From Streptomyces kaniharaensis (lineage in GTDB: Bacteria > Actinomycetota > Actinomycetes > Streptomycetales > Streptomycetaceae), in NCBI RefSeq assembly GCF_009569385.1, contig NZ_WBOF01000003.1, positions 1 to 64,000 of the forward strand: a stretch of DNA of 64,000 nucleotides. Reading direction: 5' to 3'. Each line of letters opens with the position of its first letter. Within the stretch, counting starts at the first letter, position 1. Made by a program: the position numbers and the translations under genes. Shown in pieces: positions 1 to 64,000 of this stretch. The notes below the pieces were generated by a model. That model searched no databases and was not told the origin of the DNA. It saw only the letters and a list, made by a program, of their open reading frames with translations.

Positions 1-1140
1 GATGTGTCGCGGACTTCGGGTATCAGTCACAACCTCACCCCCGGGCCCCTCCCCCGGTCCCGGCCGGTGGCCGGTCCGCCGCCTGATTGCTGGGCTGGCG
101 GCCCATCCGGCGCCCCCGGGGCGGGGCCTGCGGCCCTCGGGAGGCACCTTGGGGGCACCGGTCCGGCTCGGGGCCTGCCCGGCCCGGGTGGCGGGCCCTC
201 ACGGACGCCCCGCACGGCGGTGCCTGACGGGCCCTCAACCGCACACTCCGGACCGGAATCCGAAGCGAACCCGGGAGCGTTTCCCCGACTTCCGAACAGC
301 TCTATCCTACCGGTCTCTGGACGGGCCCGGGACGAGAACAGGAAACCTCGCGTCAGCCATCCATCCCGGCTCTATCCGGCCGCACTTCCGGCGGGAATCC
401 GAATTCCCCACTGATCCCTTTCAGGCGGCAATCCGAAACCCTTCCGGGGCGCAGCGGCAAGGAATCGAATGCACACCGGAAAGGGGCCTACGGCCCTCCA
501 CGACGACACGACGACCGTCCTTCCAGGCCGCCCAGGAAATCCCGTCCAGCGTCACCCGGGCAATTCCCGGAGTGGCGACACCAAACCGAACACCGGACCT
601 GGACGGCGGCCAGGGCGCCACCAGGGCGGGGCGCAGCGGGGCGCGGCACCGGGCGGCCAGGGCGCCACCAGGGCGGGGCGCAGCGGGGCGCGGCACCGGG
701 CGGCCAGGGCGCCACCAGGGCGGGGCGCAGCGGGGCGCGGCACCGGGCGGCCAGGGCGCCACCAGGGCGGGGCGCAGCGGGGCGCGGCACCGGGCGGCCA
801 GGGCGCCACCAGGGCGGGGCGCAGCGGGGCGCGGCACCGGGCGGCCAGGGCGGGCACGGGCACAGCGGCCGGACGGCCGAGACGGGCGCAGCGGGACGGC
901 CTGGCGGCCGACCAGGACGGCGGCCAGGGCCCAGCAGCCGGGCGCGGCACCGGGCGACGCGGGCAGGCGGCAGCAGGCCGCCGAGGCCGGCCAACCGGCG
1001 CAGCCTGGTGCAACACGAAGTGCAACACGCCCACCCGCCCCCGCTCCCGGCCACATAACGCCTGGTCAGACCCGCAACATGACCCCGTGTTGCACCCCAG
1101 CGCAACACCACGTTGCAGCCCCGCGTTGCACCTCCCCACC
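1..1140. other. GC-rich non-coding stretch
   Basis: No convincing gene is seen here. Open frames exist on both strands in several frames, but they are proline-, arginine- and glycine-rich artefacts of very high GC with no ribosome binding site or recognisable domain. The stretch contains a five-copy 47-bp tandem repeat (608-842) and ends at the left boundary of a transposon-like element at 1141. Confidence 0.7.
608..842. repeat. 47-bp tandem repeat, five copies
   Basis: Five uninterrupted copies of a 47-bp unit start at 608, 655, 702, 749 and 796. A sixth begins at 843 and diverges after about 10 bases. The unit begins GGCCAGGGCGCCACCAGGGC and ends GCACCGGGC. Since 47 is not a multiple of three, each copy shifts the frame, which argues against coding. 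There are no unique spacers, so it is not a CRISPR array. Confidence 0.9.
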
Positions 1141-1226
1141 TGTCCTCTGCCACTGAACCTTGACCGTTTGCCACTGAACTTTGACCAACGTCGTTTTCTG
1201 CCACTGAATCTTGACTGCGCGGGTCA
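1141..1226 (+). repeat. Left terminal inverted repeat
   Basis: This 86-bp end pairs with the reverse complement of 2124-2209 with four mismatches. It contains three direct copies of GCCACTGAAYYTTGAC spaced by short linkers, likely transposase binding sites. The flanking 1136-1140 is ccacc, repeated at 2210-2214. Confidence 0.9.
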
Positions 1227-1429
1227 CGACGCGTTGGGGCCAATGCACCGACCCCAGTAGGGGGCCCGTGCAGCCCCGGTTCCACCAGAGCTGGTCACGG
1301 CCAGGAGCCCCGGGCCGCCGTCGAGGCCGCGATGAGGAGACCGGATGGGCGCGGTTGTGCTGCGGGCGGCTTTGCTGGCGCCAAGGATCGAGGGACCGGA
1401 TCGATACCGTTCGTTAGGAAGTGACGACG

Positions 1430-1981
1430 TTGAACAAGTCGGTCGTTCGAACGGCCGTGGCCGCGGCTGGTCTTTCGCTGGTGGCACTCTCCGGTTGCAC
1501 CTCTACCCACACGACAACTAGTCCAGCGAGCTTGGCGTCTACTTCCAGCACCAGCGCTGCGGCTAGTGCCATGGGGCCACAGACCTACAAGATCGGGACA
1601 TCGGTTCAGGTCAAGAACGACCAGGGGCAGTACACGGAGACGGTGAGCCAGGCTCACTACACCACTCAAAGCGGGAACAGCGTCTTCACAGCCCAGCATG
1701 GCGGCTGGCTGGTCGCAACGGTGGACATCAGCGTGACGTCTGGCAAGACATCATTCAACCCGCTGTACTTCACACTCATCGCTCCCGACGGTTCTCGGTG
1801 GGACGCAGACGCGACGGCGGGCGGCTACACGCCTGCCTTGGCATCCGGTGAGCTCAACGCCGGCGACAAGACTCATGGCTACATCGCCTTCGACTCTCCG
1901 AGCACAGCATCAGGGTCAGGCGCCAAGATCGCGGCGACAGCCCCTCTCGGGGATGTGATCGCCTCCTGGTCGCTTTCCTAG
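1430..1981 (+). CDS. Secreted lipoprotein, DUF4352-like, transposon cargo
   Basis: This 183-residue protein has a lipoprotein signal peptide with lipobox LSGC (Cys 23), then a Ser/Thr-rich spacer (about 24-50) and a single beta-rich domain. The domain carries GGWLVATVDISV and later NPLYFTLIAPDGSRW, as in DUF4352-type surface immunoglobulin-like domains. A TTG start at 1430 is chosen because AGGAAG lies 8-9 nt upstream. The in-frame GTG at 1421 would overlap that ribosome binding site. It is the only gene inside the inverted-repeat element and its base composition is visibly less GC-rich than its surroundings, consistent with import. Function is unknown; it should be anchored on the outer face of the membrane. 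Confidence 0.8.
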   Translation: MNKSVVRTAVAAAGLSLVALSGCTSTHTTTSPASLASTSSTSAAASAMGPQTYKIGTSVQVKNDQGQYTETVSQAHYTTQSGNSVFTAQHGGWLVATVDISVTSGKTSFNPLYFTLIAPDGSRWDADATAGGYTPALASGELNAGDKTHGYIAFDSPSTASGSGAKIAATAPLGDVIASWSLS

Positions 1982-2123
1982 GACGGTGTCGGGCGGTCCT
2001 CGCGGAGGTTCTCCCCGCAGGCTGGCCGCCGCTGGCCACTTTCCGGGCGCAGCCCGCGGCTTGCCCGTGCCGACTAGCATCTCGACCGGCCTCCGGCCTC
2101 CGAAGCCACCTTCAACGGGTCAC

Positions 2124-2209
2124 TGACCTGCGCAGTCAAGGTTCAGTGGCAGAAAGCGACGTTGGTCAAAGTTTAGTGGCAAACGGTCAAGGTTCAGTGG
2201 CAGAGGACA
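2124..2209 (-). repeat. Right terminal inverted repeat
   Basis: Reverse-complement partner of 1141-1226 over the full 86 bp with four differences, carrying the same three repeated motifs. It is followed by ccacc, the putative target duplication. Confidence 0.9.
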
Positions 2210-2300
2210 CCACCGCCACCAGGCCACCGGCCACCCCGCCGCCGAGCACCACCACCAGGACCAGGCCGCCGGGAAGGCCGGCCTTCTCGGCGGCCGCCAG

Positions 2301-2570
2301 CACCTGGCGGTCGTCGGCACCCGGAGGCGGCCACCACCCGAGCAGCAGCCGCGGCCCCGCCCCGGCACCCTGTCGCACCCACCTGTCGCGCCCGGACCAC
2401 ACACAGGGGACCAGGGGTATCCGCCCACGTCACAACACGCGACAGCACCCCACACGACAGGCAACGCGACAGCAGGCGCGACAGCCCCCACCCACCACCA
2501 GAACGGCACCGGGACGGCCTCCCAGACCACCACCAGAACAACCTCCAGGGCGGCCTGACGGCCACCCAGC
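2301..2570. repeat. GCGACAG-rich repeat, copy A
   Basis: Closely related to 3692-3940 in the same orientation. Both copies hold two CTGTCG hexamers followed, about 50 bp later, by four CGACAG hexamers, giving an inverted cluster of short sites. No coding gene is supported. The array resembles a protein-binding site cluster (iteron- or operator-like), but no binding protein can be named. Confidence 0.75.
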
Positions 2571-2640
2571 CACCCAGCGTGGGGCGCAGCGGCGGGCACG
2601 GCCGGGACGGCGCATCTGTCAGCTTGGGGCCGTATGGGAA

Positions 2641-2664
2641 ATCCCGGGGCGAGCGCCCCGGGAT
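2641..2664. terminator. Hairpin downstream of the STAS gene
   Basis: A perfect 10-bp stem (ATCCCGGGGC / GCCCCGGGAT) with a 4-nt loop lies about 60 bp past the stop of the STAS gene on the minus strand. It probably ends the HATPase-STAS transcript. Confidence 0.6.
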
Positions 2665-2722
2665 CTGGGTGTCACGGTGCTGAAATCCAGCTCAGACAGC
2701 AGCTCGTCCCGCCTGCGGGCTG

Positions 2723-3028
2723 TCAGCGGATGGTGAACATCTTGTTGAACTGGGCGCTCTCGAAGACCTGCCGGACCGCATCATTGCAGTTGTGGAGCTC
2801 CAGCGACTTCTTCTGGAGTGCGGCACGCTCCTTGAGGAGCAGGAGCATCCCGAGCGCGCTGGAGTCGATGAACGGGACCTGGTCGAAGTCGATCTCGATC
2901 AGCTTCACCTCCGGGTTGTCGAGGAGTTCCTGCGATGCCTGCCGGAAGTCGCGGTGGAGGTTGAAGTCGAACTGGCCGATGAGGATCATCTTGCCGGTGC
3001 CGCCTTCGATCTTGACGATCGGACGCAT
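2723..3028 (-). CDS. STAS-domain anti-sigma factor antagonist
   Basis: This 101-residue single-domain STAS protein has the typical size of SpoIIAA/RsbV/BldG-like antagonists. The conserved loop IDSSALGMLLLLKE (about residues 54-67) contains the serine normally phosphorylated by a partner kinase. Unphosphorylated antagonists sequester the anti-sigma kinase and free a sigma factor. The gene lies 21 bp downstream of an RsbW-like ATPase on the same strand, so the two form a partner-switching pair. No sigma gene is adjacent. The start ATG at 3028 has AAGGAGCAACC-type spacing upstream. Confidence 0.88.
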   Translation of the reverse strand: MRPIVKIEGGTGKMILIGQFDFNLHRDFRQASQELLDNPEVKLIEIDFDQVPFIDSSALGMLLLLKERAALQKKSLELHNCNDAVRQVFESAQFNKMFTIR

Positions 3029-3049
3029 ATGGGTTGCTCCTTGTGCTGG

Positions 3050-3526
3050 TTAGGCCCCGGTCGGGGCTGTGGAGGGGAGGGCCCGGCGGAGCGTGACGCG
3101 GGTGCCGCCGCCGGGCGGGAAGGTGAAGTCGACGTCATCCATGAGCGCGCGCATCAACAGAACACCCCGGCCGTGAGGAAGACGCATGCGCTCTGGAGCG
3201 AACGGGTCAGGGCAGGACACTGGGTCGAACCCAGGGCCGTAGTCCGTGACCGTCGCGACGATTTGCCCGGCCACGACCTCAAGGTCGAGCGTTGCAGCCC
3301 GCTGCCCCGCGCTGTGACCGTGCCGGACGGCGTTGACCATGGCTTCGAGAACCGCGACATGAACCGCCGAGCGCTCAGCCCCGGTCAGCGACAGAGCGGC
3401 GAGGAACGTGCGCAACCCGTCCTGGGCCCGCGCCAGATCCGGATCTTCGCTCGGGTGGAGAGCCAGTTTCACAGCACGACAGCCCCGTTCGGGTAGACCC
3501 GCTCCGCGGGCATAAGTGCCTTCCAT
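3050..3526 (-). CDS. RsbW-like HATPase, anti-sigma kinase
   Basis: This protein of about 158 residues has the GHKL ATPase fold of anti-sigma serine kinases. The N-box is EAMVNAVRHGH (about 61-71), followed by DYGPGFDP (about 95-102) and the glycine-rich HGRGVLLMRALMDDV segment. Its expected role is to bind a sigma factor and phosphorylate the STAS partner encoded just downstream. ATG 3526 is annotated; a GTG at 3472 (MKLALHPSEDPD...) is a good alternative because the domain starts there and residues 1-18 look non-conserved. Upstream lies copy B of a GCGACAG-rich repeat, which could hold its promoter. Confidence 0.82.
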   Translation of the reverse strand: MEGTYARGAGLPERGCRAVKLALHPSEDPDLARAQDGLRTFLAALSLTGAERSAVHVAVLEAMVNAVRHGHSAGQRAATLDLEVVAGQIVATVTDYGPGFDPVSCPDPFAPERMRLPHGRGVLLMRALMDDVDFTFPPGGGTRVTLRRALPSTAPTGA

Positions 3527-3691
3527 CCTTGATCGAACGATCCTCCCGTCCCCTCTCCTTGTCCCCAGACCACCAAGCTCGCTCAATCGAGTGAACGGTG
3601 CTTCTTGGCGCGTGCTTGGGATGAAAATCCCGACGAATGGCTGCCGTCCCGGCCGCGCCCCACCGCCCCGGACCGTGGCCAGGACAGCCCG

Positions 3692-3940
3692 CACCTGGCG
3701 GCCATCGGCACCCGGCGGCAGCCACCATCCCGAGCAGCAGCCGCGGCCCCGCCCTGGCACCCTGTCGCACCCACCTGTCGTGCCCGGACCACACACAGGG
3801 GACCAGGGGTATCCGCCCACGTCACAGCACGCGACAGCACCCCACGCGACAGGCAACGCGACAGCAAGCGCGACAATCCCCATCCACCACCAGAACGACC
3901 ACCAGAACAGCCTCCAGGGCGGCCTGACGGCCACCCAGCT
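3692..3940. repeat. GCGACAG-rich repeat, copy B
   Basis: Direct repeat of 2301-2570 (about 20 bp shorter), keeping the pair of CTGTCG and the four-site CGACAG cluster. It lies upstream of the HATPase gene, so the two copies bracket the STAS/HATPase pair. Confidence 0.75.
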
Positions 3941-4552
3941 GTCCAACCGGAACGGCGGTGCCGGCAGCCCGGGACGGCGGCGCAGCGAGGCGGGCACGGC
4001 CACCAGGGACGGCGGCGCGACCCGGACGGCGGCCAGCACGGCGGCCAGCACGGCGGGACGGCGACGGCGGCAGGCACCCGGACGGGGCGCGGCCTGGACG
4101 CCGGACCCGGGACGGCAGCGGCCGAGCAGGGGCGCAGCAGGCCCGGACGCCCGCCCGCCCGGCCCGCGCACCGCCCCGGCGGCGCAGCACCGGCCAGGCA
4201 CAGCAGCCCGGACGGCGCGGGGCCCCGGCGGCTCCACCTCGGACGAAACCGAACACCAACCCCCGCCATCACCCCTGACCCGCAAATCCGACCCGAATTC
4301 AGACCACCACCGGCAACCAATCCACCAAAACAACCGGGCGGAATACCCGGCGGAATTCACCCCCGAAAACAACCCACAACACCAGACCCGACCCCCCAAG
4401 CAGGGCCGACCCGACCCCACCCCCACCCGCCACCACACACAGTCACCAAACCAACCACTCGACACCACCCACCAGACACCCCCGACAGGCACAACCAAAG
4501 GTCCAGACAACCAGGCGAGAGAGGCCAAAACACCCCCACACCGGCCAACAGG
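3941..4552. other. Low-complexity non-coding region
   Basis: A GC-rich stretch up to about 4250 is followed by an unusual C/A-rich, G-poor run (about 4250-4550). Long open frames on both strands are compositional and show no domain or ribosome binding site. No gene is supported. Confidence 0.65.
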
Positions 4553-5286
4553 TCACACCCTGCAGCCCCTCGCCGGGTAGAGCTTGGCGTGCAGCACCCG
4601 GTCCTCCCACCACGGATCCTCTGGAGTGGAGACCAGCGCGGCCACCAGCTCGCGCTTGGTCGGGACCGGCAGCATCAGCGGGCCCAAGTCCTTTACGGCG
4701 CGGGCCCGTACACACTCAGGGCACTCCAGCCAGTCCGGGCCGGCCTTCTCCCGCAGCTCCAGCTTCGAACCCTCCTTCCCCCCGATCGAGCCCCGGCACG
4801 TCCAACACGGGCGCAGCGCGGCGTTCGCCGTGCGGGCGGCCTCCAGCTGTTCTTCGGCCTCCCGTTCCAGGCGCTCCGTGTGTTCCTGGTGGCAGGACCA
4901 GCAGCGCAGCCCGGGCGGCGGGTCCACTCCACCTGTCGTCCATCGGGGCCGTACTCCCAGAAGCTCTCCTCCTCGGGAACGTCGCCGCAGTCGATGCAGA
5001 CCAGGGAGTCCATCAGCTCCCGGTGGGCCTTGTGCTCCTCGTCCTCGCGGGCGGCCTGGCGCAGGTCGTAGGCGGCCCGGTTGTTCGGGTTCTCCAGCGC
5101 CTCGATCAGGGAGTGCCGGCCCGAGCGGCCGAAGCGCCACCACACCGGCCCGAGCGGCCCGTGCTCGGCCAGCAGCTCCAGGGTGGTCGCGACGACCGGT
5201 ACGGCGTCGTCGTACTCGCGCCACCCGTCGTCGTTGTAGTCGCGGACCACCTTGCGCCACCGGCCGCGCCAGCAGCCGGCGGACAA
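4553..5286 (-). pseudogene. CxxC zinc-ribbon family gene, copy 1, frameshifted
   Basis: Closely related to 8820-9540. Reading on the minus strand, the N-terminal part (DGWREYDDAVPVVATTLEL, then CIDC) is in one frame. The C-terminal part (CWSC, CWTC, CPEC and the tail ARGCRV) is in another. Comparison with copy 2 places a single-base deletion near 4906-4914. The four CxxC pairs would make two zinc sites. TTG 5286 is the first possible start, but the 5' end may be missing. Function of the family is unknown. Confidence 0.75.
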
Positions 5287-5334
5287 GTCCGTAAAGGCTC
5301 GCGTGTGCCGGCATCTCGGTGGTTATGTGGCCCG

Positions 5335-6303
5335 GTGACCAATCATGATGCGGCGGCGGCTGTCAGACCGTTGACACTGGCCTGGGTACGCCGACACCTG
5401 AAAGCCGGCGAGCGGATCGTCGGAGCCGAGGCGCTGCACGGCGGCGCCACCGCCGACATGCGGAGGCTGACCGTCGGCACGCGGAACGGAGGCACCCGGC
5501 ACCTGGTGCTGCGCTCCTTCGTCGACCCGACCCGGCAGGGGCCAGCCGAGGACCTCCTGCACAGGGAGGCCGACGCCCTGACCACGCTCACCGGCACCGG
5601 CGTGACGGCGCCCGGACTCGTCGCCGTCGATCCGAGCGCCGCGCACTGCGAGTACCCCTCGCTCCTCATGACCCACCTGCCGGGCCGGACGGTCCTCAAC
5701 GACGAGGGACTGGAGACGCGCCTGCCCCTACTCGCCCGTCAACTCGTGGCGGTCCACGCGGTACGGCCGACCGTGCGGCCCCGGGAGTACGTGGCGCTGA
5801 CGACCGCCGACACGGTCGTGACTCCCGAGGGCGCCGACGCCGCGGTCTGGGCCGCCGCGATCGACGTGATCCGCAGGCCCGCGCCCCGCTACGAAGGGCG
5901 CCTCCTGCACCGGGACTTCCAGCCCGGCAACGTGCTGTTCGACCTACCGCCCAAGGACCCGGTTGACGCCGGGGCCAGGATCACCGGCGTCGTCGACTGG
6001 GCAGCGGCCTCCTGGGGCCCGGCGGACCTCGACGTGGCGCACTGCTCCACCAATCTCGCGCTGCTGCACGGCCCGACGTGGGGCCTGCGCTTCACCGAGG
6101 CATACCAAGAGGCCGGCGGGACGCTCGCCGCAGCCGCGCACGAGCGGCTGTACTGGCAGGTACGAACACCACTGGCGTTCTCCGAGGAAGTGCAGTGGGT
6201 GGCGCAGCCGTGGCAGGAGGCAGGACGGACCGAGCTGACGACACGAGCCGTGGAGGAGCGGCTGGATGCCTATCTCACCTTCCTGATGAATGCGCCGGGC
6301 TGA
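5335..6303 (+). CDS. Aminoglycoside phosphotransferase-family kinase
   Basis: This 322-residue protein of the APH/choline kinase superfamily has the catalytic loop LLHRDFQPGNVLFD (Asp and Asn conserved; Arg replaces the usual Gly of HGD). The metal-binding motif is GVVDWAAASWGPADLDVA, equivalent to DFG. The GTG at 5335 (VTNHDAA) is the most likely start. It lies just past the 5' end of the opposite-strand zinc-ribbon copy. Members phosphorylate aminoglycosides, macrolides, homoserine or other small molecules; the substrate cannot be told from sequence, so a resistance role is only one option. Confidence 0.85.
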   Translation: MTNHDAAAAVRPLTLAWVRRHLKAGERIVGAEALHGGATADMRRLTVGTRNGGTRHLVLRSFVDPTRQGPAEDLLHREADALTTLTGTGVTAPGLVAVDPSAAHCEYPSLLMTHLPGRTVLNDEGLETRLPLLARQLVAVHAVRPTVRPREYVALTTADTVVTPEGADAAVWAAAIDVIRRPAPRYEGRLLHRDFQPGNVLFDLPPKDPVDAGARITGVVDWAAASWGPADLDVAHCSTNLALLHGPTWGLRFTEAYQEAGGTLAAAAHERLYWQVRTPLAFSEEVQWVAQPWQEAGRTELTTRAVEERLDAYLTFLMNAPG

Positions 6304-6379
6304 GCCAAGGCAGTGCGGAGCCCGGCTGAGGGAGGTCTCGCCCTGCTTACGGCGGTGCTGCCGCGAGCTGTGGTCCCGC

Positions 6380-6695
6380 CCAGGACGCGGCGCTGCTGCT
6401 CGACGAGCCGTTCTCACAGGTCACCGCCCATCCCCGGTTCGGCGTTCTGGTGAGCGATCCGGAGGAGGAGAGCGCGTGGGTCGTCACCCTGCCCGATGAG
6501 CTGCGCGATGGCCTGGCCGATGCGCCGAGCCGGCGGCTGGCGGAGCTGGCTGTGCCCTGGTCAGCAGCCGACGATGGCTACGGCGATCCGGCCCACCTGA
6601 CGGCCTTTCTCGAGCAGCTCGCCGCCCGGCCTGGTGAGCCCGGCCACACCGCCACCCGCGCGGCGGTGTGGCCCAGCGGAGGTGGCTTGAGCTAG
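6380..6695 (+). pseudogene. Truncated hypothetical protein
   Basis: An open frame reads ...PAQDAALLLDEPFSQVTAH..., then VVTLPDELRDGLADAPSRRL and DPAHLTAFLEQLA. It has actinobacterial-protein character but no start codon or ribosome binding site at its 5' end. An 81-residue version could start at GTG 6450. It is probably the 3' portion of a gene whose front is lost. Family unknown. Confidence 0.4.
6642..6673. terminator. Hairpin between convergent genes
   Basis: A 12-bp perfect stem (GGCCACACCGCC / GGCGGTGTGGCC) with an 8-nt loop lies just before the convergent SnoaL-like gene on the minus strand. It could terminate transcripts from both sides. Confidence 0.6.
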
Positions 6696-7081
6696 CCGAC
6701 GTAGTCGTCCTGTGCGGCGATCTTGCCGTCGCGCAGTTGGAGGACCGTGCAGAAGCGGGCGGTGACCGGTTCTCCGGCCGGGGGAAGAGCTGGCACGGCC
6801 CCGGAGCTGGTCCCGGCGAAGTCGGTTTCAAGGGCGATGAGGTCCCCGCTGGCGATGACCCGCTTGATGGTCAGTTTCCGGTCCGGGACGGCGCCCGCGT
6901 ATTCGCGGATGTGGCCCACGAAGGCGTCCCGGCCGCGGAGGGCGATCCGGTAGGCGCCGATGGTGTAGACGACATCGTCGGTGTACAGGGCCCCGAACTG
7001 CTCGAAGTCCTGCTCGTTGTAGGCGTTCACCCACGTGCGGGCGAGTTCGGTGGCGTCCGTGGGGACCGTGTTGCTGGTCAT
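6692..7081 (-). CDS. SnoaL-like/NTF2-fold protein
   Basis: This 129-residue protein of the nuclear-transport-factor-2/SnoaL-like fold contains ARTWVNAYNEQDFEQFGALY near the N terminus, then DDVVYTIGA and a C-terminal VLQLRDGKIAAQDDY strand pair. Such cone-shaped proteins act as small hydrolases, isomerases or ligand binders; no catalytic residue set can be assigned. ATG 7081 is chosen over upstream in-frame starts because GAAAGG lies about 10 nt before it. It is divergent from the MmcQ/YjbR gene at 7229, so the two may share a promoter region. Confidence 0.85.
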   Translation of the reverse strand: MTSNTVPTDATELARTWVNAYNEQDFEQFGALYTDDVVYTIGAYRIALRGRDAFVGHIREYAGAVPDRKLTIKRVIASGDLIALETDFAGTSSGAVPALPPAGEPVTARFCTVLQLRDGKIAAQDDYVG

Positions 7082-7228
7082 GCCTGCTGGCCTTTCTGTG
7101 CCGTAAGAAGCCGTACCGAGAGATTGACCCACATATAGGTCTATTTGTGTCCTATATCCGCATGCCGGTGATTGCCATGTTTTCGCACTACAGTCGGCGG
7201 GATGAGCAGAGCGGGACAGGGATTGCCC

Positions 7229-7603
7229 ATGGAGCCGGAGGATGTCGCGGAGTTCGCGATGGGCCTGCCGGGGGCGACGGAGGGCGAGCCCGGGCCGGGG
7301 ATGACCCTGTACAAGGTCGGAGGCAAGATCTTCGCCGTCCTAACCGAGGCGACCACCTCGCGCTCCCATCAGGTGACCCTGAAGTGCGACCCCGATCTCG
7401 CGCTGCACCTGCGCGAGCAGTACCCGGCCGTGGGCCCCAGCTTCTACGGGCGCCTGCGGCACTGGAACACCGTGCTCCTGGACGGCACCGTGCCCGCCGA
7501 CGAGCTCGGCGAGATGATCGAGCACTCCTGGGAATGCGTCGTGGCGGGCCTGCCCCACACCGTCCGCGAACGCCTGCGCTCGCTTCACCAGGGCCGAACA
7601 TGA
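7229..7603 (+). CDS. MmcQ/YjbR family protein
   Basis: This protein of about 124 residues is in the MmcQ/YjbR (CyaY-fold) family: MEPEDVAEFAMGLPGATEGE at the N terminus, YKVGGKIFAVL, a CDPDLALHLREQYPAV segment and an HWNTVLLDGTVPADEL ending, all in family order. Members are often called DNA-binding, but the role is poorly defined. ATG 7229 is preferred because GGACAGGGA precedes it; ATG 7202 is an in-frame alternative. Confidence 0.88.
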   Translation: MEPEDVAEFAMGLPGATEGEPGPGMTLYKVGGKIFAVLTEATTSRSHQVTLKCDPDLALHLREQYPAVGPSFYGRLRHWNTVLLDGTVPADELGEMIEHSWECVVAGLPHTVRERLRSLHQGRT

Positions 7604-7639
7604 CCCATCGCACCCGCCGAGACGTGGCCGGCCCGCCCG

Positions 7640-8062
7640 GGTGCAACACGGAGTGCACCATGACGCGGCCTCCAGGCCGGCGGCCGGGGTGCCGACGTGG
7701 CGCAGCGCGACGATGGCGTCAGCGGCCTGTCCGGCGTGCCACTGGGTGCGCTGGGGGGCGTCCCGGCGGGGCGGCGGAGCCGGGACGGCGTCTGCTCCAG
7801 GGCGGTGTAGAGGGGCTGCGCGGCGGTAGGCGAGGTCGGTGGTCTGGCGGGCTTGGTGGGCGGCCTCGCGGGCGCATTCGGCGACGTCCCGGCGGTGGCG
7901 CTCACGGCACAGCGCGTGCTGGAGAGCGGTGTCGTGGTCGGGGTCGTAGAGCTCGGCCCCGGTCTCGACGGTGTGGTCGCGCACGCGCTGCCACTCGGCG
8001 CAGACGGTGGCCGCGGTGGCGAAGGCGGCCTCGTCGCCGACGTCGGCGTACCGGTCGGCGGC
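7640..8062 (-). pseudogene. Decayed mobile-element-type protein fragment
   Basis: The minus strand reads AEWQRVRDHTVETGAELYDP, DTALQHALCRERHRRDVAEC and AREAAHQARQTTDLAYRRAA in one open frame. It has no start signal at the front and runs into unrelated sequence at the back. Composition and helical charged pattern suit an accessory actinobacterial protein, but no family can be assigned. It is butted against the stop of the DUF1059-like gene. Confidence 0.4.
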
Positions 8063-8065
8063 GCG

Positions 8066-8287
8066 TTACTTGTCGTAGGCGGACGGCGATGATCCTGCGT
8101 TGTTTCCAGATGTCGCCATCGACCGCCACCAGTCGGCGCCAGCCATCATTTCCCTGATCTGGGTTTCGGTGAGGGCAGGATGAGCCTCGGCGGCGTGTGC
8201 CTTGATATTTCCGAACAGCTCCTCATCATCCGCGCCGGTGAAAACGATTCTGCCGTGCGCCGGATCTACGCAGTGGAATCCGCGCAT
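8066..8287 (-). CDS. Small DUF1059-like protein
   Basis: This 73-residue protein starts MRGFHCVDPAHGRIVFTGAD and has the helix EELFGNIKAHAAEAHP, the pattern of DUF1059 proteins (an N-terminal strand with Cys, then an acidic EEL helix ending in H-A-x-E-x-H). The ribosome binding site AAGGAGGAG lies 4 nt before ATG 8287, so the gene looks translated. The C-terminal 20 residues do not match the family and may come from the adjacent decayed sequence. Function unknown. Confidence 0.7.
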   Translation of the reverse strand: MRGFHCVDPAHGRIVFTGADDEELFGNIKAHAAEAHPALTETQIREMMAGADWWRSMATSGNNAGSSPSAYDK

Positions 8288-8332
8288 TACTCCTCCTTCA
8301 AGAAGTGTTATTTCATTCTAGGGCACGGCGTG

Positions 8333-8600
8333 CTAACGCGCGCGCCCAGGGACATTCCCGCACGCTCGCCCATGCATTGCGTCAGGGCCGTGGAGTCCGG
8401 GCAGGGGCCCGAGCCACCACTGCAGCAGGCTCCCTGCCAAGGATCCGAGCAGCCAAGTCACTGGGGTCGCCACCAGAACTCCGGCGGGCAAGCGGGTAGC
8501 CAGATCCTGCGACCACCGCCGCACTCGAACCGGCCATTAGCCCCCCAATGCCCAGATGATGCACATTCGGAAAGAACGCCGTAGCAGCGCATCAATCTCC
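8333..8600 (-). pseudogene. Possible frameshifted small membrane protein
   Basis: Two overlapping minus-strand frames, joined by one shift near 8515, would give a short hydrophobic protein: GGLMAGSSAAVVAG followed by PAGVLVATPVTWLLGSLAGS and LLQWWLGPLPG. No family is recognised and neither frame alone has good start signals. The rest of 8290-8819 shows no gene. Confidence 0.3.
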
Positions 8601-8819
8601 ATTTCCCCTGGCAGCGCGAATTACAAGAAATGCCTTCTCGGATACTTCAGTGAAACCCGCTGACCGGACATCCCCCAGCTGAGGGTCTGCGGCAGAAAGC
8701 GCGTATCCAAGTCACCGGTCTGGCCGGTCCACCGACGCCGACCAGGCTCGTCAGCCGCTGACCGAGTGGTCCAGACAAGATCGCGATCAAGGCCATTTCC
8801 CCCACCACGGCTACTCAGG

Positions 8820-9540
8820 TCACACCCTGCGGCCCCTCGCCGGGTAGGGCTTGGCGTGCAGCACGCGGTCCTCCCACCACGGATCGTCCGGAGCGGAGAC
8901 CAGGGCTGCCACCTGCTCGCGCCTGGTCGGGGCGGGCAGCACCAGCGGCCCCAGCTCCTTCTCCTCTCGGTCGCTGGCGCACTGCGGGCACTCCAGCCGG
9001 TCCGGCCGGGCCTTCTCCCGCAGCTCCAGCTTCAAGCCCGCCTTCCCGCCGATCGAGCCCCGGCACGTCCAGCACGGGCGCAGCGCGGCGTTGGCTGTAC
9101 GGGCGGCTTCCAGCTGGTCTTCGGCCTCCCGTTCCAGGCGCTCCTCTCGGTCCTGGTGGCAGGGCCAGCAGCGGCCGCCGGGGCGGCGGGTCCACTCGAC
9201 CTGTCCCGGGCGGCCGTACTCCCAGGTGCTCTCCTCCTCCGGCACGTTCCCGCAGTCGATGCAGACCAGGGAGTCCATCAGCTCCTGGTGGGCCTTGTGC
9301 TGCTCGTCTTCGCGGGCGGCCTGGCGCTGGTCGTAGGCGGCCCGGTTGTCCGGGTTCTCCAGGGCCTCGATGAGGGAGTGCCGGCCCGAGCGGCCGAAGC
9401 GCCACCACACAGGCCCGAGCGGCCCGTGCTCGGCCAGCAGCTCCAGGGTGGTCGCGACGATGGGCACCGCGTCGTCGTACTCGCGCCACCCGTCATCGTT
9501 GTAGTCCCGGACCTCCCTGCACCACCGGCCGAGCCAGCAG
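8820..9540 (-). pseudogene. CxxC zinc-ribbon family gene, copy 2, 5'-truncated
   Basis: This copy is open through its body: DDAVPIVATTLELLAEHGPL, GRSGRHSLIEALENPDNRAA, CIDC, a CWPC knuckle followed by an acidic helix (ERLEREAEDQLEAA), CWTC with RGSIGG, CPQC, and the tail ARGRRV. Four CxxC pairs suggest two structural zinc ions. A GTG at 9467 permits a 215-residue product, but homology to copies 1 and 3 continues upstream to about 9530. There it meets the truncated 2Fe-2S gene head to head, so the true 5' end appears lost. The family is unrecognised; no DNA-binding or enzymatic motif is visible. Confidence 0.65.
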
Positions 9541-9895
9541 GCGGCGGGTGCTGAGCTGCCTGACGCTCGCGGTCACCCAGGACGGCGCCGAGGTCGTCAC
9601 CGCCGAAGGGCTCGCCGCCGACGGCGGCCTGCATCCGGTGCAGAGCGCCTTCATCGACTGCGACGCGCTCCAGTGCGGCTACTGCACCCCGGGGCAGGTG
9701 GTCTCCGCGGTCGGGGCGCTCGAGGAGTTCGCGGAGGGCTGGCCGAGCGCCGTCACCGAGGGGCTGGGGGCGGCGTCGCGGCTGGATCGCGCCGAGGTGG
9801 CCGAGCGGATGAGCGGCAACCTGTGCCGCTGCGGGGCCTACGTCAACATCGTGGCCGCCATCCGTCAGGCGGCCGGCACGGAGGTGGCCGGGTGA
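9541..9895 (+). pseudogene. 2Fe-2S subunit of a xanthine dehydrogenase-type enzyme, 5' end missing
   Basis: The reading frame starts abruptly at RRVLSCLTLAV, the middle of a YagT/PaoA-like iron-sulfur subunit. The C-terminal 2Fe-2S domain is intact, with CGYCTPGQ and CRCGAY cysteines. The N-terminal plant-ferredoxin cluster domain (about 100 residues) is absent, replaced by the zinc-ribbon copy on the other strand. An ATG- or GTG-initiated C-terminal fragment of about 115 residues could still be made, but could not carry both clusters. The stop overlaps the next start (GTGA), as in intact operons of this type. Confidence 0.85.
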
Positions 9896-10897
9896 AACCG
9901 TTCGAGTACCTCGGCCCCGCCGACGCCGCGGCCGCCGTGCGCAGCGTCGCTGGGAATCCGGGCGCGGTGTTCCTCGGCGGCGGCACGAACCTGGTGGACC
10001 ACCTCAAGCTGGGCGTCATCGAACCCGCTCTGGTCGTCGGCCTCGCCGGTGTCCTGTCCGCCGAGGTCGAGGAGCTCGGCGGCGGCGCCCTCAGGATCGG
10101 CGCGGGTGTCAGCAACAGCGAGCTGGCCGCGGACCCGCCGGGTGCGCGAGCGGTTCCCGGTGCTGTCGCAGGCGCTGCTGTCGGGTGCGTCGGGGCAGTT
10201 GCGCAACATGGCCACCGTCGGCGGCAACCCGCTGCAGCGCACGCGCTGCGTCTACTTCCAGGACGTCACGACGCCGTGCAACAAGCGGGAGCCGGGCTCG
10301 GGCTGTTCCGCGATCGGGGGGTGGACCCGTAACCACGCGGTCCTCGGCGCGTCCGAGCACTGCATCGCGGTCCACCCGTCCGACATGGCCGTGGCGATGG
10401 CCGCGCTGGAGGCGCGGGTGCGGGTGCTCGGTCCGGACGGCGAGCGCACGATCCCCTTCGTCGACCTGCACCGGCTGCCCGGCGACACTCCCGAGCGCGA
10501 CACGGTGCTCGAGCACGGTGAGCTGATCACCGCGATCGACCTGCCGGCGCAGCCCATCGCCCGCCGATCGGCCTACCGCAAGGTGCGCGACCGCGCCTCG
10601 TACGCGTTCGCCCTGGTCAGCGTGGCCGCGGCGGTCAACGTCGAAAACGGCGTGATCGTGAACGCGCGCGTCGCGTTCGGCGGCGTCGCGCACGCGCCCT
10701 GGCGTGCGTACCGGGCGGAGGAGGTGCTGCGGGGCTCCCCGGCGTCGGAGCGGAGCTACCGGGCCGCCGCGGACGCGGAACTCGCCGGTGCCCGGCCGGC
10801 CGAGGGGCTGGACGGCGGCAACGCGTTCAAGATCCCCCTGCTGCGCCGCACCCTCGCCGCCACCTTGCGCGGCCTGGCAGGAGCGGACGCCCTATGA
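9892..10897 (+). pseudogene. FAD subunit of a xanthine dehydrogenase-type enzyme, frameshifted
   Basis: YagS/PaoB-like FAD-binding subunit of a molybdenum hydroxylase. The front (VKPFEYLGPADAAAAV, FLGGGTNLVDHLKLGV) and the rear (GASGQLRNMATVGGNPLQ, CNKREPGSGC, SEHCIAVHPSDMAVA) are both well conserved but lie in different frames. Expected sequence around ELAADPRVRERFP is broken by one extra C within 10134-10139. Either a real frameshift or a base-call error; together with the beheaded upstream subunit, decay is more likely. The four-cysteine region typical of YagS (4Fe-4S) is present. Confidence 0.8.
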
Positions 10898-13002
10898 CGT
10901 TCCCGAACGAACCGGAGGCCGTCGGCCGCGATCTGCCCCGCCGGGACGGGGCCGTCAAGGTCCTGGGCACCGCCGCCTACGCCGGTGAGGCTCCGTCGGC
11001 GGACGCCGCCTACCTGCACGCCGTCCAGGCCACGATCGCCCGGGGACGCGTCACGGAGCTGGACACCGCCGCCGCCGAGGCACTGGACGGTGTGGTCGCG
11101 GTGCTCACCCCCGCCACCGCGGAGCGCCTGGCCTCCACCGAGGACCGGGAGCTGGCGGTCCTGCAGGACGAGGAGGTCGCCTTCCGGGGCCAGGTCGTCG
11201 CCTTGGTCGTCGCCGATAGCTCCGAGGTGGCGCGGCATGCGGCCGCGCTCGTCCGGGTCGGCTACGCGCAGCAGGCGCACGACGCCGAGCTGCGGGCCGA
11301 CCGCGACGACCTGTACGTGCCCGAGACGGTGAACCCGGACTTTCCCGCCGATACCGCCGAGGGCGATGTCGACACCGCGATGGCGGCCGCGGAGGTGACC
11401 GTCGACGAGACGTACACCACGGCGATGTACCACAACAACCCGATGGAGCCGCACGCCACGGCGGCCCGGTGGGATCCGGCGGGCGACGGGTTCCTCACGC
11501 TGTGGGACTCCACACAGGGCGTCCATCCGACGCGGGCCGTCCTGGCGTCGCTGTTCGGTCTGGACGAGGAGCGGGTGCGGGTCGTCTGCCCGTACGTCGG
11601 CGGGGGGTTCGGGTCCAAGGGGCAGCCGCACGTCAACGTGGTGCTCGCCGCGATGGCGGCGCGCGCCGTCCCCGGCCGGGCGGTGCGGATGGCCCTGACG
11701 CGGCAGCAGATGTTCTCCCTTGCCGGCTACCGCACGCCGACCATCCAGCGGTGCCGCCTTGGTGCCGACCGGGGCGGCAGGCTCACCGCCCTCGCGGTCG
11801 ACGTCGTGGAACAGACGTCGCGCATCAAGGAGTTCGCCGAGCAGACGGGTGTGCCCGCGCGCATGATGTACGCCTCGGCGAACCGGCGGACCACGCACCG
11901 GCTCGCCGCCCTCGACGTCCCGGTGCCGTCCTGGATGCGCGCTCCCGGCGAGTGCCCGGGCATGTTCGGCCCCGAGGTGGCCCTGGACGAGCTGGCCGAG
12001 CGCCTGGGCCTGGACCCGATCGAGCTGCGGATCCGCAACGAGCCCGAGGTCGAGCCCGGCTCGGGCAAGCCCTTCTCCAGCCGCGACCTCGTCGGCTGCC
12101 TGCGGGAGGGCGCGGTGCGGTTCGGCTGGTCGGAGCGCGACCCGCGGCCGGGTGTGCGCCGCCACGGCGACTGGCTGGTCGGCACGGGCGTCGCGGCCTC
12201 CACCTACCCGGTCAACCGGATGCCGTACTCGACGGCGACGATCCGGTGGGAAGGGCAGCGCTACGTCGCCGAGATCGGCGCGGCCGACCTCGGCACCGGG
12301 ACGTGGACCACGCTGGCGCAGATCGCCGCGGACACGCTCGGCGTGCCGGTGGCCCTCGTGGACGCGCGGATCGGCGACACCGACTATCCGGTGGCGTCGG
12401 TGGCCGGGGGTTCCTCGGGCATGACGACGTGGGGCTCGGCCGTGGTGGAGGCCGCGCGCGCCTTCCGTGACAAGTACGGGGACGAGCCGCAGGACGGGTC
12501 CGAGGCGTCCGGCGCCGTCGGGCCCCCCGACGACCGCTACGCGATGCACGCCTTCGGGGCGCAGTTCGCCGAGGCGCACGTCCACGCCGACACGGGCGAG
12601 GTGCGGGTGCCGCGTCTGCTGGGCGTGTTCGCCGCGGGCCGGATCATCAACCCGCGCACGGCGCGGTCGCAGTTCATCGGCGGGATGACGATGGGGCTGT
12701 CCATGGCGCTGCACGAGAACAGCGTGCTCGACCCCCGCACCGGTCACGTCGTCAACCACGACTTCGCCGAGTACCACATCGCGGCCAACGCGGACGTCGA
12801 GGAGATCGAGGCGCACTGGCTCCCCGAGCACGACCCCCACGTCAACGCGATGGGGTCCAAGGGCATCGGGGAGATCGGCATCGTCGGCACGGCCGCTGCG
12901 GTGTCGAACGCGGTGTGGCACGCCTGCGGCGTGCGCGTACGGGACCTGCCGATCACACTGGACAAGGTGCTGCACGCGTTGGAGGAGCGGCCCGGGCGGT
13001 GA
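10894..13002 (+). CDS. Molybdopterin-binding subunit of a xanthine dehydrogenase-type enzyme
   Basis: This 702-residue YagR/PaoC-like catalytic subunit shows GTAAYAGE near the N terminus, VGGGFGSKGQPH (cofactor loop), RAPGE and the active-site glutamate in GSKGIGEIG near the C terminus. E. coli PaoC is about 730 residues, so it is slightly short, mainly around residues 525-545. ATGA overlap links it to the FAD subunit. Such enzymes oxidise aldehydes or purine-like substrates using molybdenum cytosine dinucleotide cofactor. With the other two subunits broken upstream, this protein is probably non-functional even though its own frame is open. Confidence 0.85.
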   Translation: MTFPNEPEAVGRDLPRRDGAVKVLGTAAYAGEAPSADAAYLHAVQATIARGRVTELDTAAAEALDGVVAVLTPATAERLASTEDRELAVLQDEEVAFRGQVVALVVADSSEVARHAAALVRVGYAQQAHDAELRADRDDLYVPETVNPDFPADTAEGDVDTAMAAAEVTVDETYTTAMYHNNPMEPHATAARWDPAGDGFLTLWDSTQGVHPTRAVLASLFGLDEERVRVVCPYVGGGFGSKGQPHVNVVLAAMAARAVPGRAVRMALTRQQMFSLAGYRTPTIQRCRLGADRGGRLTALAVDVVEQTSRIKEFAEQTGVPARMMYASANRRTTHRLAALDVPVPSWMRAPGECPGMFGPEVALDELAERLGLDPIELRIRNEPEVEPGSGKPFSSRDLVGCLREGAVRFGWSERDPRPGVRRHGDWLVGTGVAASTYPVNRMPYSTATIRWEGQRYVAEIGAADLGTGTWTTLAQIAADTLGVPVALVDARIGDTDYPVASVAGGSSGMTTWGSAVVEAARAFRDKYGDEPQDGSEASGAVGPPDDRYAMHAFGAQFAEAHVHADTGEVRVPRLLGVFAAGRIINPRTARSQFIGGMTMGLSMALHENSVLDPRTGHVVNHDFAEYHIAANADVEEIEAHWLPEHDPHVNAMGSKGIGEIGIVGTAAAVSNAVWHACGVRVRDLPITLDKVLHALEERPGR

Positions 13003-13081
13003 CCGCGCGAGGCGGCGCCAGGCCCGGGCGCCTGCCGACACAACCGCCGGGCTGTGCCGTTGGATTCGCGGGACCGTGGTG

Positions 13082-13122
13082 GAACGGGCGACGCCCGCCG
13101 TGCGGGCGGGCGTCGCCCGTTC
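13082..13122. terminator. Bidirectional terminator hairpin
   Basis: A perfect 18-bp stem (13082-13099 with 13105-13122) with a 5-nt loop lies between the convergent molybdenum-subunit and araA genes. It can terminate both transcripts. Confidence 0.85.
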
Positions 13123-13137
13123 GGGATGCGAAGGGGC

Positions 13138-14646
13138 TCACAATCCTTGGGCGAGGCGGTGGTAGGCCTGGTTCCAGCGCAGTTCCTTGGTGAACCGACG
13201 GATGTCCGTGTCGTCGTCGATCACCAGCAGCTCGACGCCGAGCATCTCGGCGAGGTCTTCCAGTTCCTCGGCCCCGAGCGCGCCGGAGAGCACGGTGTGG
13301 TGCGGCGCGCCGGCCGTCAGCCAGGCCTCGGTGGAGGTGTGCAGGTCCGGACGCGGCTTCCAGACGGCGCGGGCGACAGGCAGGCGGGGCAGCGGCGCCG
13401 GCGGCTCGACCACGTCCACCTCGTTGGCGACCAGCCGGAAACGGTGGCCCAGGTCGGCGAGGCCGACCACCACCGCGGGGCCGGGTTCGGCGTCGAAGAC
13501 CAGCCGGACCGGGTCCTCTCGCTCGCCGATGGCGAGCGGGTGGATCTCGCAGGAGGGGGTGGCCGCCGCGATGCTCGGGCAGACCTCCAGCATGTGCGCG
13601 CCGAGGATCAACTCGCGGCCGAACTCCAGGTGGTAGGTGTAGTCCTCCATGAAGGAGGTGCCGCCGGCCAGTCCGGTGGCGGCCGCCTTGAGGGTGCGCA
13701 GCAGGGTGGCGGTCTTCCAGTCGCCTTCGCCGCCGAAGCCGTAGCCGTCGGCCATCAGTCGCTGTACGGCGAGGCCGGGCAGTTGGCGCAGTCCGCCGAG
13801 GTCCTCGAAGTTGGTGGTGAAGGCCCGGAAGCCGCCCTGCTCCAGGAAGCCGCGCAGGCCGAGCTCGATCCGTGCCGCGTAGCGCAGCGACTCGTGGCAC
13901 TCCCCTTCGGCCCGCAGTTCGGGTGCGAGGCGGTAGCTGTCCTCGTACTCCTTGACCAGCGCGGTGACAGCGCCGTCGTCCGCCGCGTCGACGGCGGCGA
14001 CGAGGTCGTTGACGCCGTAGGTGTTGACGGAGACGCCGAAGCGGAGCTGGGCCTCGACCTTGTCGCCCTCGGTGACGGCGACGTCGCGCATGTTGTCGCC
14101 GAAGCGGGCGAGCTTGAGGCTGCGCAGTTCGGCGCGGCCGGCGGCGGCGCGGGCCCAGGTGGCGATCCTGGAGGAGACGGCCGGATCGGTGACGTGTCCG
14201 GCGACGGTCTTGCGGGGGACGCCGAGGCGGGACTGGATGTAGCCGAACTCGCGGTCGCCGTGGGCGGCCTGGTTCAGGTTCATGAAGTCCATGTCGATGG
14301 TCTGCCAGGGCAGTTCGACGTTGGCCTGGGTGTGCAGGTGGAGCAGCGGCTTCTGCAGGGCGTCGAGGCCGGCGATCCACATCTTCGCCGGGGAGAAGGT
14401 GTGCATCCAGGCGATCAGGCCGATGCAGTCGTCCGCGGAATTGGCTTCCAGGCAGACCCGGCGGATCGCGGCGGCGTCGGTGAGGACGGGCTTCCAGACG
14501 GTCTCGACCGGTACCGCGGCATCGCCGTCCAGAGCCTCGGCGATCCGCTGCGACTGCTCCGCGACCTGGCGCAGCGTCTTCTCGCCGTAGAGTCCCTGGC
14601 TGCCGGTCAGGAACCAGACCTGGCGGCCCTCCAGTGGCTTCTTCAC
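13138..14646 (-). CDS. araA: L-arabinose isomerase
   Basis: This 502-residue cytoplasmic enzyme converts L-arabinose to L-ribulose; family length is about 500. The sequence is collinear with Ara[21 protein letters not shown] at the N terminus, [14 protein letters not shown], the manganese/catalytic region with [18 protein letters not shown] and [10 protein letters not shown], and GAPHHTVLS near the C terminus. The two glutamates and two histidines of the active site are present. GTG 14646 is chosen because GAGGAG lies 7 nt upstream. It is the last gene of araB-araD-araA and is followed by a strong terminator. Confidence 0.96.
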
Positions 14647-14657
14647 GGGGTGGCTCC

Positions 14658-15326
14658 TCACCGGGCCTGGGGCTGGCCGTAGACGTTCTGGTAGCGGAAG
14701 TTGAGGCTGTCGATGTCGGCCTGCGCGATCGGCAGGGGCTCGCCGAGCTGGCGGGAGAGGTGGACGGTGCGGGTCACGTCCTCGCACATCACGGCGGCCT
14801 TGACGGCGGCCTTGGCGTCCTTGCCGATGGTGAAGACGCCGTGGTTCTGCATCAGGACGGCGGGTGAGCGGTGGCCCTTGAGGGTGTCCACGATGCCCCG
14901 GCCGATCGAGTCGTCGCCGATCAGCGCGAACGGGCCGACCGGGATCTCGGCGCCGAACTCGTCGGCCATCGCGGTGAGGACGCAGGGGACGGCCTCGCCG
15001 CGGGCGGCCCAGGCGCAGGCGTAGGTGGAGTGGGTGTGGACCACCCCGCCGACGTCGGGCAGATGGCGGTAGACGTAGGCATGCGCGGCGGTGTCGGAGG
15101 ACGGCGCGTGGTCGCCCTCGACCACGTTGCCGTCCAGGTCGCAGACGATCATGTTCTGCGGCGACAGTTCGTCGTAGGAGACGCCGCTCGGCTTGATGAC
15201 GAGCAGTTCCTCGCCGGGGACGCGGGCGGAGACGTTGCCGGCAGTCCAGACCACTAGGTTGTAGCGGACCAGTTCCTGGTGCAGGTCGCTGACCTGGCGG
15301 CGGACGGCGTCGATGGTCGCGTTCAC
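14658..15326 (-). CDS. araD: L-ribulose-5-phosphate 4-epimerase
   Basis: This 222-residue class II aldolase-fold enzyme interconverts L-ribulose 5-phosphate and D-xylulose 5-phosphate, the last step of bacterial arabinose catabolism. The zinc-binding VHTHSTYA motif (about residues 94-101) and the later histidine in LMQNHGVF are present, as is the N-terminal TAGNVSAR phosphate loop. The GTG start overlaps the araB stop by 4 bp (GTGA), implying translational coupling. araA follows after 11 bp. Confidence 0.95.
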
Positions 15327-17017
15327 ATGGCCTCGCTCGGGGTGGTGAGGGCGGCGTTCCGGATGTCGCGCAGGCGGTGCAGGAGTTTGTCGGCCCCGAG
15401 ACCGAAGTGGTCATGCAGGGCGCGGTACTCGGCGAAGAGCCGGTCGTAGGTGTCGGCGGCGGCCGGGTCCGGCTGGTAGGCGCCCGGGTGGACCCGGCCC
15501 ATGGCGGCGGCCGCGGTCCGTACGTCTGGGTACGCTCCGGCGGCGACGGCGGCGTGGATCGCCGAGCCGAGCGCGGGGCCCTGCTCGGACTCGGCGACAG
15601 AGACCGGGCGGCGCAACACGTCGGCGTAGATCTGCATCAGCAGGGCGTTCTTCTTGAGGCCGCCGGTGACGATGAACTCGGTGACGGGGACGCCGCCCTG
15701 TTCCAGGGCCTCGACGATGACGCGGGTGCCGAAGGCGGTGGCCTCCAGCAGGGCCCGGTAGATCTCCTCGGGTCGGGTGGCCAGGGTGAGTCCGACGATC
15801 ACGCCGGACAGGTGGTGGTCAACCAGGGTGGAGCGGTTGCCGTTCATCCAGTCGAGTGCCACCAGGCCGTGCGCGCCGACGGGCCCGGCGGCGGCCTTGC
15901 GGGTGAGCAGCTGGTGCAGGTCCTCGCCGTTGGCCTCGGCCTCGGCCAGGTAGTCGGCGGGGACGCCCTGGCGCAGCCACCAGGCGAAGATGTCGCCGAC
16001 GGCGCTCTGGCCGGCCTCGTAGCCGTAGGAGCCGGCGACGATGCCGTCCTGGACCACGCCGCAGATGCCGGGGACGTCGGCGAGCATCGCGCCGTTGACG
16101 ACGTGGCAGGTGGATGTGCCCATGATGGCGAGGAGTTGGCCGTTGTCGACGGCGCGGGCGGCCGGTGCGGCGACGTGGGCGTCGACGTTGCCGGCGGCGA
16201 CCGCGATGCCCTCGGGCAGGCCGGTCCACTCGGCGGCCTGCGCGGTGAGCGGGCCGACCCGGGAGCCGAGCGGGGCGAGCGGGTGCTCCAGGCGGGTGCG
16301 GGCGAAGTCGGCGAAGTCGGGGTGGAGCGCGGCGAGGTAGTCCTCGCTGGGGTAGCTCCCGTCCTGATGGATGCCCTTGTAGCCGGCCGTGCAGGTGTTG
16401 CGGCTCTCGGTGCCGGTGAGCTGCCAGACGATCCAGTCGGCGGCCTCGATCCAGCGCTCGCAGGCGGCGTAGACGGCCGGGTCCTCCTCCAGAACCTGGA
16501 GTGCCTTGGCGTACTGCCACTCGGCGGAGATCCTGCCGCCGTACCGGGAGATCCACTTCTCGCCGCGGGCGTGGGCCAGCGTGTTGATCCAGTCCGCCTG
16601 GCCCTGGGCCGCGTGGTGCTTCCAGAGTTTGGGCCAGGCGTGCGGGCGGGGCGCCCATGCGGCCGTCTCGGCCAGCGGGGTGCCGTCCGCGAGCACTGGC
16701 AGGACGGTGCAGGAGGTGAAGTCGGTGGCGATCCCGATGACGTGGGCCGGGTCGATGCCGGCGGTGGCGAGCGCGGCCGGGACGGCGGTGCGCAGCACCT
16801 CCCACCAGTCCGCGGGGTGCTGCAGCGCCCAGTCGGGCGGGAGCGGCCGCCCGGTGCCGGGCAGTTCATGCTCGATGACGGCGTGCGGGTAGTCGTGAAC
16901 GGCGGTGCCCACCTCCTCGCCGTCCCGCACCCGGACCACCACGGCGCGGCCGGAGAGGGTGCCGAAGTCGACGCCGACGACATATCGGTCCGAGTCGTGC
17001 GCTGCGCGATCAGTCAC
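15323..17017 (-). CDS. araB: Ribulokinase
   Basis: This 564-residue FGGY-family kinase phosphorylates L-ribulose; E. coli AraB is 566 residues. [19 protein letters not shown] is the N-terminal phosphate loop, [14 protein letters not shown] is the adjacent motif, and the ATP domain has [13 protein letters not shown] and [23 protein letters not shown] 17017 has AAGGATGAGG upstream and gives the family length; an upstream GTG at 17053 is possible. First gene of the arabinose operon; its promoter overlaps LacI-type operators at 17210-17242. Confidence 0.95.
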
Positions 17018-17209
17018 TTCCTCATCCTTCGTATGGGAGGCCTGAGTTGTCACCTGCCGCCGGTGCGATCCCCGACCTGGCCGGGGCGGGGACACCGGCG
17101 ACAGGGTTCGTTCCGCTGTCTCTCCCTCAGGAGGGCGGAACGAGGGGCCGCGGACCGGGCACAGGAAGCGGGAGCAGCGCCTTGGTCGAACGGAGTTGGA
17201 AGGCGTTGT

Positions 17210-17255
17210 TGTTAACGCTCACATGGAGTGTTAGCGCTAACAATTACGCTGTCAA
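17210..17255 (-). promoter_or_regulatory. araB promoter with two LacI-type operators
   Basis: On the minus strand, TTGACA (17255-17250) and TAACAC are separated by 16 bp, a good sigma-70-like promoter. The perfect palindrome TGTTAGCGCTAACA (17229-17242) fills the spacer. A second site, TGTTAACGCTCACA (17210-17223), lies at the start of transcription. Repressor bound here should block the araB-araD-araA promoter. Confidence 0.8.
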
Positions 17256-17303
17256 GAGAGTCACGGCCGGAATCGGCGAAGTCTGAAGACAGACCCCAGC
17301 ACT

Positions 17304-18335
17304 TCAACGCCGGATGGCGGGGCCCACGCTGTGCCGCAGCACCATCTCCGGGGAGATCTCCAGATGGGTGCGGGAAACGGCGCCGCCCTCCAACTCGTCG
17401 AGGAGCAGTTCAAGGGCCTTGCGGCCGAGTTCGCCGAAGTCCTGCCGCACGGTGGTCAGCGGCGGGATGAAGTAGGCAGCCTCCGGGATGTCGTCGAAGC
17501 CGACCACGCTGATGTCGTCCGGGACCGACCGGCCGGCCTCGTGCAGGGCGCGCAGCAGGCCGAGGGCCATGTGGTCGTTGGCACAGAAGACGGCGGTGAC
17601 GTCCCGCAGTCCGGCGATCCGCAGACCCGCCCGGTAGCCCGAGCGGGCGCTCCAGTCGCCGCGCTCCACTTCCGGCACGGGGGCTCCGGCCGCCCGCAGC
17701 GTGAGGCGCCACCCTTCCTCTCGGTCCTTGCTCTCCAGCCAGTTGGCCGGGCCCGCCAGGTGGTGCACGGTGCGGTGGCCCAGGTCAAGCAGGTGCCCGG
17801 TGGCCTCTCCGGCCCCGAAGCGATTGCCCACCGACACCATGGGCACCCGGCTCTGGTTGCCCGAACCGACCGCGACGAGCGGCACAGAGCTGGAGAGCCG
17901 GGCCACCGCGCTGACGGTGGAGGTCTGCGGCACGATCACGACGACGCCCTCCACCCCCTGGTCGCGCAGCCGGTCGACGGCTTCCTGGACCGAACGGCCG
18001 TCCAGGGAGCGCAGACTGGCCACGCTCACGAAGTACCCGGCGCTGCGCGCGGCCCGCTCGATGCCGTCCAGCATCGAGGCGGGCCCGTAGAGGGTCGAGT
18101 CGAAGCTCACCACGCCGAGGGTCTGCGACCGGCGGGTGACCAGGGCGCGGGCGGCGGAGTTGGGCCGGTAGTCCAGCTCCCGGATGGCCGCCAGCACCCG
18201 GTCTCGGGTGTCCGGCCGGACGTGCGGGGCGCCGTTGAGCACCCGGGACACAGTCTGGTGGGACACACCCGCCAGTTTCGCCACGTCCGCCATCACGGGC
18301 TGACGCTGTTCCGTCCCGGTGCTATCGGCTTCCAC
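17304..18335 (-). CDS. LacI-family transcriptional repressor
   Basis: This 343-residue regulator has an N-terminal helix-turn-helix, DVAKLAGVSHQTVSRVLNG (about residues 16-34), the hinge helix NSAARALVTRRS, and a periplasmic-binding-protein-like sugar domain ending DDISVVGFDDIPEAAYF. GTG 18335 is chosen with GGAGGGG 7 nt upstream. It sits between the arabinose operon and the divergent sugar importer, both of which carry matching operators. It is therefore the likely repressor, induced by arabinose or a related sugar. Effector identity is inferred from context. Confidence 0.92.
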   Translation of the reverse strand: MEADSTGTEQRQPVMADVAKLAGVSHQTVSRVLNGAPHVRPDTRDRVLAAIRELDYRPNSAARALVTRRSQTLGVVSFDSTLYGPASMLDGIERAARSAGYFVSVASLRSLDGRSVQEAVDRLRDQGVEGVVVIVPQTSTVSAVARLSSSVPLVAVGSGNQSRVPMVSVGNRFGAGEATGHLLDLGHRTVHHLAGPANWLESKDREEGWRLTLRAAGAPVPEVERGDWSARSGYRAGLRIAGLRDVTAVFCANDHMALGLLRALHEAGRSVPDDISVVGFDDIPEAAYFIPPLTTVRQDFGELGRKALELLLDELEGGAVSRTHLEISPEMVLRHSVGPAIRR

Positions 18336-18466
18336 TTGCAGTCCCCTCCATGATGTGGACCACAGTACGCGACGGGTTCCGGACCGCCCCGTAGCCCGTG
18401 GAAGCTGGCGGCGGCCGAACCCTCCGGCGTTGCCGTCCGTCGGGAACCGAACCGTGATTCCAGCTC

Positions 18467-18494
18467 TTGACGGCTTCATTGTGAACGTTAACAT
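18467..18494 (+). promoter_or_regulatory. Sugar importer promoter with LacI-type operator
   Basis: TTGACG (18467-18472) and TAACAT (18489-18494) are 16 bp apart. The operator TGTGAACGTTAACA (18480-18493) overlaps the spacer and -10. Its reverse complement differs at one position from the sites at 17210 and 26730, so the same repressor should act here. Confidence 0.8.
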
Positions 18495-18599
18495 TCATGT
18501 CACACCAGGCCGAGCCCTGCAGCCGCTGCTTTCCTCGATCCCGGGGGCCGCTCCCGGCCGGCCCCTCTGCACCGGTCGCGGAACATCACTGGAGGAACT

Positions 18600-19682
18600 G
18601 TGCGGAAGATTTCTGCGGGCCTCGTCGCTGCAGGCCTGGCGCTCTCGTTGGCGGCCTGCGGGCAGAGCGGCAATGGGGTCGGCGACGGGGCGGCCAAGGG
18701 CGGGCTCGTCGGCATCGCGATGCCGACCAAGTCGTCGGAACGCTGGATCAACGACGGCACCAACATGGTCAAGGAGTTCCAGGCCAAGGGCTACAAGACC
18801 GACCTGCAGTACGGCGACAACGTGGTGGAGAACCAGGTCTCCCAGATCGAAAACATGATCACCAAGGGCGCCAAGCTGCTGGTGATCGCCGCCATCGACG
18901 GCTCCTCCCTCACCAACGTGCTGCAGAAGGCCGCCGACGCCCACGTCCCGGTGATCTCCTACGACCGGCTGATCCGCGGCACGGCGAACGTCGACTACTA
19001 CGCGACCTTCGACAACTACAAGGTCGGCGTCCTCCAAGGCAGCTACATCGCGGACAAGCTCGGCCTCAAGGACGGCAAGGGCCCGTTCAACCTCGAGCTC
19101 TTCGCCGGCTCGCCGGACGACAACAACGCCGGCTTCTTCTTCAACGGCGCGATGAGCGTTCTCAAGCCGTACATCGACGAGAAGAAGTTGGTCGTGCAGA
19201 GCGGCCAGACCGACTTCAACCAGGTTGCCACGCTGCGCTGGGACGGCGGTGTCGCCCAGTCCCGGATGGACAACCTGCTGAGCAAGGCCTACACCTCGGC
19301 CCACGTCGACGCCGTACTGTCGCCGTACGACGGCATCTCGATCGGCATCCTCTCCTCACTCAAGGGCGTCGGCTACGGCAGCGCCAAGTCGCTGCCCGTC
19401 GTCACCGGCCAGGACGGCGAACTGGCCTCGGTGAAGTCGATCATCGCGGGCGAGCAGACCCAGACCGTCTACAAGGACACCCGCCAACTGGCCAAGGTGG
19501 CCGTCCAGATGGGCGACGCACTGCTCACCGGCGGCAAGCCCGAGGTCAACGACACCAGCCAGTACAACAACGGCGTGAAGACCGTCCCGGCGCAGCTGCT
19601 CCAGCCGGTCAGTGTCGACAAGGACAACTACCAGAAGGTCCTGGTCGACAGCGGCCAGTACACCGCGGACCAGCTCAAGTAG
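18600..19682 (+). CDS. chvE: Monosaccharide ABC transporter, sugar-binding lipoprotein
   Basis: This 360-residue secreted lipoprotein has signal peptide and lipobox LAAC (Cys 20) followed by a periplasmic-binding-protein type I fold: [39 protein letters not shown] and [13 protein letters not shown]. It resembles the ChvE multiple-monosaccharide family, which binds L-arabinose, galactose and related sugars. GTG 18600 has GGAGGA just upstream. It is the first gene of chvE-mmsA-mmsB, driven from an operator-controlled promoter at 18467-18494. Arabinose as substrate is inferred from neighbours. Confidence 0.92.
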
Positions 19683-19777
19683 CCCGCGGGACCCGGCTCA
19701 CCGGGCCCCTGCCGAACCGGCGGTGCGGCGCCCGTGAGAGCAGCCCGCACCGCCCCGAACGATACGGACGCACAACC

Positions 19778-21325
19778 ATGGCCGGACCCGTTCTCGAAAT
19801 GCGGTCGATCAGCAAGTCGTTCCCCGGCGTGAAGGCACTTTCCGAGGTCAACCTGAGCGTCGCCGCCGGTGAGGTGCACGCCGTCTGCGGCGAGAACGGC
19901 GCCGGCAAGTCCACCCTGATGAAGGTGCTCAGCGGCGTCTACCCGCACGGCGCCTACGAGGGCGAGATCCTCTTCGAGGGTGAGCCCTGCCGGTTCAGGG
20001 ACATCCGGGCCAGCGAGCAGCGCGGCATCGTCATCATTCACCAGGAACTGGCGCTGGTGCCGTACCTGTCCATCGCCGAGAACGTCTTCCTCGGCAACGA
20101 GCACGCCTCCCGGGGCATCATCCGCTGGCACCGCACGCTCACCCACGCCGCCGAACTGCTGCGCCAGGTCGGCCTCGACGAGAGCCCGCACACCAGGATC
20201 GCCGACCTCGGCGTGGGCAAGCAGCAGCTGGTGGAGATCGCCAAGGCGCTGGCCAAGAAGGTCAAGCTGCTCATCCTGGACGAGCCGACCGCAGCGCTGA
20301 ACGACGAGGACAGCCGCAAGTTGCTCGACCTGATCCTGGAACTCAAGGCGCAGGGCATCTCCTGCATCGTCATCTCGCACAAGCTGAACGAGATCGCCCG
20401 GGTCGCGGACGCCGTGACCATCCTGCGCGACGGGCGGACCGTCGAGACCATCGCGATCGGCCCCGGGGGCATCTCCGAGGAGCGGATCATCCGCGGCATG
20501 GTCGGCCGCGACCTGGAGCACCGCTACCCCGAGCGCACACCTGACATCGGCGAGGTCGCCTTCGAGGTCGAGGACTGGAGCGTGCGCCACCCGCTCGACC
20601 AGCAGCGCATGGTGGTGGACGGCGCCTCGCTGAACGTGCGGCGCGGTGAGATCGTCGGCATCGCCGGCCTGATGGGCGCCGGGCGCACCGAACTGGCGAT
20701 GAGCGTCTTCGGCCGCTCGTACGGGCGGTGGGCCGCCGGGCGGGTGCGGCTGCACGGCCGGGAGATCCGCACCCGGACGGTGCCGGAGGCGATCGGGCAC
20801 GGCATCGCGTACGTCACCGAGGACCGCAAGCAGCTCGGCCTCAACCTCATCGACGACATCAGCCGGAACATCTCGCTGAGCGCGCTCGGCAAGGTCGCCC
20901 GGTACGGCCGCGTCGACCGGCACGAGGAGGCCAAGGTCGCCGAGTCCTTCCGTCGGACCATGAACATCAAGGCCCCGACCGTGTTCGCCCGGACCGGCAC
21001 GCTCAGCGGCGGCAACCAGCAGAAGGTCGTCCTCAGCAAGTGGATCTTCGCCGAGCCGGAGGTGCTGATCCTCGACGAGCCCACCCGCGGCATCGACATC
21101 GGCGCGAAGGCGGAGATCTACACCGTCATCGCCGAACTCGCCGCCCAGGGCAAGGCCGTACTCGTCATCTCGTCCGAACTTCCCGAACTCCTGGGTCTGT
21201 GCGACCGGATCTACACCATGGCCGAAGGCCGGATCACCGGCGAGGTCGCACGCGCCGACGCCACCCAGGAATCCCTCATGCGGCTCATGACCATGAGCGC
21301 CGCATCCAGCAACGAGCAGGTGTGA
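19778..21325 (+). CDS. mmsA: Monosaccharide ABC transporter, ATP-binding protein
   Basis: This 515-residue duplicated ATPase of the monosaccharide importer class has domain 1 with [12 protein letters not shown] (Walker A), [14 protein letters not shown] and [11 protein letters not shown]. Domain 2 has the usual degenerate Walker [11 protein letters not shown], the signature [13 protein letters not shown] and [14 protein letters not shown]. It energises uptake with the MmsB permease and ChvE-like binding protein. The upstream gap of 95 bp lacks a clear ribosome binding site. ATG 19778 is the start consistent with family N termini ([15 protein letters not shown]). Confidence 0.94.
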
Positions 21326-21328
21326 GGC

Positions 21329-22564
21329 ATGGCCCAGACCGAGATCATCCCGGATTCGTCCCCGAAGGCACCGCAGGCCGGCCCCAGCCCCTCCATCGGC
21401 TCCATCCTGGCCCGCGCGCTGCAGGGCAACGTGCGCCAGTACGGCATGCTGGTCGCACTCGCGCTGATCGTGCTGCTGTTCCAGATCTGGACGGACGGCA
21501 TCCTGCTCCAGCCGCTCAACATCACCAACCTGATCCAGCAGAACGGCTACATCCTCATCCTGGCGATCGGGATGATGATCGTCATCATCGCCGGGCACAT
21601 CGACCTCTCGGTCGGCTCGCTGGCCGCCTTCGTCGGGGCCGCCGCCGCGGTGATGATGGTCAAGCACCACGTGCCGTGGCCCGTGGCGATGCTGGCCGCG
21701 CTGGTGATCGGCGCCCTCGCCGGCGCCTGGCAGGGCTTCTGGATCGCCTATCTGGGGATCCCCTCGTTCATCGTCACCCTGGCGGGCATGCTGCTGTTCC
21801 GTGGGGGCACCCAGATTCTCCTGCAGGGCCAGTCGGTGGCGCCGTTCCCCAAGGGCTTCCAGAGCATCAGCAGCGGCTTCCTCCCCGAGGTCGGCCCGCA
21901 CACCGACTACCACAACCTCACCCTGCTGCTGGGCCTCGCCGTGCTGGCCGTCGCGATACTCCAGGAGGTGCGCGGCCGGCGGCAGACCGCCTCGTACGGG
22001 CTGGAGCTGCTCCCGCTCGGACTGTTCGTCGCCAAACTCGCCGTGATCACCGCGGCCGTGGCCGTCTTCACCCTGCTGCTGGCCAGCTACCACGGCGTGC
22101 CGATCGTGCTGCTGATCCTCGGCGCCCTGCTGGTCGGCTTCGGCTACCTGATGCGCAACTCGATCATCGGCCGGCACACCTACGCCATCGGCGGCAACGA
22201 GGCGGCGGCGAAGCTGTCCGGAGTGAAGAGCAAGCGGGTCGTCTTCCTCGCCTTCACCACCATGGGCGTCCTCGCGGCGCTCGCCGGACTGGTCTTCGCC
22301 GCTCGCCTCAACGCCGGCACCCCGCAGGCCGGCATCAACTTCGAACTGGAGGCCATCGCCGCCGCGTTCATCGGCGGCGCCTCCGCCAGCGGCGGCGTGG
22401 GAACCGTCCTCGGCGCCATCATCGGCGGCCTGGTGCTCGGCGTACTGAACAACGGCATGTCGCTGGTCGGCGTCGGCACCGACTACCAGCAGGTCATCAA
22501 GGGTCTGGTGCTGCTCGCGGCCGTCGGATTCGACGTCTACAACAAGCGCCGGGCCGGCTCCTGA
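21329..22564 (+). CDS. mmsB: Monosaccharide ABC transporter, permease
   Basis: This 411-residue integral membrane protein of the XylH/MmsB permease family has about ten hydrophobic segments and the family signatures AGHIDLSVGSLAAFVGA and NEAAAKLSGVKSK. A GGASASGGVGTVLGAIIGGL segment lies near the end. It starts 3 bp after the mmsA stop, so the two are translationally linked. It forms the channel for the sugar bound by the ChvE-like lipoprotein. No gene for a second permease is present, consistent with a homodimeric channel. Confidence 0.94.
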   Translation: MAQTEIIPDSSPKAPQAGPSPSIGSILARALQGNVRQYGMLVALALIVLLFQIWTDGILLQPLNITNLIQQNGYILILAIGMMIVIIAGHIDLSVGSLAAFVGAAAAVMMVKHHVPWPVAMLAALVIGALAGAWQGFWIAYLGIPSFIVTLAGMLLFRGGTQILLQGQSVAPFPKGFQSISSGFLPEVGPHTDYHNLTLLLGLAVLAVAILQEVRGRRQTASYGLELLPLGLFVAKLAVITAAVAVFTLLLASYHGVPIVLLILGALLVGFGYLMRNSIIGRHTYAIGGNEAAAKLSGVKSKRVVFLAFTTMGVLAALAGLVFAARLNAGTPQAGINFELEAIAAAFIGGASASGGVGTVLGAIIGGLVLGVLNNGMSLVGVGTDYQQVIKGLVLLAAVGFDVYNKRRAGS

Positions 22565-22688
22565 CCGACTGCTCGGCTCCCGCTCGTCACGAAGCACAGC
22601 CGAAGGCGGCCCCCGAGCGCCTTGACGGCCGGCAGGCACGTGCCGGCCGGGCTTCCGGCTCGCGACCCGGCCGGAACCTTCCGATGTG

Positions 22689-22718
22689 CGGCAACCTCTT
22701 TCGCACCGGCGGCAACTG
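22689..22718 (+). promoter_or_regulatory. Candidate ECF-type promoter of the GH74 gene
   Basis: CGGCAACCT (22689-22697), an 8-nt spacer and CCGGCGGCAACTG (22706-22718). The same two blocks with the same 8-nt spacer stand before the expansin gene (25550-25579). The arrangement resembles an ECF sigma promoter; about 121 bp separate it from the GH74 start. Confidence 0.55.
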
Positions 22719-22839
22719 ACAGGCGACACCGAGGGCGGAACACCCTCGGGTCGTCCCCATCACACCGCCGACCACCGCTGCGTCCCCGCCCGAACGGGCC
22801 GGTTTCACGGCGGCGGGGCCGAAGCAAGGAGTAGCCCGC

Positions 22840-25461
22840 ATGAACGAGACGGACCCCACGACGAACGGTCGTGGCCGACGCCCCCGCGGGCGCCACCGTC
22901 GGCGCTGGACCACGCTGGGCCTGGCCCTGGGCGTGCCCGGCGTGCTCGGCCCGTACCTGCTCTTCGTGCAGGCCGACTCCAACGCGGCATCCGTGGATCC
23001 CGACGCGTACTACACCCTGGTGTCCGTCCGCAGTGACAAGGCCCTGGACGTGCCCGGTGCGGACGCCGCAGACGGCGCCTGGGCCCGGCAGATGAACCGC
23101 GTCGCCGGGGCCGCGAGCCAGCAGTGGCGGCTGCGACTGGCGGGGGACGGCTACTACGAGCTGGAGAACCGCAGCACCCACAAGGTCCTCGGAGTGCGCG
23201 GTGGTTCCTCTCAGCCCGTTGCCGCCGTCGAGCAGCAGACCGACCGCGCCGCCGCCGCCCAGCAGTGGCGGATGCAGGACGTCGGCGGCGGAGCGGTGAA
23301 GTTCGTCTCCCGCGGCAGCGGCATGGTGCTGGACGTCTGCGGCGGCGGCAAGGAGGAGGGCGTACCGCTCATCCAGTACGGCGACATTGGCAGCACCAAT
23401 CAGCAGTGGAAGCTGGTCAAGGTGTCCGGCACGGGCGGGTACACCTGGCACAACGCACAGATCGTCGGCGGCGGTTTCGTCACCGGACTGGTCTTCAACC
23501 CCGCCCGCAAGGACCTGCTGTACGCCCGGACCGACATCGGCGGCGCGTACCGCTGGGACGCCGCCGCCGGACGGTGGACCTCGCTGACCGACTGGATCGG
23601 CGGCGCCGACTGGAACCTGCTCGGGGTCGAGAGCCTGGCGACCGACCCGGTCGACCCGAACCGGCTGTACCTCGCCAGCGGCACCTACACCAACGACTGG
23701 GCGGGCAACGCCGCGATCCTGCGCTCCACCGATCAGGGCCGGACGTTCCAGCGCACCGACCTGCCGTTCAAGCTGGGCGGCAACGAGGACGGCCGGTCCA
23801 TGGGCGAGCGGCTGGTGGTGGACCCCTCCGACCACCGCACGCTCTACCTGGGCACCCGCAAGAACGGCCTCTGGCGCAGCACCGACTACGGCGCGACCTG
23901 GAGCCAGGTCGGCAGCTTCCCCGTCAAGGACGGTGCGAGCAGCGGCGTCGGCCTGTCCTTCGTGACCTTCGGCCCGTCCGGCAGCAGGACGATCTACGTC
24001 GGGGTCGCCGACAAGTCGACCTCGCTGTACCGTTCCACCGACGGCGGCGCCACCTGGCAGGCCGTCCCCGGCCAGCCGACCGGCCAGCTGCCGCAGCACG
24101 GCGTGCTGTCCGGCGACGGCTCGTTCTACCTGACGTACACCAACGCGCCCGGCCCGAACGGGGTGACGGCCGGCTCGGTGTGGAAGTACACGCCGTCCAC
24201 CGGGGACTGGAAGAACGTCTCGCCATCCAGTGGCAATTACGGCTTCGCCGGTCTCGCGGTCGACCCGCAGCACCCGGCCACGGTGATGGTCACCACGCTG
24301 GACCGCTGGTGGCCCTCCGACGAGCTCTACCGCTCGTCCGACGGTGGCGCCACCTGGAAGGCACTCGGCGCGACCTCGGTGCGAGACGACTCCGCAGCAC
24401 CGTACGTGGGGACCGGCATCGGGCACTGGATGGGCGCGCTGGCCATCGATCCCTTCGACCCCGGACACGTGCTGTACGGCACCGGCTCCGGCATGTGGGG
24501 CAGCACCGACGTGACGGCGGCGGACAGCGGGCGTCCGACGCACTGGACCGTCCCCGCAAGAGGCATAGAGGAGACCGCGACGCTCGGACTGATCAAGCCC
24601 CCCGGTCTCCCACTGATCAGCGCGCTCGGCGACGTCAGCGGATTCCGGCACGACGACCTGACCAAGGTCCCCGCCAAGGCGCTGAGCGGACCGCTGTTCA
24701 CCAACACCACCGGCATCGACTTCGCCCAGGGCAAGCCGGAGTTCATGGTTCGGGTCGGCCTCGGCGGCGCGCAGCACGGCGCCTGGTCGACCGACGGCGG
24801 AGCCGGCTGGACTCCTTTCGCGGCGGCTCCGGTGAACGACGCGGGCGGCGGTTCCACGGCCGTCTCGGCGGACGGCGGCACCGTGGTGTGGACCCCGGCG
24901 GGCCAGGCGCCGTTCCTCTCCACCACCCGGGGCGCCTCCTGGGCGGCGGTCTCCGGTCTGCCCAAGGACGCGACCGTGGTGGCCGACCGTTCGGCGGCGA
25001 ACACCTTCTACGCCCTCAGCGGCGGCGCCCTGTACGCCTCCACCGACGGCGGGCGGCACTTCACCACCCGGGCCACCGGGCTGGGCGACGGGCAGCTCAA
25101 GGCCGTCCCGGGCGTCGCCGGTGACCTGTGGATCGCCGGCGGGGGCAACGGGCTGCGGCACTCCACCGACGGCGGGGCGACCTTCCGCAGGCTCGACGGT
25201 GTTGAGCAGGCGGGCGCCGTCGGTTTCGGCAAGGCGGCGCCCGGAGCCGGCTACCAGGCCATCTACCTGAGCGGAAGAATCAAGGGCGTCATCGGCCTGT
25301 TCCGCTCCACCGACGGCGGCTCGACCTGGGTCCGGATCAACGACGACCAGCACCAGTTCGGCGGGAGCGTCATCAACGTCATCTCCGGCGATCCCGATGT
25401 CTACGGCCGGGTGTACCTCGGCGGCTACGGCCGCGGCGTGGTCTACGGCGACCCGTCCTGA
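22840..25461 (+). CDS. Secreted xyloglucanase, ricin-type lectin plus GH74
   Basis: This 873-residue enzyme has an Arg-rich start and hydrophobic core (about residues 24-45), a signal peptide or anchor. Residues about 55-200 form a ricin-type beta-trefoil with three Q-x-W repeats (QQWRLR, QQWRMQ, QQWKLV). The rest is a two-propeller GH74 module beginning WHNAQIVGGGFVTGLVFNPA, with the characteristic ARTDIGGAYRWD and many STDGGATW Asp-box repeats. GH74 enzymes cleave the xyloglucan backbone of plant walls; the lectin probably binds wall sugars. AAGGAG lies 9 nt before the ATG. It is separated from mmsB by 275 bp and has its own candidate promoter. Confidence 0.93.
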   Translation: MNETDPTTNGRGRRPRGRHRRRWTTLGLALGVPGVLGPYLLFVQADSNAASVDPDAYYTLVSVRSDKALDVPGADAADGAWARQMNRVAGAASQQWRLRLAGDGYYELENRSTHKVLGVRGGSSQPVAAVEQQTDRAAAAQQWRMQDVGGGAVKFVSRGSGMVLDVCGGGKEEGVPLIQYGDIGSTNQQWKLVKVSGTGGYTWHNAQIVGGGFVTGLVFNPARKDLLYARTDIGGAYRWDAAAGRWTSLTDWIGGADWNLLGVESLATDPVDPNRLYLASGTYTNDWAGNAAILRSTDQGRTFQRTDLPFKLGGNEDGRSMGERLVVDPSDHRTLYLGTRKNGLWRSTDYGATWSQVGSFPVKDGASSGVGLSFVTFGPSGSRTIYVGVADKSTSLYRSTDGGATWQAVPGQPTGQLPQHGVLSGDGSFYLTYTNAPGPNGVTAGSVWKYTPSTGDWKNVSPSSGNYGFAGLAVDPQHPATVMVTTLDRWWPSDELYRSSDGGATWKALGATSVRDDSAAPYVGTGIGHWMGALAIDPFDPGHVLYGTGSGMWGSTDVTAADSGRPTHWTVPARGIEETATLGLIKPPGLPLISALGDVSGFRHDDLTKVPAKALSGPLFTNTTGIDFAQGKPEFMVRVGLGGAQHGAWSTDGGAGWTPFAAAPVNDAGGGSTAVSADGGTVVWTPAGQAPFLSTTRGASWAAVSGLPKDATVVADRSAANTFYALSGGALYASTDGGRHFTTRATGLGDGQLKAVPGVAGDLWIAGGGNGLRHSTDGGATFRRLDGVEQAGAVGFGKAAPGAGYQAIYLSGRIKGVIGLFRSTDGGSTWVRINDDQHQFGGSVINVISGDPDVYGRVYLGGYGRGVVYGDPS

Positions 25462-25468
25462 CCGGCAC

Positions 25469-25511
25469 GGCCCGTGGGCGGGCGGGGATCTGCGCCGCCC
25501 GCCCACGGGCC
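25469..25511. terminator. Terminator after the GH74 gene
   Basis: A perfect 17-bp stem (25469-25485 with 25495-25511) and 9-nt loop begins 8 bp after the GH74 stop. Confidence 0.8.
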
Positions 25512-25549
25512 GGCCCCGGGAGAACGCCGGGAAGAAACCTGCGCCAGCG

Positions 25550-25579
25550 CGGCAACCTTTCCGTTCCCGGCGGCCACTG
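25550..25579 (+). promoter_or_regulatory. Candidate ECF-type promoter of the expansin gene
   Basis: CGGCAACCT (25550-25558), 8 nt, then CCGGCGGCCACTG (25567-25579), matching 22689-22718 in both blocks and spacing. It ends 39 bp before the start codon, a suitable distance for a short leader. Confidence 0.55.
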
Positions 25580-25618
25580 GGCAGTGCAACGTCGAGTCGA
25601 TCTACCGAATGGACAGGA

Positions 25619-26638
25619 ATGAGGGCAACGAAGCACGCCGCCCCGCAGTCGAACCGCAGGCGTGGGCTGGTCATGGGCATTCCGTTGGCGCTGGTGGCGG
25701 TCGGTGTACTGGTGTGCCTGGCCTTCGCGCTCCTGCCACGGGGCGGGGGCGGCACGGGTGCCGCGGAGCCGGCTGCCGTTGCCTCCGCCGCGGCCACCGA
25801 GCCGAGCGCGCCTCCCGGCACCGGCGTCCCGGCCGATCCCACGCCCTCGGCGGCACCGCCGTCGGTCACCAGCCCCTCGCCCGCCGCCACCGGCACCCCG
25901 TCGCCGTCGGCCAGTCGCACGCCGCAGCCGTCGACCCCCGTCGCCACCTCCACCAGGGCCACCCCGTCACCGTCGGCCGCCACCGGCGGTGCCGGCGCCG
26001 CGCCCGCCACGGCGTCCCTGGCCGGGCGGATCAAGCCCGGGACGAGCTACCAGGGCGTCGCGACCTCCTACGACGCCGCCGACGGCAACGGCGCCTGCTC
26101 GTTCGGCCCGTCCGGCGACCTCATGATCGCGGCGATGAACCACACCGACTACGAGTCGTCCAGGGCGTGCGGGGCCGCCGTACTCGTCCGCGCCGCCAAC
26201 GGGGCGAGCATCACGGTGCGGATCGTCAACGAGTGCCCCTTGCCCTGCGCGCCCGGGCAGCTCGACCTCAGCCACGAGGCCTTCGCCAAACTGGCTGATC
26301 TCTCGGTGGGCCGCCTCCCGGTCACCTGGACGGTGCTGAGCCCCGGCGCGGCGCCGGACACGATGTCGATCCGCTACAAGACCGGGTCCAGCCAGTGGTG
26401 GTGCGGGATCCAGGTGATCGGCCACCGGAACCCGGTGGCGGCGCTGGAGGTCCGGACCGCCGGCGGCTGGCGGCAGCTGTCCCGCACCGACTACAACTAC
26501 TTCCTCTCCCCCGACGGAAGCGGGTGCGGCGGACCGATCAGGGTCACCGACGTCTACGGGGAGCAACTGACCGTCGACGGGATCGCGGTGAAGCCGGACG
26601 TCGCCCAGCCGACCCGAGTCCAGTTCGCCCGGCATTGA
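25619..26638 (+). CDS. Expansin-like wall-loosening protein
   Basis: This 339-residue exported protein has a transmembrane/signal segment near residues 18-40 and a long Pro/Ser/Thr/Ala-rich linker (about 45-135). The double-psi beta-barrel domain contains GVATSYDAADGNGACSFG and the conserved Asp in QLDLSHEAFAKLA. A C-terminal CBM63-like domain has SSQWWCGIQVIGHRNPVAAL and GGWRQLSRTDYNYF. This order is that of bacterial EXLX1-type expansins, which loosen cellulose/xyloglucan networks without hydrolysis. ATG 25619 follows GGACAGGA closely. Its pairing with GH74 xyloglucanase and a shared promoter motif point to joint attack on plant walls. Confidence 0.9.
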   Translation: MRATKHAAPQSNRRRGLVMGIPLALVAVGVLVCLAFALLPRGGGGTGAAEPAAVASAAATEPSAPPGTGVPADPTPSAAPPSVTSPSPAATGTPSPSASRTPQPSTPVATSTRATPSPSAATGGAGAAPATASLAGRIKPGTSYQGVATSYDAADGNGACSFGPSGDLMIAAMNHTDYESSRACGAAVLVRAANGASITVRIVNECPLPCAPGQLDLSHEAFAKLADLSVGRLPVTWTVLSPGAAPDTMSIRYKTGSSQWWCGIQVIGHRNPVAALEVRTAGGWRQLSRTDYNYFLSPDGSGCGGPIRVTDVYGEQLTVDGIAVKPDVAQPTRVQFARH

Positions 26639-26729
26639 CCGCGCCGCTCGCCCGTCGGCCGGCAGTGATCCCCCGCCGGGGCGACCACCGCCCCACCCCG
26701 GAGACCGGCACTGCTACGCTCAAGCCGGT

Positions 26730-26743
26730 TGTTAACGCTCACA
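26730..26743 (+). promoter_or_regulatory. LacI-type operator before the ECF sigma gene
   Basis: TGTTAACGCTCACA, identical over 14 bp to the site at 17210-17223 in the araB promoter and one mismatch from the reverse complement of the importer site. It lies 26 bp before the sigma start codon. No clear sigma-70 promoter boxes are seen around it. Confidence 0.7.
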
Positions 26744-26769
26744 TTGCAGGGAGAGGGCGACCGGGGGAA

Positions 26770-27300
26770 ATGCTCCTCGATGACGCGTCCGCGGAGTTCC
26801 ACGACTTCTTCGAACGCCACTACTCCGAACTCGCCCGCCTCGCCCACCTCCTGACCGGCGAGACGGATGCGGCCGACGACCTCGCCGCAGACGCCCTGAT
26901 CGCCCTGTGGCAACGCTGGGACCGGCTCCGCGCCGCCGACCACCCACTCGCCTACGCGCGCGGGGTGGTCGCCAACATAGCCCGGGCCCGGATCCGCAGC
27001 GCAGTCCGCGAGCGACGCCGGGTCCTGCTGTTCTGGTCCCGCAACCCGGAGAAGACGGAAGGCCCCGACGTGGCAACCGTGCTGGACGTCCGCGCGGCGC
27101 TCGCCCGGCTGCCGTTCCGCAAGCGGGCGTGCGTGGTACTGCGCTTCGCCTTCGACCTGTCGGAGAAGGACACCGCCGTGGCACTGGGCATATCGGTCGG
27201 TACGGTGAAGAGCCAGACCTCGAAGGGGATGGCCGAGCTGGAACGCGTACTCGGCGCACGAGCGGTCGGCGAACTGGCGACAGGAAGGAGGAACCGGTGA
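26770..27300 (+). CDS. ECF RNA polymerase sigma factor, SigE family
   Basis: This 176-residue sigma-70 group 4 factor has region 2 with FFERHYSELARLAHLLTG and AADDLAADALIALWQRWDRL. Region 4 has ARLPFRKRACVVLRFAFDLS and ALGISVGTVKSQTSKGMAEL (helix-turn-helix). Length and spacing match the actinobacterial SigE-family ECF group. The start ATG 26770 follows GGGGGAA. A LacI-type operator identical to the arabinose one stands 26 bp upstream. The next gene, overlapping by 4 bp, is a membrane protein likely to control it. The shared motif before the GH74 and expansin genes is the best candidate for its target promoter. Confidence 0.9.
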   Translation: MLLDDASAEFHDFFERHYSELARLAHLLTGETDAADDLAADALIALWQRWDRLRAADHPLAYARGVVANIARARIRSAVRERRRVLLFWSRNPEKTEGPDVATVLDVRAALARLPFRKRACVVLRFAFDLSEKDTAVALGISVGTVKSQTSKGMAELERVLGARAVGELATGRRNR

Positions 27301-28097
27301 ACGAGGACATCGCCCGGGGGCTGCGCGAGGCCGCCGACGCCCACCAGCCCGACCGCGCACGGATCCTGGCCCGCGTCGAACGCGGCGCGGCCGGCCCTCC
27401 CGTCCGCCACCGCACACCATCGTTCGCGAGATCGTGGCCCAGGGCCGCCCTCGCGAGCCTCGCCACCGCCGGCATCCTGGCGACCGGCGGCCTGGCCGTG
27501 GCCGGCATCGTCCGGATGCCGGCCCCGTCGGACACCGTCGCCCCCACTCCGGCCACCCCGACGGCCACCCCGTCCCCGACGGTCACCCCGTCCCCGGCGG
27601 TCACGCCTTCACTGACGCCATCGACTGCCCCGAGCACCGTCGCCCCGGCACCTGTACCCACCCCGGCCAGTCCACGCCCGACCTCCTCGGCGAGCAGCCG
27701 CCCTGCGAACGGATCGCTGTGGTCGGAGGGATCGGTCGACTCGCACAGCACGGTCTACTGGTCCCAGCACAACCTCGTCCTCAAGACCACCCAGCCGCTC
27801 ACCTCGCTCACCGTCGAGCTGCGGATCACCCAAACCGGCGAGGTCCACGACACCGGGAACTGGCGGACCCTGCCGAGCGAGGACTTCACGGTCACCGTCC
27901 AGGAGTCCGGCGGCGTGCTGGTCTACCGCTGGGTCCTCAAGCCGGGCCACACGGTTCCGGTCGGACAGCACGAATTCGCCGGCCAGTTCAACCACGCCAC
28001 CGGCGTGCGCAGCGCCGCGAACGACAGCTACCGGGTCGATGCCCAGTCGGCCGGCGGCCCCGCCTCGGTATGGGGAGGGTTCGGCCCGGCACGCTGA
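27297..28097 (+). CDS. Putative transmembrane anti-sigma/sensor partner of the ECF factor
   Basis: This 266-residue protein has a cytoplasmic N terminus of about 45 residues (EDIARGLREAADAHQPDRAR) and one membrane helix (ALASLATAGILATGGLAVAG). Next come a Pro/Thr/Ser-rich stalk of about 85 residues (ATPTATPSPTVTPSPAVTPS) and an external beta-rich domain from SVDSHSTVYWSQHNLVLKTT to the end. GTG 27297 overlaps the sigma stop (GTGA) with AAGGAGG 6 nt upstream, so it is translationally coupled. The topology is that of a membrane anti-sigma with an outside sensor, but no zinc-binding anti-sigma motif is present, so the role is inferred. Confidence 0.75.
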   Translation: MNEDIARGLREAADAHQPDRARILARVERGAAGPPVRHRTPSFARSWPRAALASLATAGILATGGLAVAGIVRMPAPSDTVAPTPATPTATPSPTVTPSPAVTPSLTPSTAPSTVAPAPVPTPASPRPTSSASSRPANGSLWSEGSVDSHSTVYWSQHNLVLKTTQPLTSLTVELRITQTGEVHDTGNWRTLPSEDFTVTVQESGGVLVYRWVLKPGHTVPVGQHEFAGQFNHATGVRSAANDSYRVDAQSAGGPASVWGGFGPAR

Positions 28098-28407
28098 GGC
28101 CCGGCACGGTGGGGTCGGCGGGGCGGGGTCGGCACGGCAAGGTCAGGGTGGCATCGTTCAGGTGATCCGCCGGTTTGATCACGTGATGCCCAGCGTGGCG
28201 AGTTGGGCGGTGCGGGATCGCGTGCTCGACCTCGGTGGAGAATGCCTCCAAGTACCCGAACGGAGGGTGCGGGAGGAGCTGCGCCTGCCGGACAACCGGA
28301 AGCGCTTCCCGGGCGATCAGCCGCGCCCGCACCGAAAAAAGGTTGCCGTCACCTCACCCCACCGTCATGACCCACTAGGCTCCGGCGGGTGGGCTCACCG
28401 AGCGCGC
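28098..28407. other. Intergenic region, no gene recognised
   Basis: Short open frames exist on both strands (for example LIAREALPVVRQAQLLP on the minus strand) but none has a ribosome binding site or family match. Possibly remnant DNA. Confidence 0.5.
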
Positions 28408-29880
28408 TCAGCGGCACAGGGTGCGCAGGGCGGTGAGGCAGTCCGCGGCCCGGCGCTGCGGGTCGGTGTCGGTGCTGGCCCACGTAATCCGGGCGTCCGG
28501 TCGGATCAGAACGGCGGTGACGTCCCGCCAGATCGGATCCGCCGTTTCGGTGTTGACGGCGGCTGTCCGCTGTTCCAGGCCGTCTGCGGAACACGGCGTC
28601 CGTGTCCCGTCGAGGTCCAGCAGCAGCGGCCGGCCGTGGTGCATCAGCGGGTGGGCGGTGGGTGCGTCGGCCGCCGCCAGGGCGAGGCCGGCCAGTCGCG
28701 TGCCGTTCAGCGGGTGTGCGCCGGGCACGGTGTCGGCGGGGAGCGGGTCGTCGAAGCCGGCGATCCGGCGGGCCCACTGGCGGTTGGTCCCGGGTTCGGC
28801 GAGCGCGGCGGACCAGACCTCGCGCAGCGCGATCTGCTCCGGGCTCGCCGCGGCGAACAGGGCGAGTTGAGCGCGGGTGTTGTCGATGACGGCGCGGGCG
28901 GCCGGCCGGCGCTCCCTGTCGTAGCTGTCGAGTAGTCCGTCGGGTGCCCGGCCCTGGAGGGTGGCGGCCAGCTTCCAGCCCAGGTTGGTGGCGTCCTGGA
29001 TGCCGAGGTTCATGCCCTGCCCACCGGCCGGGAAGAACATGTGCGCCGCGTCCCCGGCTACCAGCACCCGTCCGGCCCGGTAACGCGCGGCCTGGCGGGT
29101 GGCGTTGCCGTAACGCGACAGCCACCGGGGGTTGCGGATGCCGAGGTCCCGTCCCAGTAGCATGCGGGTCTGCTCGCGCACCTCCTCCAGGGTCAGCGGT
29201 TCGCCGGTGCCGTGGTGCATGGTGGCCGTGGACAGGCCCGCCAGCCGGTGGACGCCGTCGCCGATCGGGGCTGCCAGGAACGAGCCGGCCGGCCCGGTGG
29301 CGGCGAGCGGCGCGGTGGGCGGATCGTCGAGTTCGACGTCGGCGAGCCACCCGGTCAGCGTGGTGTTCTGACCGGGGAAGTCGATGCCGGCCGCCTGGCG
29401 CACCGCGCTGCGGGTGCCGTCGCACCCCACCACCCAGCGGGCCTGCACGGTCCGGTGGGTGCCACTGGCCCGGATCACCGCCTCGACGGCGTCCGGGCCC
29501 TGGGTGAGAGAGACGACCTCCTCTCCGCGCAGCACGCGGGCGCCCACGGCAACCGCGTGCTCCTCCAGGAGCTGTTCGGTGACGGACTGACCGAGCGCCA
29601 GCATGAACGGGTGCACCGCCCCGACCGTGGAGAAGTCCAGCCGGGTGGTCGCCGCGCCGAAGTGGCCGGTCGGCACCAGGGTGCCGCGTTCGATGAACCG
29701 CTCCGCGAGTCCTCGGGTGGCGAAGGTGTCCAGCGTGCCGGCCTGCATGCCGACCGCGCGCGACCGTCCGTCCGGTGCCGCCCGGCGTTCCACGACAGTC
29801 ACCCCAACCCCGTGCAGACGCAACTCCGCGGCGAGCCAGAGCCCCACCGGGCCGGCCCCGGCGATGAGCACCTCGAGCAT
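28408..29880 (-). CDS. FAD-dependent aromatic monooxygenase
   Basis: This 490-residue class A flavin hydroxylase of the PheA/TfdB type has the dinucleotide fold EVLIAGAGPVGLWLAAELR at the N terminus, VVGCDGTRSAVRQAAG (DG motif) and VLVAGDAAHMFFPAGGQGMN (GD motif). A thioredoxin-like C-terminal tail follows. Relatives hydroxylate phenolic antibiotics, polyketides and, in Rox enzymes, rifamycins. ATG 29880 has GAGAGGAAG 8 nt upstream. The SnoaL-like gene at 29982-30374 precedes it on the same strand 101 bp away, so they may be co-transcribed from the dyad-bearing promoter at 30427-30481. Substrate unknown. Confidence 0.9.
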   Translation of the reverse strand: MLEVLIAGAGPVGLWLAAELRLHGVGVTVVERRAAPDGRSRAVGMQAGTLDTFATRGLAERFIERGTLVPTGHFGAATTRLDFSTVGAVHPFMLALGQSVTEQLLEEHAVAVGARVLRGEEVVSLTQGPDAVEAVIRASGTHRTVQARWVVGCDGTRSAVRQAAGIDFPGQNTTLTGWLADVELDDPPTAPLAATGPAGSFLAAPIGDGVHRLAGLSTATMHHGTGEPLTLEEVREQTRMLLGRDLGIRNPRWLSRYGNATRQAARYRAGRVLVAGDAAHMFFPAGGQGMNLGIQDATNLGWKLAATLQGRAPDGLLDSYDRERRPAARAVIDNTRAQLALFAAASPEQIALREVWSAALAEPGTNRQWARRIAGFDDPLPADTVPGAHPLNGTRLAGLALAAADAPTAHPLMHHGRPLLLDLDGTRTPCSADGLEQRTAAVNTETADPIWRDVTAVLIRPDARITWASTDTDPQRRAADCLTALRTLCR

Positions 29881-29981
29881 GACAACCACTTCCTCTCACT
29901 CTTGGGACGATGCGCCACGCCGGCGGCGCCCCGATGCGCTGGCACAGGGGCGGCCGCACGACGTCAGGTGGGCACTACACC

Positions 29982-30374
29982 TCAGCGGGCGCTGCCGAGG
30001 TTCCGGTCGGCCTCGGCGCCCTCCAGCATCAGGGTGGTCTCCTCGATGCGGCGGAACCGGCCGTCAGGAGCGAACTCGGCGAAGAGGTAGACCTCCATCC
30101 GGACGGTGGAGCCGTCCTTCTTGATGACCTCCATCGTGTGGCGGTCGGCGTAGCGGTCGCCGGAGGAGAGTTCGTCGTGCACCTCGACCGAGCCGCCGGC
30201 GACGACCGTACGCAGATGGGCGATGTGGGCGAGGAACTCGGTGCGGTCCGCCCAGCTCCCGTCGGTGCGCTGACGGTAGTCGGGGGCGAAGTGCCGGTCG
30301 GCGGCCTCGTCCAGGTCGAGGCCCGGAGTGAGGAGCAGGTCGGTCAGGGCGGCGCGGGCGTCGGTGCGGTTCAT
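29982..30374 (-). CDS. SnoaL-like NTF2-fold protein
   Basis: This 130-residue SnoaL-like protein has MNRTDARAALTDLLLTPG, AADRHFAPDYRQRTDG, FLAHIAHLRTVVAG and DRYADRHTMEVIKKDGS, ending EFAPDGRFRRIEETTLM. The His/Asp pattern resembles polyketide-cyclase-like and ester-hydrolysing members, but activity is not assignable. ATG 30374 is fixed by AAGGAA 7 nt upstream. It lies directly upstream of the FAD monooxygenase on the same strand. Confidence 0.85.
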   Translation of the reverse strand: MNRTDARAALTDLLLTPGLDLDEAADRHFAPDYRQRTDGSWADRTEFLAHIAHLRTVVAGGSVEVHDELSSGDRYADRHTMEVIKKDGSTVRMEVYLFAEFAPDGRFRRIEETTLMLEGAEADRNLGSAR

Positions 30375-30426
30375 GGGAATTCCTTCGGTTGGGCGCGGGA
30401 GTGACCCGCCATGCGTCGATCGAAGA

Positions 30427-30481
30427 TGCGTGCCTGAAGCACGCTTATTACCGTACAGGAAAAGCGTGCTCTGCGCACGCA
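30427..30481 (-). promoter_or_regulatory. Nested inverted repeats, probable operator
   Basis: Two concentric dyads share one centre: TGCGTGC (30427-30433) with GCACGCA (30475-30481), and AGCACGCTT (30438-30446) with AAGCGTGCT (30462-30470). The segment between is relatively AT-rich. It lies about 50-105 bp upstream of the SnoaL-like/monooxygenase genes, a typical place for a repressor site. No regulator gene is adjacent. Confidence 0.55.
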
Positions 30482-30523
30482 AATCCGAAAGGGGAACAGA
30501 CTCCAGGCCTGCACGCACTTGGG

Positions 30524-30820
30524 GAACGGCCGTAGCGCCACCACACCGGCCCGAGCGGCCCGTGCTCGGCCAGCAGCTCCAGGGGTGGTCGCGACGATGG
30601 GCACCGCGTCGTCGTACTCACGCCAGCCGTCGCGTCGTTGTCGGGCTGCCGGACGGTCCACCAGGAGCCGCCAGCACTCGGCCGACAGCTCGGCAATCGC
30701 CTCCTGGCGGCCCCCAGGGCGACCGGTCCGGCGCCGGTGAGGGCCAGGGCGACGGGCGGGTATCCAGCGCGGGTGTGGCCGGACCAGGTACGGCGCCACC
30801 AGTGGGTCATCCGGTCGGAC
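30524..30820 (-). pseudogene. CxxC zinc-ribbon family, copy 3, 5' fragment
   Basis: Minus-strand remnant reading MTHWWRRTWSGHTRAGYPPV, then ECWRLLVDRPAARQRRDGW, REYDDAVPIVATT and LELLAEHGPLGPVWWRYGRS across frame changes. The latter parts match copies 1 and 2 and stop before the first CxxC. It preserves N-terminal sequence missing from the other copies. An extra base near 30584 breaks the frame. Confidence 0.6.
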
Positions 30821-31000
30821 ACAACGCCGCCGGCGCAGTCGCCTCGTAGATTCGGAAGCCGTGCCGCACCGGCTCAAGGTCTCAAAGAGCCCGCACGGCC
30901 TCCTTGAGCGTCAGGTCCGGACCGAGCACAACCGGGGCTGCGCCACCAACCCGCTTCCCGGTGGCAGCACGCCCGCCGTGGAGGTGTTCGACGCCGCTGG

Positions 31001-31255
31001 GTGAGCTTCCTCTACCCCGACCAGGAAGAGATCCTGGACAGCGCCTGCGGTTACGAGCACGTCAGTGTCGAACGGGTCGCCAGTTTCCCCACCCCGTACG
31101 GCCGCCGCGCCGTCCACGCCGTCGGGACCCCGTGGGCCGTATTGGGCGCCCTGCGTGCTCAGGTCCGCCGCACGGACGGCGGCACCCCCGCCGCAACGGT
31201 GGAGTTTCCGGCCCCGAGCGGATCCACGGCTGACTACGAGCATGTCTGCGCGTGA
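31001..31255 (+). CDS. Small hypothetical protein
   Basis: A possible 84-residue protein, MSFLYPDQEEILDSACGYEH then ERVASFPTPYGRRAVHAVGT, from a GTG start without a clear ribosome binding site. Just upstream a different frame (PAVEVFDAAG) ends at a stop overlapping the GTG, suggesting a frameshifted remnant of a longer gene. No family recognised. Confidence 0.35.
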   Translation: MSFLYPDQEEILDSACGYEHVSVERVASFPTPYGRRAVHAVGTPWAVLGALRAQVRRTDGGTPAATVEFPAPSGSTADYEHVCA

Positions 31256-31297
31256 GAAGTCCGCCGGTCCGACTTCTCACGCAGCCTCAGGAACGGG

Positions 31298-32641
31298 TCA
31301 GCCGACGCCCCGCCGGCTGTCGTTGAGGTGGATGTGGATGTAGCGGGCGAGGGTCGGCGGGTCGTCGGGGTTGTCGGCCTGGAAGCTCACTCGGCGCAGC
31401 AGGCCGACGCCTTCGAGGGTGACGCCCTCGCGGGCCAGCACGAAGACCAGGGTGAGGAAGGCGGCGCGGGCGTTGCCGTCGTCGAACGGGTGGAAGAAAC
31501 ACACATCGAGGTAGGCGCGTGCCGCGCGGGCGATCAGCGGGAGTTCGCCGTCGGCCGCGCTCTCGGCGAGGCACTTATCGAGGTGGGCGCGGGTGTCGGG
31601 GGCGATGCCGTAGCGTTCCCGCCCTTCCTTGGCGAAGGCCGGCAGGGTACGGAACGGTGGCGGCTCCGGCGTGCCCAGGATGTGCTGCTGCCAGCCGCGG
31701 AGCAGGTCGAAGTCGAGCCGGGCCCCGCGTGCGGCGTCGGCGCGCAGCAGGTCGAGGGCCGTGAGCAGGCCGGCCGCGCGGGCCGGGTCCAGGGCGGCGT
31801 CGAAGTGGCGAATGTCCTCGGCGGCGCCGTCGCGCTCCGCGGTCACCGGTCCGTCCCCGGCCTGGGGTGAGGGCTCCGGCCAGGCGACCGTCCCGCGCAG
31901 GGCGAGCCAGCTCCGCAGGTGGTCGGGTGCGGGCTCGGCCGGCTGGGCGACGCTCCCCTCCAGGGGCAGCGACAGCGCGATCCGCTCGGCGACGTCGTCG
32001 ATCAGGACCAGCTTCGGGGCGGTCCAGCTCTTGAACCGCCCGCCGATCGCCTGCCTGGCCGGCTCGGGCTCGAACCCCCAGCGGTTGAGGAACCAGGTGA
32101 GCACCTCATGGCAGTGCCCGTACCAGCCGCTCTCGGCGCCGGTGCGGTCGACGACCTGCTGGACGAGGTTCCGGACGGCGCGCTCCCACAGGATCCGCTG
32201 GTCGTCGAGGGCGGCCGGGTCCAGCGGGTACGCCTCGAACCGGTCAGCGAGGCTTTCCAGCCACTCGCGCCATTCGCACAGCGAGGCGGCGACGCGGTCG
32301 ATCGTCTCCTTCGGGGTGGTGACGGAGTCGCGGGGGCAGCACCAGTGGCCGACCGGCCCGCCGTCGAGGCCCCCTTCGCCTGTCGAGTAGCGCCAGCCCG
32401 CGGCCCAGCCGCCGAAGCGTTCGACGAGGGCGAGCGTCATGGCGTCCGTCCAGCGCTCGGCCACGGTCCAGCCCCAGTCGGTAATAGTGGCATCGGTGCA
32501 GGACGGGTCGGGCCGGTGGGTCACATGGCGGGCCGGGCCGAGGGCGCGGATCTCGCGGGCGGCCGACTCGGGGTCGAAGGGGTGCCGGGCGGGGTCCACG
32601 TCGTCCCAGGCGAGACCGCCGGGATACAGCTCCAGAATCAC
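31298..32641 (-). CDS. Fic-domain protein
   Basis: This 447-residue protein has its Fic core in the last third: DVCFFHPFDDGNARAAFLTL, the catalytic loop with His, Asp and GN. The canonical HPFxxGNGR is altered to GNAR, Gly to Ala at the anion-hole position. The N-terminal two thirds (WDDVDPARHPFDPESA, WERAVRNLVQQVVDRTG) are unassigned and may recognise a target. Fic enzymes usually transfer AMP to proteins; others phosphorylate or act as toxins. No antitoxin-like gene with an inhibitory (S/T)xxxE(G/N) helix is adjacent and none is obvious in the N-terminal region. The start is uncertain. Confidence 0.8.
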   Translation of the reverse strand: MILELYPGGLAWDDVDPARHPFDPESAAREIRALGPARHVTHRPDPSCTDATITDWGWTVAERWTDAMTLALVERFGGWAAGWRYSTGEGGLDGGPVGHWCCPRDSVTTPKETIDRVAASLCEWREWLESLADRFEAYPLDPAALDDQRILWERAVRNLVQQVVDRTGAESGWYGHCHEVLTWFLNRWGFEPEPARQAIGGRFKSWTAPKLVLIDDVAERIALSLPLEGSVAQPAEPAPDHLRSWLALRGTVAWPEPSPQAGDGPVTAERDGAAEDIRHFDAALDPARAAGLLTALDLLRADAARGARLDFDLLRGWQQHILGTPEPPPFRTLPAFAKEGRERYGIAPDTRAHLDKCLAESAADGELPLIARAARAYLDVCFFHPFDDGNARAAFLTLVFVLAREGVTLEGVGLLRRVSFQADNPDDPPTLARYIHIHLNDSRRGVG

Positions 32642-32685
32642 CGGGCAAGACTGGCACGGCGCCCTTGGACCGGATCAAGCGATTT

Positions 32686-33229
32686 TCAGGTGTTCAGGTC
32701 AGTCGTCGGGGCGCCCAGGGCAGCCCGCATCGCCTCCGGCTCAGGGTGGCCGAGAAGGGCCTCGATGAGGGCCGGGGGGCCGGCGACCTTGGTGGCCCAC
32801 AGGTCGTAGTCGGTGTCCAGGACCCAGGAGCGGTCCTCGGCCCAGATGTACACGGTTACCGGCTCCCCTGCCTTCACCGAGGCGACCAGGTCGGCGATCC
32901 GGGCGGCCTGGGTGGTCACCCGGGCCTGGATCCGGCCGCCGGTCTCCCCGCTCTCCAGCGCCTCCTCCCGCGAGCACGCCGCCACGGCCAAGCCCCGGCG
33001 CCCGCCATTCAGCGACCACGACTCCGCCGTCTGCTCCATCAACTCGATCGTCGGCACCAACACCAACACCCGGCCCTTCGCCGCCAGACGCCGGGCGCAC
33101 CCGGCGGCGATCAGCGTCTTTGCCCGAGCCGGTCGCCGCGACGACGGTCGCGCGGCCGCCGTCCTTCACCTCGCGCACCGCGGCCGCGACGGCGTCCTTC
33201 TGGAACCAGTGCAGCGGCAACGGGTTCAC
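32686..33229 (-). pseudogene. Superfamily 2 helicase, frameshifted and truncated
   Basis: The front, MNPLPLHWFQKDAVAAAVRE and ATVVAATGSGK, contains a Walker A motif. The continuation LVLVPTIELMEQTAESW is in another frame, caused by one extra T in a TTT run at 33119-33121. After about 60 more residues the sequence turns to YDLWATKVAGPPALIEALLG, which does not look like helicase. DEAD and C-terminal helicase motifs are absent. Such DEAD-box proteins with helicase-associated tails are common on actinobacterial plasmids and integrative elements. Confidence 0.75.
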
Positions 33230-33440
33230 CGGACTTCGAGATAGGCGATGTCGGCGTCCGCGACGTCAGTGGCCGACCTCCGCCGCCTGCCACACACCGT
33301 CCGGGCGCACCTTCCGCTTGCCATGGACCTGTGTCTTGCCGCCCAAGCCGATCACGAGCGCCAACGACCCATGCCGCATATCTATACGAACCATGGCAAA
33401 CTGGGCGTAAGTGATAGTGCTCTACAGAGGAAAATCACCC

Positions 33441-33587
33441 ATGACTCATGGAGCCCACCCCCATGCTCCTATCGTCCGCGCGAACATCGACCGGGCCCGC
33501 AGCTGCGAAGAATGCCGCGGCTGGGGCACTGTGATCACAGCCGAGGGCCGCCACGAGCTGTGCCCCAGGTGTCAGCACCCTGATTAG
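33441..33587 (+). CDS. Small CxxC zinc-ribbon protein
   Basis: This 48-residue protein has two knuckles, SCEECRGWGTVI and ELCPRCQHPD, separated by 14 residues, a typical single-zinc ribbon. AGAGGAAA lies about 9 nt before ATG 33441 and the upstream 60 bp are AT-rich, fitting a promoter. Small ribbon proteins like this are common in actinobacterial integrative elements, often near helicase and replication genes. Function unknown. Confidence 0.65.
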   Translation: MTHGAHPHAPIVRANIDRARSCEECRGWGTVITAEGRHELCPRCQHPD

Positions 33588-33948
33588 CACGCGACCTCCG
33601 ATCCCTGGCCGACGACCTCCAGGCCGCCTTCGACGAATTCGGCCAGTAGCCAACCCCACCACCGACGAGTCCCGCTACCTCGACGACGCCGTCTGGACCC
33701 GGGAGCTCGGCCTCGGCGAGGTGATCCGTGCCCAGGTGCGGGGACCGATCACCGAACGGCGGCACGTCACGGACCCGGGCCCGGAAGCCGAGATCGGCAT
33801 CGGCTCCCTTCAGTTCAAAGAGGTCGTTGCAACACCCCGATGTAGGGGGACGCGAGACAGCAGCTTCCTCCGCGGTGTCGGGGTGATCCTGGACGGGATC
33901 GAGAGGACCCGGGCGGCGCAGCACAAGGGCTGATCCACGAGTCGCCAC
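33588..33948. other. Intergenic region with short remnants
   Basis: Contains a short plus-strand reading LRSLADDLQAAFDEFGQ ending at about 33651 and other fragments without start signals. No full gene is supported. Confidence 0.45.
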
Positions 33949-33965
33949 TCACCCGCGCCGAATGC

Positions 33966-34722
33966 TCAACTCCCGCTCAGCGCCTGCACATCGGCGCACC
34001 CGGGCACCGGCCCGACAGTCCCGCCCGCGGCGACGGCGGCCGCCGTGGCCACTGCCGCCGCCAGCGCCGCGCGGTACAGCAGTGAGCCCAGGCTGACCCG
34101 GGCCACCCCGAGCTCCGCCAGCTCGGCGAGGCAAGGGCCGGTCGGCGCCAGCAGGATGTTGAGCGGGACGGACAGCCGGCCGACGAACCGGGCGATCGCC
34201 GCCGGTTCGACCAGCCCGGGGACGAACACGCCGTCCGCGCCCGCCCGCTGGTAGCTCTCCAGCCGCCGTACGGTCTCCGGCTCGGGGTCGGACCGCCCGC
34301 ACCAGTACGTGTCGGTACGGGCGTTCACGAACAGCTCCGGCACGGCCGCCTTCACCGCCGCGACCTTCGCCGCGTGGACGGCCGCCGGCGCCAACGTGCC
34401 GTCCGCCCGGCCGCCCTCCAGTTGATGCCGACCACCCCGGCACGCGCCAACTCCACAGCCAGCGCGGCCACTTCGTCCGGGTCGTCGCTGAAGCCGGACT
34501 CCACGTCGACGCTGAGCAGGAAGCCGTCACGCCCGAGCCGGCGGGCCAGCCGTACGGTCTCCGTGCGGGTGGCGGCGGCGCCGTCGGGCAGGCCGGCGGC
34601 GGCCGCCACGCCCAGGCTGGTGGTGCCGATCGCGGGGTGGCCCTCGGCGGCGAGGGCGGCGGCCGAGGCGTGGTCCCAGGCGTTCGGGAGCAGCAGCGGC
34701 CGGCCGGGGCGGTGGTGCAGCC
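33966..34722 (-). pseudogene. Isocitrate lyase/PEP mutase-family protein, frameshifted
   Basis: The front (RPLLLPNAWDHASAAALAAE, AIGTTSLGVAAAAGLPDG, FLLSVDVESGFSDDPDEVAA) and the rear (APAAVHAAKVAAVKAAVPEL, FVNARTDTYWCG, GADGVFVPGLVEP) are collinear with the ICL/PEPM superfamily. They are in different frames. One missing C near 34421 turns the expected G-x-N-L-E-G-G into NWRAAG. The 5' end also lacks a start and is joined to an opposite-strand ArsR fragment. Confidence 0.8.
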
Positions 34723-34868
34723 ACCTCGGCGGCGCCCTGGGCGCGGCACTCTGCCGCGCCGCCCTGGACCGCGCCTGGGTCGAGCGGATCGGCTCCGGCC
34801 GCGCCCTGCGGGTCACCCCGGACGGCGGCCGGGCGCTGCGCGAGCTGCTCGGGGTCGAAACGCCCTGA
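34722..34868 (+). pseudogene. ArsR-type regulator, C-terminal fragment
   Basis: The plus strand reads HLGGALGAALCRAALDRAWV, ERIGSGRALRVTPDGGRALR and ELLGVETP before a stop, the winged-helix end of an ArsR-like regulator. The DNA-recognition helix and N terminus are missing; the sequence upstream is the antisense of the lyase gene. Confidence 0.6.
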
Positions 34869-34902
34869 CGGGCCCCACCCCGTCGGCCCCGCCCCACCGG
34901 TC

Positions 34903-35195
34903 AGCCCATCGGCCTCAGCCCATCGACCTCGCCCCGTCCAGCGACTCCCGGATGATGTGCGCGTGCCCGGCGTGCTGCGCGGTCTCGGCGATTGGAACCG
35001 GGCGCCACGCCACGGTGCGCTTCGTCCGCCTCAGGCCACCGGAGATAGGACTGGCCGGACCGGTCAGCCGTGATCCAGGGCGCCGCGAGCGACGCCATCG
35101 GCCCAGCTGCACACGACCGACACCGAGCGACGATGGGCACCGCGTCGTCGGACTCGCGCCAGCCGTCCCCGTCGTTGTCGTCCCGGGGCACCGGG
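34903..35195 (-). pseudogene. Joined fragments: DinB/DUF664 tail and zinc-ribbon copy 4
   Basis: The minus strand from about 35195 reads DGDGWRESDDAVPIVAR, matching the start of zinc-ribbon copies 1-3. It then changes to RTVAWRPVPIAETAQHAGHA and HIIRESLDGARSMG, the C-terminal helix of DinB/DUF664 proteins. The two halves are unrelated, so this is a recombination join. Confidence 0.55.
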
Positions 35196-35205
35196 CGCCT
35201 GCCTG

Positions 35206-35907
35206 TCACGAAGCAGTCGGCTGCGGGCTCATCGCACGCTCGTACAGCTTCTCCCGCGCCCGCTTGAGCAGTTCGGCGGCCTTCTTCCGCGACGCCTCCT
35301 CTGCCTTGTCGAGCGCGCCCGGGTAGTCCGCGGACATCCCCGAGCCCGCGCTGTAGTCGACGTCGACCGTCAGGCGCAGATTCCCGTCGCAGATAGCCGA
35401 CTTGAAGCTCAGTTGGTCGACCGGCCCGGGGATGGTGTCGGTGAGCGGGTGCCGGACCGACGACTGGTAGCCCTCCTGGCCGAGCCCCCCGCCGTCGGTC
35501 ATCTCGAACTTCCGCGTCTCGGTCGGCTTGGGCCCGCCGAGCGGGGACTTGGCGATGTCCGCCTCGACCTCCAGCCAGTGGCAGCCGCGGGCCGCCTCGA
35601 AGACCAACGCATCGATGGTCACCCGCCAGTCCTCCGTTGCCGGACCGCCGTCGTAGCCGCAGCTGAGCGTCTTGGACGGGTCGCTCGCGATCCCCTCGCT
35701 CGTCACCGGTATGGATCTCCTCAGCTGCCCCGGCAGGCCAGGATCGCCCACCACCGCGCAGAGGTCGCCGACCGTGCGGTACCAGCCGACTTGTTTCGCC
35801 TTGCTGTCGCTACTGCTGCCACTGCCGCCACAGGCGGTGAGGAACACGAGGCCGGCAGCCACGAGGGCAGCCGCGCCGGTACGGGAGGTTCGATTTCGAC
35901 TCGTCAC
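35206..35907 (-). CDS. Secreted lipoprotein, DUF3558-like
   Basis: This 233-residue protein has lipobox LTAC (Cys 26) and a Ser/Gly spacer, then VGDLCAVVGDPGLPGQL, a Cys-Gly-Tyr strand (LSCGYDG), CHWLEVEADIA and a late Cys in SAICDGNLRLTVDVDY. The pattern of paired cysteines in a compact extracellular domain is that of actinobacterial DUF3558/sensor-domain lipoproteins. The C-terminal 30 residues are a charged helix. GTG 35907 is the only start before the signal peptide. No operon partner is apparent. Confidence 0.78.
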   Translation of the reverse strand: MTSRNRTSRTGAAALVAAGLVFLTACGGSGSSSDSKAKQVGWYRTVGDLCAVVGDPGLPGQLRRSIPVTSEGIASDPSKTLSCGYDGGPATEDWRVTIDALVFEAARGCHWLEVEADIAKSPLGGPKPTETRKFEMTDGGGLGQEGYQSSVRHPLTDTIPGPVDQLSFKSAICDGNLRLTVDVDYSAGSGMSADYPGALDKAEEASRKKAAELLKRAREKLYERAMSPQPTAS

Positions 35908-36379
35908 GGCGCCAGGCTAGAGCCCGCACTCCCGCGCCGTGGATGCTCTCGCTCGAATGGACATCACCACGATGGCTCAGCCACTACGCGTGGGACGACA
36001 GCACCGCTGTACTACCTCCCGGAAGGAGCTTGAGGCTCTCGGTGTCAGCGACGTTCCTGAACAGGTCCGCGTTCTCACCCAGCTCACTCAGGCCGCACGA
36101 ACTGCCCGGGTGAAGGAGCGCAGATGGGTTCGGGTACTCGCGGGAGGATCTCCCTAAGGCGCGCCAGGCTTCGAGCGGCGCAGGTCAGTGGCCTACGCCA
36201 AGGTGAGGCAAGGTCAGGTGCGGCGCTACCAGGAGCCGCACCGCTTCTCCTTGACGGCCGCGGCGGGCGTCGGGTCGGGTGGCCTGGTCGAGGACGGGGC
36301 CGATGTCCGGGTAGAAGTGGAGGGCCGCCGCGTCGGTCAGCGGCAGCCACACCCCCGGCGCCTGGCCGGGGTCGTCTTG

Positions 36380-36670
36380 TTCGGTGCGGGCGACAGTGCG
36401 GTGGAGGCCGACGGGTGGTTCCGCACCTCTGGCTCCGACCACGCCGAGCCCGCCGAGGACGGCAGCTTCGGTCCCGAGACCAAGCAGGCCATCAAGAACT
36501 TCCAGGAGGAGATGGGTCTCCCGCAGGACGGCGTCCTCGGCCCCCAGACCGGCAACGCCCTCATGGCCCACGGCGACCCGACCTACACCGGCTCGGACAT
36601 GCCCTACCGCGCGGGCGGCGGCACCAGCACCTCCTACTGCTACACGTACCTGCCCACCACCTGGCACTGA
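36380..36670 (+). pseudogene. Peptidoglycan-binding domain protein, 5'-truncated
   Basis: The last 70 codons encode a PG_binding_1 domain (DGSFGPETKQAIKNFQEEMG, LPQDGVLGPQTGNALMAHGD) and a Tyr/Thr-rich tail ending TTWH. Upstream of about 36380 the frame is open, but the minus strand there reads an unrelated protein-like segment (WLPLTDAAALHFYPDIGP), so the front has been replaced. An ATG- or GTG-started chimera from 36188 is possible but unlikely to be native. Confidence 0.65.
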
Positions 36671-36799
36671 GGTTTTCAGGGTGGGGTCGGTGGGGTGAGT
36701 GACAGCCCGGTGCCGGCCAGGCATCCGTCGATGAGGGCGGGTCGAAGTCGGATGCGCCGCAGTCCACGTCGGAGGGTGCGGGTGAGATGATCCGGATCG

Positions 36800-37111
36800 G
36801 TGATGAGAGGCGTCGACCCGAAGGCCCAGCAGCCGACCGCCACCGCGAAGCCGAGCACCCCGGCCAACCCGGCCGCCGCCGACAAGACCGCCGCCGTGCC
36901 CGTCGCCGCGCCCGCCGCCGAGGCTCCGAAGTCCCCGGCACCGCAGGCCACTTCGGCCGCGCCCGCCACCACCGCGCCGGCCGGCACCCCCGAGCTCGCG
37001 CAGACCGGCTCCAGCAGCACCGACGGCTTCCTCGCCGCCTCCGCCGCCGCCCTCCTCGCCCTCGGCGCGGGCGTCCTGATCGCCGTCCGCCGGCTGCGCA
37101 CCCAGCGCTGA
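36800..37111 (+). CDS. Sortase-anchored surface protein tail (LAQTG)
   Basis: This 103-residue frame consists of an Ala/Pro/Thr-rich wall-spanning stretch followed by the sorting signal LAQTG, a hydrophobic helix (GFLAASAAALLALGAGVLIA) and an Arg-rich end (RRLRTQR). This is the C terminus of a protein covalently fixed to peptidoglycan by a class E-type sortase, as for long chaplins. No signal peptide or functional domain precedes it, so the gene is probably truncated at its 5' end. Confidence 0.6.
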   Translation: MMRGVDPKAQQPTATAKPSTPANPAAADKTAAVPVAAPAAEAPKSPAPQATSAAPATTAPAGTPELAQTGSSSTDGFLAASAAALLALGAGVLIAVRRLRTQR

Positions 37112-37119
37112 CCGGAGTG

Positions 37120-38022
37120 TCAGTCCGGCAGCCAGTGCAGCTCGTGCGCCAGGGTTTTGGCGACGGCACGGATGCGGCGGTGTAGTGGCGACTCCTCGCG
37201 TGGGAGGACCAGGTGGAACGTCAGGCTGGGCGCGCCCCGCAGCGGTCGCCAGGTGAGACCGGCCGGTTGTGCCGTGGCTGCGGCTTCTCCGGCCGGGGCG
37301 AGGGTGACCCCATCGCGCAGGTCGCGCTGTGACATGTCGAAAGAGACTGCGGGCGTGTGGAATCGGGGGTGTGGTCGGATGTCTCGGAACAGCGCGGACA
37401 GCTGATCGTGGATCACGGCGTTGGCCGCACGGTCCGGGAGTCGCAGCGGATACGCGGCCGCGTCGGCGATCTCGATCTCCGGGCGTTCGGCCAGCGGATG
37501 GTGCTGCGCCAGCTGGACCCCGACGCGCGCACGCCGCAGCAGGAACCGGCGCACGCCACGGCCGGGCTGTTCACCGCGGGTGATCCCGGCATCGATGCGG
37601 CCGTCGGCGACCGCGGGAGAGATCTCCGGTGTCGCCATCGGGACCGCGCCGACCTCGAGTCCGCTGTTGCCGCGAATCAGCCTGTCCACCAGGGCCGGTG
37701 CCGTCTCGGCCCCGGCGCTGAGGCTGTATCCGATGCGCAGCGCGCCCAGTTCACCGGCCGCCGCGCTCCGGGCGGTGTCCCAAGCCCGGTCCAGCGCCGC
37801 CAGCGCGGGCGGCGCGGACTCCGCCAAAGCCGCACCGGCCGTGGTCAATACGACGCTGCGCGTGTTGCGGACCATCAGGGCCGCACCGAGTTCCGACTCC
37901 AATCGGCGCATCCGGGCGCTGAGTGCGGGCTGTGCGATACCGATCCGTGCGGCCGCGCGGGTGAAGTTCAACTCCTGTGCCAGCACCAGGAAGTACCGCA
38001 GGCTCACCGTATCCGGCGCCAC
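37120..38022 (-). CDS. LysR-family transcriptional regulator
   Basis: This 300-residue LysR regulator has an N-terminal winged helix-turn-helix (FLVLAQELNFTRAAARIGIA, QPALSARMRRLESELGAAL) and a LysR substrate domain (RIGYSLSAGAETAPALVDRL). GTG 38022 has GGGAGGGAAC upstream and gives the usual N terminus. It is divergent from the DUF1330 gene at 38210; the 187-bp gap should hold its operator, and that gene is its likely target. Confidence 0.92.
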   Translation of the reverse strand: MAPDTVSLRYFLVLAQELNFTRAAARIGIAQPALSARMRRLESELGAALMVRNTRSVVLTTAGAALAESAPPALAALDRAWDTARSAAAGELGALRIGYSLSAGAETAPALVDRLIRGNSGLEVGAVPMATPEISPAVADGRIDAGITRGEQPGRGVRRFLLRRARVGVQLAQHHPLAERPEIEIADAAAYPLRLPDRAANAVIHDQLSALFRDIRPHPRFHTPAVSFDMSQRDLRDGVTLAPAGEAAATAQPAGLTWRPLRGAPSLTFHLVLPREESPLHRRIRAVAKTLAHELHWLPD

Positions 38023-38209
38023 GTTCCCTCCCTGCCGATTGATAACGATCCGTTCTGAGCCTATCCCGTACCGGTCTTTCCCTCGACCGAACATCAAGCC
38101 CTAGCCTGCGATATGACGATTCAGCTCACGGCAGTACCCGTCGCCGGGATCGATCGATCTGAGTGTCAATCCGAAGTCGGACGTGTACGGCCGAACATGG
38201 GAGGTTTCC

Positions 38210-38503
38210 GTGGCTAAGGGCTACTGGGCCAGTGTCTACCCCGCCATTTCCGACCCCGAGAGGCTGACTGCCTACAACAAGCTGGCGGGTCCGGCTGTCC
38301 GGGCTGCGGGCGGGCGCCTCCTGTCCCGTGACGGTCGAGTCGTCGCCCACGAGGCCGGAATCACGCAACGCGTCGTTCTGATCGAGTTCGACAGCTTTGA
38401 ACAGGCCGTCGCGGCATACGAGAGCGAGGCATACCAGAAGGCGCTGGCGGCCCTCCCCGACGGCTTCGAGCGCGACTTCCGCATCACCGAAGGCATCGAC
38501 TGA
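38210..38503 (+). CDS. DUF1330 family protein
   Basis: This 97-residue ferredoxin-like-fold protein of the DUF1330 family has KGYWASVYPAISDPERLTAY, YNKLAGPAVRAAGGRLLSRD, VLIEFDSFEQAVAAYESEAY. GTG 38210 has GGGAGG 6 nt upstream. Members are stress- or metabolism-linked and of unknown activity. It is probably controlled by the divergent LysR regulator. Confidence 0.9.
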   Translation: MAKGYWASVYPAISDPERLTAYNKLAGPAVRAAGGRLLSRDGRVVAHEAGITQRVVLIEFDSFEQAVAAYESEAYQKALAALPDGFERDFRITEGID

Positions 38504-39131
38504 CCGGCGGGCCCAGCCATCGCTGAGCATCCGTCACCTGATACGCACACGGTGCTCAACGACGACTCACGAGACGAGTTCGAAGCGATGCCCCGCGTCC
38601 CAGTTCGCCGTCGACGTCCTCGACGGCCTGATCCCTGTCGGCGGCTCGCCGCGCTACCCAACGTCGGGCAACGGCCGGCTCCCGCGCAGTGGCGAACGAC
38701 CAGGCGAGGGCCGGGTTCACGCCTCCGTCCGGCCGAGGGCGAGGGCAGGGGCGGTGCCGGTCATCACCCAGTGCGGGAAGTGGGCGAGAGGGATCGCGGG
38801 CGTGGCAGGGGAATCCGGGTGGAACGTTCCCGCGAGCATGCGGACGCTACCAGCGCTTTGACCTGCACTCAAACGTGATTGCCGCCACGACGCCCCCGCC
38901 ATGGCCTGGGCGGATGCCGTACAGAAAGGGGCAGCCGGCCACCCACCCCGCACGGAGTTCCCGATCCGTCCGGAATTCGCCGTGATATCCGCTGGAACGC
39001 GTGGTACGGCCCCACCAGCCGTCGTCCTTGTAGTGTCAGCTGCCGAGGCTCTCGGCGACGTGGATGAGTTCCGCGTCCGAGAGCCGTGGTGGGGCACCGG
39101 TGGCGACAATAAAGGAATAGGTCCCATCCGA
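38504..39131. other. Intergenic region, no intact gene
   Basis: Several short open frames on both strands, none with start signals or known domains. The minus strand around 38725-38850 reads AGTFHPDSPATPAIPLAHFP, which could be a remnant. A small AT-richer patch lies near 39100. Confidence 0.45.
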
Positions 39132-39812
39132 TCACGTCAGCGAACGGGGACCGCCGTTGGGGTCCGGTTGCGTGATGATCGCGGGGCGACCCTTGACTGT
39201 GGCGACCCGACCATTCGGTGGCGTGCTGTTCCCGAGGAACTGACTGATGATCAGGCGCCCCTGTACGTCGGGCCCCGTGCCCAGCGTATACCCGATCGCC
39301 CAGGCGGGGGCGTCGGTCGGCAGTGGGGCCACACCGGACAGGTAGACCATCTCGCCTGCCGGGGCGGGGTAGTAGTTCTCCGGCAGGAACGCGGGCCGGA
39401 GGAGGTTGCGCTCGTCGAAGTGCATGGCGGGCTTGCCGGTGGCGTCGTTCAGCGTCCTGGAACCGAGCGGCTTGTTCAGGTGGGTGGTGATCTGTCCGTA
39501 GCCGCCAGGGTCGCAGAAGCCCGGGGGGACCGTGTGCCGCAGGGAGACCTTCACCGCGTTGGCGGACTCGCGCACCACGAGCTTGGGTTGCTTCTCGCAG
39601 CCCCAGCCGATGCCGAGTGTCAGGGTCTGGCCGTCGGAACTGACCAGCAGTGGGTAGCCGGCCACGGGGCCTTCGTAGACCTTGGCTTCCGGGCTCCGGT
39701 TGATCCATGCGTTGATGGCGAACCCGCCACCGAGAACGGCTATGGCAGCTACGGCGATCAAGCGCTTTCGTCGTCCGCGCTTCGACATCTGACGGACGGT
39801 ACTTCGCGTCAC
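39132..39812 (-). CDS. Membrane-anchored hypothetical protein
   Basis: This 226-residue protein has a basic N terminus (MTRSTVRQMSKRGRRKR), one membrane helix (LIAVAAIAVLGGGFAINAW) and an extracellular domain with two cysteines (IGWGCEKQPKLVVRESA, PPGFCDPGGYGQITTHL). The end is LPTDAPAWAIGYTLGTGPD and PAIITQPDPNGG. GTG 39812 has GGGGAGGG just upstream; ATG 39788 is an alternative. No family recognised; likely a surface protein of actinobacteria. Confidence 0.75.
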   Translation of the reverse strand: MTRSTVRQMSKRGRRKRLIAVAAIAVLGGGFAINAWINRSPEAKVYEGPVAGYPLLVSSDGQTLTLGIGWGCEKQPKLVVRESANAVKVSLRHTVPPGFCDPGGYGQITTHLNKPLGSRTLNDATGKPAMHFDERNLLRPAFLPENYYPAPAGEMVYLSGVAPLPTDAPAWAIGYTLGTGPDVQGRLIISQFLGNSTPPNGRVATVKGRPAIITQPDPNGGPRSLT

Positions 39813-39904
39813 GGGCCCTCCCCGGCAGTCACGGCCACGCTTGCGGCACGGAGTGTTGGTCCTATTCGTCGGCAGGCTCTTGGACGCCTGCGCGCAGGTC
39901 GTTC

Positions 39905-40162
39905 GGCCAGATCGGCCACCGCCGCACCCTACGGCTGCCGGCCGCGCGCACCGCCGCGACCGCGTGGCTCGACGCCCTGGCCGACGACCCGGCGACGGAG
40001 CCCGACATCCGGCTCGCGGCCCTCGTCCACCGGACCCGCTGCGCCCCCGGCGACGTCTGCGACCTCTGCGACCTCTGCGACGTCTGTGACGACACCGTGC
40101 CGACGGCGATCGCCCTGCTGCGCCGGCTCGCAACCCCGGTGGGGCGCGACCCAGGCGAGTGA
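39905..40162 (+). pseudogene. Cysteine-repeat hypothetical protein, 5'-truncated
   Basis: A clear reading frame GQIGHRRTLRLPAARTAATA, WLDALADDPATEPDIRLAAL, HRTRCAPGDVC followed by CDLCDLCDVCDD and TVPTAIALLRRLATPVG ends at 40162. No start codon lies in frame upstream, so the front is missing. The triple C-D-x-C repeat suggests a metal site. Family not known to me. Confidence 0.5.
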
Positions 40163-40224
40163 GCGCGCGCCGGGTCCTTCCGCTCCTGGTGCGAACACCA
40201 CGCCGATGCCTTCCGCTGAGCCCG

Positions 40225-43119
40225 TCACCGCGTGCCCGAGGAGTTGGCCGGCCTGCCGGGCGGCGCGGACGGGCGTGGGCCGGAAGGTGCCGCGTGGGCG
40301 AGCGCCGCGACCTCGCGGCGTGAACGGACACCGAGCTTGGTGAGGATGTGGGAGACATGGGTCTCCACGGTGCGGCGCGAGAGCAGCAGCAGCGCGGCGA
40401 TGTCGGGATTGGACAGCCCCTGCACGACCAGTTCGGCGACGCGCCGCTCCGTCGCGGTCAGCGCACCCCAGCCCGAGGCCGGGCGGGCCCGCGGTCCCCG
40501 GATCCCGGCCCGGACTCCCCAGGGGCGCAGGCGGGAGGCGGCGCGGCGCGCGTCCCAGGCCGCGCCCAGTTCGGCGTAGACCGCGCGGGCCTCACCGAAC
40601 GCGTCGCGGGCCGCGTCGCGGTCCCCGGCCGCGGCCTGGAGCACGGCGAGGTCCTCCAGGGCGTTTCCGAGCTCCGGGGGCCGACCGGCGGTGCGCTGGT
40701 GGTCGATGGCGGCGAGCAGCCGGGCCGAGTCGTTGTGCAGCAGCCCGTGGCACCAGTCGGCGGCGGCCCGGGTGGCGGGCAGCGGTTCGAGGTCGGCGTT
40801 GCGCCGGCTTACGCGCGCCGCGGCCCGCGCCGTCTCCTGGTCGTCGACGGCCAGCGCCAACCGGACCAGGCCGACCAGCCACTCCGGATGCCTCCTGACG
40901 TCGTACTCGTACGCGGGGGCCAGCAGCACCGCGAGCACCTCGAGTGCCTCACGGGGCCGGCCCGTGCGCTCGAGGGCGAGACTGCGGGCCACGATCCGGT
41001 AGGAGGCCGCCACGGGCCAGGTCGGCGGCACCGCCTCGCCGTCCAGGACCTCCAGGTGCTCGGCGGCCTCCTGCCCACTGTCGCGGCGGGCGCGGATCAG
41101 TGCGCCCAGGCTGTGATGGGCGAGCTGCCAGCGCGGCTGCGGAAGGTCGGTGGCTTCGTCCAGGACCGCCTGCGCGTCGTCCCACCGGCCGCGCTCGTAG
41201 TACCTCTCGGCGATCTTGACCAGGGTCATGGAGAGCAGCACCGCTCCGGTCCGCTCGGCGAGGGTACGGGCGTGGGCCAGGGTCTCCTCCGCCTCCTGGG
41301 AGCGGCCGAGGCTGTCCAGTGCCACGGCCCGGTGGCCCAGCAGCATGAGCCGCAGGTCGGCGAGTTCGAGATCGTTGCCGATCTCCGCCAGCGCCCGGTC
41401 GACCAGGGCCAGCGCACCGCGCTGGTCGCCCGCTCTGCTGCTGATCAGCGCGCCCGCTTTCAGGGAGTAGCCGGCAGCGGTGGCGTCGCCGAGCCGCTCC
41501 CCCTCGGCGAGTGCCTCGGCCACGGCCTCGCGGCCCCCGCCGAGCTCTCCCCGGAAGCCCCGGGCGAGCGCCAGCAGGGCCAGCAGCCGGGCGCGCCAAT
41601 GCGGCGCCAGCCGTGGGTCACCGAGGGCCTCGCGCCAGTTCGCCGCCACGTCCTGGTAGCGGCCGGCCCGCATCGCGATGCTGGTGAGCAGCCACCTGGC
41701 CCGGCCGACGAGTTCGCGGTCGGAGGTGCCCAGCAGGATGTTCCGGGCCAGTTCCTCCGCGCGCTCGACGGGGCCCATCCGGAAGTAGAGCGCCGCCAGT
41801 TGGCCCGCCAGCACGGCGCGCCGCGGGCAGTCCGCGCCGGTCTGCCGCAGGGCGTGTTCGAGCAGCTCGGCGGCGGCAGCGGGAGCACGGTCGGCAAGTC
41901 GTGTCGCGTTGTTGGCGAGCCACTCCCACTCCCAGCCGTCGGCCGCCCCCACGAGCGGCAGGATCAGCTCGGCCACCCGCTCCACCGGCGCGTCGGCGGC
42001 GATCAGCTCCTGAGCCGCCTGCCGCAGGACTGCGGCCCGCAGGGCGGACGGCGTGGCCTCGTACAGCACCTCCTTCAGCAAGGCGTGCCGAAAGCGCAGC
42101 TGGGGCCCGACCGGTTCCAGCACGCCCGCGCTCAGCGCTTCCTCCAACACCGGCAGGAGGGCACCGGCGTCTCCCGCCACCGCCGTCAGATCCGCTACCG
42201 AGAACTCGGGCCCGAGCAGGGACGCGATGCGCAGTGTCTGCTGAGCATCGGCCGAGAGACCGGCCAGTCGGTCCGCGATCACGTCCCGCAGCGCCTGAAG
42301 CTCCCCGGCGTCCCGGCCGTCCGCTGACAACTCCACCGTGCCGGCGGCCCGGTGCAGGGATCCGCCGCGACCCAGGGCGTCCAGCAGCTCCCGTACGTAG
42401 AGCGGATTGCCCGCCGCCGACTCCAGACGCTCGGCCAGCCGCGGCCCGGGGCTCCCGCCGGCCAGCAGGCCCACCAGCTCCGACACGCTCGCCTCGCTCA
42501 GGCGGTCGAGTGGGAGCACCCGTCCGCCCTGGGACTGGAGCTCTCGTCGCAGCCGCACCAGATCCGGCCGGCGTGGTACCGGGCGGCAGGTCCCGATGGC
42601 CAGCAGCGGCAGCTGCACCGCGGCCCGGCAGAGGCGACGCCACATCAGCAGGGTCGCCTCGTCGGCCCACTGCAGGTCTTCCAGTACCAGCACCACCGGG
42701 CCGGACGCACACAACCGGTCGACGTGAGCGAGTAGTTGTTCGATGGTGGCCGCCACCGGATCGGCCACGAGCAGACGCATGTGCCAGCCCGCATCGGCCT
42801 CCGGCCGTCGAAGGGGCCGCGCCGCCTCCGGGTGCCGGGGATCGGCCGAATCCGGCTGCACGCCGAGGAGTTGCGTCATCGTCGAGAGCGGTATGCGTTG
42901 CCCCAGCTCATCGCACTGCCCGATCAGCACCTGGCATCCGGCGGCCTCGGCCGCGGCGAGTGGGACGGCGAGCAATGCAGACTTGCCGATGCCCGGTTCG
43001 CCCTCGATCAGCAGGCTGCCCCCGCGACCGGCCGTGACATCGGCGACCAGAGCCTCCACCACGGCTCGTTCGGCGTCCCGTCCGACCACGCCGCCCAAAT
43101 TCCGTACCAGCATGTACAT
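40225..43119 (-). CDS. LuxR-family large ATP-binding regulator (LAL)
   Basis: This 964-residue MalT/LAL-type regulator has an N-terminal STAND-like ATPase with Walker A GEPGIGKSALLAVPLA (about 38-53), Walker B VVLVLEDLQWADEATLL and sensor LLAIGTCRPV. A long helical TPR-like middle follows. The C-terminal LuxR helix-turn-helix is LTATERRVAELVVQGLSNPD, LLLSRRTVETHVSHILTKLG. LALs activate pathway-specific operons after binding an inducer and ATP. It is divergent from the chitinase/thaumatin/glucanase genes that start 210 bp away, so control of that cassette is plausible but unproven. ATG 43119 or 43113 may be used. Confidence 0.93.
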   Translation of the reverse strand: MYMLVRNLGGVVGRDAERAVVEALVADVTAGRGGSLLIEGEPGIGKSALLAVPLAAAEAAGCQVLIGQCDELGQRIPLSTMTQLLGVQPDSADPRHPEAARPLRRPEADAGWHMRLLVADPVAATIEQLLAHVDRLCASGPVVLVLEDLQWADEATLLMWRRLCRAAVQLPLLAIGTCRPVPRRPDLVRLRRELQSQGGRVLPLDRLSEASVSELVGLLAGGSPGPRLAERLESAAGNPLYVRELLDALGRGGSLHRAAGTVELSADGRDAGELQALRDVIADRLAGLSADAQQTLRIASLLGPEFSVADLTAVAGDAGALLPVLEEALSAGVLEPVGPQLRFRHALLKEVLYEATPSALRAAVLRQAAQELIAADAPVERVAELILPLVGAADGWEWEWLANNATRLADRAPAAAAELLEHALRQTGADCPRRAVLAGQLAALYFRMGPVERAEELARNILLGTSDRELVGRARWLLTSIAMRAGRYQDVAANWREALGDPRLAPHWRARLLALLALARGFRGELGGGREAVAEALAEGERLGDATAAGYSLKAGALISSRAGDQRGALALVDRALAEIGNDLELADLRLMLLGHRAVALDSLGRSQEAEETLAHARTLAERTGAVLLSMTLVKIAERYYERGRWDDAQAVLDEATDLPQPRWQLAHHSLGALIRARRDSGQEAAEHLEVLDGEAVPPTWPVAASYRIVARSLALERTGRPREALEVLAVLLAPAYEYDVRRHPEWLVGLVRLALAVDDQETARAAARVSRRNADLEPLPATRAAADWCHGLLHNDSARLLAAIDHQRTAGRPPELGNALEDLAVLQAAAGDRDAARDAFGEARAVYAELGAAWDARRAASRLRPWGVRAGIRGPRARPASGWGALTATERRVAELVVQGLSNPDIAALLLLSRRTVETHVSHILTKLGVRSRREVAALAHAAPSGPRPSAPPGRPANSSGTR

Positions 43120-43328
43120 GACCCTAACCCGGTTCGGCGGGGTGCCAAACGTCGTCGTACGTCACACAGTTGCCGGCCGAGGCGGCCGCACCCGGCCGGA
43201 TCTCCGTGAGGCTCACGGATGTCTCGGCGGACCCGGGGCCGGAGGATCGTCTCGTCGCCGAACGTCCGGCACGGCCGGCCTGCTGTCGGTGATCCGGAAA
43301 AACCGTCACCAGGTAAGGAAAGCCAGCC

Positions 43329-44060
43329 ATGTCCTTTCGACGCTCAGCCTTGACGATCGCCGCGGCAGCGGCGGCCGTATCGGCGCTCGCACTGCCCGCC
43401 TCCGCCGTCGAGTCGGCCCGCTCAACGGCGGCGGGCCAGGCCGGCTTCGTGGTGAGCCGGGCCCAGTTCGACACGATGTTCCCGAACAAGAACCCGTTCT
43501 ACACATATGACGCGCTGGTCGGTGCGATGAGCGCCTACCCCGGCTTCGCGCACACCGGCGGCGACACGGTCAAGCGGCAGGAAGCGGCGGCCTTCCTGGC
43601 GAACGTCAGCCACGAGACCGGCGGCCTCGTCTACATCGTGGAGCAGAACACCGCCAACTATCCGACGTACTGCGACGCCAGCCAGCCCTACGGTTGCCCG
43701 GCGGGAAAGGCGGCCTACTACGGGCGAGGCCCGCTCCAGCTCAGCTGGAACTTCAACTACAAGGCGGCGGGCGACGCCCTGCACGTCGACCTGCTGAACA
43801 ACCCCAACCTGGTGCAGACCAACGCCCAGATCTCCTGGAAGACCGCGCTCTGGTACTGGAACACCCAGTCCGGGCCCGGTTCCATGACGGCGCACCAGGC
43901 GATGGTCACTGGGGCCGGATTCGGTCAGACGATCCGCAGCATCAACGGCGCGGTGGAGTGCGCCGGCCGGAACACCGCGGAGATGCAGGACAGGGTCAAC
44001 CTCTACCGGAAGTTCGCCCAGACCCTCGGCACGGCCCCCGGCAGCAATCTGACCTGCTGA
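43329..44060 (+). CDS. Secreted GH19 chitinase
   Basis: This 243-residue exported enzyme has a signal peptide (residues 1-26, ALALPASAVE) followed by a GH19 catalytic domain with no separate chitin-binding module. The catalytic Glu is in LANVSHETGGLVYIVEQ; other family blocks are YYGRGPLQLSWNFNYKAAGD and SINGAVECAGRN. Size and lack of a binding domain match Streptomyces ChiG-type enzymes, which hydrolyse chitin and inhibit fungi. GGTAAGGAAA precedes the ATG. The next two genes also encode fungal-wall-directed secreted proteins. Confidence 0.95.
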   Translation: MSFRRSALTIAAAAAAVSALALPASAVESARSTAAGQAGFVVSRAQFDTMFPNKNPFYTYDALVGAMSAYPGFAHTGGDTVKRQEAAAFLANVSHETGGLVYIVEQNTANYPTYCDASQPYGCPAGKAAYYGRGPLQLSWNFNYKAAGDALHVDLLNNPNLVQTNAQISWKTALWYWNTQSGPGSMTAHQAMVTGAGFGQTIRSINGAVECAGRNTAEMQDRVNLYRKFAQTLGTAPGSNLTC

Positions 44061-44072
44061 GCGAGTGATCCT

Positions 44073-44876
44073 ATGGAGAAGTCATTGCGCAGGCTCCTGA
44101 CCACGCTGTTCGCCACCGCCGCCGCGTTGACGGCGCTGTTGCCGAGCGCGGGTACGGCCACGGGTGCGGCCGTACCGGCCCGCACCGCCTCGGCTGTGGC
44201 TCCGGCCGCGGCGATCAACCACATGGTCACGTTCGTGAACCATTCCGCCCAGAAGCTGTGGATCGGAAGCGGCGTCAACCTCGACGGGTCGAAGCAGTTC
44301 GGCCGGTTACCGGTCCTGGCGCCCGGACAGTGGGCGACGGTGACGATCCCGGAGACGGCCGCTCCGTACCACTGGCGGGGAAAGTTCTTCGCCCGGCAGG
44401 ACTGCGGCGGCGCTTCCGGCAGTACCTTCCACTGCGGGGTGGGAGACTGCGGCCCGTTCGCAGACCACTGCACCACGGGCGAACAACCCGTCAGCCTCGC
44501 GGAGTTCAACTTCGACACCAAGGACGCCAACGCTCCCTGGTACGACGTGAGCTACGTGAACGCGTTCTCGCTGCCGATCACGATCACTCCGGTGAACGCC
44601 ACGACTCCCGCCGGCGGCGGATGCGACACGGGAGGCTGCGCAGCGGACCTGCTGCCCTCCTGCCCCTCCGCCGATCTGACGCGCCGGCCGGACGGCAGGC
44701 CGATGCTGTGCTCCAACCCCAGCCGGGACACCCCCAGCGACTACAGCCGCGCGCTCAGCGCGAAGTGCCCGAAGGCCTACACGTGGTCCAAGCAGGACCA
44801 GCAGCCGGGCAACCAGGTGATGCGGCAGTGCAGCCATTGCAGCGGCTTCACCGTCACGTTCGACGGCACTACGTGA
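44073..44876 (+). CDS. Secreted thaumatin-like protein
   Basis: This 267-residue protein has a signal peptide (about 1-32) followed by a thaumatin-family domain: MVTFVNHSAQKLWIGSG, WRGKFFARQDC, CGVGDCGPFADHC, AEFNFDTKDANAPWYDVSYV and a cysteine-rich end (CPKAYTWSKQD). The acidic cleft residues and paired cysteines fit glucan-binding or beta-1,3-glucanase members (GH152). It starts only 13 bp after the chitinase stop, so the two are co-transcribed. The expected role is attack on, or permeabilisation of, fungal walls. Confidence 0.9.
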   Translation: MEKSLRRLLTTLFATAAALTALLPSAGTATGAAVPARTASAVAPAAAINHMVTFVNHSAQKLWIGSGVNLDGSKQFGRLPVLAPGQWATVTIPETAAPYHWRGKFFARQDCGGASGSTFHCGVGDCGPFADHCTTGEQPVSLAEFNFDTKDANAPWYDVSYVNAFSLPITITPVNATTPAGGGCDTGGCAADLLPSCPSADLTRRPDGRPMLCSNPSRDTPSDYSRALSAKCPKAYTWSKQDQQPGNQVMRQCSHCSGFTVTFDGTT

Positions 44877-44926
44877 GCGAACCGTTCGCGGCTTCGCAAA
44901 GGCGATCGTCTGATGGGAGGAACACT

Positions 44927-45742
44927 TTGCGGCGTGGAACACGCCTGTTTACTGTACTCGCGGTGTTGACCTGGCTCACGGCCGGCGCCCCGGCCGGCGC
45001 GTCAGCCGACGCGGTGAAGAAGAAGGGCGTGAGTGCCTGGAACTTCACCCGCGTCACCCAGGCAATGGCGGACGCCAAGGTCAGCTGGTTCTACACCTGG
45101 TCCTCGGACCGGCAGCAGATCAGGCCGCCGGCCGGCGTCGAGTTCGTGCCCATGATCTGGGGTGCGGCCTCGGTGACCGACGCACAACTCAACACGGCCA
45201 AGCAGGGGGGCAAGACCCTGCTCGGCTTCAACGAACCCGACCTGCCAGGGCAGGCCGACATGAGCGCGGGCCAGGCCCTCGATCTCTGGCCCCGGCTCCA
45301 GTCGACAGGGATGCGGCTGGGGGCGCCCGCGGTGGCGAGCGGTGGCGACCTTGCGGGCGGCTGGCTCGACCAGTTCATGAAGGGCGCCGCCGACCGTCAC
45401 TACAAGGTCGACTTCATCCCGCTGCACTGGTACGGCTCGGACTTTCGTGCCGACGCCGCGACCGCTCAGCTGCGGAGCTACCTTCAGGCCACCTACGAAC
45501 GCTACAAGAAGCCGATCTGGCTCACCGAGTACGCCCTGATCGACTTCTCGAGCGGCACCCCGCGGTATCCGACGCCGCAACAGCAGGCCGCGTTCGTGAC
45601 GAAGTCGGCTGCCATGCTGCAGGGGCTGCCCTTCATCGAACGCTATGCGTGGTTCACGCTCTCCGCGGACCGCGGCGGCACCGGTCTCTACAACGGGGCG
45701 ACGCCCAACCAGGTGGGTGCGGCCTACCGGGCGGCCGGCTGA
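44927..45742 (+). CDS. Secreted GH128 beta-1,3-glucanase
   Basis: This 271-residue protein has a signal peptide (VLTWLTAGAPAGASA) and a single GH128 (Asl1-like) barrel: KGVSAWNFTRVTQAMADAKV, TLLGFNEPDLPGQADM with the acid/base Glu, FIPLHWYG, and KPIWLTEYALIDFS with the nucleophile Glu. The start is TTG 44927, set by GGGAGG 6 nt upstream and the length of the signal peptide; no ATG or GTG fits. GH128 enzymes cut beta-1,3-glucan. It lies 50 bp after the thaumatin-like gene in the same direction, completing a chitin-plus-glucan-degrading set. Confidence 0.92.
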   Translation: MRRGTRLFTVLAVLTWLTAGAPAGASADAVKKKGVSAWNFTRVTQAMADAKVSWFYTWSSDRQQIRPPAGVEFVPMIWGAASVTDAQLNTAKQGGKTLLGFNEPDLPGQADMSAGQALDLWPRLQSTGMRLGAPAVASGGDLAGGWLDQFMKGAADRHYKVDFIPLHWYGSDFRADAATAQLRSYLQATYERYKKPIWLTEYALIDFSSGTPRYPTPQQQAAFVTKSAAMLQGLPFIERYAWFTLSADRGGTGLYNGATPNQVGAAYRAAG

Positions 45743-45791
45743 GCGCTCCCTCATCACCAGTCAGAAACAGACGAAAACGAGGTAGGACACA

Positions 45792-46090
45792 TGGCCAGGC
45801 GAATACCGCACGTCCCACTGGCATCTACAACGCCCTGGAGGTTCGGCGTCTGCCGGATGGGACAGTCGAGGCCAACGATTCGGAGGACCTGTATTGGGCC
45901 CGTACCGCACCACCGCCGTGGCTGACCGCACAGGACGTGGTGGAGAAGGGTGGCCTGCGGAGTCGGGAGATCAACATAGACGCCGGCTGGTACGACAGCT
46001 GCGGCTTCCGCCTCGTCGTTCTGGACCCCGACTGGGAGCATGAGCGTGCCGGTAAGCTCGCTCTCCTGGGCGGCCTAGCGGCCTCCCGGG
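45792..46090 (+). pseudogene. Hypothetical protein remnant
   Basis: ATG 45792 has a fair ribosome binding site, but its frame is not the protein-like one. The frame reading TGIYNALEVRRLPDGTVEAN, DSEDLYWARTAPPPWLTAQD and INIDAGWYDSCGFRLVVLDP has no start codon, as if one base were lost near 45810. The end runs into a zinc-ribbon family fragment. No family recognised. Confidence 0.5.
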
Positions 46091-46104
46091 CGGCGGGTCC
46101 ACTG

Positions 46105-46200
46105 TTCTTTAGGCGGCCCGGTCGTTCGGCTTGTCCAACGCCTCGATGAGGCAGTGCCGTCCGGGGGCAGCCGAAGCGCCACAAGGCGCCGCACGCCGGA
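46105..46200 (-). pseudogene. CxxC zinc-ribbon family, copy 5, short fragment
   Basis: The minus strand reads GASAAPGRHCLIEALDKPND and RAA, matching the SGRHSLIEALENPNNRAA segment of copies 1 and 2 with several changes. Only about 30 codons remain. Confidence 0.55.
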
Positions 46201-46224
46201 ACAGCTCCTGCCGGCCCGGCCCCG

Positions 46225-47343
46225 TCAGACCGGCTTGCGCGCCAGCAGTCGGTACGCGTCGGTCACGCGGGCACGGGGCGGGAGCAGGCGGGTGAGGTGG
46301 TCGGCCAGGGCCGCGGCGATCAGGAGCGGTGCCATGGCGCCCAGCGCCGCGACGCGGACGGCGGTCCGGAGGCGTGTCGAAGCCACCGGACGCCACGGGG
46401 CGTCCTCCGGAGGCGCCGTGTTGAACATCAGCAGGCCGGCAGCCGTCTGGAGGCTGAGCGGGCCGTCGAAGAAACAGCGTTCCTCGGCGATCACCGTGAA
46501 GCCCAGCTCCTCCACGTACCGGCGCAGATTCGGCAGAGGAACCAGGTGCAGGTGCTGCGGCTGGAACCACGGGTTCCACCAGCGGCCGAGGAGGCGGCCG
46601 TAGCGGCATTCGGGGTCGGGCACTTCGATGAAGAGGTGGCCTCCGGGGCGGACGACCCGCGCCGCGGCGTCCAGTTCCCGCTGGGGGACGACGGAGTGCT
46701 CCAGGTAGTGCTGCATGCTGACCATGTCGTAGCCGTCGGCCAGTGTGGGGGCGAGTTCGGGGAAGAGGCCGCGGTAGCCGAGACGGATCCGGCCCTGGCG
46801 CTCCGCCAGTTCCACGCCGTCGCCACGGTCGAGGCCGTCGAAGGCGGTGCCGGGAAACGTGGCGGCGGCCGTCTCGCAGAAGTGTCCGTGTCCGGTGCCC
46901 ACGTCGAGCCAGGTTCTGGGGGCCGCGTGGCGGGCCACGAACTCCGCGCGCCGCCGGTAGGCCCGTTGCTGGCCCGCGAAGGCTTCCTTGGCCCTGGCCT
47001 CCCAGAAGCCGTCGTAGAAGTCGCGGTAGTAGAAGGCCAGTCCGTCCTCGTTGAGCTGGGGATTCTGGAAGACGTGGCGGCAGTCGGCGCAGCGGTCCAG
47101 GGTGAAGGAGCCCGCCTTCCGCTGGATCAAATCACCGGTTTGGAGGAGAAATTCCAGTCGGAACGACCCGCACCAAGGGCAGGTGTCCCGGCGCGGATGC
47201 AGGAACCGGCCCACTCCGTCCGCCAACGCGGCCCGGTAGAAGGCTCGTTGCTCCACGGTGGGGGCGGATGGAGGGAACAGCATCAGGCGGAGCATCGCCC
47301 CGGTCCCGGGATCAGTCCTGCGGAATTCCGCGCGCGTCCGCAT
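46225..47343 (-). CDS. SAM-dependent methyltransferase with N-terminal zinc ribbon
   Basis: This 372-residue protein has a zinc ribbon (CPWCGSFRLE and DRCADCRHVFQNP, about residues 55-95), then a class I methyltransferase domain (RTWLDVGTGHGHFCETAA, YDMVSMQHYLEHSVVPQREL, VVRPGGHLFIEVPDPEC). A C-terminal amphipathic/hydrophobic helix follows (AALGAMAPLLIAAALADHLT). The layout resembles methyltransferases of sugar and antibiotic pathways that bind a substrate through the ribbon. ATG 47343 has GGAG about 8 nt upstream; ATG 47295 is possible. It stands alone, so the substrate is unknown. Confidence 0.85.
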   Translation of the reverse strand: MRTRAEFRRTDPGTGAMLRLMLFPPSAPTVEQRAFYRAALADGVGRFLHPRRDTCPWCGSFRLEFLLQTGDLIQRKAGSFTLDRCADCRHVFQNPQLNEDGLAFYYRDFYDGFWEARAKEAFAGQQRAYRRRAEFVARHAAPRTWLDVGTGHGHFCETAAATFPGTAFDGLDRGDGVELAERQGRIRLGYRGLFPELAPTLADGYDMVSMQHYLEHSVVPQRELDAAARVVRPGGHLFIEVPDPECRYGRLLGRWWNPWFQPQHLHLVPLPNLRRYVEELGFTVIAEERCFFDGPLSLQTAAGLLMFNTAPPEDAPWRPVASTRLRTAVRVAALGAMAPLLIAAALADHLTRLLPPRARVTDAYRLLARKPV

Positions 47344-47369
47344 GCGCCAGCTCCGAGTGTCGGTACGAG

Positions 47370-47645
47370 TTAGGAGAAGTACACCGCCATCCCGATCACG
47401 AACATACCGCGAACCGTCTCCCACGCCGGATACGTGATCAGCCAGATCGACGCCGCGTCCCCGATGCCTGACGACCGGCACCCACGGGCAGCGGAACGAG
47501 CTCGGCGATCCGGAACAGCGACGCGAACCAGCTGTCGTGCTCGAGGCCGGCATGAACCAAGGCGCGGGCCATCAGCTCGTCCGGCGTGCGGCGGAGGCCG
47601 AGCTTCGCCTCCAGGTCGGTGATGACCGCCCGGCAGTGCCGGGGA
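47370..47645 (-). pseudogene. Decayed hypothetical gene
   Basis: The minus strand reads DLEAKLGLRRTPDELMARAL, HAGLEHDSWFASLFRIAELV in one frame and SIWLITYPAWETVRGMFVIG in another, as if one gene were broken by a frameshift near 47465. No family recognised; its composition suits an accessory-element gene. Confidence 0.4.
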
Positions 47646-47649
47646 CGGC

Positions 47650-48010
47650 ACGGACCCGGCACTGGCTGCGGACCTTCGTCGAACGCCACCGCCCCGCTGT
47701 CCGCGCCGAGGAGACCGCGGCGCAGCTGGCTGGCCTGCGCCCGGCTGTGGGAGCAGGCGGGCCCGGACGGGCCGGGGCCGGACGTGGGAGCGGCGTTGGC
47801 GGGCGTTCCCACGGCTGCTGGTGGTCCTGGCTGGCACCGGCGCGGCCCAGGCGCGCTCGGTGGTGGCGGATCCGCGGCTGGCCGCCGAGGAGAACCCGGC
47901 CACCGCCGAGCTGCTCGCCACTGTCCCGGCCGGCGCCGCCCGCATCGAGGACCTCATCCAGCGCCGCAACGGCCGCACCGATCTGGCACCCGCTCAACGA
48001 CCGGGGCGGA
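47650..48010 (+). pseudogene. Replication-relaxation-like protein, 3' fragment
   Basis: Plus-strand pieces in shifting frames read RHWLRTFVERHRPAVRAEET, LLVVLAGTGAAQARSVVADP, RLAAEENPATAELLATVPAG and WHPLND. These are in the order found at the C-terminal end of replication-relaxation proteins of actinobacterial plasmids and integrative elements. Two or more frame changes are needed. A related fragment occurs at 60040-60350. Confidence 0.45.
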
Positions 48011-48247
48011 CGGCCGTGCGGGTGAACGGAGCTGTAGACGGCGGGCGGGAACGGCGAAGGGGCGGCCCGAGGGGGGTGGCCCGCCCTACGGCGCCGCCCG
48101 GCTGACACCGCCGGGCGCCCCGGCACACCCGCACCTTCCCCGCTCCCCGCCGCAACGAGAATCGACGCCGAGCCCGGCGGCCCACCGACCACGCGCACGT
48201 GATGTGGCTCACATGGAACTCCGCGCGGCCAGCGGACAGGGGAGGAC

Positions 48248-48886
48248 ATGGAACTGTCACAACGGGCGCGCCTGCGCGCCGGGGACCAGGGCGCACTCGG
48301 CGAGGTCTTCGACGCGCACGCCCAGGCCGTGTACGCATACGCGCTGCGCACCCTGGCGGACTGGGCGGCCGCCGAGGACGTGGTGTCACTGACCTTCCTG
48401 GAGGCCTGGCGCCTGCGCGCCAAACTGCACGAGGGCGACGACGACCTTCGCCCATGGGTCTTCGGGATCGCCACCAACGTGCTGCGCAACACCGCGCGGG
48501 CGGCCCGGCGCCACCGGGCGGCGATGGCGCGCCTGGCCGAGCGCGAGGCCGTACCGGACTTCGCCGACGAACTGGTCTCCCGGATCGACGACGGCGCCCA
48601 ACTGGCCGCCGCGCGCCGCGCACTGCCCGCGCTGCGCCGTTCCGAGCGCGAGGTGTTCCGGCTCTGCGTGTGGGTGGGGCTCGACTACGCGTCGGCGGCC
48701 GAGGCGCTCGGCGTCCCGGTGGGCACCGTGCGCTCGCGCCTGTCCCGGGCACGGGCCCGGCTGCGCGCGCTCGCCGAGAACGAGCTGCACGAGCCGGCGA
48801 AATGCCGGGAACCCGCTCCCGCCACCGGACAGGTACGGGGTGGCGGCTTCGAAGCCGCCCGGTCGTTGCAGGAGGAGACCCGATGA
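48248..48886 (+). CDS. RNA polymerase sigma factor, ECF type
   Basis: This 212-residue sigma factor has region 2 (FDAHAQAVYAYALRTLADWA, AAEDVVSLTFLEAWRLRAKL) and region 4 (ALPALRRSEREVFRLCVWVG, ALGVPVGTVRSRLSRARARL). A 30-residue C-terminal tail extends beyond region 4. ATG 48248 follows GGGGAGGA. Its stop overlaps the start of the next gene, a CU044_5270-family membrane protein, a frequent actinobacterial pairing in which the second protein is thought to act with the sigma factor. Confidence 0.92.
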   Translation: MELSQRARLRAGDQGALGEVFDAHAQAVYAYALRTLADWAAAEDVVSLTFLEAWRLRAKLHEGDDDLRPWVFGIATNVLRNTARAARRHRAAMARLAEREAVPDFADELVSRIDDGAQLAAARRALPALRRSEREVFRLCVWVGLDYASAAEALGVPVGTVRSRLSRARARLRALAENELHEPAKCREPAPATGQVRGGGFEAARSLQEETR

Positions 48887-49944
48887 ACAACTCGCCCGAG
48901 ATGCTCCCCGCCGGCCGCCAACGGTTCCTGAAGGAGCATCTGATGAGTGAGATCGCCGCCGAGACGAACGCAGCGCGGCCGCGGCGCAGGCTGGTGTGGA
49001 CGGTCGCCGCCCCGCTGGCGGTCGGCGCGCTGGCGGCCGTCACCGTGGTGTCCATCCCGGACCGCGACCACGGCGACGCCGCCCCCGCGGCGCCGACCCT
49101 GTCGGCCTCGTCCGCCCCGGCCACCCCCACCCCGTCCGCGTCGCCCACCCCGTCGGCCACGCCCGCGCCCGAGCCGACCGACGCCGCGGGCCTGCTCGCC
49201 CGCGCCGCGAAGGCCGCCGCGAGCAGCCCCGACCCCGGGGCCAGGGCCACCCAGTTCGTCTACCGGCGGGAGATCCAGGACGGCGCCCGCGAGACCAAGC
49301 ACGAACGCAAGTCGTGGTTCCCGGTCGACGGCAAGTCCGGCGGCCTGATCCTGGACCCGACGATGGGCAACGGACGCAGTCCGTGGCCCGCCAGGCTGTC
49401 GGACGTCCCCGGCGCCCCGCGAACGGCGAGCTTCGACGCCCCGACCTACAAGTTCGTCGCCTCCCTGCCCACCGACCCGCAGCAGCTCCTGCAGCAACTG
49501 CTCTCCTTCGACCGCGCCAAGCGGGTGTCGGGGATGCCGATGACCCCGAAGATGTACAACCAGTTCGCCTTCGGGGACGTCCAGATGATCTTCCAGAACA
49601 TCGCGGCGCCGCCCACCGTCGCGGGAGCGCTCATGGAGGCGGCCGCGAAGATCCCGGGCACGGCCGTGGTCGCCGACGAGGCGGACGCGGCAGGTCGGCA
49701 CGGCGTCGCGGTGGTCGGCACCAACGGCACCATGCGCGTGGCCCTGATCTTCGACAAGACCACCGGCGCCTTCCTCGGCGTGCGCGAGGTCCTCCTCTCC
49801 GACCTCCCGCCCGCCGGCCCCGACGGCCTCCCGCCCGCGGGCAACCCGTCCCCGGGCGCCGGCGACGGCAAGGGCTTCGACTACGCCTCGGCCATCCTCA
49901 CCTCGACCATCGTCGACAAACTGGAGGCCGAGCCCAGCAACTGA
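48883..49944 (+). CDS. CU044_5270 family protein
   Basis: This 353-residue protein has a cytoplasmic N terminus (MLPAGRQRFLKEHLMSEI), one membrane helix (RLVWTVAAPLAVGALAAVTV), a Pro/Ser/Thr linker and an extracellular domain. The domain carries ATQFVYRREIQDGARETKHE, DPQQLLQQLLSF, QMIFQNIAAPPTVAGALMEA and GALMEAAAKIPG, all diagnostic of the CU044_5270 family. ATGA overlap with the sigma gene implies coupled expression and probably a shared pathway. Function in the family is unproven; an anti-sigma or envelope-sensing role is suggested by topology. Confidence 0.92.
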   Translation: MNNSPEMLPAGRQRFLKEHLMSEIAAETNAARPRRRLVWTVAAPLAVGALAAVTVVSIPDRDHGDAAPAAPTLSASSAPATPTPSASPTPSATPAPEPTDAAGLLARAAKAAASSPDPGARATQFVYRREIQDGARETKHERKSWFPVDGKSGGLILDPTMGNGRSPWPARLSDVPGAPRTASFDAPTYKFVASLPTDPQQLLQQLLSFDRAKRVSGMPMTPKMYNQFAFGDVQMIFQNIAAPPTVAGALMEAAAKIPGTAVVADEADAAGRHGVAVVGTNGTMRVALIFDKTTGAFLGVREVLLSDLPPAGPDGLPPAGNPSPGAGDGKGFDYASAILTSTIVDKLEAEPSN

Positions 49945-50015
49945 CCCGACCCACCGGCGGTAGGAGACGCGGAAGCCCGCCGACGACGTCTCGTACCGCC
50001 TGAGCAGCCGGCGCA

Positions 50016-50050
50016 GCTCGGAGGCAGCCACGGGGGTGCTGCCTCCGAGC
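50016..50050. terminator. Hairpin after the CU044_5270 gene
   Basis: A perfect 13-bp stem (50016-50028 with 50038-50050) and 9-nt loop, about 70 bp past the stop. The same stretch also reads as a short minus-strand protein-like segment (ASELRRLLRRYETSSAGFRV), perhaps a remnant. Confidence 0.7.
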
Positions 50051-50167
50051 TCCGCCCAGCCACCCGGGCCGTTCCCGGTCTTGGTGATCCGGGTGTCAAC
50101 CCCGGCTTCGACAGTTGGACGGTGCGTTGCTCGATCGTGTGCGGGTGCCGATCGTGACCTGCCTCGG

Positions 50168-50578
50168 TCACGCCTGGCCTGTGGTGGGCGGCGGACTCTC
50201 GGGCCACACTTCGAACGCCTGTGAAACCCCCGCCGGCGCTCCGGCACGGAAACGGGAGCGGATCAGCGCCTCAACCTTGACCACGGCATCGGCTCTGCCG
50301 CCGAGCTCCACTTTCACCGGGCCGGCACCAGCATGTGCGAGGGCAACCGGCCGTGTGGCGGGTTCTGGGATCGGCGCCGACGTATCCACCTGCCAGCGGG
50401 TGCGGACCACCCGATCGGCGGGTGAGACGTAGTCCCCGGCCGTGCCAGGACTCGGGACAGCGATCAGCCTGAACGACTGGCCCACCACGTCGGCGACCAC
50501 GTTCGCCACGGGTAGCGCACCGGCGATGGTCATGTGCACCATCGCACTCGGTTCCCGTGAGGGGCTGGCACCGGTCAT
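50168..50578 (-). CDS. Hypothetical protein
   Basis: This 136-residue protein from ATG 50578 has a strong ribosome binding site (GGAGGAG, about 5 nt). It reads MVHMTIAGALPVANVVADVV, SPADRVVRTRWQVDTSAPIP and VELGGRADAVVKVEALIRSR, a soluble alpha/beta pattern without known motifs. The last third is Pro/Ala-rich. Nothing adjacent suggests a role; family not recognised. Confidence 0.6.
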   Translation of the reverse strand: MTGASPSREPSAMVHMTIAGALPVANVVADVVGQSFRLIAVPSPGTAGDYVSPADRVVRTRWQVDTSAPIPEPATRPVALAHAGAGPVKVELGGRADAVVKVEALIRSRFRAGAPAGVSQAFEVWPESPPPTTGQA

Positions 50579-50810
50579 CGCTCTCCTCCGTGGTCGGTTC
50601 CTCTCCCAGGGTCTGCCGGTGCCAGGTCTGCCGCATCCAGGCAGTGGGGAATCTCAGCCCCGCGCACAGCGGCTGGCGGCACGACGTCGGCCGAGGCGCG
50701 TGCGGTGTGGGCGCAACAGCCACGCCGCCGCGTGTCTTTCTCGGTGCCCCGGCCACGGGATCCCCTGCGGTTCGGCATTTTGGTCTTTAGCCGGACTCTG
50801 GTGGCTCTGG

Positions 50811-51749
50811 TCACCATGCGTTGATGACCGGCGCGTCGGGTTCATGCTGCCGCCATGCCTCGTTGAGGCGCGCGAGCCGGTCCGCGGCGGCGATGCCGCG
50901 CAGGGACGCGACCTTGCCGTCGCTGACTTCGAACGCCACGGCGCCCACGACCCGGTCGTCGACCACGGCGAGGACCGCCGGGGAGCCGTTGACCAGCGCG
51001 ATGTGCATCGCGAGGGAACCGCCGGCCAGCCGCCGCTTCGCCGGAGTCGGCTTGAAGCCGGCCCGCACGTAGGAGGCGATGCGCTCGCGCGACTGGTAGC
51101 GCAGCAGCCGCCTGGCCAGCCCGGCGCCGTCCGAGACTGCGGTCGCGTCGGCGGTGAGCATCGCCACCAGCCGATCGGTGCGCCCCGACATGGCGGCGGC
51201 GAGGAACTCCTCGACGACCCGGCGCGCGGACGCGGGGTCCACCTCGTCGCCGCGGCGGCGTTCGGCGACGACCCGGCGGCGGGCCCGGTGGGCGTGCTGC
51301 TGGCTCGCAGCCTCGGTGATGTCGAGGATCCCGGCGATCTCGGCGTGGGGGTACGAGAAGGCCTCGCGCAGGACGTAGACGGCCCGCTCGACCGGCGAGA
51401 GGCGCTCCATGAGGGTCAGTACGGCCAAGGACACCGATTCGCGCTGCTCGAAGGTATCGGCAGGGCCGAGCATCGGGTCGCCCTCCAGGAGCGGCTCGGG
51501 CAGCCAGTCTCCGACAGCGCGCTCATGGCGCGCCTGCGCCGAGCGGAGCCGGTCGAGGCAGAGATTGGTGACGACCTTGGTCAGCCACGCCTGCGGCACC
51601 TCGATGCGTTCCCGGTCCGCGGCCTGCCAGCGCAGGAACGCGTCCTGCACGGCGTCCTCGGCGTCGGCCGCCGAGCCGAGCAGACGGTACGCGAGCGAGG
51701 CCAGCCGGCCCCGGCTGGCCTCGAACCGATCGATGGCTGCGCTGTCCAT
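50811..51749 (-). CDS. sigJ: ECF41-type sigma factor (SigJ family)
   Basis: This 312-residue sigma factor has region 2 (ASLAYRLLGSAADAEDAVQD), region 4 (LSPVERAVYVLREAFSYPHA, EIAGILDITEAASQQHAHRA) and a C-terminal SnoaL-like domain (FLAAAMSGRTDRLVAMLTAD, AVLAVVDDRVVGAVAFEVSD). Fused SnoaL-like tails that tune activity instead of a separate anti-sigma define the ECF41/SigJ group. The gene follows a FAD oxidoreductase by 10 bp on the same strand, the usual partner arrangement, and probably autoregulates the operon. Confidence 0.93.
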   Translation of the reverse strand: MDSAAIDRFEASRGRLASLAYRLLGSAADAEDAVQDAFLRWQAADRERIEVPQAWLTKVVTNLCLDRLRSAQARHERAVGDWLPEPLLEGDPMLGPADTFEQRESVSLAVLTLMERLSPVERAVYVLREAFSYPHAEIAGILDITEAASQQHAHRARRRVVAERRRGDEVDPASARRVVEEFLAAAMSGRTDRLVAMLTADATAVSDGAGLARRLLRYQSRERIASYVRAGFKPTPAKRRLAGGSLAMHIALVNGSPAVLAVVDDRVVGAVAFEVSDGKVASLRGIAAADRLARLNEAWRQHEPDAPVINAW

Positions 51750-51759
51750 GCGGAGCAGC

Positions 51760-52950
51760 CTATGCGGCGACCTTCACACCGGGCCGGTCAGACGCGGTGG
51801 CCAGGCGGCGCTTGCGCTTGGGCATGCCGAATGTCGGGTGGGCGATGCTCCACCCGGCCCCCTTGAGGACGCCCGACTTGAGCCACGCGGCGGTCCGGCC
51901 GCCCAGGTACCAGGACTTCGACCGGACGTCCCCGTCCACCATCTGGAAGATCGCGTCCCGCTGCCCGAGGCTGATGTGGTTGCCGTGGTACTTCAGCCCG
52001 GTGGTCGGGACCTCGCTGCCCGTCAGGCGCGCGATGATCGCGGCGGTCGCCTGCATGTTGGTGTAGCCGGCCGAGGCGCAGGACATCGGCAGCGGCCGGC
52101 CGTTCTCGCCGATCGCGTACGCGCAGTCACCGGCGGCGTAGACGTCGGGGTGCGAGACCGAGCGCATGGTGCGGTCGACGACGATCTGGCCGGTCTCGGC
52201 GACCTCGAGGCCGCTGGCGGCCGCGATGGGGTGCACGGCGAACCCGGCCGACCACACGGTCACGTCGGCCGGGATGGACCTGCCGCCGGCGGCGATCGCC
52301 CGCGTCGGCTCGACGGCTTCGATGCCCGTGTGCTCGTGGACGGTGATGCCGAGTCGGTCGAACGCCCGGCGCAGGTGACGGCGGGCCTTCGGGGAGAGCC
52401 ATGCGCCCAGCTCGCCGCGGGCAGCGAGCGCGACCGAGAGGTCGGACCGGGACTCGGCGAACTCGGTGGCGGTCTCGATGCCGGTCAGCCCTTCGCCGAC
52501 GACCAGCACGGTGCCGCCCTCGCCCAGGCCGGCCAGGCGCTCGCGCAGACGCAGCGCCGAGGCCCGGCCGGTCACATCGAAGGCGTACTCGGCCACGCCG
52601 GGGACGCCATGGTGGGCGACCGAGCTGCCGAGCGCATAGAGAAGCGTGTCGTACGCGAGCTCACCGTCGCCGTCCTCGCCGGTCACGGCAACGGTCCTGC
52701 GCTCGGGGTCGACGCCGGTGACGCGTGCCAGGCGCAGCCGCACCCCGGTGCCCGCGAATACGTCGGCGAGCATGCGGAACGCGAGATCCTGGCCGATCGC
52801 GAGCTGGTGGAGCCGCATCCGCTCAACGAAGTCGGGCACGGCGTTGACGACGGTGATCTCGGTGTCGGCGGGCGAGAGCCGGCGGGCCAGGTTCCCGGCG
52901 GCGAAGGCCCCGGCGTATCCGGCGCCGAGTACGACGATGCGGTGCTTCAT
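51760..52950 (-). CDS. FAD/NAD(P)-dependent oxidoreductase, NDH-2-like
   Basis: This 396-residue pyridine nucleotide-disulfide-type oxidoreductase has HRIVVLGAGYAGAFAAGNLA (FAD site), GTVLVVGEGLTGIETATEFA (NAD site) and HPDVYAAGDCAYAIGENGRP (C-terminal FAD motif). It lacks a long membrane tail, but the RKRR-rich end is basic. ATG 52950 has CAGGAG 8 nt upstream. As first gene of the operon with the ECF41 sigma factor it is the expected sigma target; such proteins are linked to redox or envelope stress in ECF41 systems, substrate unknown. Confidence 0.92.
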   Translation of the reverse strand: MKHRIVVLGAGYAGAFAAGNLARRLSPADTEITVVNAVPDFVERMRLHQLAIGQDLAFRMLADVFAGTGVRLRLARVTGVDPERRTVAVTGEDGDGELAYDTLLYALGSSVAHHGVPGVAEYAFDVTGRASALRLRERLAGLGEGGTVLVVGEGLTGIETATEFAESRSDLSVALAARGELGAWLSPKARRHLRRAFDRLGITVHEHTGIEAVEPTRAIAAGGRSIPADVTVWSAGFAVHPIAAASGLEVAETGQIVVDRTMRSVSHPDVYAAGDCAYAIGENGRPLPMSCASAGYTNMQATAAIIARLTGSEVPTTGLKYHGNHISLGQRDAIFQMVDGDVRSKSWYLGGRTAAWLKSGVLKGAGWSIAHPTFGMPKRKRRLATASDRPGVKVAA

Positions 52951-53055
52951 GGCGTTGCTCCTGTCTCGTTCGCGTGCCCCTTGAACGAGACGGCGCCCCG
53001 ATTGCTGACAAGAGCCGGACGTGACGCGGGTCACCTGACCATGACGGGCGGCTGA

Positions 53056-53087
53056 GCCTCCGACAGGCGCGTGGGCCTGTCGGAGGC
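53056..53087. terminator. Terminator after the SDR gene
   Basis: A perfect 13-bp stem GCCTCCGACAGGC / GCCTGTCGGAGGC with a 6-nt loop, between the SDR stop and the promoter region of the oxidoreductase-sigJ operon. Confidence 0.8.
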
Positions 53088-53170
53088 AGTCGAAACGGGT
53101 CGGCGTCACACAACCCGCCAACCGAGGCGCTCAGTGCCCGACCTGTGACTGAGCTCTTCACTTGGCGGAT

Positions 53171-54001
53171 TCAGTTCTGGTAGCCCGCAAACGAGCTGCG
53201 TGGTTCGACGCGGAAGTCGAACGCGACGGTCCCGGGGTCGACAGCCGTCACACCGCCGTCGACAGTGAGCACCGCCCCGTTGACGAAGGACGCGGCGGGC
53301 GAGAGCAGCCAGGCGATGGCCTCCGCGACCTCGTGCGGCTCGCCGGGGCGGCGCGCGGGAATGAGCCGGGTCGCCGCCTCGTACGCCGCCTCGGTGCCGC
53401 CCTCCCCCAGGCTCGCCTCGTCGGCGAAGCGCGCCATCCGCCGGTCGGCCATATCGGTACGCACCCAGCTGGGGCACACGGTATTGGCGCGCAGCCCGTA
53501 CTGCCCGTAGTCGACGGCCAGGGAACGGCAGAGCTGGAGCAGGGCGGCCTTGGACGTCGCGTAGGCGGCGTTGCCCACTCCGTTGCGCAGCGCGGACACC
53601 GAGGCGACGGCAACCACCGAGCCACGTGCCTCCAACAAGTGAGGCAGCGCGGCGCGCTGAAGAAGGAAGGGGCCGGTGAGATTGATCCGTATCACGGCCT
53701 CCCAGTCCTCGATCGACAGGTCGCCGACACCTCCGCTGCGCCCGGTGCCCGCGTTGAGTACAAGCCCGTCCAGCCGACCGTACGCAGCCATGGTCGCGTC
53801 CACGAGACCGCGAACGGCGTCGGGGTCGCCGATGTCGGCGGGGTGCGCAAGGGCTCCGGACTCCTCTGCGACACGACGCAGCGGCTCGGGCCGACGCCCG
53901 GAGACGACCACATGATGCCCGGCCGCGCGTAGCAGCCGCGCGGTTGCGGCACCGATGCCAGTCCCCCCGCCGGTGACGATGACAACTCGCTGGTCCGTCA
54001 T
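53171..54001 (-). CDS. Short-chain dehydrogenase/reductase
   Basis: This 276-residue classical SDR has cofactor loop VIVTGGGTGIGAATARLLRA, VLNAG, catalytic VASVS with the Ser and YATSK with Tyr and Lys, and a C-terminal FVNGAVLTVDGGVT. The Arg-rich SGRRPEPLRR after strand 2 suggests NADPH preference. ATG 54001 follows GAGAGGG by about 10 nt. It is not in an operon with neighbours of known pathway, so the substrate is open. Confidence 0.92.
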   Translation of the reverse strand: MTDQRVVIVTGGGTGIGAATARLLRAAGHHVVVSGRRPEPLRRVAEESGALAHPADIGDPDAVRGLVDATMAAYGRLDGLVLNAGTGRSGGVGDLSIEDWEAVIRINLTGPFLLQRAALPHLLEARGSVVAVASVSALRNGVGNAAYATSKAALLQLCRSLAVDYGQYGLRANTVCPSWVRTDMADRRMARFADEASLGEGGTEAAYEAATRLIPARRPGEPHEVAEAIAWLLSPAASFVNGAVLTVDGGVTAVDPGTVAFDFRVEPRSSFAGYQN

Positions 54002-54149
54002 TGCCGTTCAGCCCTCTCGAGTGATCGCCTGGAGTCTGAATGATCATATGCATACGTTTCTACGGTCGGACGAGGCCGCCCACCGAGCCGGACAAGTCGG
54101 CGGGCAGGTCCGGGGACTACGTCCTACGACACGATGATCTGATCGCTGA

Positions 54150-54420
54150 TCAGGTCAGTCGCCGCCGCCCGTGCGGCGGCGACGGGTCATACCGGGAGCG
54201 AGTCGGGCCGGCTTTGCCGGCGGGTGAAGTCCTGTACGAAGGGCGAGTGGTACGCCTTGGCGACCTGCACCAGAGCCACCTCGAGGAGATCCCCGACGGC
54301 GACGGCCGCACCGTGGAGATCAAGCTCGGGGTGTTCTTGTCGAACGCCAAGGGCCGTCGGGCCAAGCTCACCGCTGAGCAGTTCGACCGACTCGCCGCAC
54401 TCGGGCTCGACTGGCGCTGA
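54150..54420 (+). pseudogene. Helicase-associated domain, C-terminal fragment
   Basis: The plus-strand frame ends VEIKLGVFLSNAKGRRAKLT and AEQFDRLAALGLDWR before a stop. The RRAKLT-x-EQ...LGLDW ending is the hallmark of helicase-associated domain repeats in actinobacterial mobile helicases. The front, GPALPAGEVLYEGRVVRLGD, is partial and unprovided with a start. The helicase core is not nearby; a frameshifted N-terminal piece of such a helicase lies at 32686-33229. Confidence 0.6.
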
Positions 54421-54642
54421 GACCAGCCGGGCCCGGTGCCCGCGAGAAACGCTCCAGGCCGTCTCTGCCAGCCTGTACCCGCCGCGTCCGAGGAAATGGG
54501 CGGCGGGCGGGCGGTGTGGAGGCGGCCTGACGGCCTTCTTGGGCCGCCTTTCATGAGGGTGCCCGTCCAGCCCGGGCCGGACGGGCACGTGCTCAGGGAC
54601 AGGGGCGGCCCGCGGCCATCGGGGCGGCGGCGCACCGGTCGG

Positions 54643-55104
54643 TCAGGCGATCGGGAGGAGGGTGCCGGTGCCTTCCGGCCGGGCCGGGCAGCACCACACG
54701 GCGGCGCCGTCCACCACCGCCGCGCGCATAGGGTGCGCGTGCCCCGGGCACGGGGGGAGCGCCGCACCGTGGGTCAGTTCGATCGCCCAGTCCTGCAGCC
54801 GGTCCGCCAGCAGCACCAGGGCGTCGGCCGGTGCCAGGTCCGGCGGCAGGTGGACCCGCGTCCACTCCGCGTCCAGGGTGACGGTCACGTGTACACCGGC
54901 CTCCGGCGGCGGGCCGTCCGGCCCGTCTGGCTCGCCTGGCGGGCCGATGGTCAGCGCCGAGTGGTAGGGCGCGTCGGGGCCGGGCAGCGGGGAGGGCCGG
55001 CCCTCCGGCACGGTCGTCACGTCGATGCGGCAGCGGCCGCCCAGGCCGAGACGGTCCAGGACCGTTCTGGCCCAGTCGGCCGCCGCCGTCGAGGGATTCG
55101 TCAT
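54643..55104 (-). CDS. Hypothetical protein
   Basis: This 153-residue soluble protein has STAAADWARTVLDRLGLGGR, VHVTVTLDAEWTRVHLPPDL, DALVLLADRLQDWAIELTHG, a C-x-H-x-H segment (PPCPGHAHPM) and AVVDGAAVWCCPARPEG. The GC-rich coding pattern and the well-formed helices support a real gene; possible metal binding through Cys/His is suggested by the end. It lies 7 bp downstream of the secreted protein gene on the same strand. Family not recognised. Confidence 0.7.
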   Translation of the reverse strand: MTNPSTAAADWARTVLDRLGLGGRCRIDVTTVPEGRPSPLPGPDAPYHSALTIGPPGEPDGPDGPPPEAGVHVTVTLDAEWTRVHLPPDLAPADALVLLADRLQDWAIELTHGAALPPCPGHAHPMRAAVVDGAAVWCCPARPEGTGTLLPIA

Positions 55105-55111
55105 CCGGCGA

Positions 55112-55945
55112 TTATCCGCGAAGCGGTACCAGGCCGCCGGCGAACGTCAGCGTGCCGCGTCCGGGGCGCCCGCCCACGTTGACCGAGAAGGTCATGTAGT
55201 CCTGGTAGTCGATCGCGTCCCACGAAGCGACCGGGCCGATCGTCCCGTGGAACAGGTACGACTTGCCCACCGTGTGCGGGCTGTTGGCCGGCTGCGACTT
55301 GCCGTTGCGCCACCAGCGCAGACCGGTCTCCCGCACCGGGCTGCTGATGACGGCCTGCATCGCCGGGGAGATCTTGTACCCCCAGTTGATGTTGCTGTAG
55401 GCGCAGTTGTGGCGGGCGGAGAAGGTCCCGCGGGCGTCCGTCCAGCTGCGGTTGTCGTAGCACTTGAGCACGCCTCGGCCGGGCGAGCCGCCGCCCGGGT
55501 CCTGCCCGGCGGCGACCTCGCCGCCCTTGGCCGCAGCCACCGTCGGGCCCGTGGCGGCATCCGGCTCCGGCTCCTCGGGGGAGACGACGTCGGCCTCCAG
55601 GACGGCCCGCTCCTCCGCGCTCAGGTCGCTCGCGGGGGCCGGGGCGGCGGCCACCATCTCGGTCAGCTTCGCCAGTTCCTGGGCGATGTCCGCGTCGGAG
55701 CGGGCCGGCGGGGTGCCGTCGCTCGACGGGGCGGGCGGGTCGAGGTCGATGGTGAGCGTGGCGGTGGCGTTGCCGAGGTCCTCGGTGACGGTGAACGCGG
55801 CTCCGGTCCGGGCCGGGGCCCGCCCCACGTGGGCCGGCACGGCGTGGGCCGCCGGTATCGGCGCGAGAACTGCCGCGCTCAGGGCGAGGGCAATGGCGGC
55901 CGTGATCCGCCGGGACCGTGACGTCCGTAACTGCGACTGCGACAT
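55112..55945 (-). CDS. Secreted hypothetical protein
   Basis: This 277-residue protein has a signal peptide (residues 1-36, ALALSAAVLAPIPAAHA), an acidic helical spacer (SDADIAQELAKLTEMVAAAP, DLSAEERAVLEADVV), and a beta-rich end with VLKCYDNRSWTDARGTFSAR, HNCAYSNINWGYKI and GGRPGRGTLTFAGGLVPL. Two cysteines probably form one disulfide. ATG 55945 has GGGGAGC 7 nt upstream. It is followed after 7 bp by the hypothetical gene at 54643-55104. Role unknown; it could be an inhibitor or structural exoprotein. Confidence 0.8.
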   Translation of the reverse strand: MSQSQLRTSRSRRITAAIALALSAAVLAPIPAAHAVPAHVGRAPARTGAAFTVTEDLGNATATLTIDLDPPAPSSDGTPPARSDADIAQELAKLTEMVAAAPAPASDLSAEERAVLEADVVSPEEPEPDAATGPTVAAAKGGEVAAGQDPGGGSPGRGVLKCYDNRSWTDARGTFSARHNCAYSNINWGYKISPAMQAVISSPVRETGLRWWRNGKSQPANSPHTVGKSYLFHGTIGPVASWDAIDYQDYMTFSVNVGGRPGRGTLTFAGGLVPLRG

Positions 55946-56449
55946 GAGCAAGCTCCCCGAAGTCGTGGCTGGCGCGGGAGTCCCCGGGATCGGGAACTGC
56001 CTTGGCGGCAGCCGGTCTTGGGAACCTAGCAGCGGGGCTTTCCGGCACTCGGGGCATCTCGGGCCATCCCGGGTCGCCTCGGCGGAAGTCCAGCCGATCG
56101 GGTACCGAGACCTCGTTCGGCGGGATGACACGGTCTCCGTCCGGCGGGGCTTGCGCCCGGGGAGGTGACGGATTGCGGACGTACACACGTGGTGTCGGAA
56201 CCCGGCACAACCGAATGGAACAGAACGGAACGGCACGAAAGGGAATGGAAAGGAATGGAAGGGAAAGGCTGCTCGAATGCGTTGGAGTTTCGGATGCGTG
56301 GGACGTTCGACGCCGAATGGGAGGGAAATCCTCTTCACCCCCCACTTGGCGGGGGTACCGGCGGTACCGCCTCCCACGATGGACTGACGTCCAATCCCGT
56401 TTGGTGATGCGACAGTTGACCGACATGACCGTCATGCTGGCGGTTGCAC

Positions 56450-56933
56450 CGGGTTCGGGGGAACCGGGCCCTACGGCAAGTGGACCGTCAAGTCCCGCTA
56501 CATCGCCACCCAGTGGCGCAAGAACCGGCACCCCGACTACGACTACGGCTTCCTGGTCCTCAAGGACCAGCGCGGGCGGCGGGTCCAGGACGTCGTCGGG
56601 GCGAACGGCTGGCGCACCGGGGCCGGCTACCGCAACTACAGCGAGCTCACCGCCTACCCCGGCAACCGCAGCACGCCCCTGCAGTGCATCACCGCGACCC
56701 ACCGGCTGCGCAACTACACCTGGCATGTGGAGTTCCCGTGCGAGGGCTTCGCCAACGGCGTCTCCGGAACGCTGCTGATGGAGAACTACAGCAACGACAC
56801 CCAGCGGGGCGTGGCCATCGCCTCGATCGGAGGGGTCGACGGCGGGGGCGACGGAAACGACGACGTCTCGTCGGCCGTCCTGTGGAACAGCCGGACGGCG
56901 GCACTGCTGAACGCCGCCGTGCGCGGCCAGTAG
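56450..56933 (+). pseudogene. Trypsin-like serine protease, C-terminal half
   Basis: An open frame reads GPYGKWTVKSRYIATQWRKN, HPDYDYGFLVLKDQRGRRVQ, TAYPGNRSTPLQCITATH, FPCEGFANGVSGTLLMENYS, typical of the catalytic Asp and Ser half of V8/trypsin-like exoproteases (GVSG holds the Ser). The signal peptide and the His-containing half are absent. The sequence before 56450 shows no start or protease features, so the gene is beheaded. Confidence 0.65.
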
Positions 56934-57001
56934 CGTACAGCCGAACCACTGCCGGAAGCCGCAAGTGTCCTGCCCTGCACCGAACCGACCCGGGAGAGCT
57001 C

Positions 57002-57343
57002 GTGGAAGCAGAACGGACCTGGTTGACGCCGTCCCGGGCACGGTGGCTGCGCGCCGCGGCCGCGGCCGCGGCCGTCACGCTGGCCGGGTGCGGCGTGGAG
57101 GCGTGGCATCTGCTGTTCGGCAGGAGCAGGGGCTGCTGGGGCAAGGGCCCCGGCTGGGTGCCGCCCACGTTCGCGGCCCTCGCCCTGGCAGGCTTCGGGG
57201 TCCTCGCGGTCCTGCTGTGCTGGGCGGCCGTGCTCTGGGGCCGCTCCCGCGCCTCCGCGGTAACGGCCTGGGCGCTCACGGCGGTCGCGATCCTCTGCGG
57301 CATCGGCATGGTGCTGCTCGGACGCTCCTCCTACTGCGACTGA
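57002..57343 (+). CDS. Small integral membrane protein
   Basis: This 113-residue protein has three hydrophobic helices (WLRAAAAAAAVTLAGCGVEA, FAALALAGFGVLAVLLCWAA, VTAWALTAVAILCGIGMVLL) and cysteines outside the helices (GRSRGCWGKG, SSYC). GTG 57002 is preceded by GGGAGAG. No conserved domain recognised. It follows the protease remnant by 68 bp. Confidence 0.65.
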   Translation: MEAERTWLTPSRARWLRAAAAAAAVTLAGCGVEAWHLLFGRSRGCWGKGPGWVPPTFAALALAGFGVLAVLLCWAAVLWGRSRASAVTAWALTAVAILCGIGMVLLGRSSYCD

Positions 57344-57720
57344 CCCGCCGCCCCGGGGTCGGCCACTGCTGGTGGTCGCGGTGGGGCGGCCCGTCCGTCG
57401 GCATGGGCGGGCCGCGCGGGGAACGGCTACTCGTCGGCGGACACCAGGCTGTGTAGGGTCTCGCCGCTCGTGACATGTCGATCTTGCGTGACCTGGGCGT
57501 TCTTGGCTGTCTCACGGCCTTGTCACCCCATGATCAGTCTCAAATCCGTGGCATTTCCCGCGAGGGCGAGGTCGAGATCAGGCGGCTTGCCCGTGTCGGC
57601 CGAGTACACCAGGCTGAGCCCCGAGCACGAGGACTACCGGCGAGCCCAGATCGCGCACCGATGAGTTTCCCGCACCGCGCTGGTCTATACGCCGGACACC
57701 CACGGACGGAAGGCTGGGCC
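57344..57720. other. Intergenic region, no gene recognised
   Basis: Contains an imperfect GC-rich hairpin near 57385-57425 and short open frames without start signals. A ribosome binding site for the downstream reductase lies at about 57705. Confidence 0.5.
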
Positions 57721-58287
57721 ATGCGGAAACTGATCTACGGCATGAACCTGACCCTGGACGGCTACATCGCCGCGGCCGGCGACGACATCGGCTGGAGCGG
57801 ACCGCCGAGCCACGAGCTGTTCCAGTGGTGGCTCGACCACGAGCAGGCGAGTGGCCTGTCGCTGTACGGGCGCAAGCTATGGGAGACGATGAGCTCCTAC
57901 TGGCCTACCGGCGACCAACAGCCCAACGCCACCCCGGCGGAGATCGAGTTCGCGCGGACCTGGCGGGACACGCCGAAGGTGGTGTTCTCCTCGACGATCG
58001 ACGAGGTCGACTGGAACACCCGCCTGGTCACCGGCGACGCGATCGCCGAGATCACCCGGCTCAAGGCCGAGGACGGCGGCCCAATGAACATCGGCGGCGC
58101 AACGCTTGCCGGGGCGGCCATGCGCGCCGGGCTGATCGACGAGTACGTGATCGCCGCCCATCCGGTCCTGGTGGGCGGCGGCACGCCGTTCTTCACCGCG
58201 CTGGACAGCTGGGTGAACCTGAACCTGGTGGAGACGCGGACGTTTCCCGGCGGCGTGGTCCTGACCAGGTACGAGACGAGGCGCTGA
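57721..58287 (+). CDS. Dihydrofolate reductase-like protein (RibD C-terminal fold)
   Basis: This 188-residue protein has MRKLIYGMNLTLDGYIAAAG at the N terminus, LSLYGRKLWETMSSYWP, PKVVFSSTIDEVDWNTRLVT, PMNIGGATLAGAAMRAGLID and EYVIAAHPVLVGGGTPFF. This is the order of the bacterial RibD_C/DHFR-like reductase family of about 190 residues that probably uses NADPH. True folate activity is unlikely because the family differs from DHFR in the active-site region. GGAAGG lies 8 nt before the ATG. Confidence 0.9.
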   Translation: MRKLIYGMNLTLDGYIAAAGDDIGWSGPPSHELFQWWLDHEQASGLSLYGRKLWETMSSYWPTGDQQPNATPAEIEFARTWRDTPKVVFSSTIDEVDWNTRLVTGDAIAEITRLKAEDGGPMNIGGATLAGAAMRAGLIDEYVIAAHPVLVGGGTPFFTALDSWVNLNLVETRTFPGGVVLTRYETRR

Positions 58288-58488
58288 GCAGCTTCCCGCC
58301 GCCGGGTGCCGGGTGACGGTTGGGAGTCAGCGCAGCCCGCGGCGACGTCCGCCAAACAATGCGGCCCTTGGGGCCGCGGCGATCACCTCGGGCGCCCGGA
58401 CGGCGCCGTGTCGTCGGCCAGCACGTTTACGGTCTGGCGGCCGGATAACCGGTGGAGCCGTGGGCGGGCTGGTGACAGGGTGAGCGCC

Positions 58489-59862
58489 ATGCCGTCCACC
58501 ACTGTCGAACAGCTGCTTCGTGAGCTGCACGCCACACTCGCCCTGCGCAAGCGCCCGGAAGACGTGGCCCGGCTCCTCCAGGACGTGTACGCCGCCGCCG
58601 GCACCGAACTCGACCCGGACACCCGGGACGCCCTCGCGAAGGCCGCCGAGCACTCACTGCGCAACCTCTGGCACGGCTACACGTCCATGCGGGAGGAGTT
58701 CGCTCGCCCGGTCGGTGCGCAGCGTCAACTCGCCCGGGCCGCAGTGCTGTTCGAGGGCGTACCGGAGCTCCCGGACAGCGCCGGGGACGATCCGGCCCGG
58801 ATCGAGGAGGTCGTCCGGCGTGCGGGCGAGGAGATCGGCCGGGCGTACGGGCAGAACGACTTCGGTCTGGACCGTCTCGACCGGGCAGGGCGCGCGGAGG
58901 CGGGCCTCGGCGAGGTCTCCAAGCGCCAGTACAACAAACGCTTTCGGCTGCTGCGGCGAATGGAGGCCAAGCTGGCGCGGCTGCTCCACGAACAGCGCCG
59001 CCGCGAGATCGCCCTGACCGGCAAGGGCGCGCTCGCCCATGGCCTGCCGTACGAGCTGTTCGCCGCGGACGTGGACACGGCGGCCTTCATCGCGTACGTC
59101 ACGGCGCGCGGCTACATGCGGAGCATCTTCACCAACGGGCGCCAGCGCCAGGTCTACGACGAGGTCGCCGAGGCGCTGTTCCGCCGGTTGCAGGCCAGTC
59201 CGGAGCGGACCGGCTGGTACGCGGTCGCTCATGTGCACCCGAGGGCCGAGGTGCTGGCCCAGGTGTCCGACCAGGACCTCGCCCGGTTGCTGGTCCGCTG
59301 GAACGGCGTGCTGCGCGAGGTCGCCGGTCTGCTGGAGGATGCCTGGAACCGGCAGCCGCTGGAACGCACCACGATGGTCGTGCGCCGTGGCAACGACTCG
59401 TCGACGTGGAACCAGGCCGCGCAGGCGTGGAACACCGCGCGGGCCCACTGGTTCGCGCTGGTGGCCGAGTTGGGCGAGGACCGCATTCTGGACCGGTTCT
59501 GCCCCGGCAAGGTGCCCCGTCTGATGGCGGCCGACGTCGCCAACTGGCGCCGCAGGACGCACGGCGGGCTGCACCCGGACACCTACGTCTGGGCGGACCT
59601 GCCGCTGCCCTGGGAGGTGCTGCGGGGCGAGCAGCAGTGCCCGCGGTCCCTGGTCGAGCGGGTCTGCGCCCGCTACAAGGTGGATCCGGTGGCCGGGGCC
59701 TGGACCACCGCCAGGCCGGCGGTCCGGGCCGTCGCCTTCCAGCGGACGCCCGAGCTGGTGCACGGGGTCGCCGTCAGGGATCCGCTGATGGCGAGCGCGT
59801 TGCGGTCGGCCGGGATCTTCTCGGGCAAGGGCAAGCGGGCCGCCGCCGAGGAGTGGGCCTGA
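58489..59862 (+). CDS. Hypothetical protein
   Basis: This 457-residue predominantly helical, charged protein has VEQLLRELHATLALRKRPED, VSKRQYNKRFRLLRRMEAKL, LARLLVRWNGVLREVAGLLE and LHPDTYVWADLPLPWEVLRG. No membrane segment or signal peptide is present. The ending KVPRLMAADVANWRRRTHGG and FSGKGKRAAAEEWA is basic, perhaps nucleic-acid binding. AGGGTGAG precedes ATG 58489. It looks like an intact lineage-specific actinobacterial protein; no function can be given. Confidence 0.75.
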   Translation: MPSTTVEQLLRELHATLALRKRPEDVARLLQDVYAAAGTELDPDTRDALAKAAEHSLRNLWHGYTSMREEFARPVGAQRQLARAAVLFEGVPELPDSAGDDPARIEEVVRRAGEEIGRAYGQNDFGLDRLDRAGRAEAGLGEVSKRQYNKRFRLLRRMEAKLARLLHEQRRREIALTGKGALAHGLPYELFAADVDTAAFIAYVTARGYMRSIFTNGRQRQVYDEVAEALFRRLQASPERTGWYAVAHVHPRAEVLAQVSDQDLARLLVRWNGVLREVAGLLEDAWNRQPLERTTMVVRRGNDSSTWNQAAQAWNTARAHWFALVAELGEDRILDRFCPGKVPRLMAADVANWRRRTHGGLHPDTYVWADLPLPWEVLRGEQQCPRSLVERVCARYKVDPVAGAWTTARPAVRAVAFQRTPELVHGVAVRDPLMASALRSAGIFSGKGKRAAAEEWA

Positions 59863-59934
59863 CCGGGGCTGCCGCCGCGACGCCGCGATTATCGGTTGAC
59901 CGCCGGCGGCGGGCCTGGCGATGATCGCGGTGGC

Positions 59935-60008
59935 GGCGAGGAAGCTCTGCGGAGGAGCGCCCGGCTCTGACTTCCGGGTGGACGCAGGTTCGAATCCTGT
60001 CCTCGCCG
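59935..60008 (+). other. tRNA-like cloverleaf with 9-nt anticodon loop
   Basis: Folds as GGCGAGG/CCTCGCC acceptor (7 bp), a 4-bp D stem GCTC/GAGC with 7-nt loop, a 5-bp anticodon stem CCCGG/CCGGG and a 5-nt variable loop. The T arm is GCAGG/CCTGT with canonical loop TTCGAAT. The anticodon loop CTCTGACTT has 9 nt instead of 7, and the D loop is short. The acceptor can extend to 10 perfect pairs (59932-59941 with 60001-60010). It may be a degraded tRNA, an atypical tRNA or an integration-site remnant; a standard isoacceptor cannot be named. Confidence 0.4.
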
Positions 60009-60039
60009 CCGCTGCCGGTCGACGAGACCGTAGCCGGCT

Positions 60040-60350
60040 GGGGATGGGAGCCGCTGACTGGCGTTCTCCTTCCCGGGACAGACGGCCGCCGAGGGCGACG
60101 TCGACGCCGCGCCCAGTGAGGTGGGCCTGTTCGTCCTGGCCGACACGAGCGAGCAGGCAGCCTGGCAGCAGATCCGCGACCTCCAGGCCCTCACCGACCG
60201 CCACCCGCTCGTCGCCCGGACGCTGACGACCGTGAAGGCCGGCGTGGCCCGCCTCGCGGACCTGGAGCAGCACCGCACCAACGCCGCAGTCTGGCAGCCG
60301 CTCGACCCCGCCCACGTGCTCGACCCCGAGCAGGCGGCGCCACGGCTCGG
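60040..60350 (+). pseudogene. Replication-relaxation-like protein, 3' fragment
   Basis: The plus strand reads VGLFVLADTSEQAAWQQIRD, LQALTDRHPLVARTLTTVKA, GVARLADLEQHRTNAAVWQP and LDPAHVLDPEQA. It is the same type of ending as the fragment at 47650-48010 (alanine-rich helix, arginine-leucine segment, then W-x-P-L). No start region is present. It lies directly after the tRNA-like structure, a common insertion point for integrative elements. Confidence 0.45.
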
Positions 60351-60449
60351 CGATCCGGGCCTGCGGGCCGTCGGCCGGGGTGGGCCCCGTGGCGGCGGGC
60401 CGAACGGCCTGGCCGAGGCGGCGCAGCGCGCCCAGGTCGACCTTGCGGT

Positions 60450-60745
60450 TGGCGGTCAGCGACGACCAGCGGCCCCGGTGCGGGCCTGGGAGCTCCGGAC
60501 CCGCGGGAACTCCTCCGGGTCGAGGGCGGCCAGCGCGTTGCGGGTGGTGGCCTGGGCGGCCTTGGGGTCGCTGGTCGACCGGCAGGCGTGCGGCGAGATG
60601 GTCGGTCACCGGGTCCAGCAGACCGGCCAGGTCGGTGCAGCGGTGCTGGAGGGAGGCGACGGAGATGTCCAGCGCGGACGCGAGGGTGCGGAAGCTGAGC
60701 GCGGTGGGCCCGTCCTGATCCATGAAGAACTTGTTCGACTGGGTT
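60450..60745 (-). pseudogene. TetR-type regulator fragment
   Basis: The minus strand reads DGPTALSFRTLASALDISVA, SLQHRCTDLAGLLDPVTDHL, a TetR helix-turn-helix with the usual spacing, then loses frame. The start codon end runs into the SnoaL-like gene region and the ligand domain is absent. One frameshift or more. Confidence 0.55.
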
Positions 60746-60749
60746 CTCG

Positions 60750-61130
60750 TCAGACGAAGAAGGCGTTCATGCCGGGGACGTCGGACAGGTAGGTCTCGAT
60801 GTCGGCGATCCTGCCGTCGCGCAGGTGGCAGACGGTGGTCAGGTACTCGTCCAGGACCGCGTCCGGGCGCTGGGCGGTGTTGTGCAGCGACAGGGCCATG
60901 TTCTCGCGGCTGACCAGGACGTGCAGCAGCTCGAAGGAGACACCGTAGGAGGCGATCTTCCGGGCACGCTCGATCACGGCGTCCCCGCCGAGGACGGTGC
61001 CGCTGATGGTGTTGTCGCCCGGCAGAGTCCAGGTGGCGTCGTCGTGGAGCATGGACCGGATGGCCGGCCAGTCGCCGGTGATGAGTGCGGCGTGGAAGCG
61101 CTGGCCGAGGTCGCGGGCAGTGGTGGTCAT
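60750..61130 (-). CDS. SnoaL-like NTF2-fold protein
   Basis: This 126-residue SnoaL-like protein has LGQRFHAALITGDWPAIRSM, HDDATWTLPGDNTISGTVLG, FELLHVLVSRENMALSLHNT, TTVCHLRDGRIADIETYLSD. The Trp and Asp/His positions match polyketide-cyclase-like members, but its substrate is unknown. ATG 61130 has GGAGGGG 7 nt upstream. It is divergent from a TetR regulator, with a palindromic operator between them. Confidence 0.87.
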   Translation of the reverse strand: MTTTARDLGQRFHAALITGDWPAIRSMLHDDATWTLPGDNTISGTVLGGDAVIERARKIASYGVSFELLHVLVSRENMALSLHNTAQRPDAVLDEYLTTVCHLRDGRIADIETYLSDVPGMNAFFV

Positions 61131-61164
61131 GGCAGTCCCCTCCGGAATGATGGCGATAACCCAC

Positions 61165-61188
61165 CTAAAGCAGATCGATTTGCTTTAG
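61165..61188. promoter_or_regulatory. Palindromic TetR operator
   Basis: CTAAAGCA and TGCTTTAG form an 8-bp inverted repeat around 8 nt. A related half-site, CTAAAAGCA, lies at 61211-61219. The sites stand in the gap between the divergent SnoaL-like and TetR genes, where autoregulation is expected. Confidence 0.7.
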
Positions 61189-61245
61189 TGAGACTAGCGC
61201 CCATGCGACACTAAAAGCAATCCGCTCTGCGTTAACCTGGGAGGC

Positions 61246-61827
61246 GTGAACGCCGACACCCCTGCCAAGCGTCCCGGCGGCCGCAGCGCCCGCGTCCAGG
61301 CGGCCGTCCACCGGGCCGTCATTGACCTGGCCGGCGAGCGCGGCGCGGCCCAGCTGGCGATTCCCGCGGTGGCCGAGCGCGCCGGGGTCAACCCCACCAC
61401 CATCTACCGGCGTTGGGGCACCCTGCAGGCCCTGCTGGCCGAGCTGGCGGCCCAGCACGAGACCGATGCCCGGCCCCCTTCCAGCGGCGATCTCCGCACG
61501 GACCTCGAGGCCTACGCGGTCCGCACGCTGACCGACCTGACCCGCCCCGGCGGCATCGCCTTCTTCCGGGCGGAGGTCTCCCCCGACATCGACGAGCGCC
61601 GCAGCGGCCTCCGGGAATGCCTGCAACGCGCCACCGCCGGCCTCGACGTGGTCCTCGAAGCCTCCCGCGGCCGGGGCGAAACGCCGCCCCCACCCGAACG
61701 GCTGCTCGACCGGATCGTCGCCCCGCTCTACTTCCGCGTCGTCTTCTCCATGCCGGACACCGACGAGGCCTACGCCCGCGCCCTGGTCACCAACCTGCTC
61801 AGCGACCCCTCCCGACCGCAACGCTGA
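61246..61827 (+). CDS. TetR-family transcriptional regulator
   Basis: This 193-residue TetR regulator has an N-terminal helix-turn-helix (VHRAVIDLAGERGAAQLAIP, AVAERAGVNPTTIYRRWGTL) and a ligand domain of the TetR_C_16-like type (LRTDLEAYAVRTLTDLTRPG, RIVAPLYFRVVFSMPDTDEA). GTG 61246 is preceded closely by GGGAGG. It probably represses the divergent SnoaL-like gene through the palindrome at 61165-61188. The ligand is unknown. Confidence 0.9.
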   Translation: MNADTPAKRPGGRSARVQAAVHRAVIDLAGERGAAQLAIPAVAERAGVNPTTIYRRWGTLQALLAELAAQHETDARPPSSGDLRTDLEAYAVRTLTDLTRPGGIAFFRAEVSPDIDERRSGLRECLQRATAGLDVVLEASRGRGETPPPPERLLDRIVAPLYFRVVFSMPDTDEAYARALVTNLLSDPSRPQR

Positions 61828-61916
61828 CCGTCCGCCGACTCCACCACGCCGGCCACGGAGCCCGCCCTCGACAAGAATCCCAACGCCATCGAGGACACCG
61901 CCCTGGAGCCGGTGGT

Positions 61917-61982
61917 CAAACCTCGACGAGACAAACTCACGCCAGTCGAACTTCGATGAGACTCGCCAAACTTCGGTGAGAC
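61917..61982. repeat. Triple 16-bp direct repeat, IS-end-like
   Basis: Three related 16-mers, consensus CRAACYTCGRYGAGAC, start at 61917, 61947 and 61967. Multiple short repeats like these mark ends of IS21-type elements (compare 1141-1226). No inverted partner lies in the window, so this would be a one-ended remnant. Confidence 0.5.
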
Positions 61983-62003
61983 GGGTCAGCTGTCCTGCGA
62001 CAG

Positions 62004-62041
62004 GTGATCTTGACCGATTGTCAAGTGATCTTGACCGTCAG
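62004..62041. repeat. Paired GTGATCTTGACCG repeat
   Basis: GTGATCTTGACCG occurs twice with starts 20 bp apart, immediately after the 16-bp triple repeat. It may be part of another insertion-sequence end. No gene is present from 61828 to 62302. Confidence 0.5.
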
Positions 62042-62302
62042 AAGGCCCGCGGCACATCAAGCCCAGAGAGGTGCCCCGATTCACCGAACGACCTGTCGAG
62101 CTATCAGCCGGCCAGGGCAGGACCCGGTCCGGGGTGCGGTGGCGGTGCGCGGTGTCGATACGATCTTCCTCGCCGCGCACGCAGGTGCGAGGGCGGGGGC
62201 TGGGGTGCGACCGCGTGGTGCCCTCGTTCGCGCCCGGTGCCCCACCTGGGGACCGCTCGGGTCCGGGCGAGCGGTGCCACCCCGTCCGCTAGGAAGCAGT
62301 TC

Positions 62303-63364
62303 ATGGTCTTCTTGTCCCTCGTTGTGTTCGTGGTCGTTGCGGGCATGCTCGTTTCCTCGCGAGTCTCCCGGATGCGGCAAAGCCGCAGGGAGGCCGAGCT
62401 GCGACGGGGCCTGGTCCCCCGCGAGCAGCTCGTGCTGCCGGGCGATGTGCCGTCCGCCGAGTTGGCGGCCGTGCTGGATGCGGCCCGGACTGGTGACTGG
62501 CGCCCGGTGGCCGGATACCTGGCCGAGGCCGGCAGCGACGGTGATGCGAACCGGCGCTGGATGCGAATGGAACCGCTGGGTGCGGCGGCGGTGGCGGAGG
62601 ACCACTGGCTGCGGCTGTGGCGCGAGGAGGAGCCGCGCAGCGCGGTGGCCGTGCTGCTGCAGACCGATGCGCTGGTCCAGCGTGCGTGGGAGATCCGTAC
62701 CGGCAGGTACGCCTCCGAGGTGACTACGGAGCAGGCCCGCGGGTTCCACCAGGTCCTGCGCGAGGCGGAGCGGGTCGCGCAGGAGGCCGTCCAGCTGGCG
62801 CCGGCCGAGGACCCCAATCCCTGGGTGGCACAGATCGCCATTGCCATGGGGCTGGGCTGGTCGCACGAGGACTTCCGTGCGCTCTGGGCCGAGGTGGTGG
62901 CCCGTGATCCGCACCACCTGCGGGCGCACGAGGGCGCGCTGCAGTACTGGTGCGCCAAGTGGCACGGCAGCCACGAGCTGATGCACGCGTTCGTCGACAC
63001 CGCGCTCGCCGACGCGCCGGCCGGCAGCCTGCTGACCACCTTGAGGGTGCGGGCGTCCTATGAACAGATCACTCGCGACAAGGCAGGGGCGGCCGCCTAC
63101 CGGACGCCGGAGTTCACCGCAGCCGTGGACGCACTGCTCGCCGACCTGGCGCAGGCCGATCCGGCGCATCCGCAGCTTCAGGCTGCCCGGGGCTGGGCCG
63201 CCTGGGCGCTGGTCATGAACGCCCGGGTGGCACAGGCGCTGGAGCTGTTCCACGTGATGGGTCGCGAGGTGGCCGGCCCCTGGCGCAACTACGACGAGCC
63301 GCAGAAGGCCTTCGACCGGATGCGCGAGATCTGCGTGCAGGCGATCGCTCGGGCGAAGGCCTAG
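62303..63364 (+). CDS. Membrane-anchored helical repeat protein
   Basis: This 353-residue protein has an N-terminal membrane helix (MVFLSLVVFVVVAGMLVSSR) followed by an all-helical region: LAAVLDAARTGDWRPVAGYL, DHWLRLWREEEPRSAVAVLL, WEIRTGRYASEVTTEQARGF, WVAQIAIAMGLGWSHEDFRA, LRAHEGALQYWCAKWHGSHE. The pattern is TPR-like, and the WEIRxGRYAxxV segment resembles DUF4034 proteins. TAGGAAG precedes ATG 62303. Role unknown. Confidence 0.78.
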   Translation: MVFLSLVVFVVVAGMLVSSRVSRMRQSRREAELRRGLVPREQLVLPGDVPSAELAAVLDAARTGDWRPVAGYLAEAGSDGDANRRWMRMEPLGAAAVAEDHWLRLWREEEPRSAVAVLLQTDALVQRAWEIRTGRYASEVTTEQARGFHQVLREAERVAQEAVQLAPAEDPNPWVAQIAIAMGLGWSHEDFRALWAEVVARDPHHLRAHEGALQYWCAKWHGSHELMHAFVDTALADAPAGSLLTTLRVRASYEQITRDKAGAAAYRTPEFTAAVDALLADLAQADPAHPQLQAARGWAAWALVMNARVAQALELFHVMGREVAGPWRNYDEPQKAFDRMREICVQAIARAKA

Positions 63365-63369
63365 CCAGG

Positions 63370-63560
63370 TGATCAACGCAGTCGCCTCGGCGTCGACCGC
63401 GGCGGGATTCTCATAGAGGGCGAGCCCGGCGTCGCGGAAGCGGATACTGCGAGAGAGGCAACGCTTCGAGCAGGTACTGCGGGTGGACAGTCGGCGCGCA
63501 CCACCAAGCCCTCGCCGCCATCAACTCCTCGAAGACGCCCGTCATTGTTCGGAGTTGAGC
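63370..63560 (-). pseudogene. Short hypothetical remnant
   Basis: The minus strand encodes MTGVFEELMAARAWWCAPTV and HPQYLLEALPLSQYPLPRRR before a stop at about 63411. Beyond it another frame continues. It has no ribosome binding site and is probably a remnant; the intergenic gap otherwise shows nothing. Confidence 0.3.
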
Positions 63561-63606
63561 CGCCCTCGGCGAGGGCCCGGGGCGCCCGCTGGAAGGATCT
63601 CCTGCA

Positions 63607-64000
63607 TGACCTCCCCGCTCCGCGTCCTTCACATCCTCGGCGACCGCCCGTTCGTCGAGGTCGGTCAGCCTGTCCTCGCCGTGCCCGACGAAGGACGCGG
63701 CCTGCTCGCCGTCGCGGGCGAGCGCGGGTTCGCCCAGACGGCGACGGTGGGGGTGTACGGCACGGGAGACCTCGGCTGCCGGGCCGTGCTCCGCACGCGC
63801 TTCCCAGTGCACGCGCTGGCCTTCCACCCCACGGCACCGCTGCTCGCCGCCGGCACCGGGGAGTACGACGGCGGCTACTTCTTCGAGGGGGAACTGCTCC
63901 TGCTCGACTGGGAAACGGGCGCCACCACCTCCCTGATCGAGCACGATTTCGGCCGCCAGGTCCTCGGACTGACGTGGCTCGACGGGCAGACCCTGCGGAT
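63607..64000 (+). CDS. Beta-propeller (WD40-like) protein, 3' end outside window
   Basis: An open frame from ATG 63607 (GGAAGGA about 9 nt upstream) runs off the end of the window. It reads MTSPLRVLHILGDRPFVEVG, PDEGRGLLAVAGERGFAQTA, HALAFHPTAPLLAAGTGEYD, GELLLLDWETGATTSLIEHD and VLGLTWLDGQTLR. Repeated A-F-H-P-x-x-P-L-L-A-A-G-x and L-L-D-W-E-T-G blocks are WD40/propeller blades. The opposite-strand frames here are shadows. Role unknown; often a scaffold or accessory protein. Confidence 0.75.

What the first reader, a model, noticed from the sequence alone, without database searches (positions are those of the whole stretch)
22689..28097. Possible pentose-gated ECF sigma cascade for plant-wall attack
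A GH74 xyloglucanase, an expansin, an ECF sigma factor and a coupled membrane protein form one block beside araBDA, a LacI regulator and a sugar importer. Operator sequences tie the sigma gene to the arabinose genes, and a second shared motif ties the two wall-active genes together. I infer: repressor senses pentose, sigma is made, a membrane partner gates it from outside, and sigma activates enzymes that release the sugar. I know of no described system with this gene order.
Basis: partly seen in the sequence, partly recalled or inferred. Interest (0 to 1): 0.8.

Follow-up and report, generated by a model that had tools for sequence, protein, structure and literature searches.

The report
Sigma switch for plant-wall enzymes
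A soil actinobacterium carries a conserved gene pair, a sigma factor with a membrane protein, that goes together with a shared promoter-like sequence in front of plant-cell-wall-degrading enzymes and whose own gene carries the same repressor site as the arabinose genes, suggesting a two-step control that is still untested.

Summary
The window has araBDA, a LacI repressor, a ChvE-GguAB importer, a GH74 xyloglucanase, an expansin, a SigE-family ECF sigma factor and a membrane protein. The 15-base LacI-type operator occurs exactly twice in the 8.77 Mb genome: before araB and before sigma. The second motif is a probable ECF promoter (GGCAACC-N12-GCGGCNACTG); its four best genome-wide matches lie at GH74, the expansin, and two wall-enzyme genes of a second locus that has its own sigma (83% identical), membrane partner and operator.
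Comparison supports the sigma-motif link. In 121 family genomes all 38 with the motif match the partner's ectodomain; none of 49 without a match has the motif (own genus: 18 of 18 with a close match, 0 of 10 others). In three relatives lacking the pair, close GH10/GH62 genes have no motif, and GH10 has a LacI-type operator, so the sigma step was probably inserted into an older LacI circuit.
Not shown: that pentose is the inducer, that the membrane protein restrains sigma, or that it binds glycan. Its ectodomain is a confidently modelled beta-sandwich of unassigned family. New variant of a known kind: ECF/membrane-partner polysaccharide regulation, with LacI control of sigma supply.

The parts
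13138..14649 (-). araA, L-arabinose isomerase
   Evidence: NF002795 807 bits, cut-off 622
14658..15326 (-). araD, L-ribulose-5-phosphate 4-epimerase
   Evidence: NF005123 383 bits, cut-off 251
15323..17017 (-). araB, FGGY-family ribulokinase
   Evidence: PF02782, PF00370; position between araD and the operator
17210..17224 (.). LacI-type operator TGTTAACGCTCACAT before araB
   Evidence: exact; one of two exact copies in the genome
17229..17242 (.). perfect palindromic LacI-type operator TGTTAGCGCTAACA before araB
17304..18335 (-). LacI-family repressor (putative pentose regulator; start codon uncertain)
   Evidence: PF00356, PF13377
18479..18494 (.). LacI-type operator between lacI and chvE
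18600..19682 (+). chvE, multiple-monosaccharide binding protein
   Evidence: NF040907 554 bits, cut-off 460; PDB ChvE 3urm E 2.8e-142
19778..21325 (+). gguA, importer ATPase
   Evidence: NF040905 871 bits, cut-off 810
21329..22564 (+). gguB, importer permease
   Evidence: NF040906 566 bits, cut-off 450
22690..22718 (+). predicted ECF promoter of GH74
   Evidence: exact motif match; 121 nt before the start codon
22840..25461 (+). secreted RICIN-GH74 xyloglucanase
   Evidence: PF14200; PDB 2cn2 E 1.6e-195
25551..25579 (+). predicted ECF promoter of the expansin
   Evidence: exact motif match; 39 nt before the start codon
25619..26638 (+). expansin, EXLX1 type
   Evidence: NF041144 238 bits, cut-off 100 (on a longer frame with the same end); PDB 9ms5 E 4.7e-69
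26715..26720 (+). -10-like TACGCT of the sigma gene promoter
   Evidence: TGnTAnGCT seen by eye in upstream regions of relatives; inference
26730..26744 (.). LacI-type operator just after the -10-like site, before sigma
   Evidence: exact; at most 1 mismatch within 80 nt of the sigma start in 19 of 53 relatives, reversed control never better than 4
26770..27300 (+). ECF sigma factor, SigE family
   Evidence: TIGR02983 166 bits, cut-off 141.6
27297..28097 (+). membrane partner (putative sensor/anti-sigma), overlaps sigma by 4 nt
   Evidence: no Pfam or NCBIfam hit; sigma next to it in 53 of 55 relatives
27441..27512 (+). predicted transmembrane segment of the partner (about residues 49-72)
   Evidence: hydrophobic stretch seen in the sequence; no topology program was run; low model confidence there
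27705..28094 (+). beta-sandwich ectodomain of the partner
   Evidence: AlphaFold model, nine strands, block pLDDT 76-97 over residues 141-266

Best explanation
This is a two-tier switch for secreted plant-cell-wall enzymes. A LacI-family repressor, probably the one encoded beside araBDA, sits on an operator just downstream of the -10-like site of the sigma gene and on matching operators at araB and chvE, so sigma is made only when a cytoplasmic sugar (probably a pentose) lifts repression. The SigE-family sigma then directs RNA polymerase to promoters of the form cGGCAACCTTT-N9-GCGGC[A/C]ACTG (-35 GGCAACC; -10 about C[A/C]ACTG at usual ECF spacing) before GH74 xyloglucanase, expansin, GH10-GH62 and related genes, near or far from the sigma gene. 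The co-translated single-pass membrane protein probably controls sigma activity through two short cytoplasmic helices and a beta-sandwich outside. Shown by comparison: operators, motif, paralogous locus, co-occurrence, conserved gene order. Inferred: repression, inducer identity, sigma-promoter recognition, gating and glycan sensing.
For: Genome-wide specificity of operator and motif. Second locus in the same genome with paralogous sigma, partner and operator, and motifs before GH10-RICIN-GH62, pectinesterase-GH28 and a RICIN protein. In 57 loci (1.07 Mb) the motif occurs 24/17/28 times at 0/1/2 mismatches against 0/1/24 for the reversed control; 34 of the 41 hits at up to 1 mismatch precede a recognised wall gene on the same strand within 1600 nt. 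Positions outside the search pattern are conserved too: C before GGCAACC 98%, T after it 98% (41 partly related sites). Motif in 38 of 121 family genomes: 38 of 72 with a partner-ectodomain match, 0 of 49 without (Fisher p 1.1e-11); own genus 18 of 18 with a close match, 0 of 10 others. Distant sites keep the motif: in G110 two sites lie 3.7 Mb from the partner gene, one before a GH10-GH62 gene. In S. fildesensis the operator stands at one sigma gene and at araB on different contigs. In three relatives without the pair, GH10 has a LacI-type operator and no motif. The -35 and spacing resemble sigma-E promoters of S. coelicolor, GGCAACC-N16/17-CGTC (passages of PMC6767563).
Against: No expression, footprint or binding data. 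In the 121 genomes only the partner's ectodomain was sought, not the sigma itself; the pairing is carried over from 53 of 55 other loci. 6 of 40 genomes with a close partner match show no motif at up to 1 mismatch, and 28 of 32 with a distant match show none, so part of the family uses another promoter or regulon. At 2 mismatches the motif is near background (28 against 24; 26 against 14 for up to 2 mismatches in 8 genomes). Operator at sigma is absent in Saccharothrix, Amycolatopsis and Lentzea. In genomes that have the pair, 1 of 17 GH10 genes has an operator and 4 of 17 have neither element, and LacI palindromes lie between expansin and GH62 in G134 and G055. The partner matches no anti-sigma family; its fold matches are generic beta-sandwiches. 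Co-occurrence counts treat related genomes as independent. Motif-type GH10 genes form one clade (91/94), so the change may have happened once.
Confidence: 0.66

Rival explanations
1. LacI alone sets sigma activity through sigma gene transcription; the membrane protein is not a gate but a tether or a surface protein of the same operon. Some actinobacterial ECF factors are controlled by transcription, as S. coelicolor SigE is.
For: No anti-sigma domain found in any of 38 partners; transcriptional control of ECF39 SigE is described (passages of PMC8999054).
Against: 4-nt gene overlap in the window and sigma-partner pairing in 53 of 55 loci; 15 of the first 30 residues are invariant or nearly so across 38 sequences, while the linker has none.
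Confidence: 0.22
2. The shared motif belongs to another regulator or another ECF sigma; the sigma here is a co-inherited bystander.
For: ECF promoters overlap in sequence; the -35 element is also used by S. coelicolor sigma-E.
Against: 0 of 49 genomes without a partner match have the motif, although such genomes usually hold many ECF factors (recalled); the motif is kept at sites far from the partner gene; two paralogous pairs in one genome both sit among motif genes.
Confidence: 0.08
3. The circuit is as described but the inducer is not a pentose, or a different LacI paralogue binds the sigma operator.
For: Another LacI gene in S. flavotricini carries a similar operator (L129); ChvE-GguAB is a multiple-monosaccharide importer; operators also lie before other genes.
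Against: Exact operator identity with araB in the window; operators at araB or lacI-chvE recur in genomes that have one at sigma.
Confidence: 0.35

Closest known systems
Clostridium thermocellum SigI/RsgI biomass-sensing sigma systems
   Same: Alternative sigma factors that control plant-polysaccharide enzymes (listing, review passages); membrane RsgI with extracellular sugar-binding domain (recalled)
   Different: Here the sigma is a SigE-family ECF, the partner matches no Pfam family in the window, and the sigma gene carries a LacI-type operator
Bacteroides ECF sigma/anti-sigma polysaccharide loci
   Same: ECF sigma with membrane partner controlling glycan enzymes (review passages)
   Different: No SusCD-like neighbours among the genes identified; actinobacterial; no FecR-like Pfam hit; extra LacI layer
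Actinobacterial ECF52/ECF53 with carbohydrate-binding extensions (SCO4117)
   Same: Actinobacterial ECF linked to an extracellular sugar-related domain (passages)
   Different: There sigma and sensor are one protein with a zinc finger; here two proteins. SCO4117 acts in antibiotic production and differentiation
Streptomyces LacI regulators of hemicellulases (BxlR; CebR recalled)
   Same: LacI repressor ties sugar uptake to secreted enzymes (passages)
   Different: Here LacI appears to act on enzymes through a sigma factor; the reported BxlR site CGAANxTTCG differs

Membership tests
SigE-family ECF sigma (TIGR02983) | Score over the curated cut-off; regions 2 and 4 present | tested here: met
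   166.2 bits against 141.55; PF04542 and PF08281
ECF-type promoter | AAC core -35 and a -10 at 16-17 nt spacing | tested here: met
   GGCAACC then CNACTG after 16 nt, geometry as
ECF-type promoter | Transcription start just after the -10, dependent on the sigma | not testable with these tools
   No transcript data
LacI-family repressor circuit | LacI HTH and sugar-binding domain; palindromic operators at own regulon | tested here: met
   Domains, operators; binding itself not testable
Canonical membrane anti-sigma (zinc-finger or class I ASD, RsgI_N, FecR) | Recognisable anti-sigma domain in the cytoplasmic part | tested here: not met
   No such Pfam hit in 38 partners at E 0.5, by sequence only; about 45 cytoplasmic residues with two short helices
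Carbohydrate-binding module sensor | Membership of a CBM family | tested here: inconclusive
   Only one of 38 members hits a CBM model, CBM_AftD, E 0.0007; Foldseek lists CBM2 and CBM3 chains among generic beta-sandwiches
GH74 xyloglucanase | Full-length GH74 catalytic domain | tested here: met
   Residues 200-873 aligned to 2cn2, E 1.6e-195; activity not testable
ECF52/ECF53 | Sigma fused to transmembrane and sugar-binding extension | tested here: not met
   Sigma is 176 aa and separate from the partner
ECF group number in the Casas-Pastor scheme | Assignment by that scheme's models | not testable with these tools
   Models not held

The most novel reading that the evidence does not exclude
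A two-key system: a cytoplasmic LacI sugar sensor sets how much sigma exists, and a previously undescribed minimal membrane anti-sigma, with a two-helix cytoplasmic part and a beta-sandwich that reads insoluble wall glycan, sets whether it works. The pair was inserted into an ancestral direct LacI-to-enzyme circuit and is found across several actinobacterial families as the plant-wall regulon switch.
Probability: 0.4. Interest if true: 0.75.

Novelty: new variant of a known kind. Interest (0 to 1): 0.62.

Why it matters
A 2024 review says that ECF control of hemicellulase genes is less understood and that the sugar-linked actinobacterial ECF52/53 cases lack experimental validation (passages). 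This locus gives a defined sigma, a defined promoter-like sequence, a defined operator and a natural with/without comparison among relatives, so the question can be tested directly. It could also give a promoter and sensor pair for enzyme production in actinobacteria.

Tried and rejected
First motif search used a wrong spacer (N14 instead of N11) and found 29 hits, fewer than its control (42); discarded. A trial family search (PF07833) only served to learn the genome's size. The ectodomain as a named CBM: no clear support; in the structural re-alignment the highest rows were pilin and adhesin Ig-like domains, and no CBM row was in the 50 shown, which does not exclude one. Repeated independent rewiring of GH10: not supported, motif-type genes form one clade. 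S. sp. CB01881 holds both a motif-type and an operator-type GH10 gene. Of the 41 motif hits at up to 1 mismatch, 7 do not precede a recognised wall gene: L093 and L100 look like chance inside coding sequence, L064, L067 and L104 lie before what look like broken expansin or GH74 genes, L068:8700 precedes an unassigned secreted-type protein, and L083 was not resolved; all were left in the counts. Automatic start calls picked wrong frames in some of these. L104 was left out of the partner alignment because its frame looks shifted; 36 named relatives, the second locus and the window were aligned, out of 55 fetched plus these two. The ectodomain profile used 26 of these 38. PDB sequence search with the RICIN protein's C-terminal part gave nothing. 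Literature: ten searches listed no paper that, by title or opening lines, describes this sigma, partner or regulon; only open-licence PMC papers are held, so absence is not proof. Read as passages only: PMC10766802, PMC12772271, PMC8999054, PMC6767563; all others as listings. Confidence in the best explanation was lowered from 0.68 to 0.66 on rechecking, because sigma itself was not sought in the 121 genomes.

Full report
WHAT IS THERE. The window is the first 64 kb of a 0.78 Mb contig of an 8.77 Mb, high-GC genome. The genus is probably Kitasatospora: one genome of the same unnamed genus (G067) has its motif sites at the coordinates of the S. novaecaesareae NRRL B-1267 contig L059, and the placing of that strain in Kitasatospora is recalled. 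Reading left to right: araA, araD and araB on the minus strand, a LacI regulator on the minus strand, then on the plus strand ChvE-GguA-GguB, RICIN-GH74, expansin, a SigE-family ECF sigma factor, and a 266-residue membrane protein whose gene overlaps sigma by 4 nt.

OPERATORS. TGTTAACGCTCACAT is found at up to 2 mismatches five times in the genome, with no hit of the reversed control. Exact copies stand before araB (17210) and before sigma (26730), a variant stands between lacI and chvE (18479), one stands at a second locus on contig 1, and one elsewhere (C1:3334153, not examined). A perfect palindrome TGTTAGCGCTAACA also lies before araB at 17229. In 53 relatives with a readable sigma gene, the operator (degenerate form TGTTARCGYDCACAT) lies within 80 nt upstream at up to 1 mismatch in 19; the best reversed-control score in any of them is 4 mismatches. 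These 19 are Streptomyces, Kitasatospora, Streptacidiphilus and similar loci, where it follows a TGnTAnGCT, a vegetative -10-like element (by eye). A further group (L064, L066-L068, L070-L073, L087) has what look like diverged sites at 3-5 mismatches, which for most is within the control's range. Saccharothrix, Amycolatopsis, Lentzea and Catenulispora lack it. In 8 named genomes the operator has 5 to 15 hits per genome at up to 1 mismatch against 0 or 1 for the control. These 8 were picked among loci whose sigma already showed the site, so a site before sigma in each is by choice; the new information is that others fall at araB and at lacI-chvE. In S. fildesensis one sigma is on contig 432 while araB, with a second sigma beside it, is on contig 21, each with an operator. 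30 of the 69 hits were read with flanks, and genes there were named by eye from their translations.

SECOND LOCUS. The motif search showed a cluster on contig 1. It holds a sigma 83% identical to the window's, a partner 55% identical, an operator at 2 mismatches before sigma, and the motif before three genes: GH10-RICIN-GH62, pectinesterase-GH28, and a RICIN protein with an unassigned C-terminal part.

THE MOTIF. In 57 loci (window, second locus, 55 relatives fetched by the partner protein alone) the pattern GGCAACC-N12-GCGGCNACTG is found 24, 17 and 28 times at 0, 1 and 2 mismatches, against 0, 1 and 24 for the reversed pattern. Of the 41 hits at up to 1 mismatch, 34 precede a recognised wall gene on the same strand within 1600 nt (expansin 14, GH74 9, GH10 9, RICIN protein 1, pectinesterase-GH28 1) and 7 do not. 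A downstream reading frame was called for 39; its start lies 25-75 nt after the motif in 26 and 110-135 nt in 4; the other 9 lie elsewhere, several with a doubtful start. Columns outside the pattern are conserved (C before GGCAACC; T after it in 98%, 83% and 76%), giving cGGCAACCTTT...CGGCGGC[A/C]ACTG. GGCAACC with CNACTG 16 nt later matches the geometry of S. coelicolor sigma-E promoters (GGCAACC-N16/17-CGTC) but with another -10 (passages of PMC6767563). In 8 whole genomes with the pair the motif was found in all 8 at up to 2 mismatches, 26 hits against 14 for the control, so at that looseness half may be chance.

CO-OCCURRENCE. Among 121 genomes of the family (own genome included), the motif at up to 1 mismatch is in 38 (94 hits, my sum of the table; reversed control 3 hits in 3 genomes). 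A profile of the partner's ectodomain matches 72 of the 121. All 38 motif genomes are among the 72; none of the 49 others has the motif (Fisher p 1.1e-11). For close matches (E up to about 6e-50) it is 34 of 40, for distant ones 4 of 32. In the own genus it is 18 of 18 with a close match against 0 of 10 others, one of which (G131) has a weak match; p 7.6e-8. These p-values ignore shared ancestry, and sigma itself was not sought in these genomes. Motif sites far from the partner gene exist: in G110 at 3.45 and 3.52 Mb against 7.22 Mb, one of them before GH10-GH62.

WITH AND WITHOUT. To ask whether the motif is missing only because the target genes are missing, GH62 was sought in 20 genomes that I chose: found in 6 of 6 own-genus genomes with the pair, in 3 of 10 own-genus genomes without a close partner match, and in 0 of 4 others without it. 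In those three (G091, G119, G122) the GH10 and GH62 genes are 81-93% identical to those of the second locus and the best motif match in the fetched stretches has 4 mismatches. A LacI-type palindrome at 0-1 mismatches stands before GH10 in all three, and further ones lie before or near GH62. Four stretches from genomes with the pair all carry the motif at 0-1 mismatches. In two of them (L259, L260) a LacI-type palindrome lies between the expansin and a GH62 gene, so that GH62 may keep direct LacI control. Of 20 GH10 sequences with readable upstream DNA, 12 have the motif, 4 the operator (three from the genomes without the pair, one from S. sp. CB01881, which has the pair and also a motif-type copy) and 4, all from genomes with the pair, have neither. 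In their tree the 12 motif-type genes form one clade (91/94); the backbone is weak. The simplest reading is one replacement of direct LacI control by sigma control in one GH10 lineage.

GENE ORDER. In 53 of 55 relatives a sigma homologue stands next to the partner; the two others begin at a contig edge inside the partner. 40 of 55 have at least one of the queried wall genes at 55% identity or more in the held flank: expansin 22, GH74 17, GH62 16, GH10 12, RICIN protein 6; 10 have ChvE/Ggu or ara genes and 5 the LacI at 70% or more. No random-locus baseline was run. The 15 without are L083, L090, L093, L096-L098, L100-L103, L106, L107, L109, L112, L113; several are short contigs and several belong to a more distant subgroup. 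Expansin precedes sigma in most Streptomyces/Kitasatospora-type loci, GH74 in most of Saccharothrix, Amycolatopsis and Lentzea, and GH10-GH62 follows the partner in several Streptomyces. So the ara genes are next door in a minority only; the constant core is the pair plus wall enzymes.

THE PARTNER. Across 38 sequences, 15 of the first 30 residues are invariant or nearly so, the linker has no such residue, and the ectodomain is again conserved. The AlphaFold model (38 sequences, mean pLDDT 71.9) gives two short N-terminal helices (3-15, 20-30; block pLDDT about 70) and a nine-strand beta-sandwich at 141-261 with block pLDDT 76-97; the hydrophobic segment and linker are low. Foldseek and VIA-align give many unrelated beta-sandwiches, among them CBM2 and CBM3 chains in Foldseek (TMt about 0.51-0.55) and pilin or adhesin Ig domains at Z about 11-12. 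The fold class is therefore known, the function is not. No Pfam anti-sigma domain was found.

MECHANISM AND VERDICT. The best account is LacI control of sigma supply plus sigma-driven wall-enzyme promoters, with the partner as likely activity gate. The first part is well supported by comparison, the second by pairing and domain layout only. A 2024 review states that ECF control of hemicellulases is less understood and that actinobacterial ECF52/53 cases lack experimental validation (passages of PMC10766802). None of ten literature searches listed this system. I rate it a new variant of ECF/membrane-partner regulation.

Noticed in passing
L057:13836-14090 (G000:C1:2661833-2662093): A remnant of a second partner ectodomain lies on the plus strand between the second sigma gene and GH10-GH62: a trace of a duplicated pair.
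   Followed up: partly
L057:7682-9508: RICIN protein whose 368-residue C-terminal part has no Pfam or PDB sequence match, yet is 83-86% identical in six relatives' loci and follows a motif at 1-2 mismatches in L057, L065 and L068: possibly an undescribed wall-active enzyme.
   Followed up: partly
Streptomyces fildesensis, G007:C21:99463-101100 (L122, L130): A second sigma gene of the same type stands beside araB with a LacI-type operator before each; what appears to be the same genome, seen as G069, has a partner match there.
   Followed up: partly
L092, L099, L104 (Amycolatopsis): LacI-type palindromes lie 70-225 nt upstream of the motif before GH74 or its remnant rather than before sigma: the two controls may be combined at the enzyme gene there.
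   Followed up: no
L059:8158, L060:8009, L061:7975: An extra motif copy lies upstream of the expansin where no GH74 gene was found in the held stretch: perhaps the promoter of a lost GH74 gene.
   Followed up: no
window:43329-44876: A GH19 chitinase gene is followed at once by a thaumatin-family gene.
   Followed up: no
L104 (Amycolatopsis rifamycinica): Partner reading frame looks shifted and GH74 appears degraded, while the motif is exact: possibly a decaying copy.
   Followed up: no
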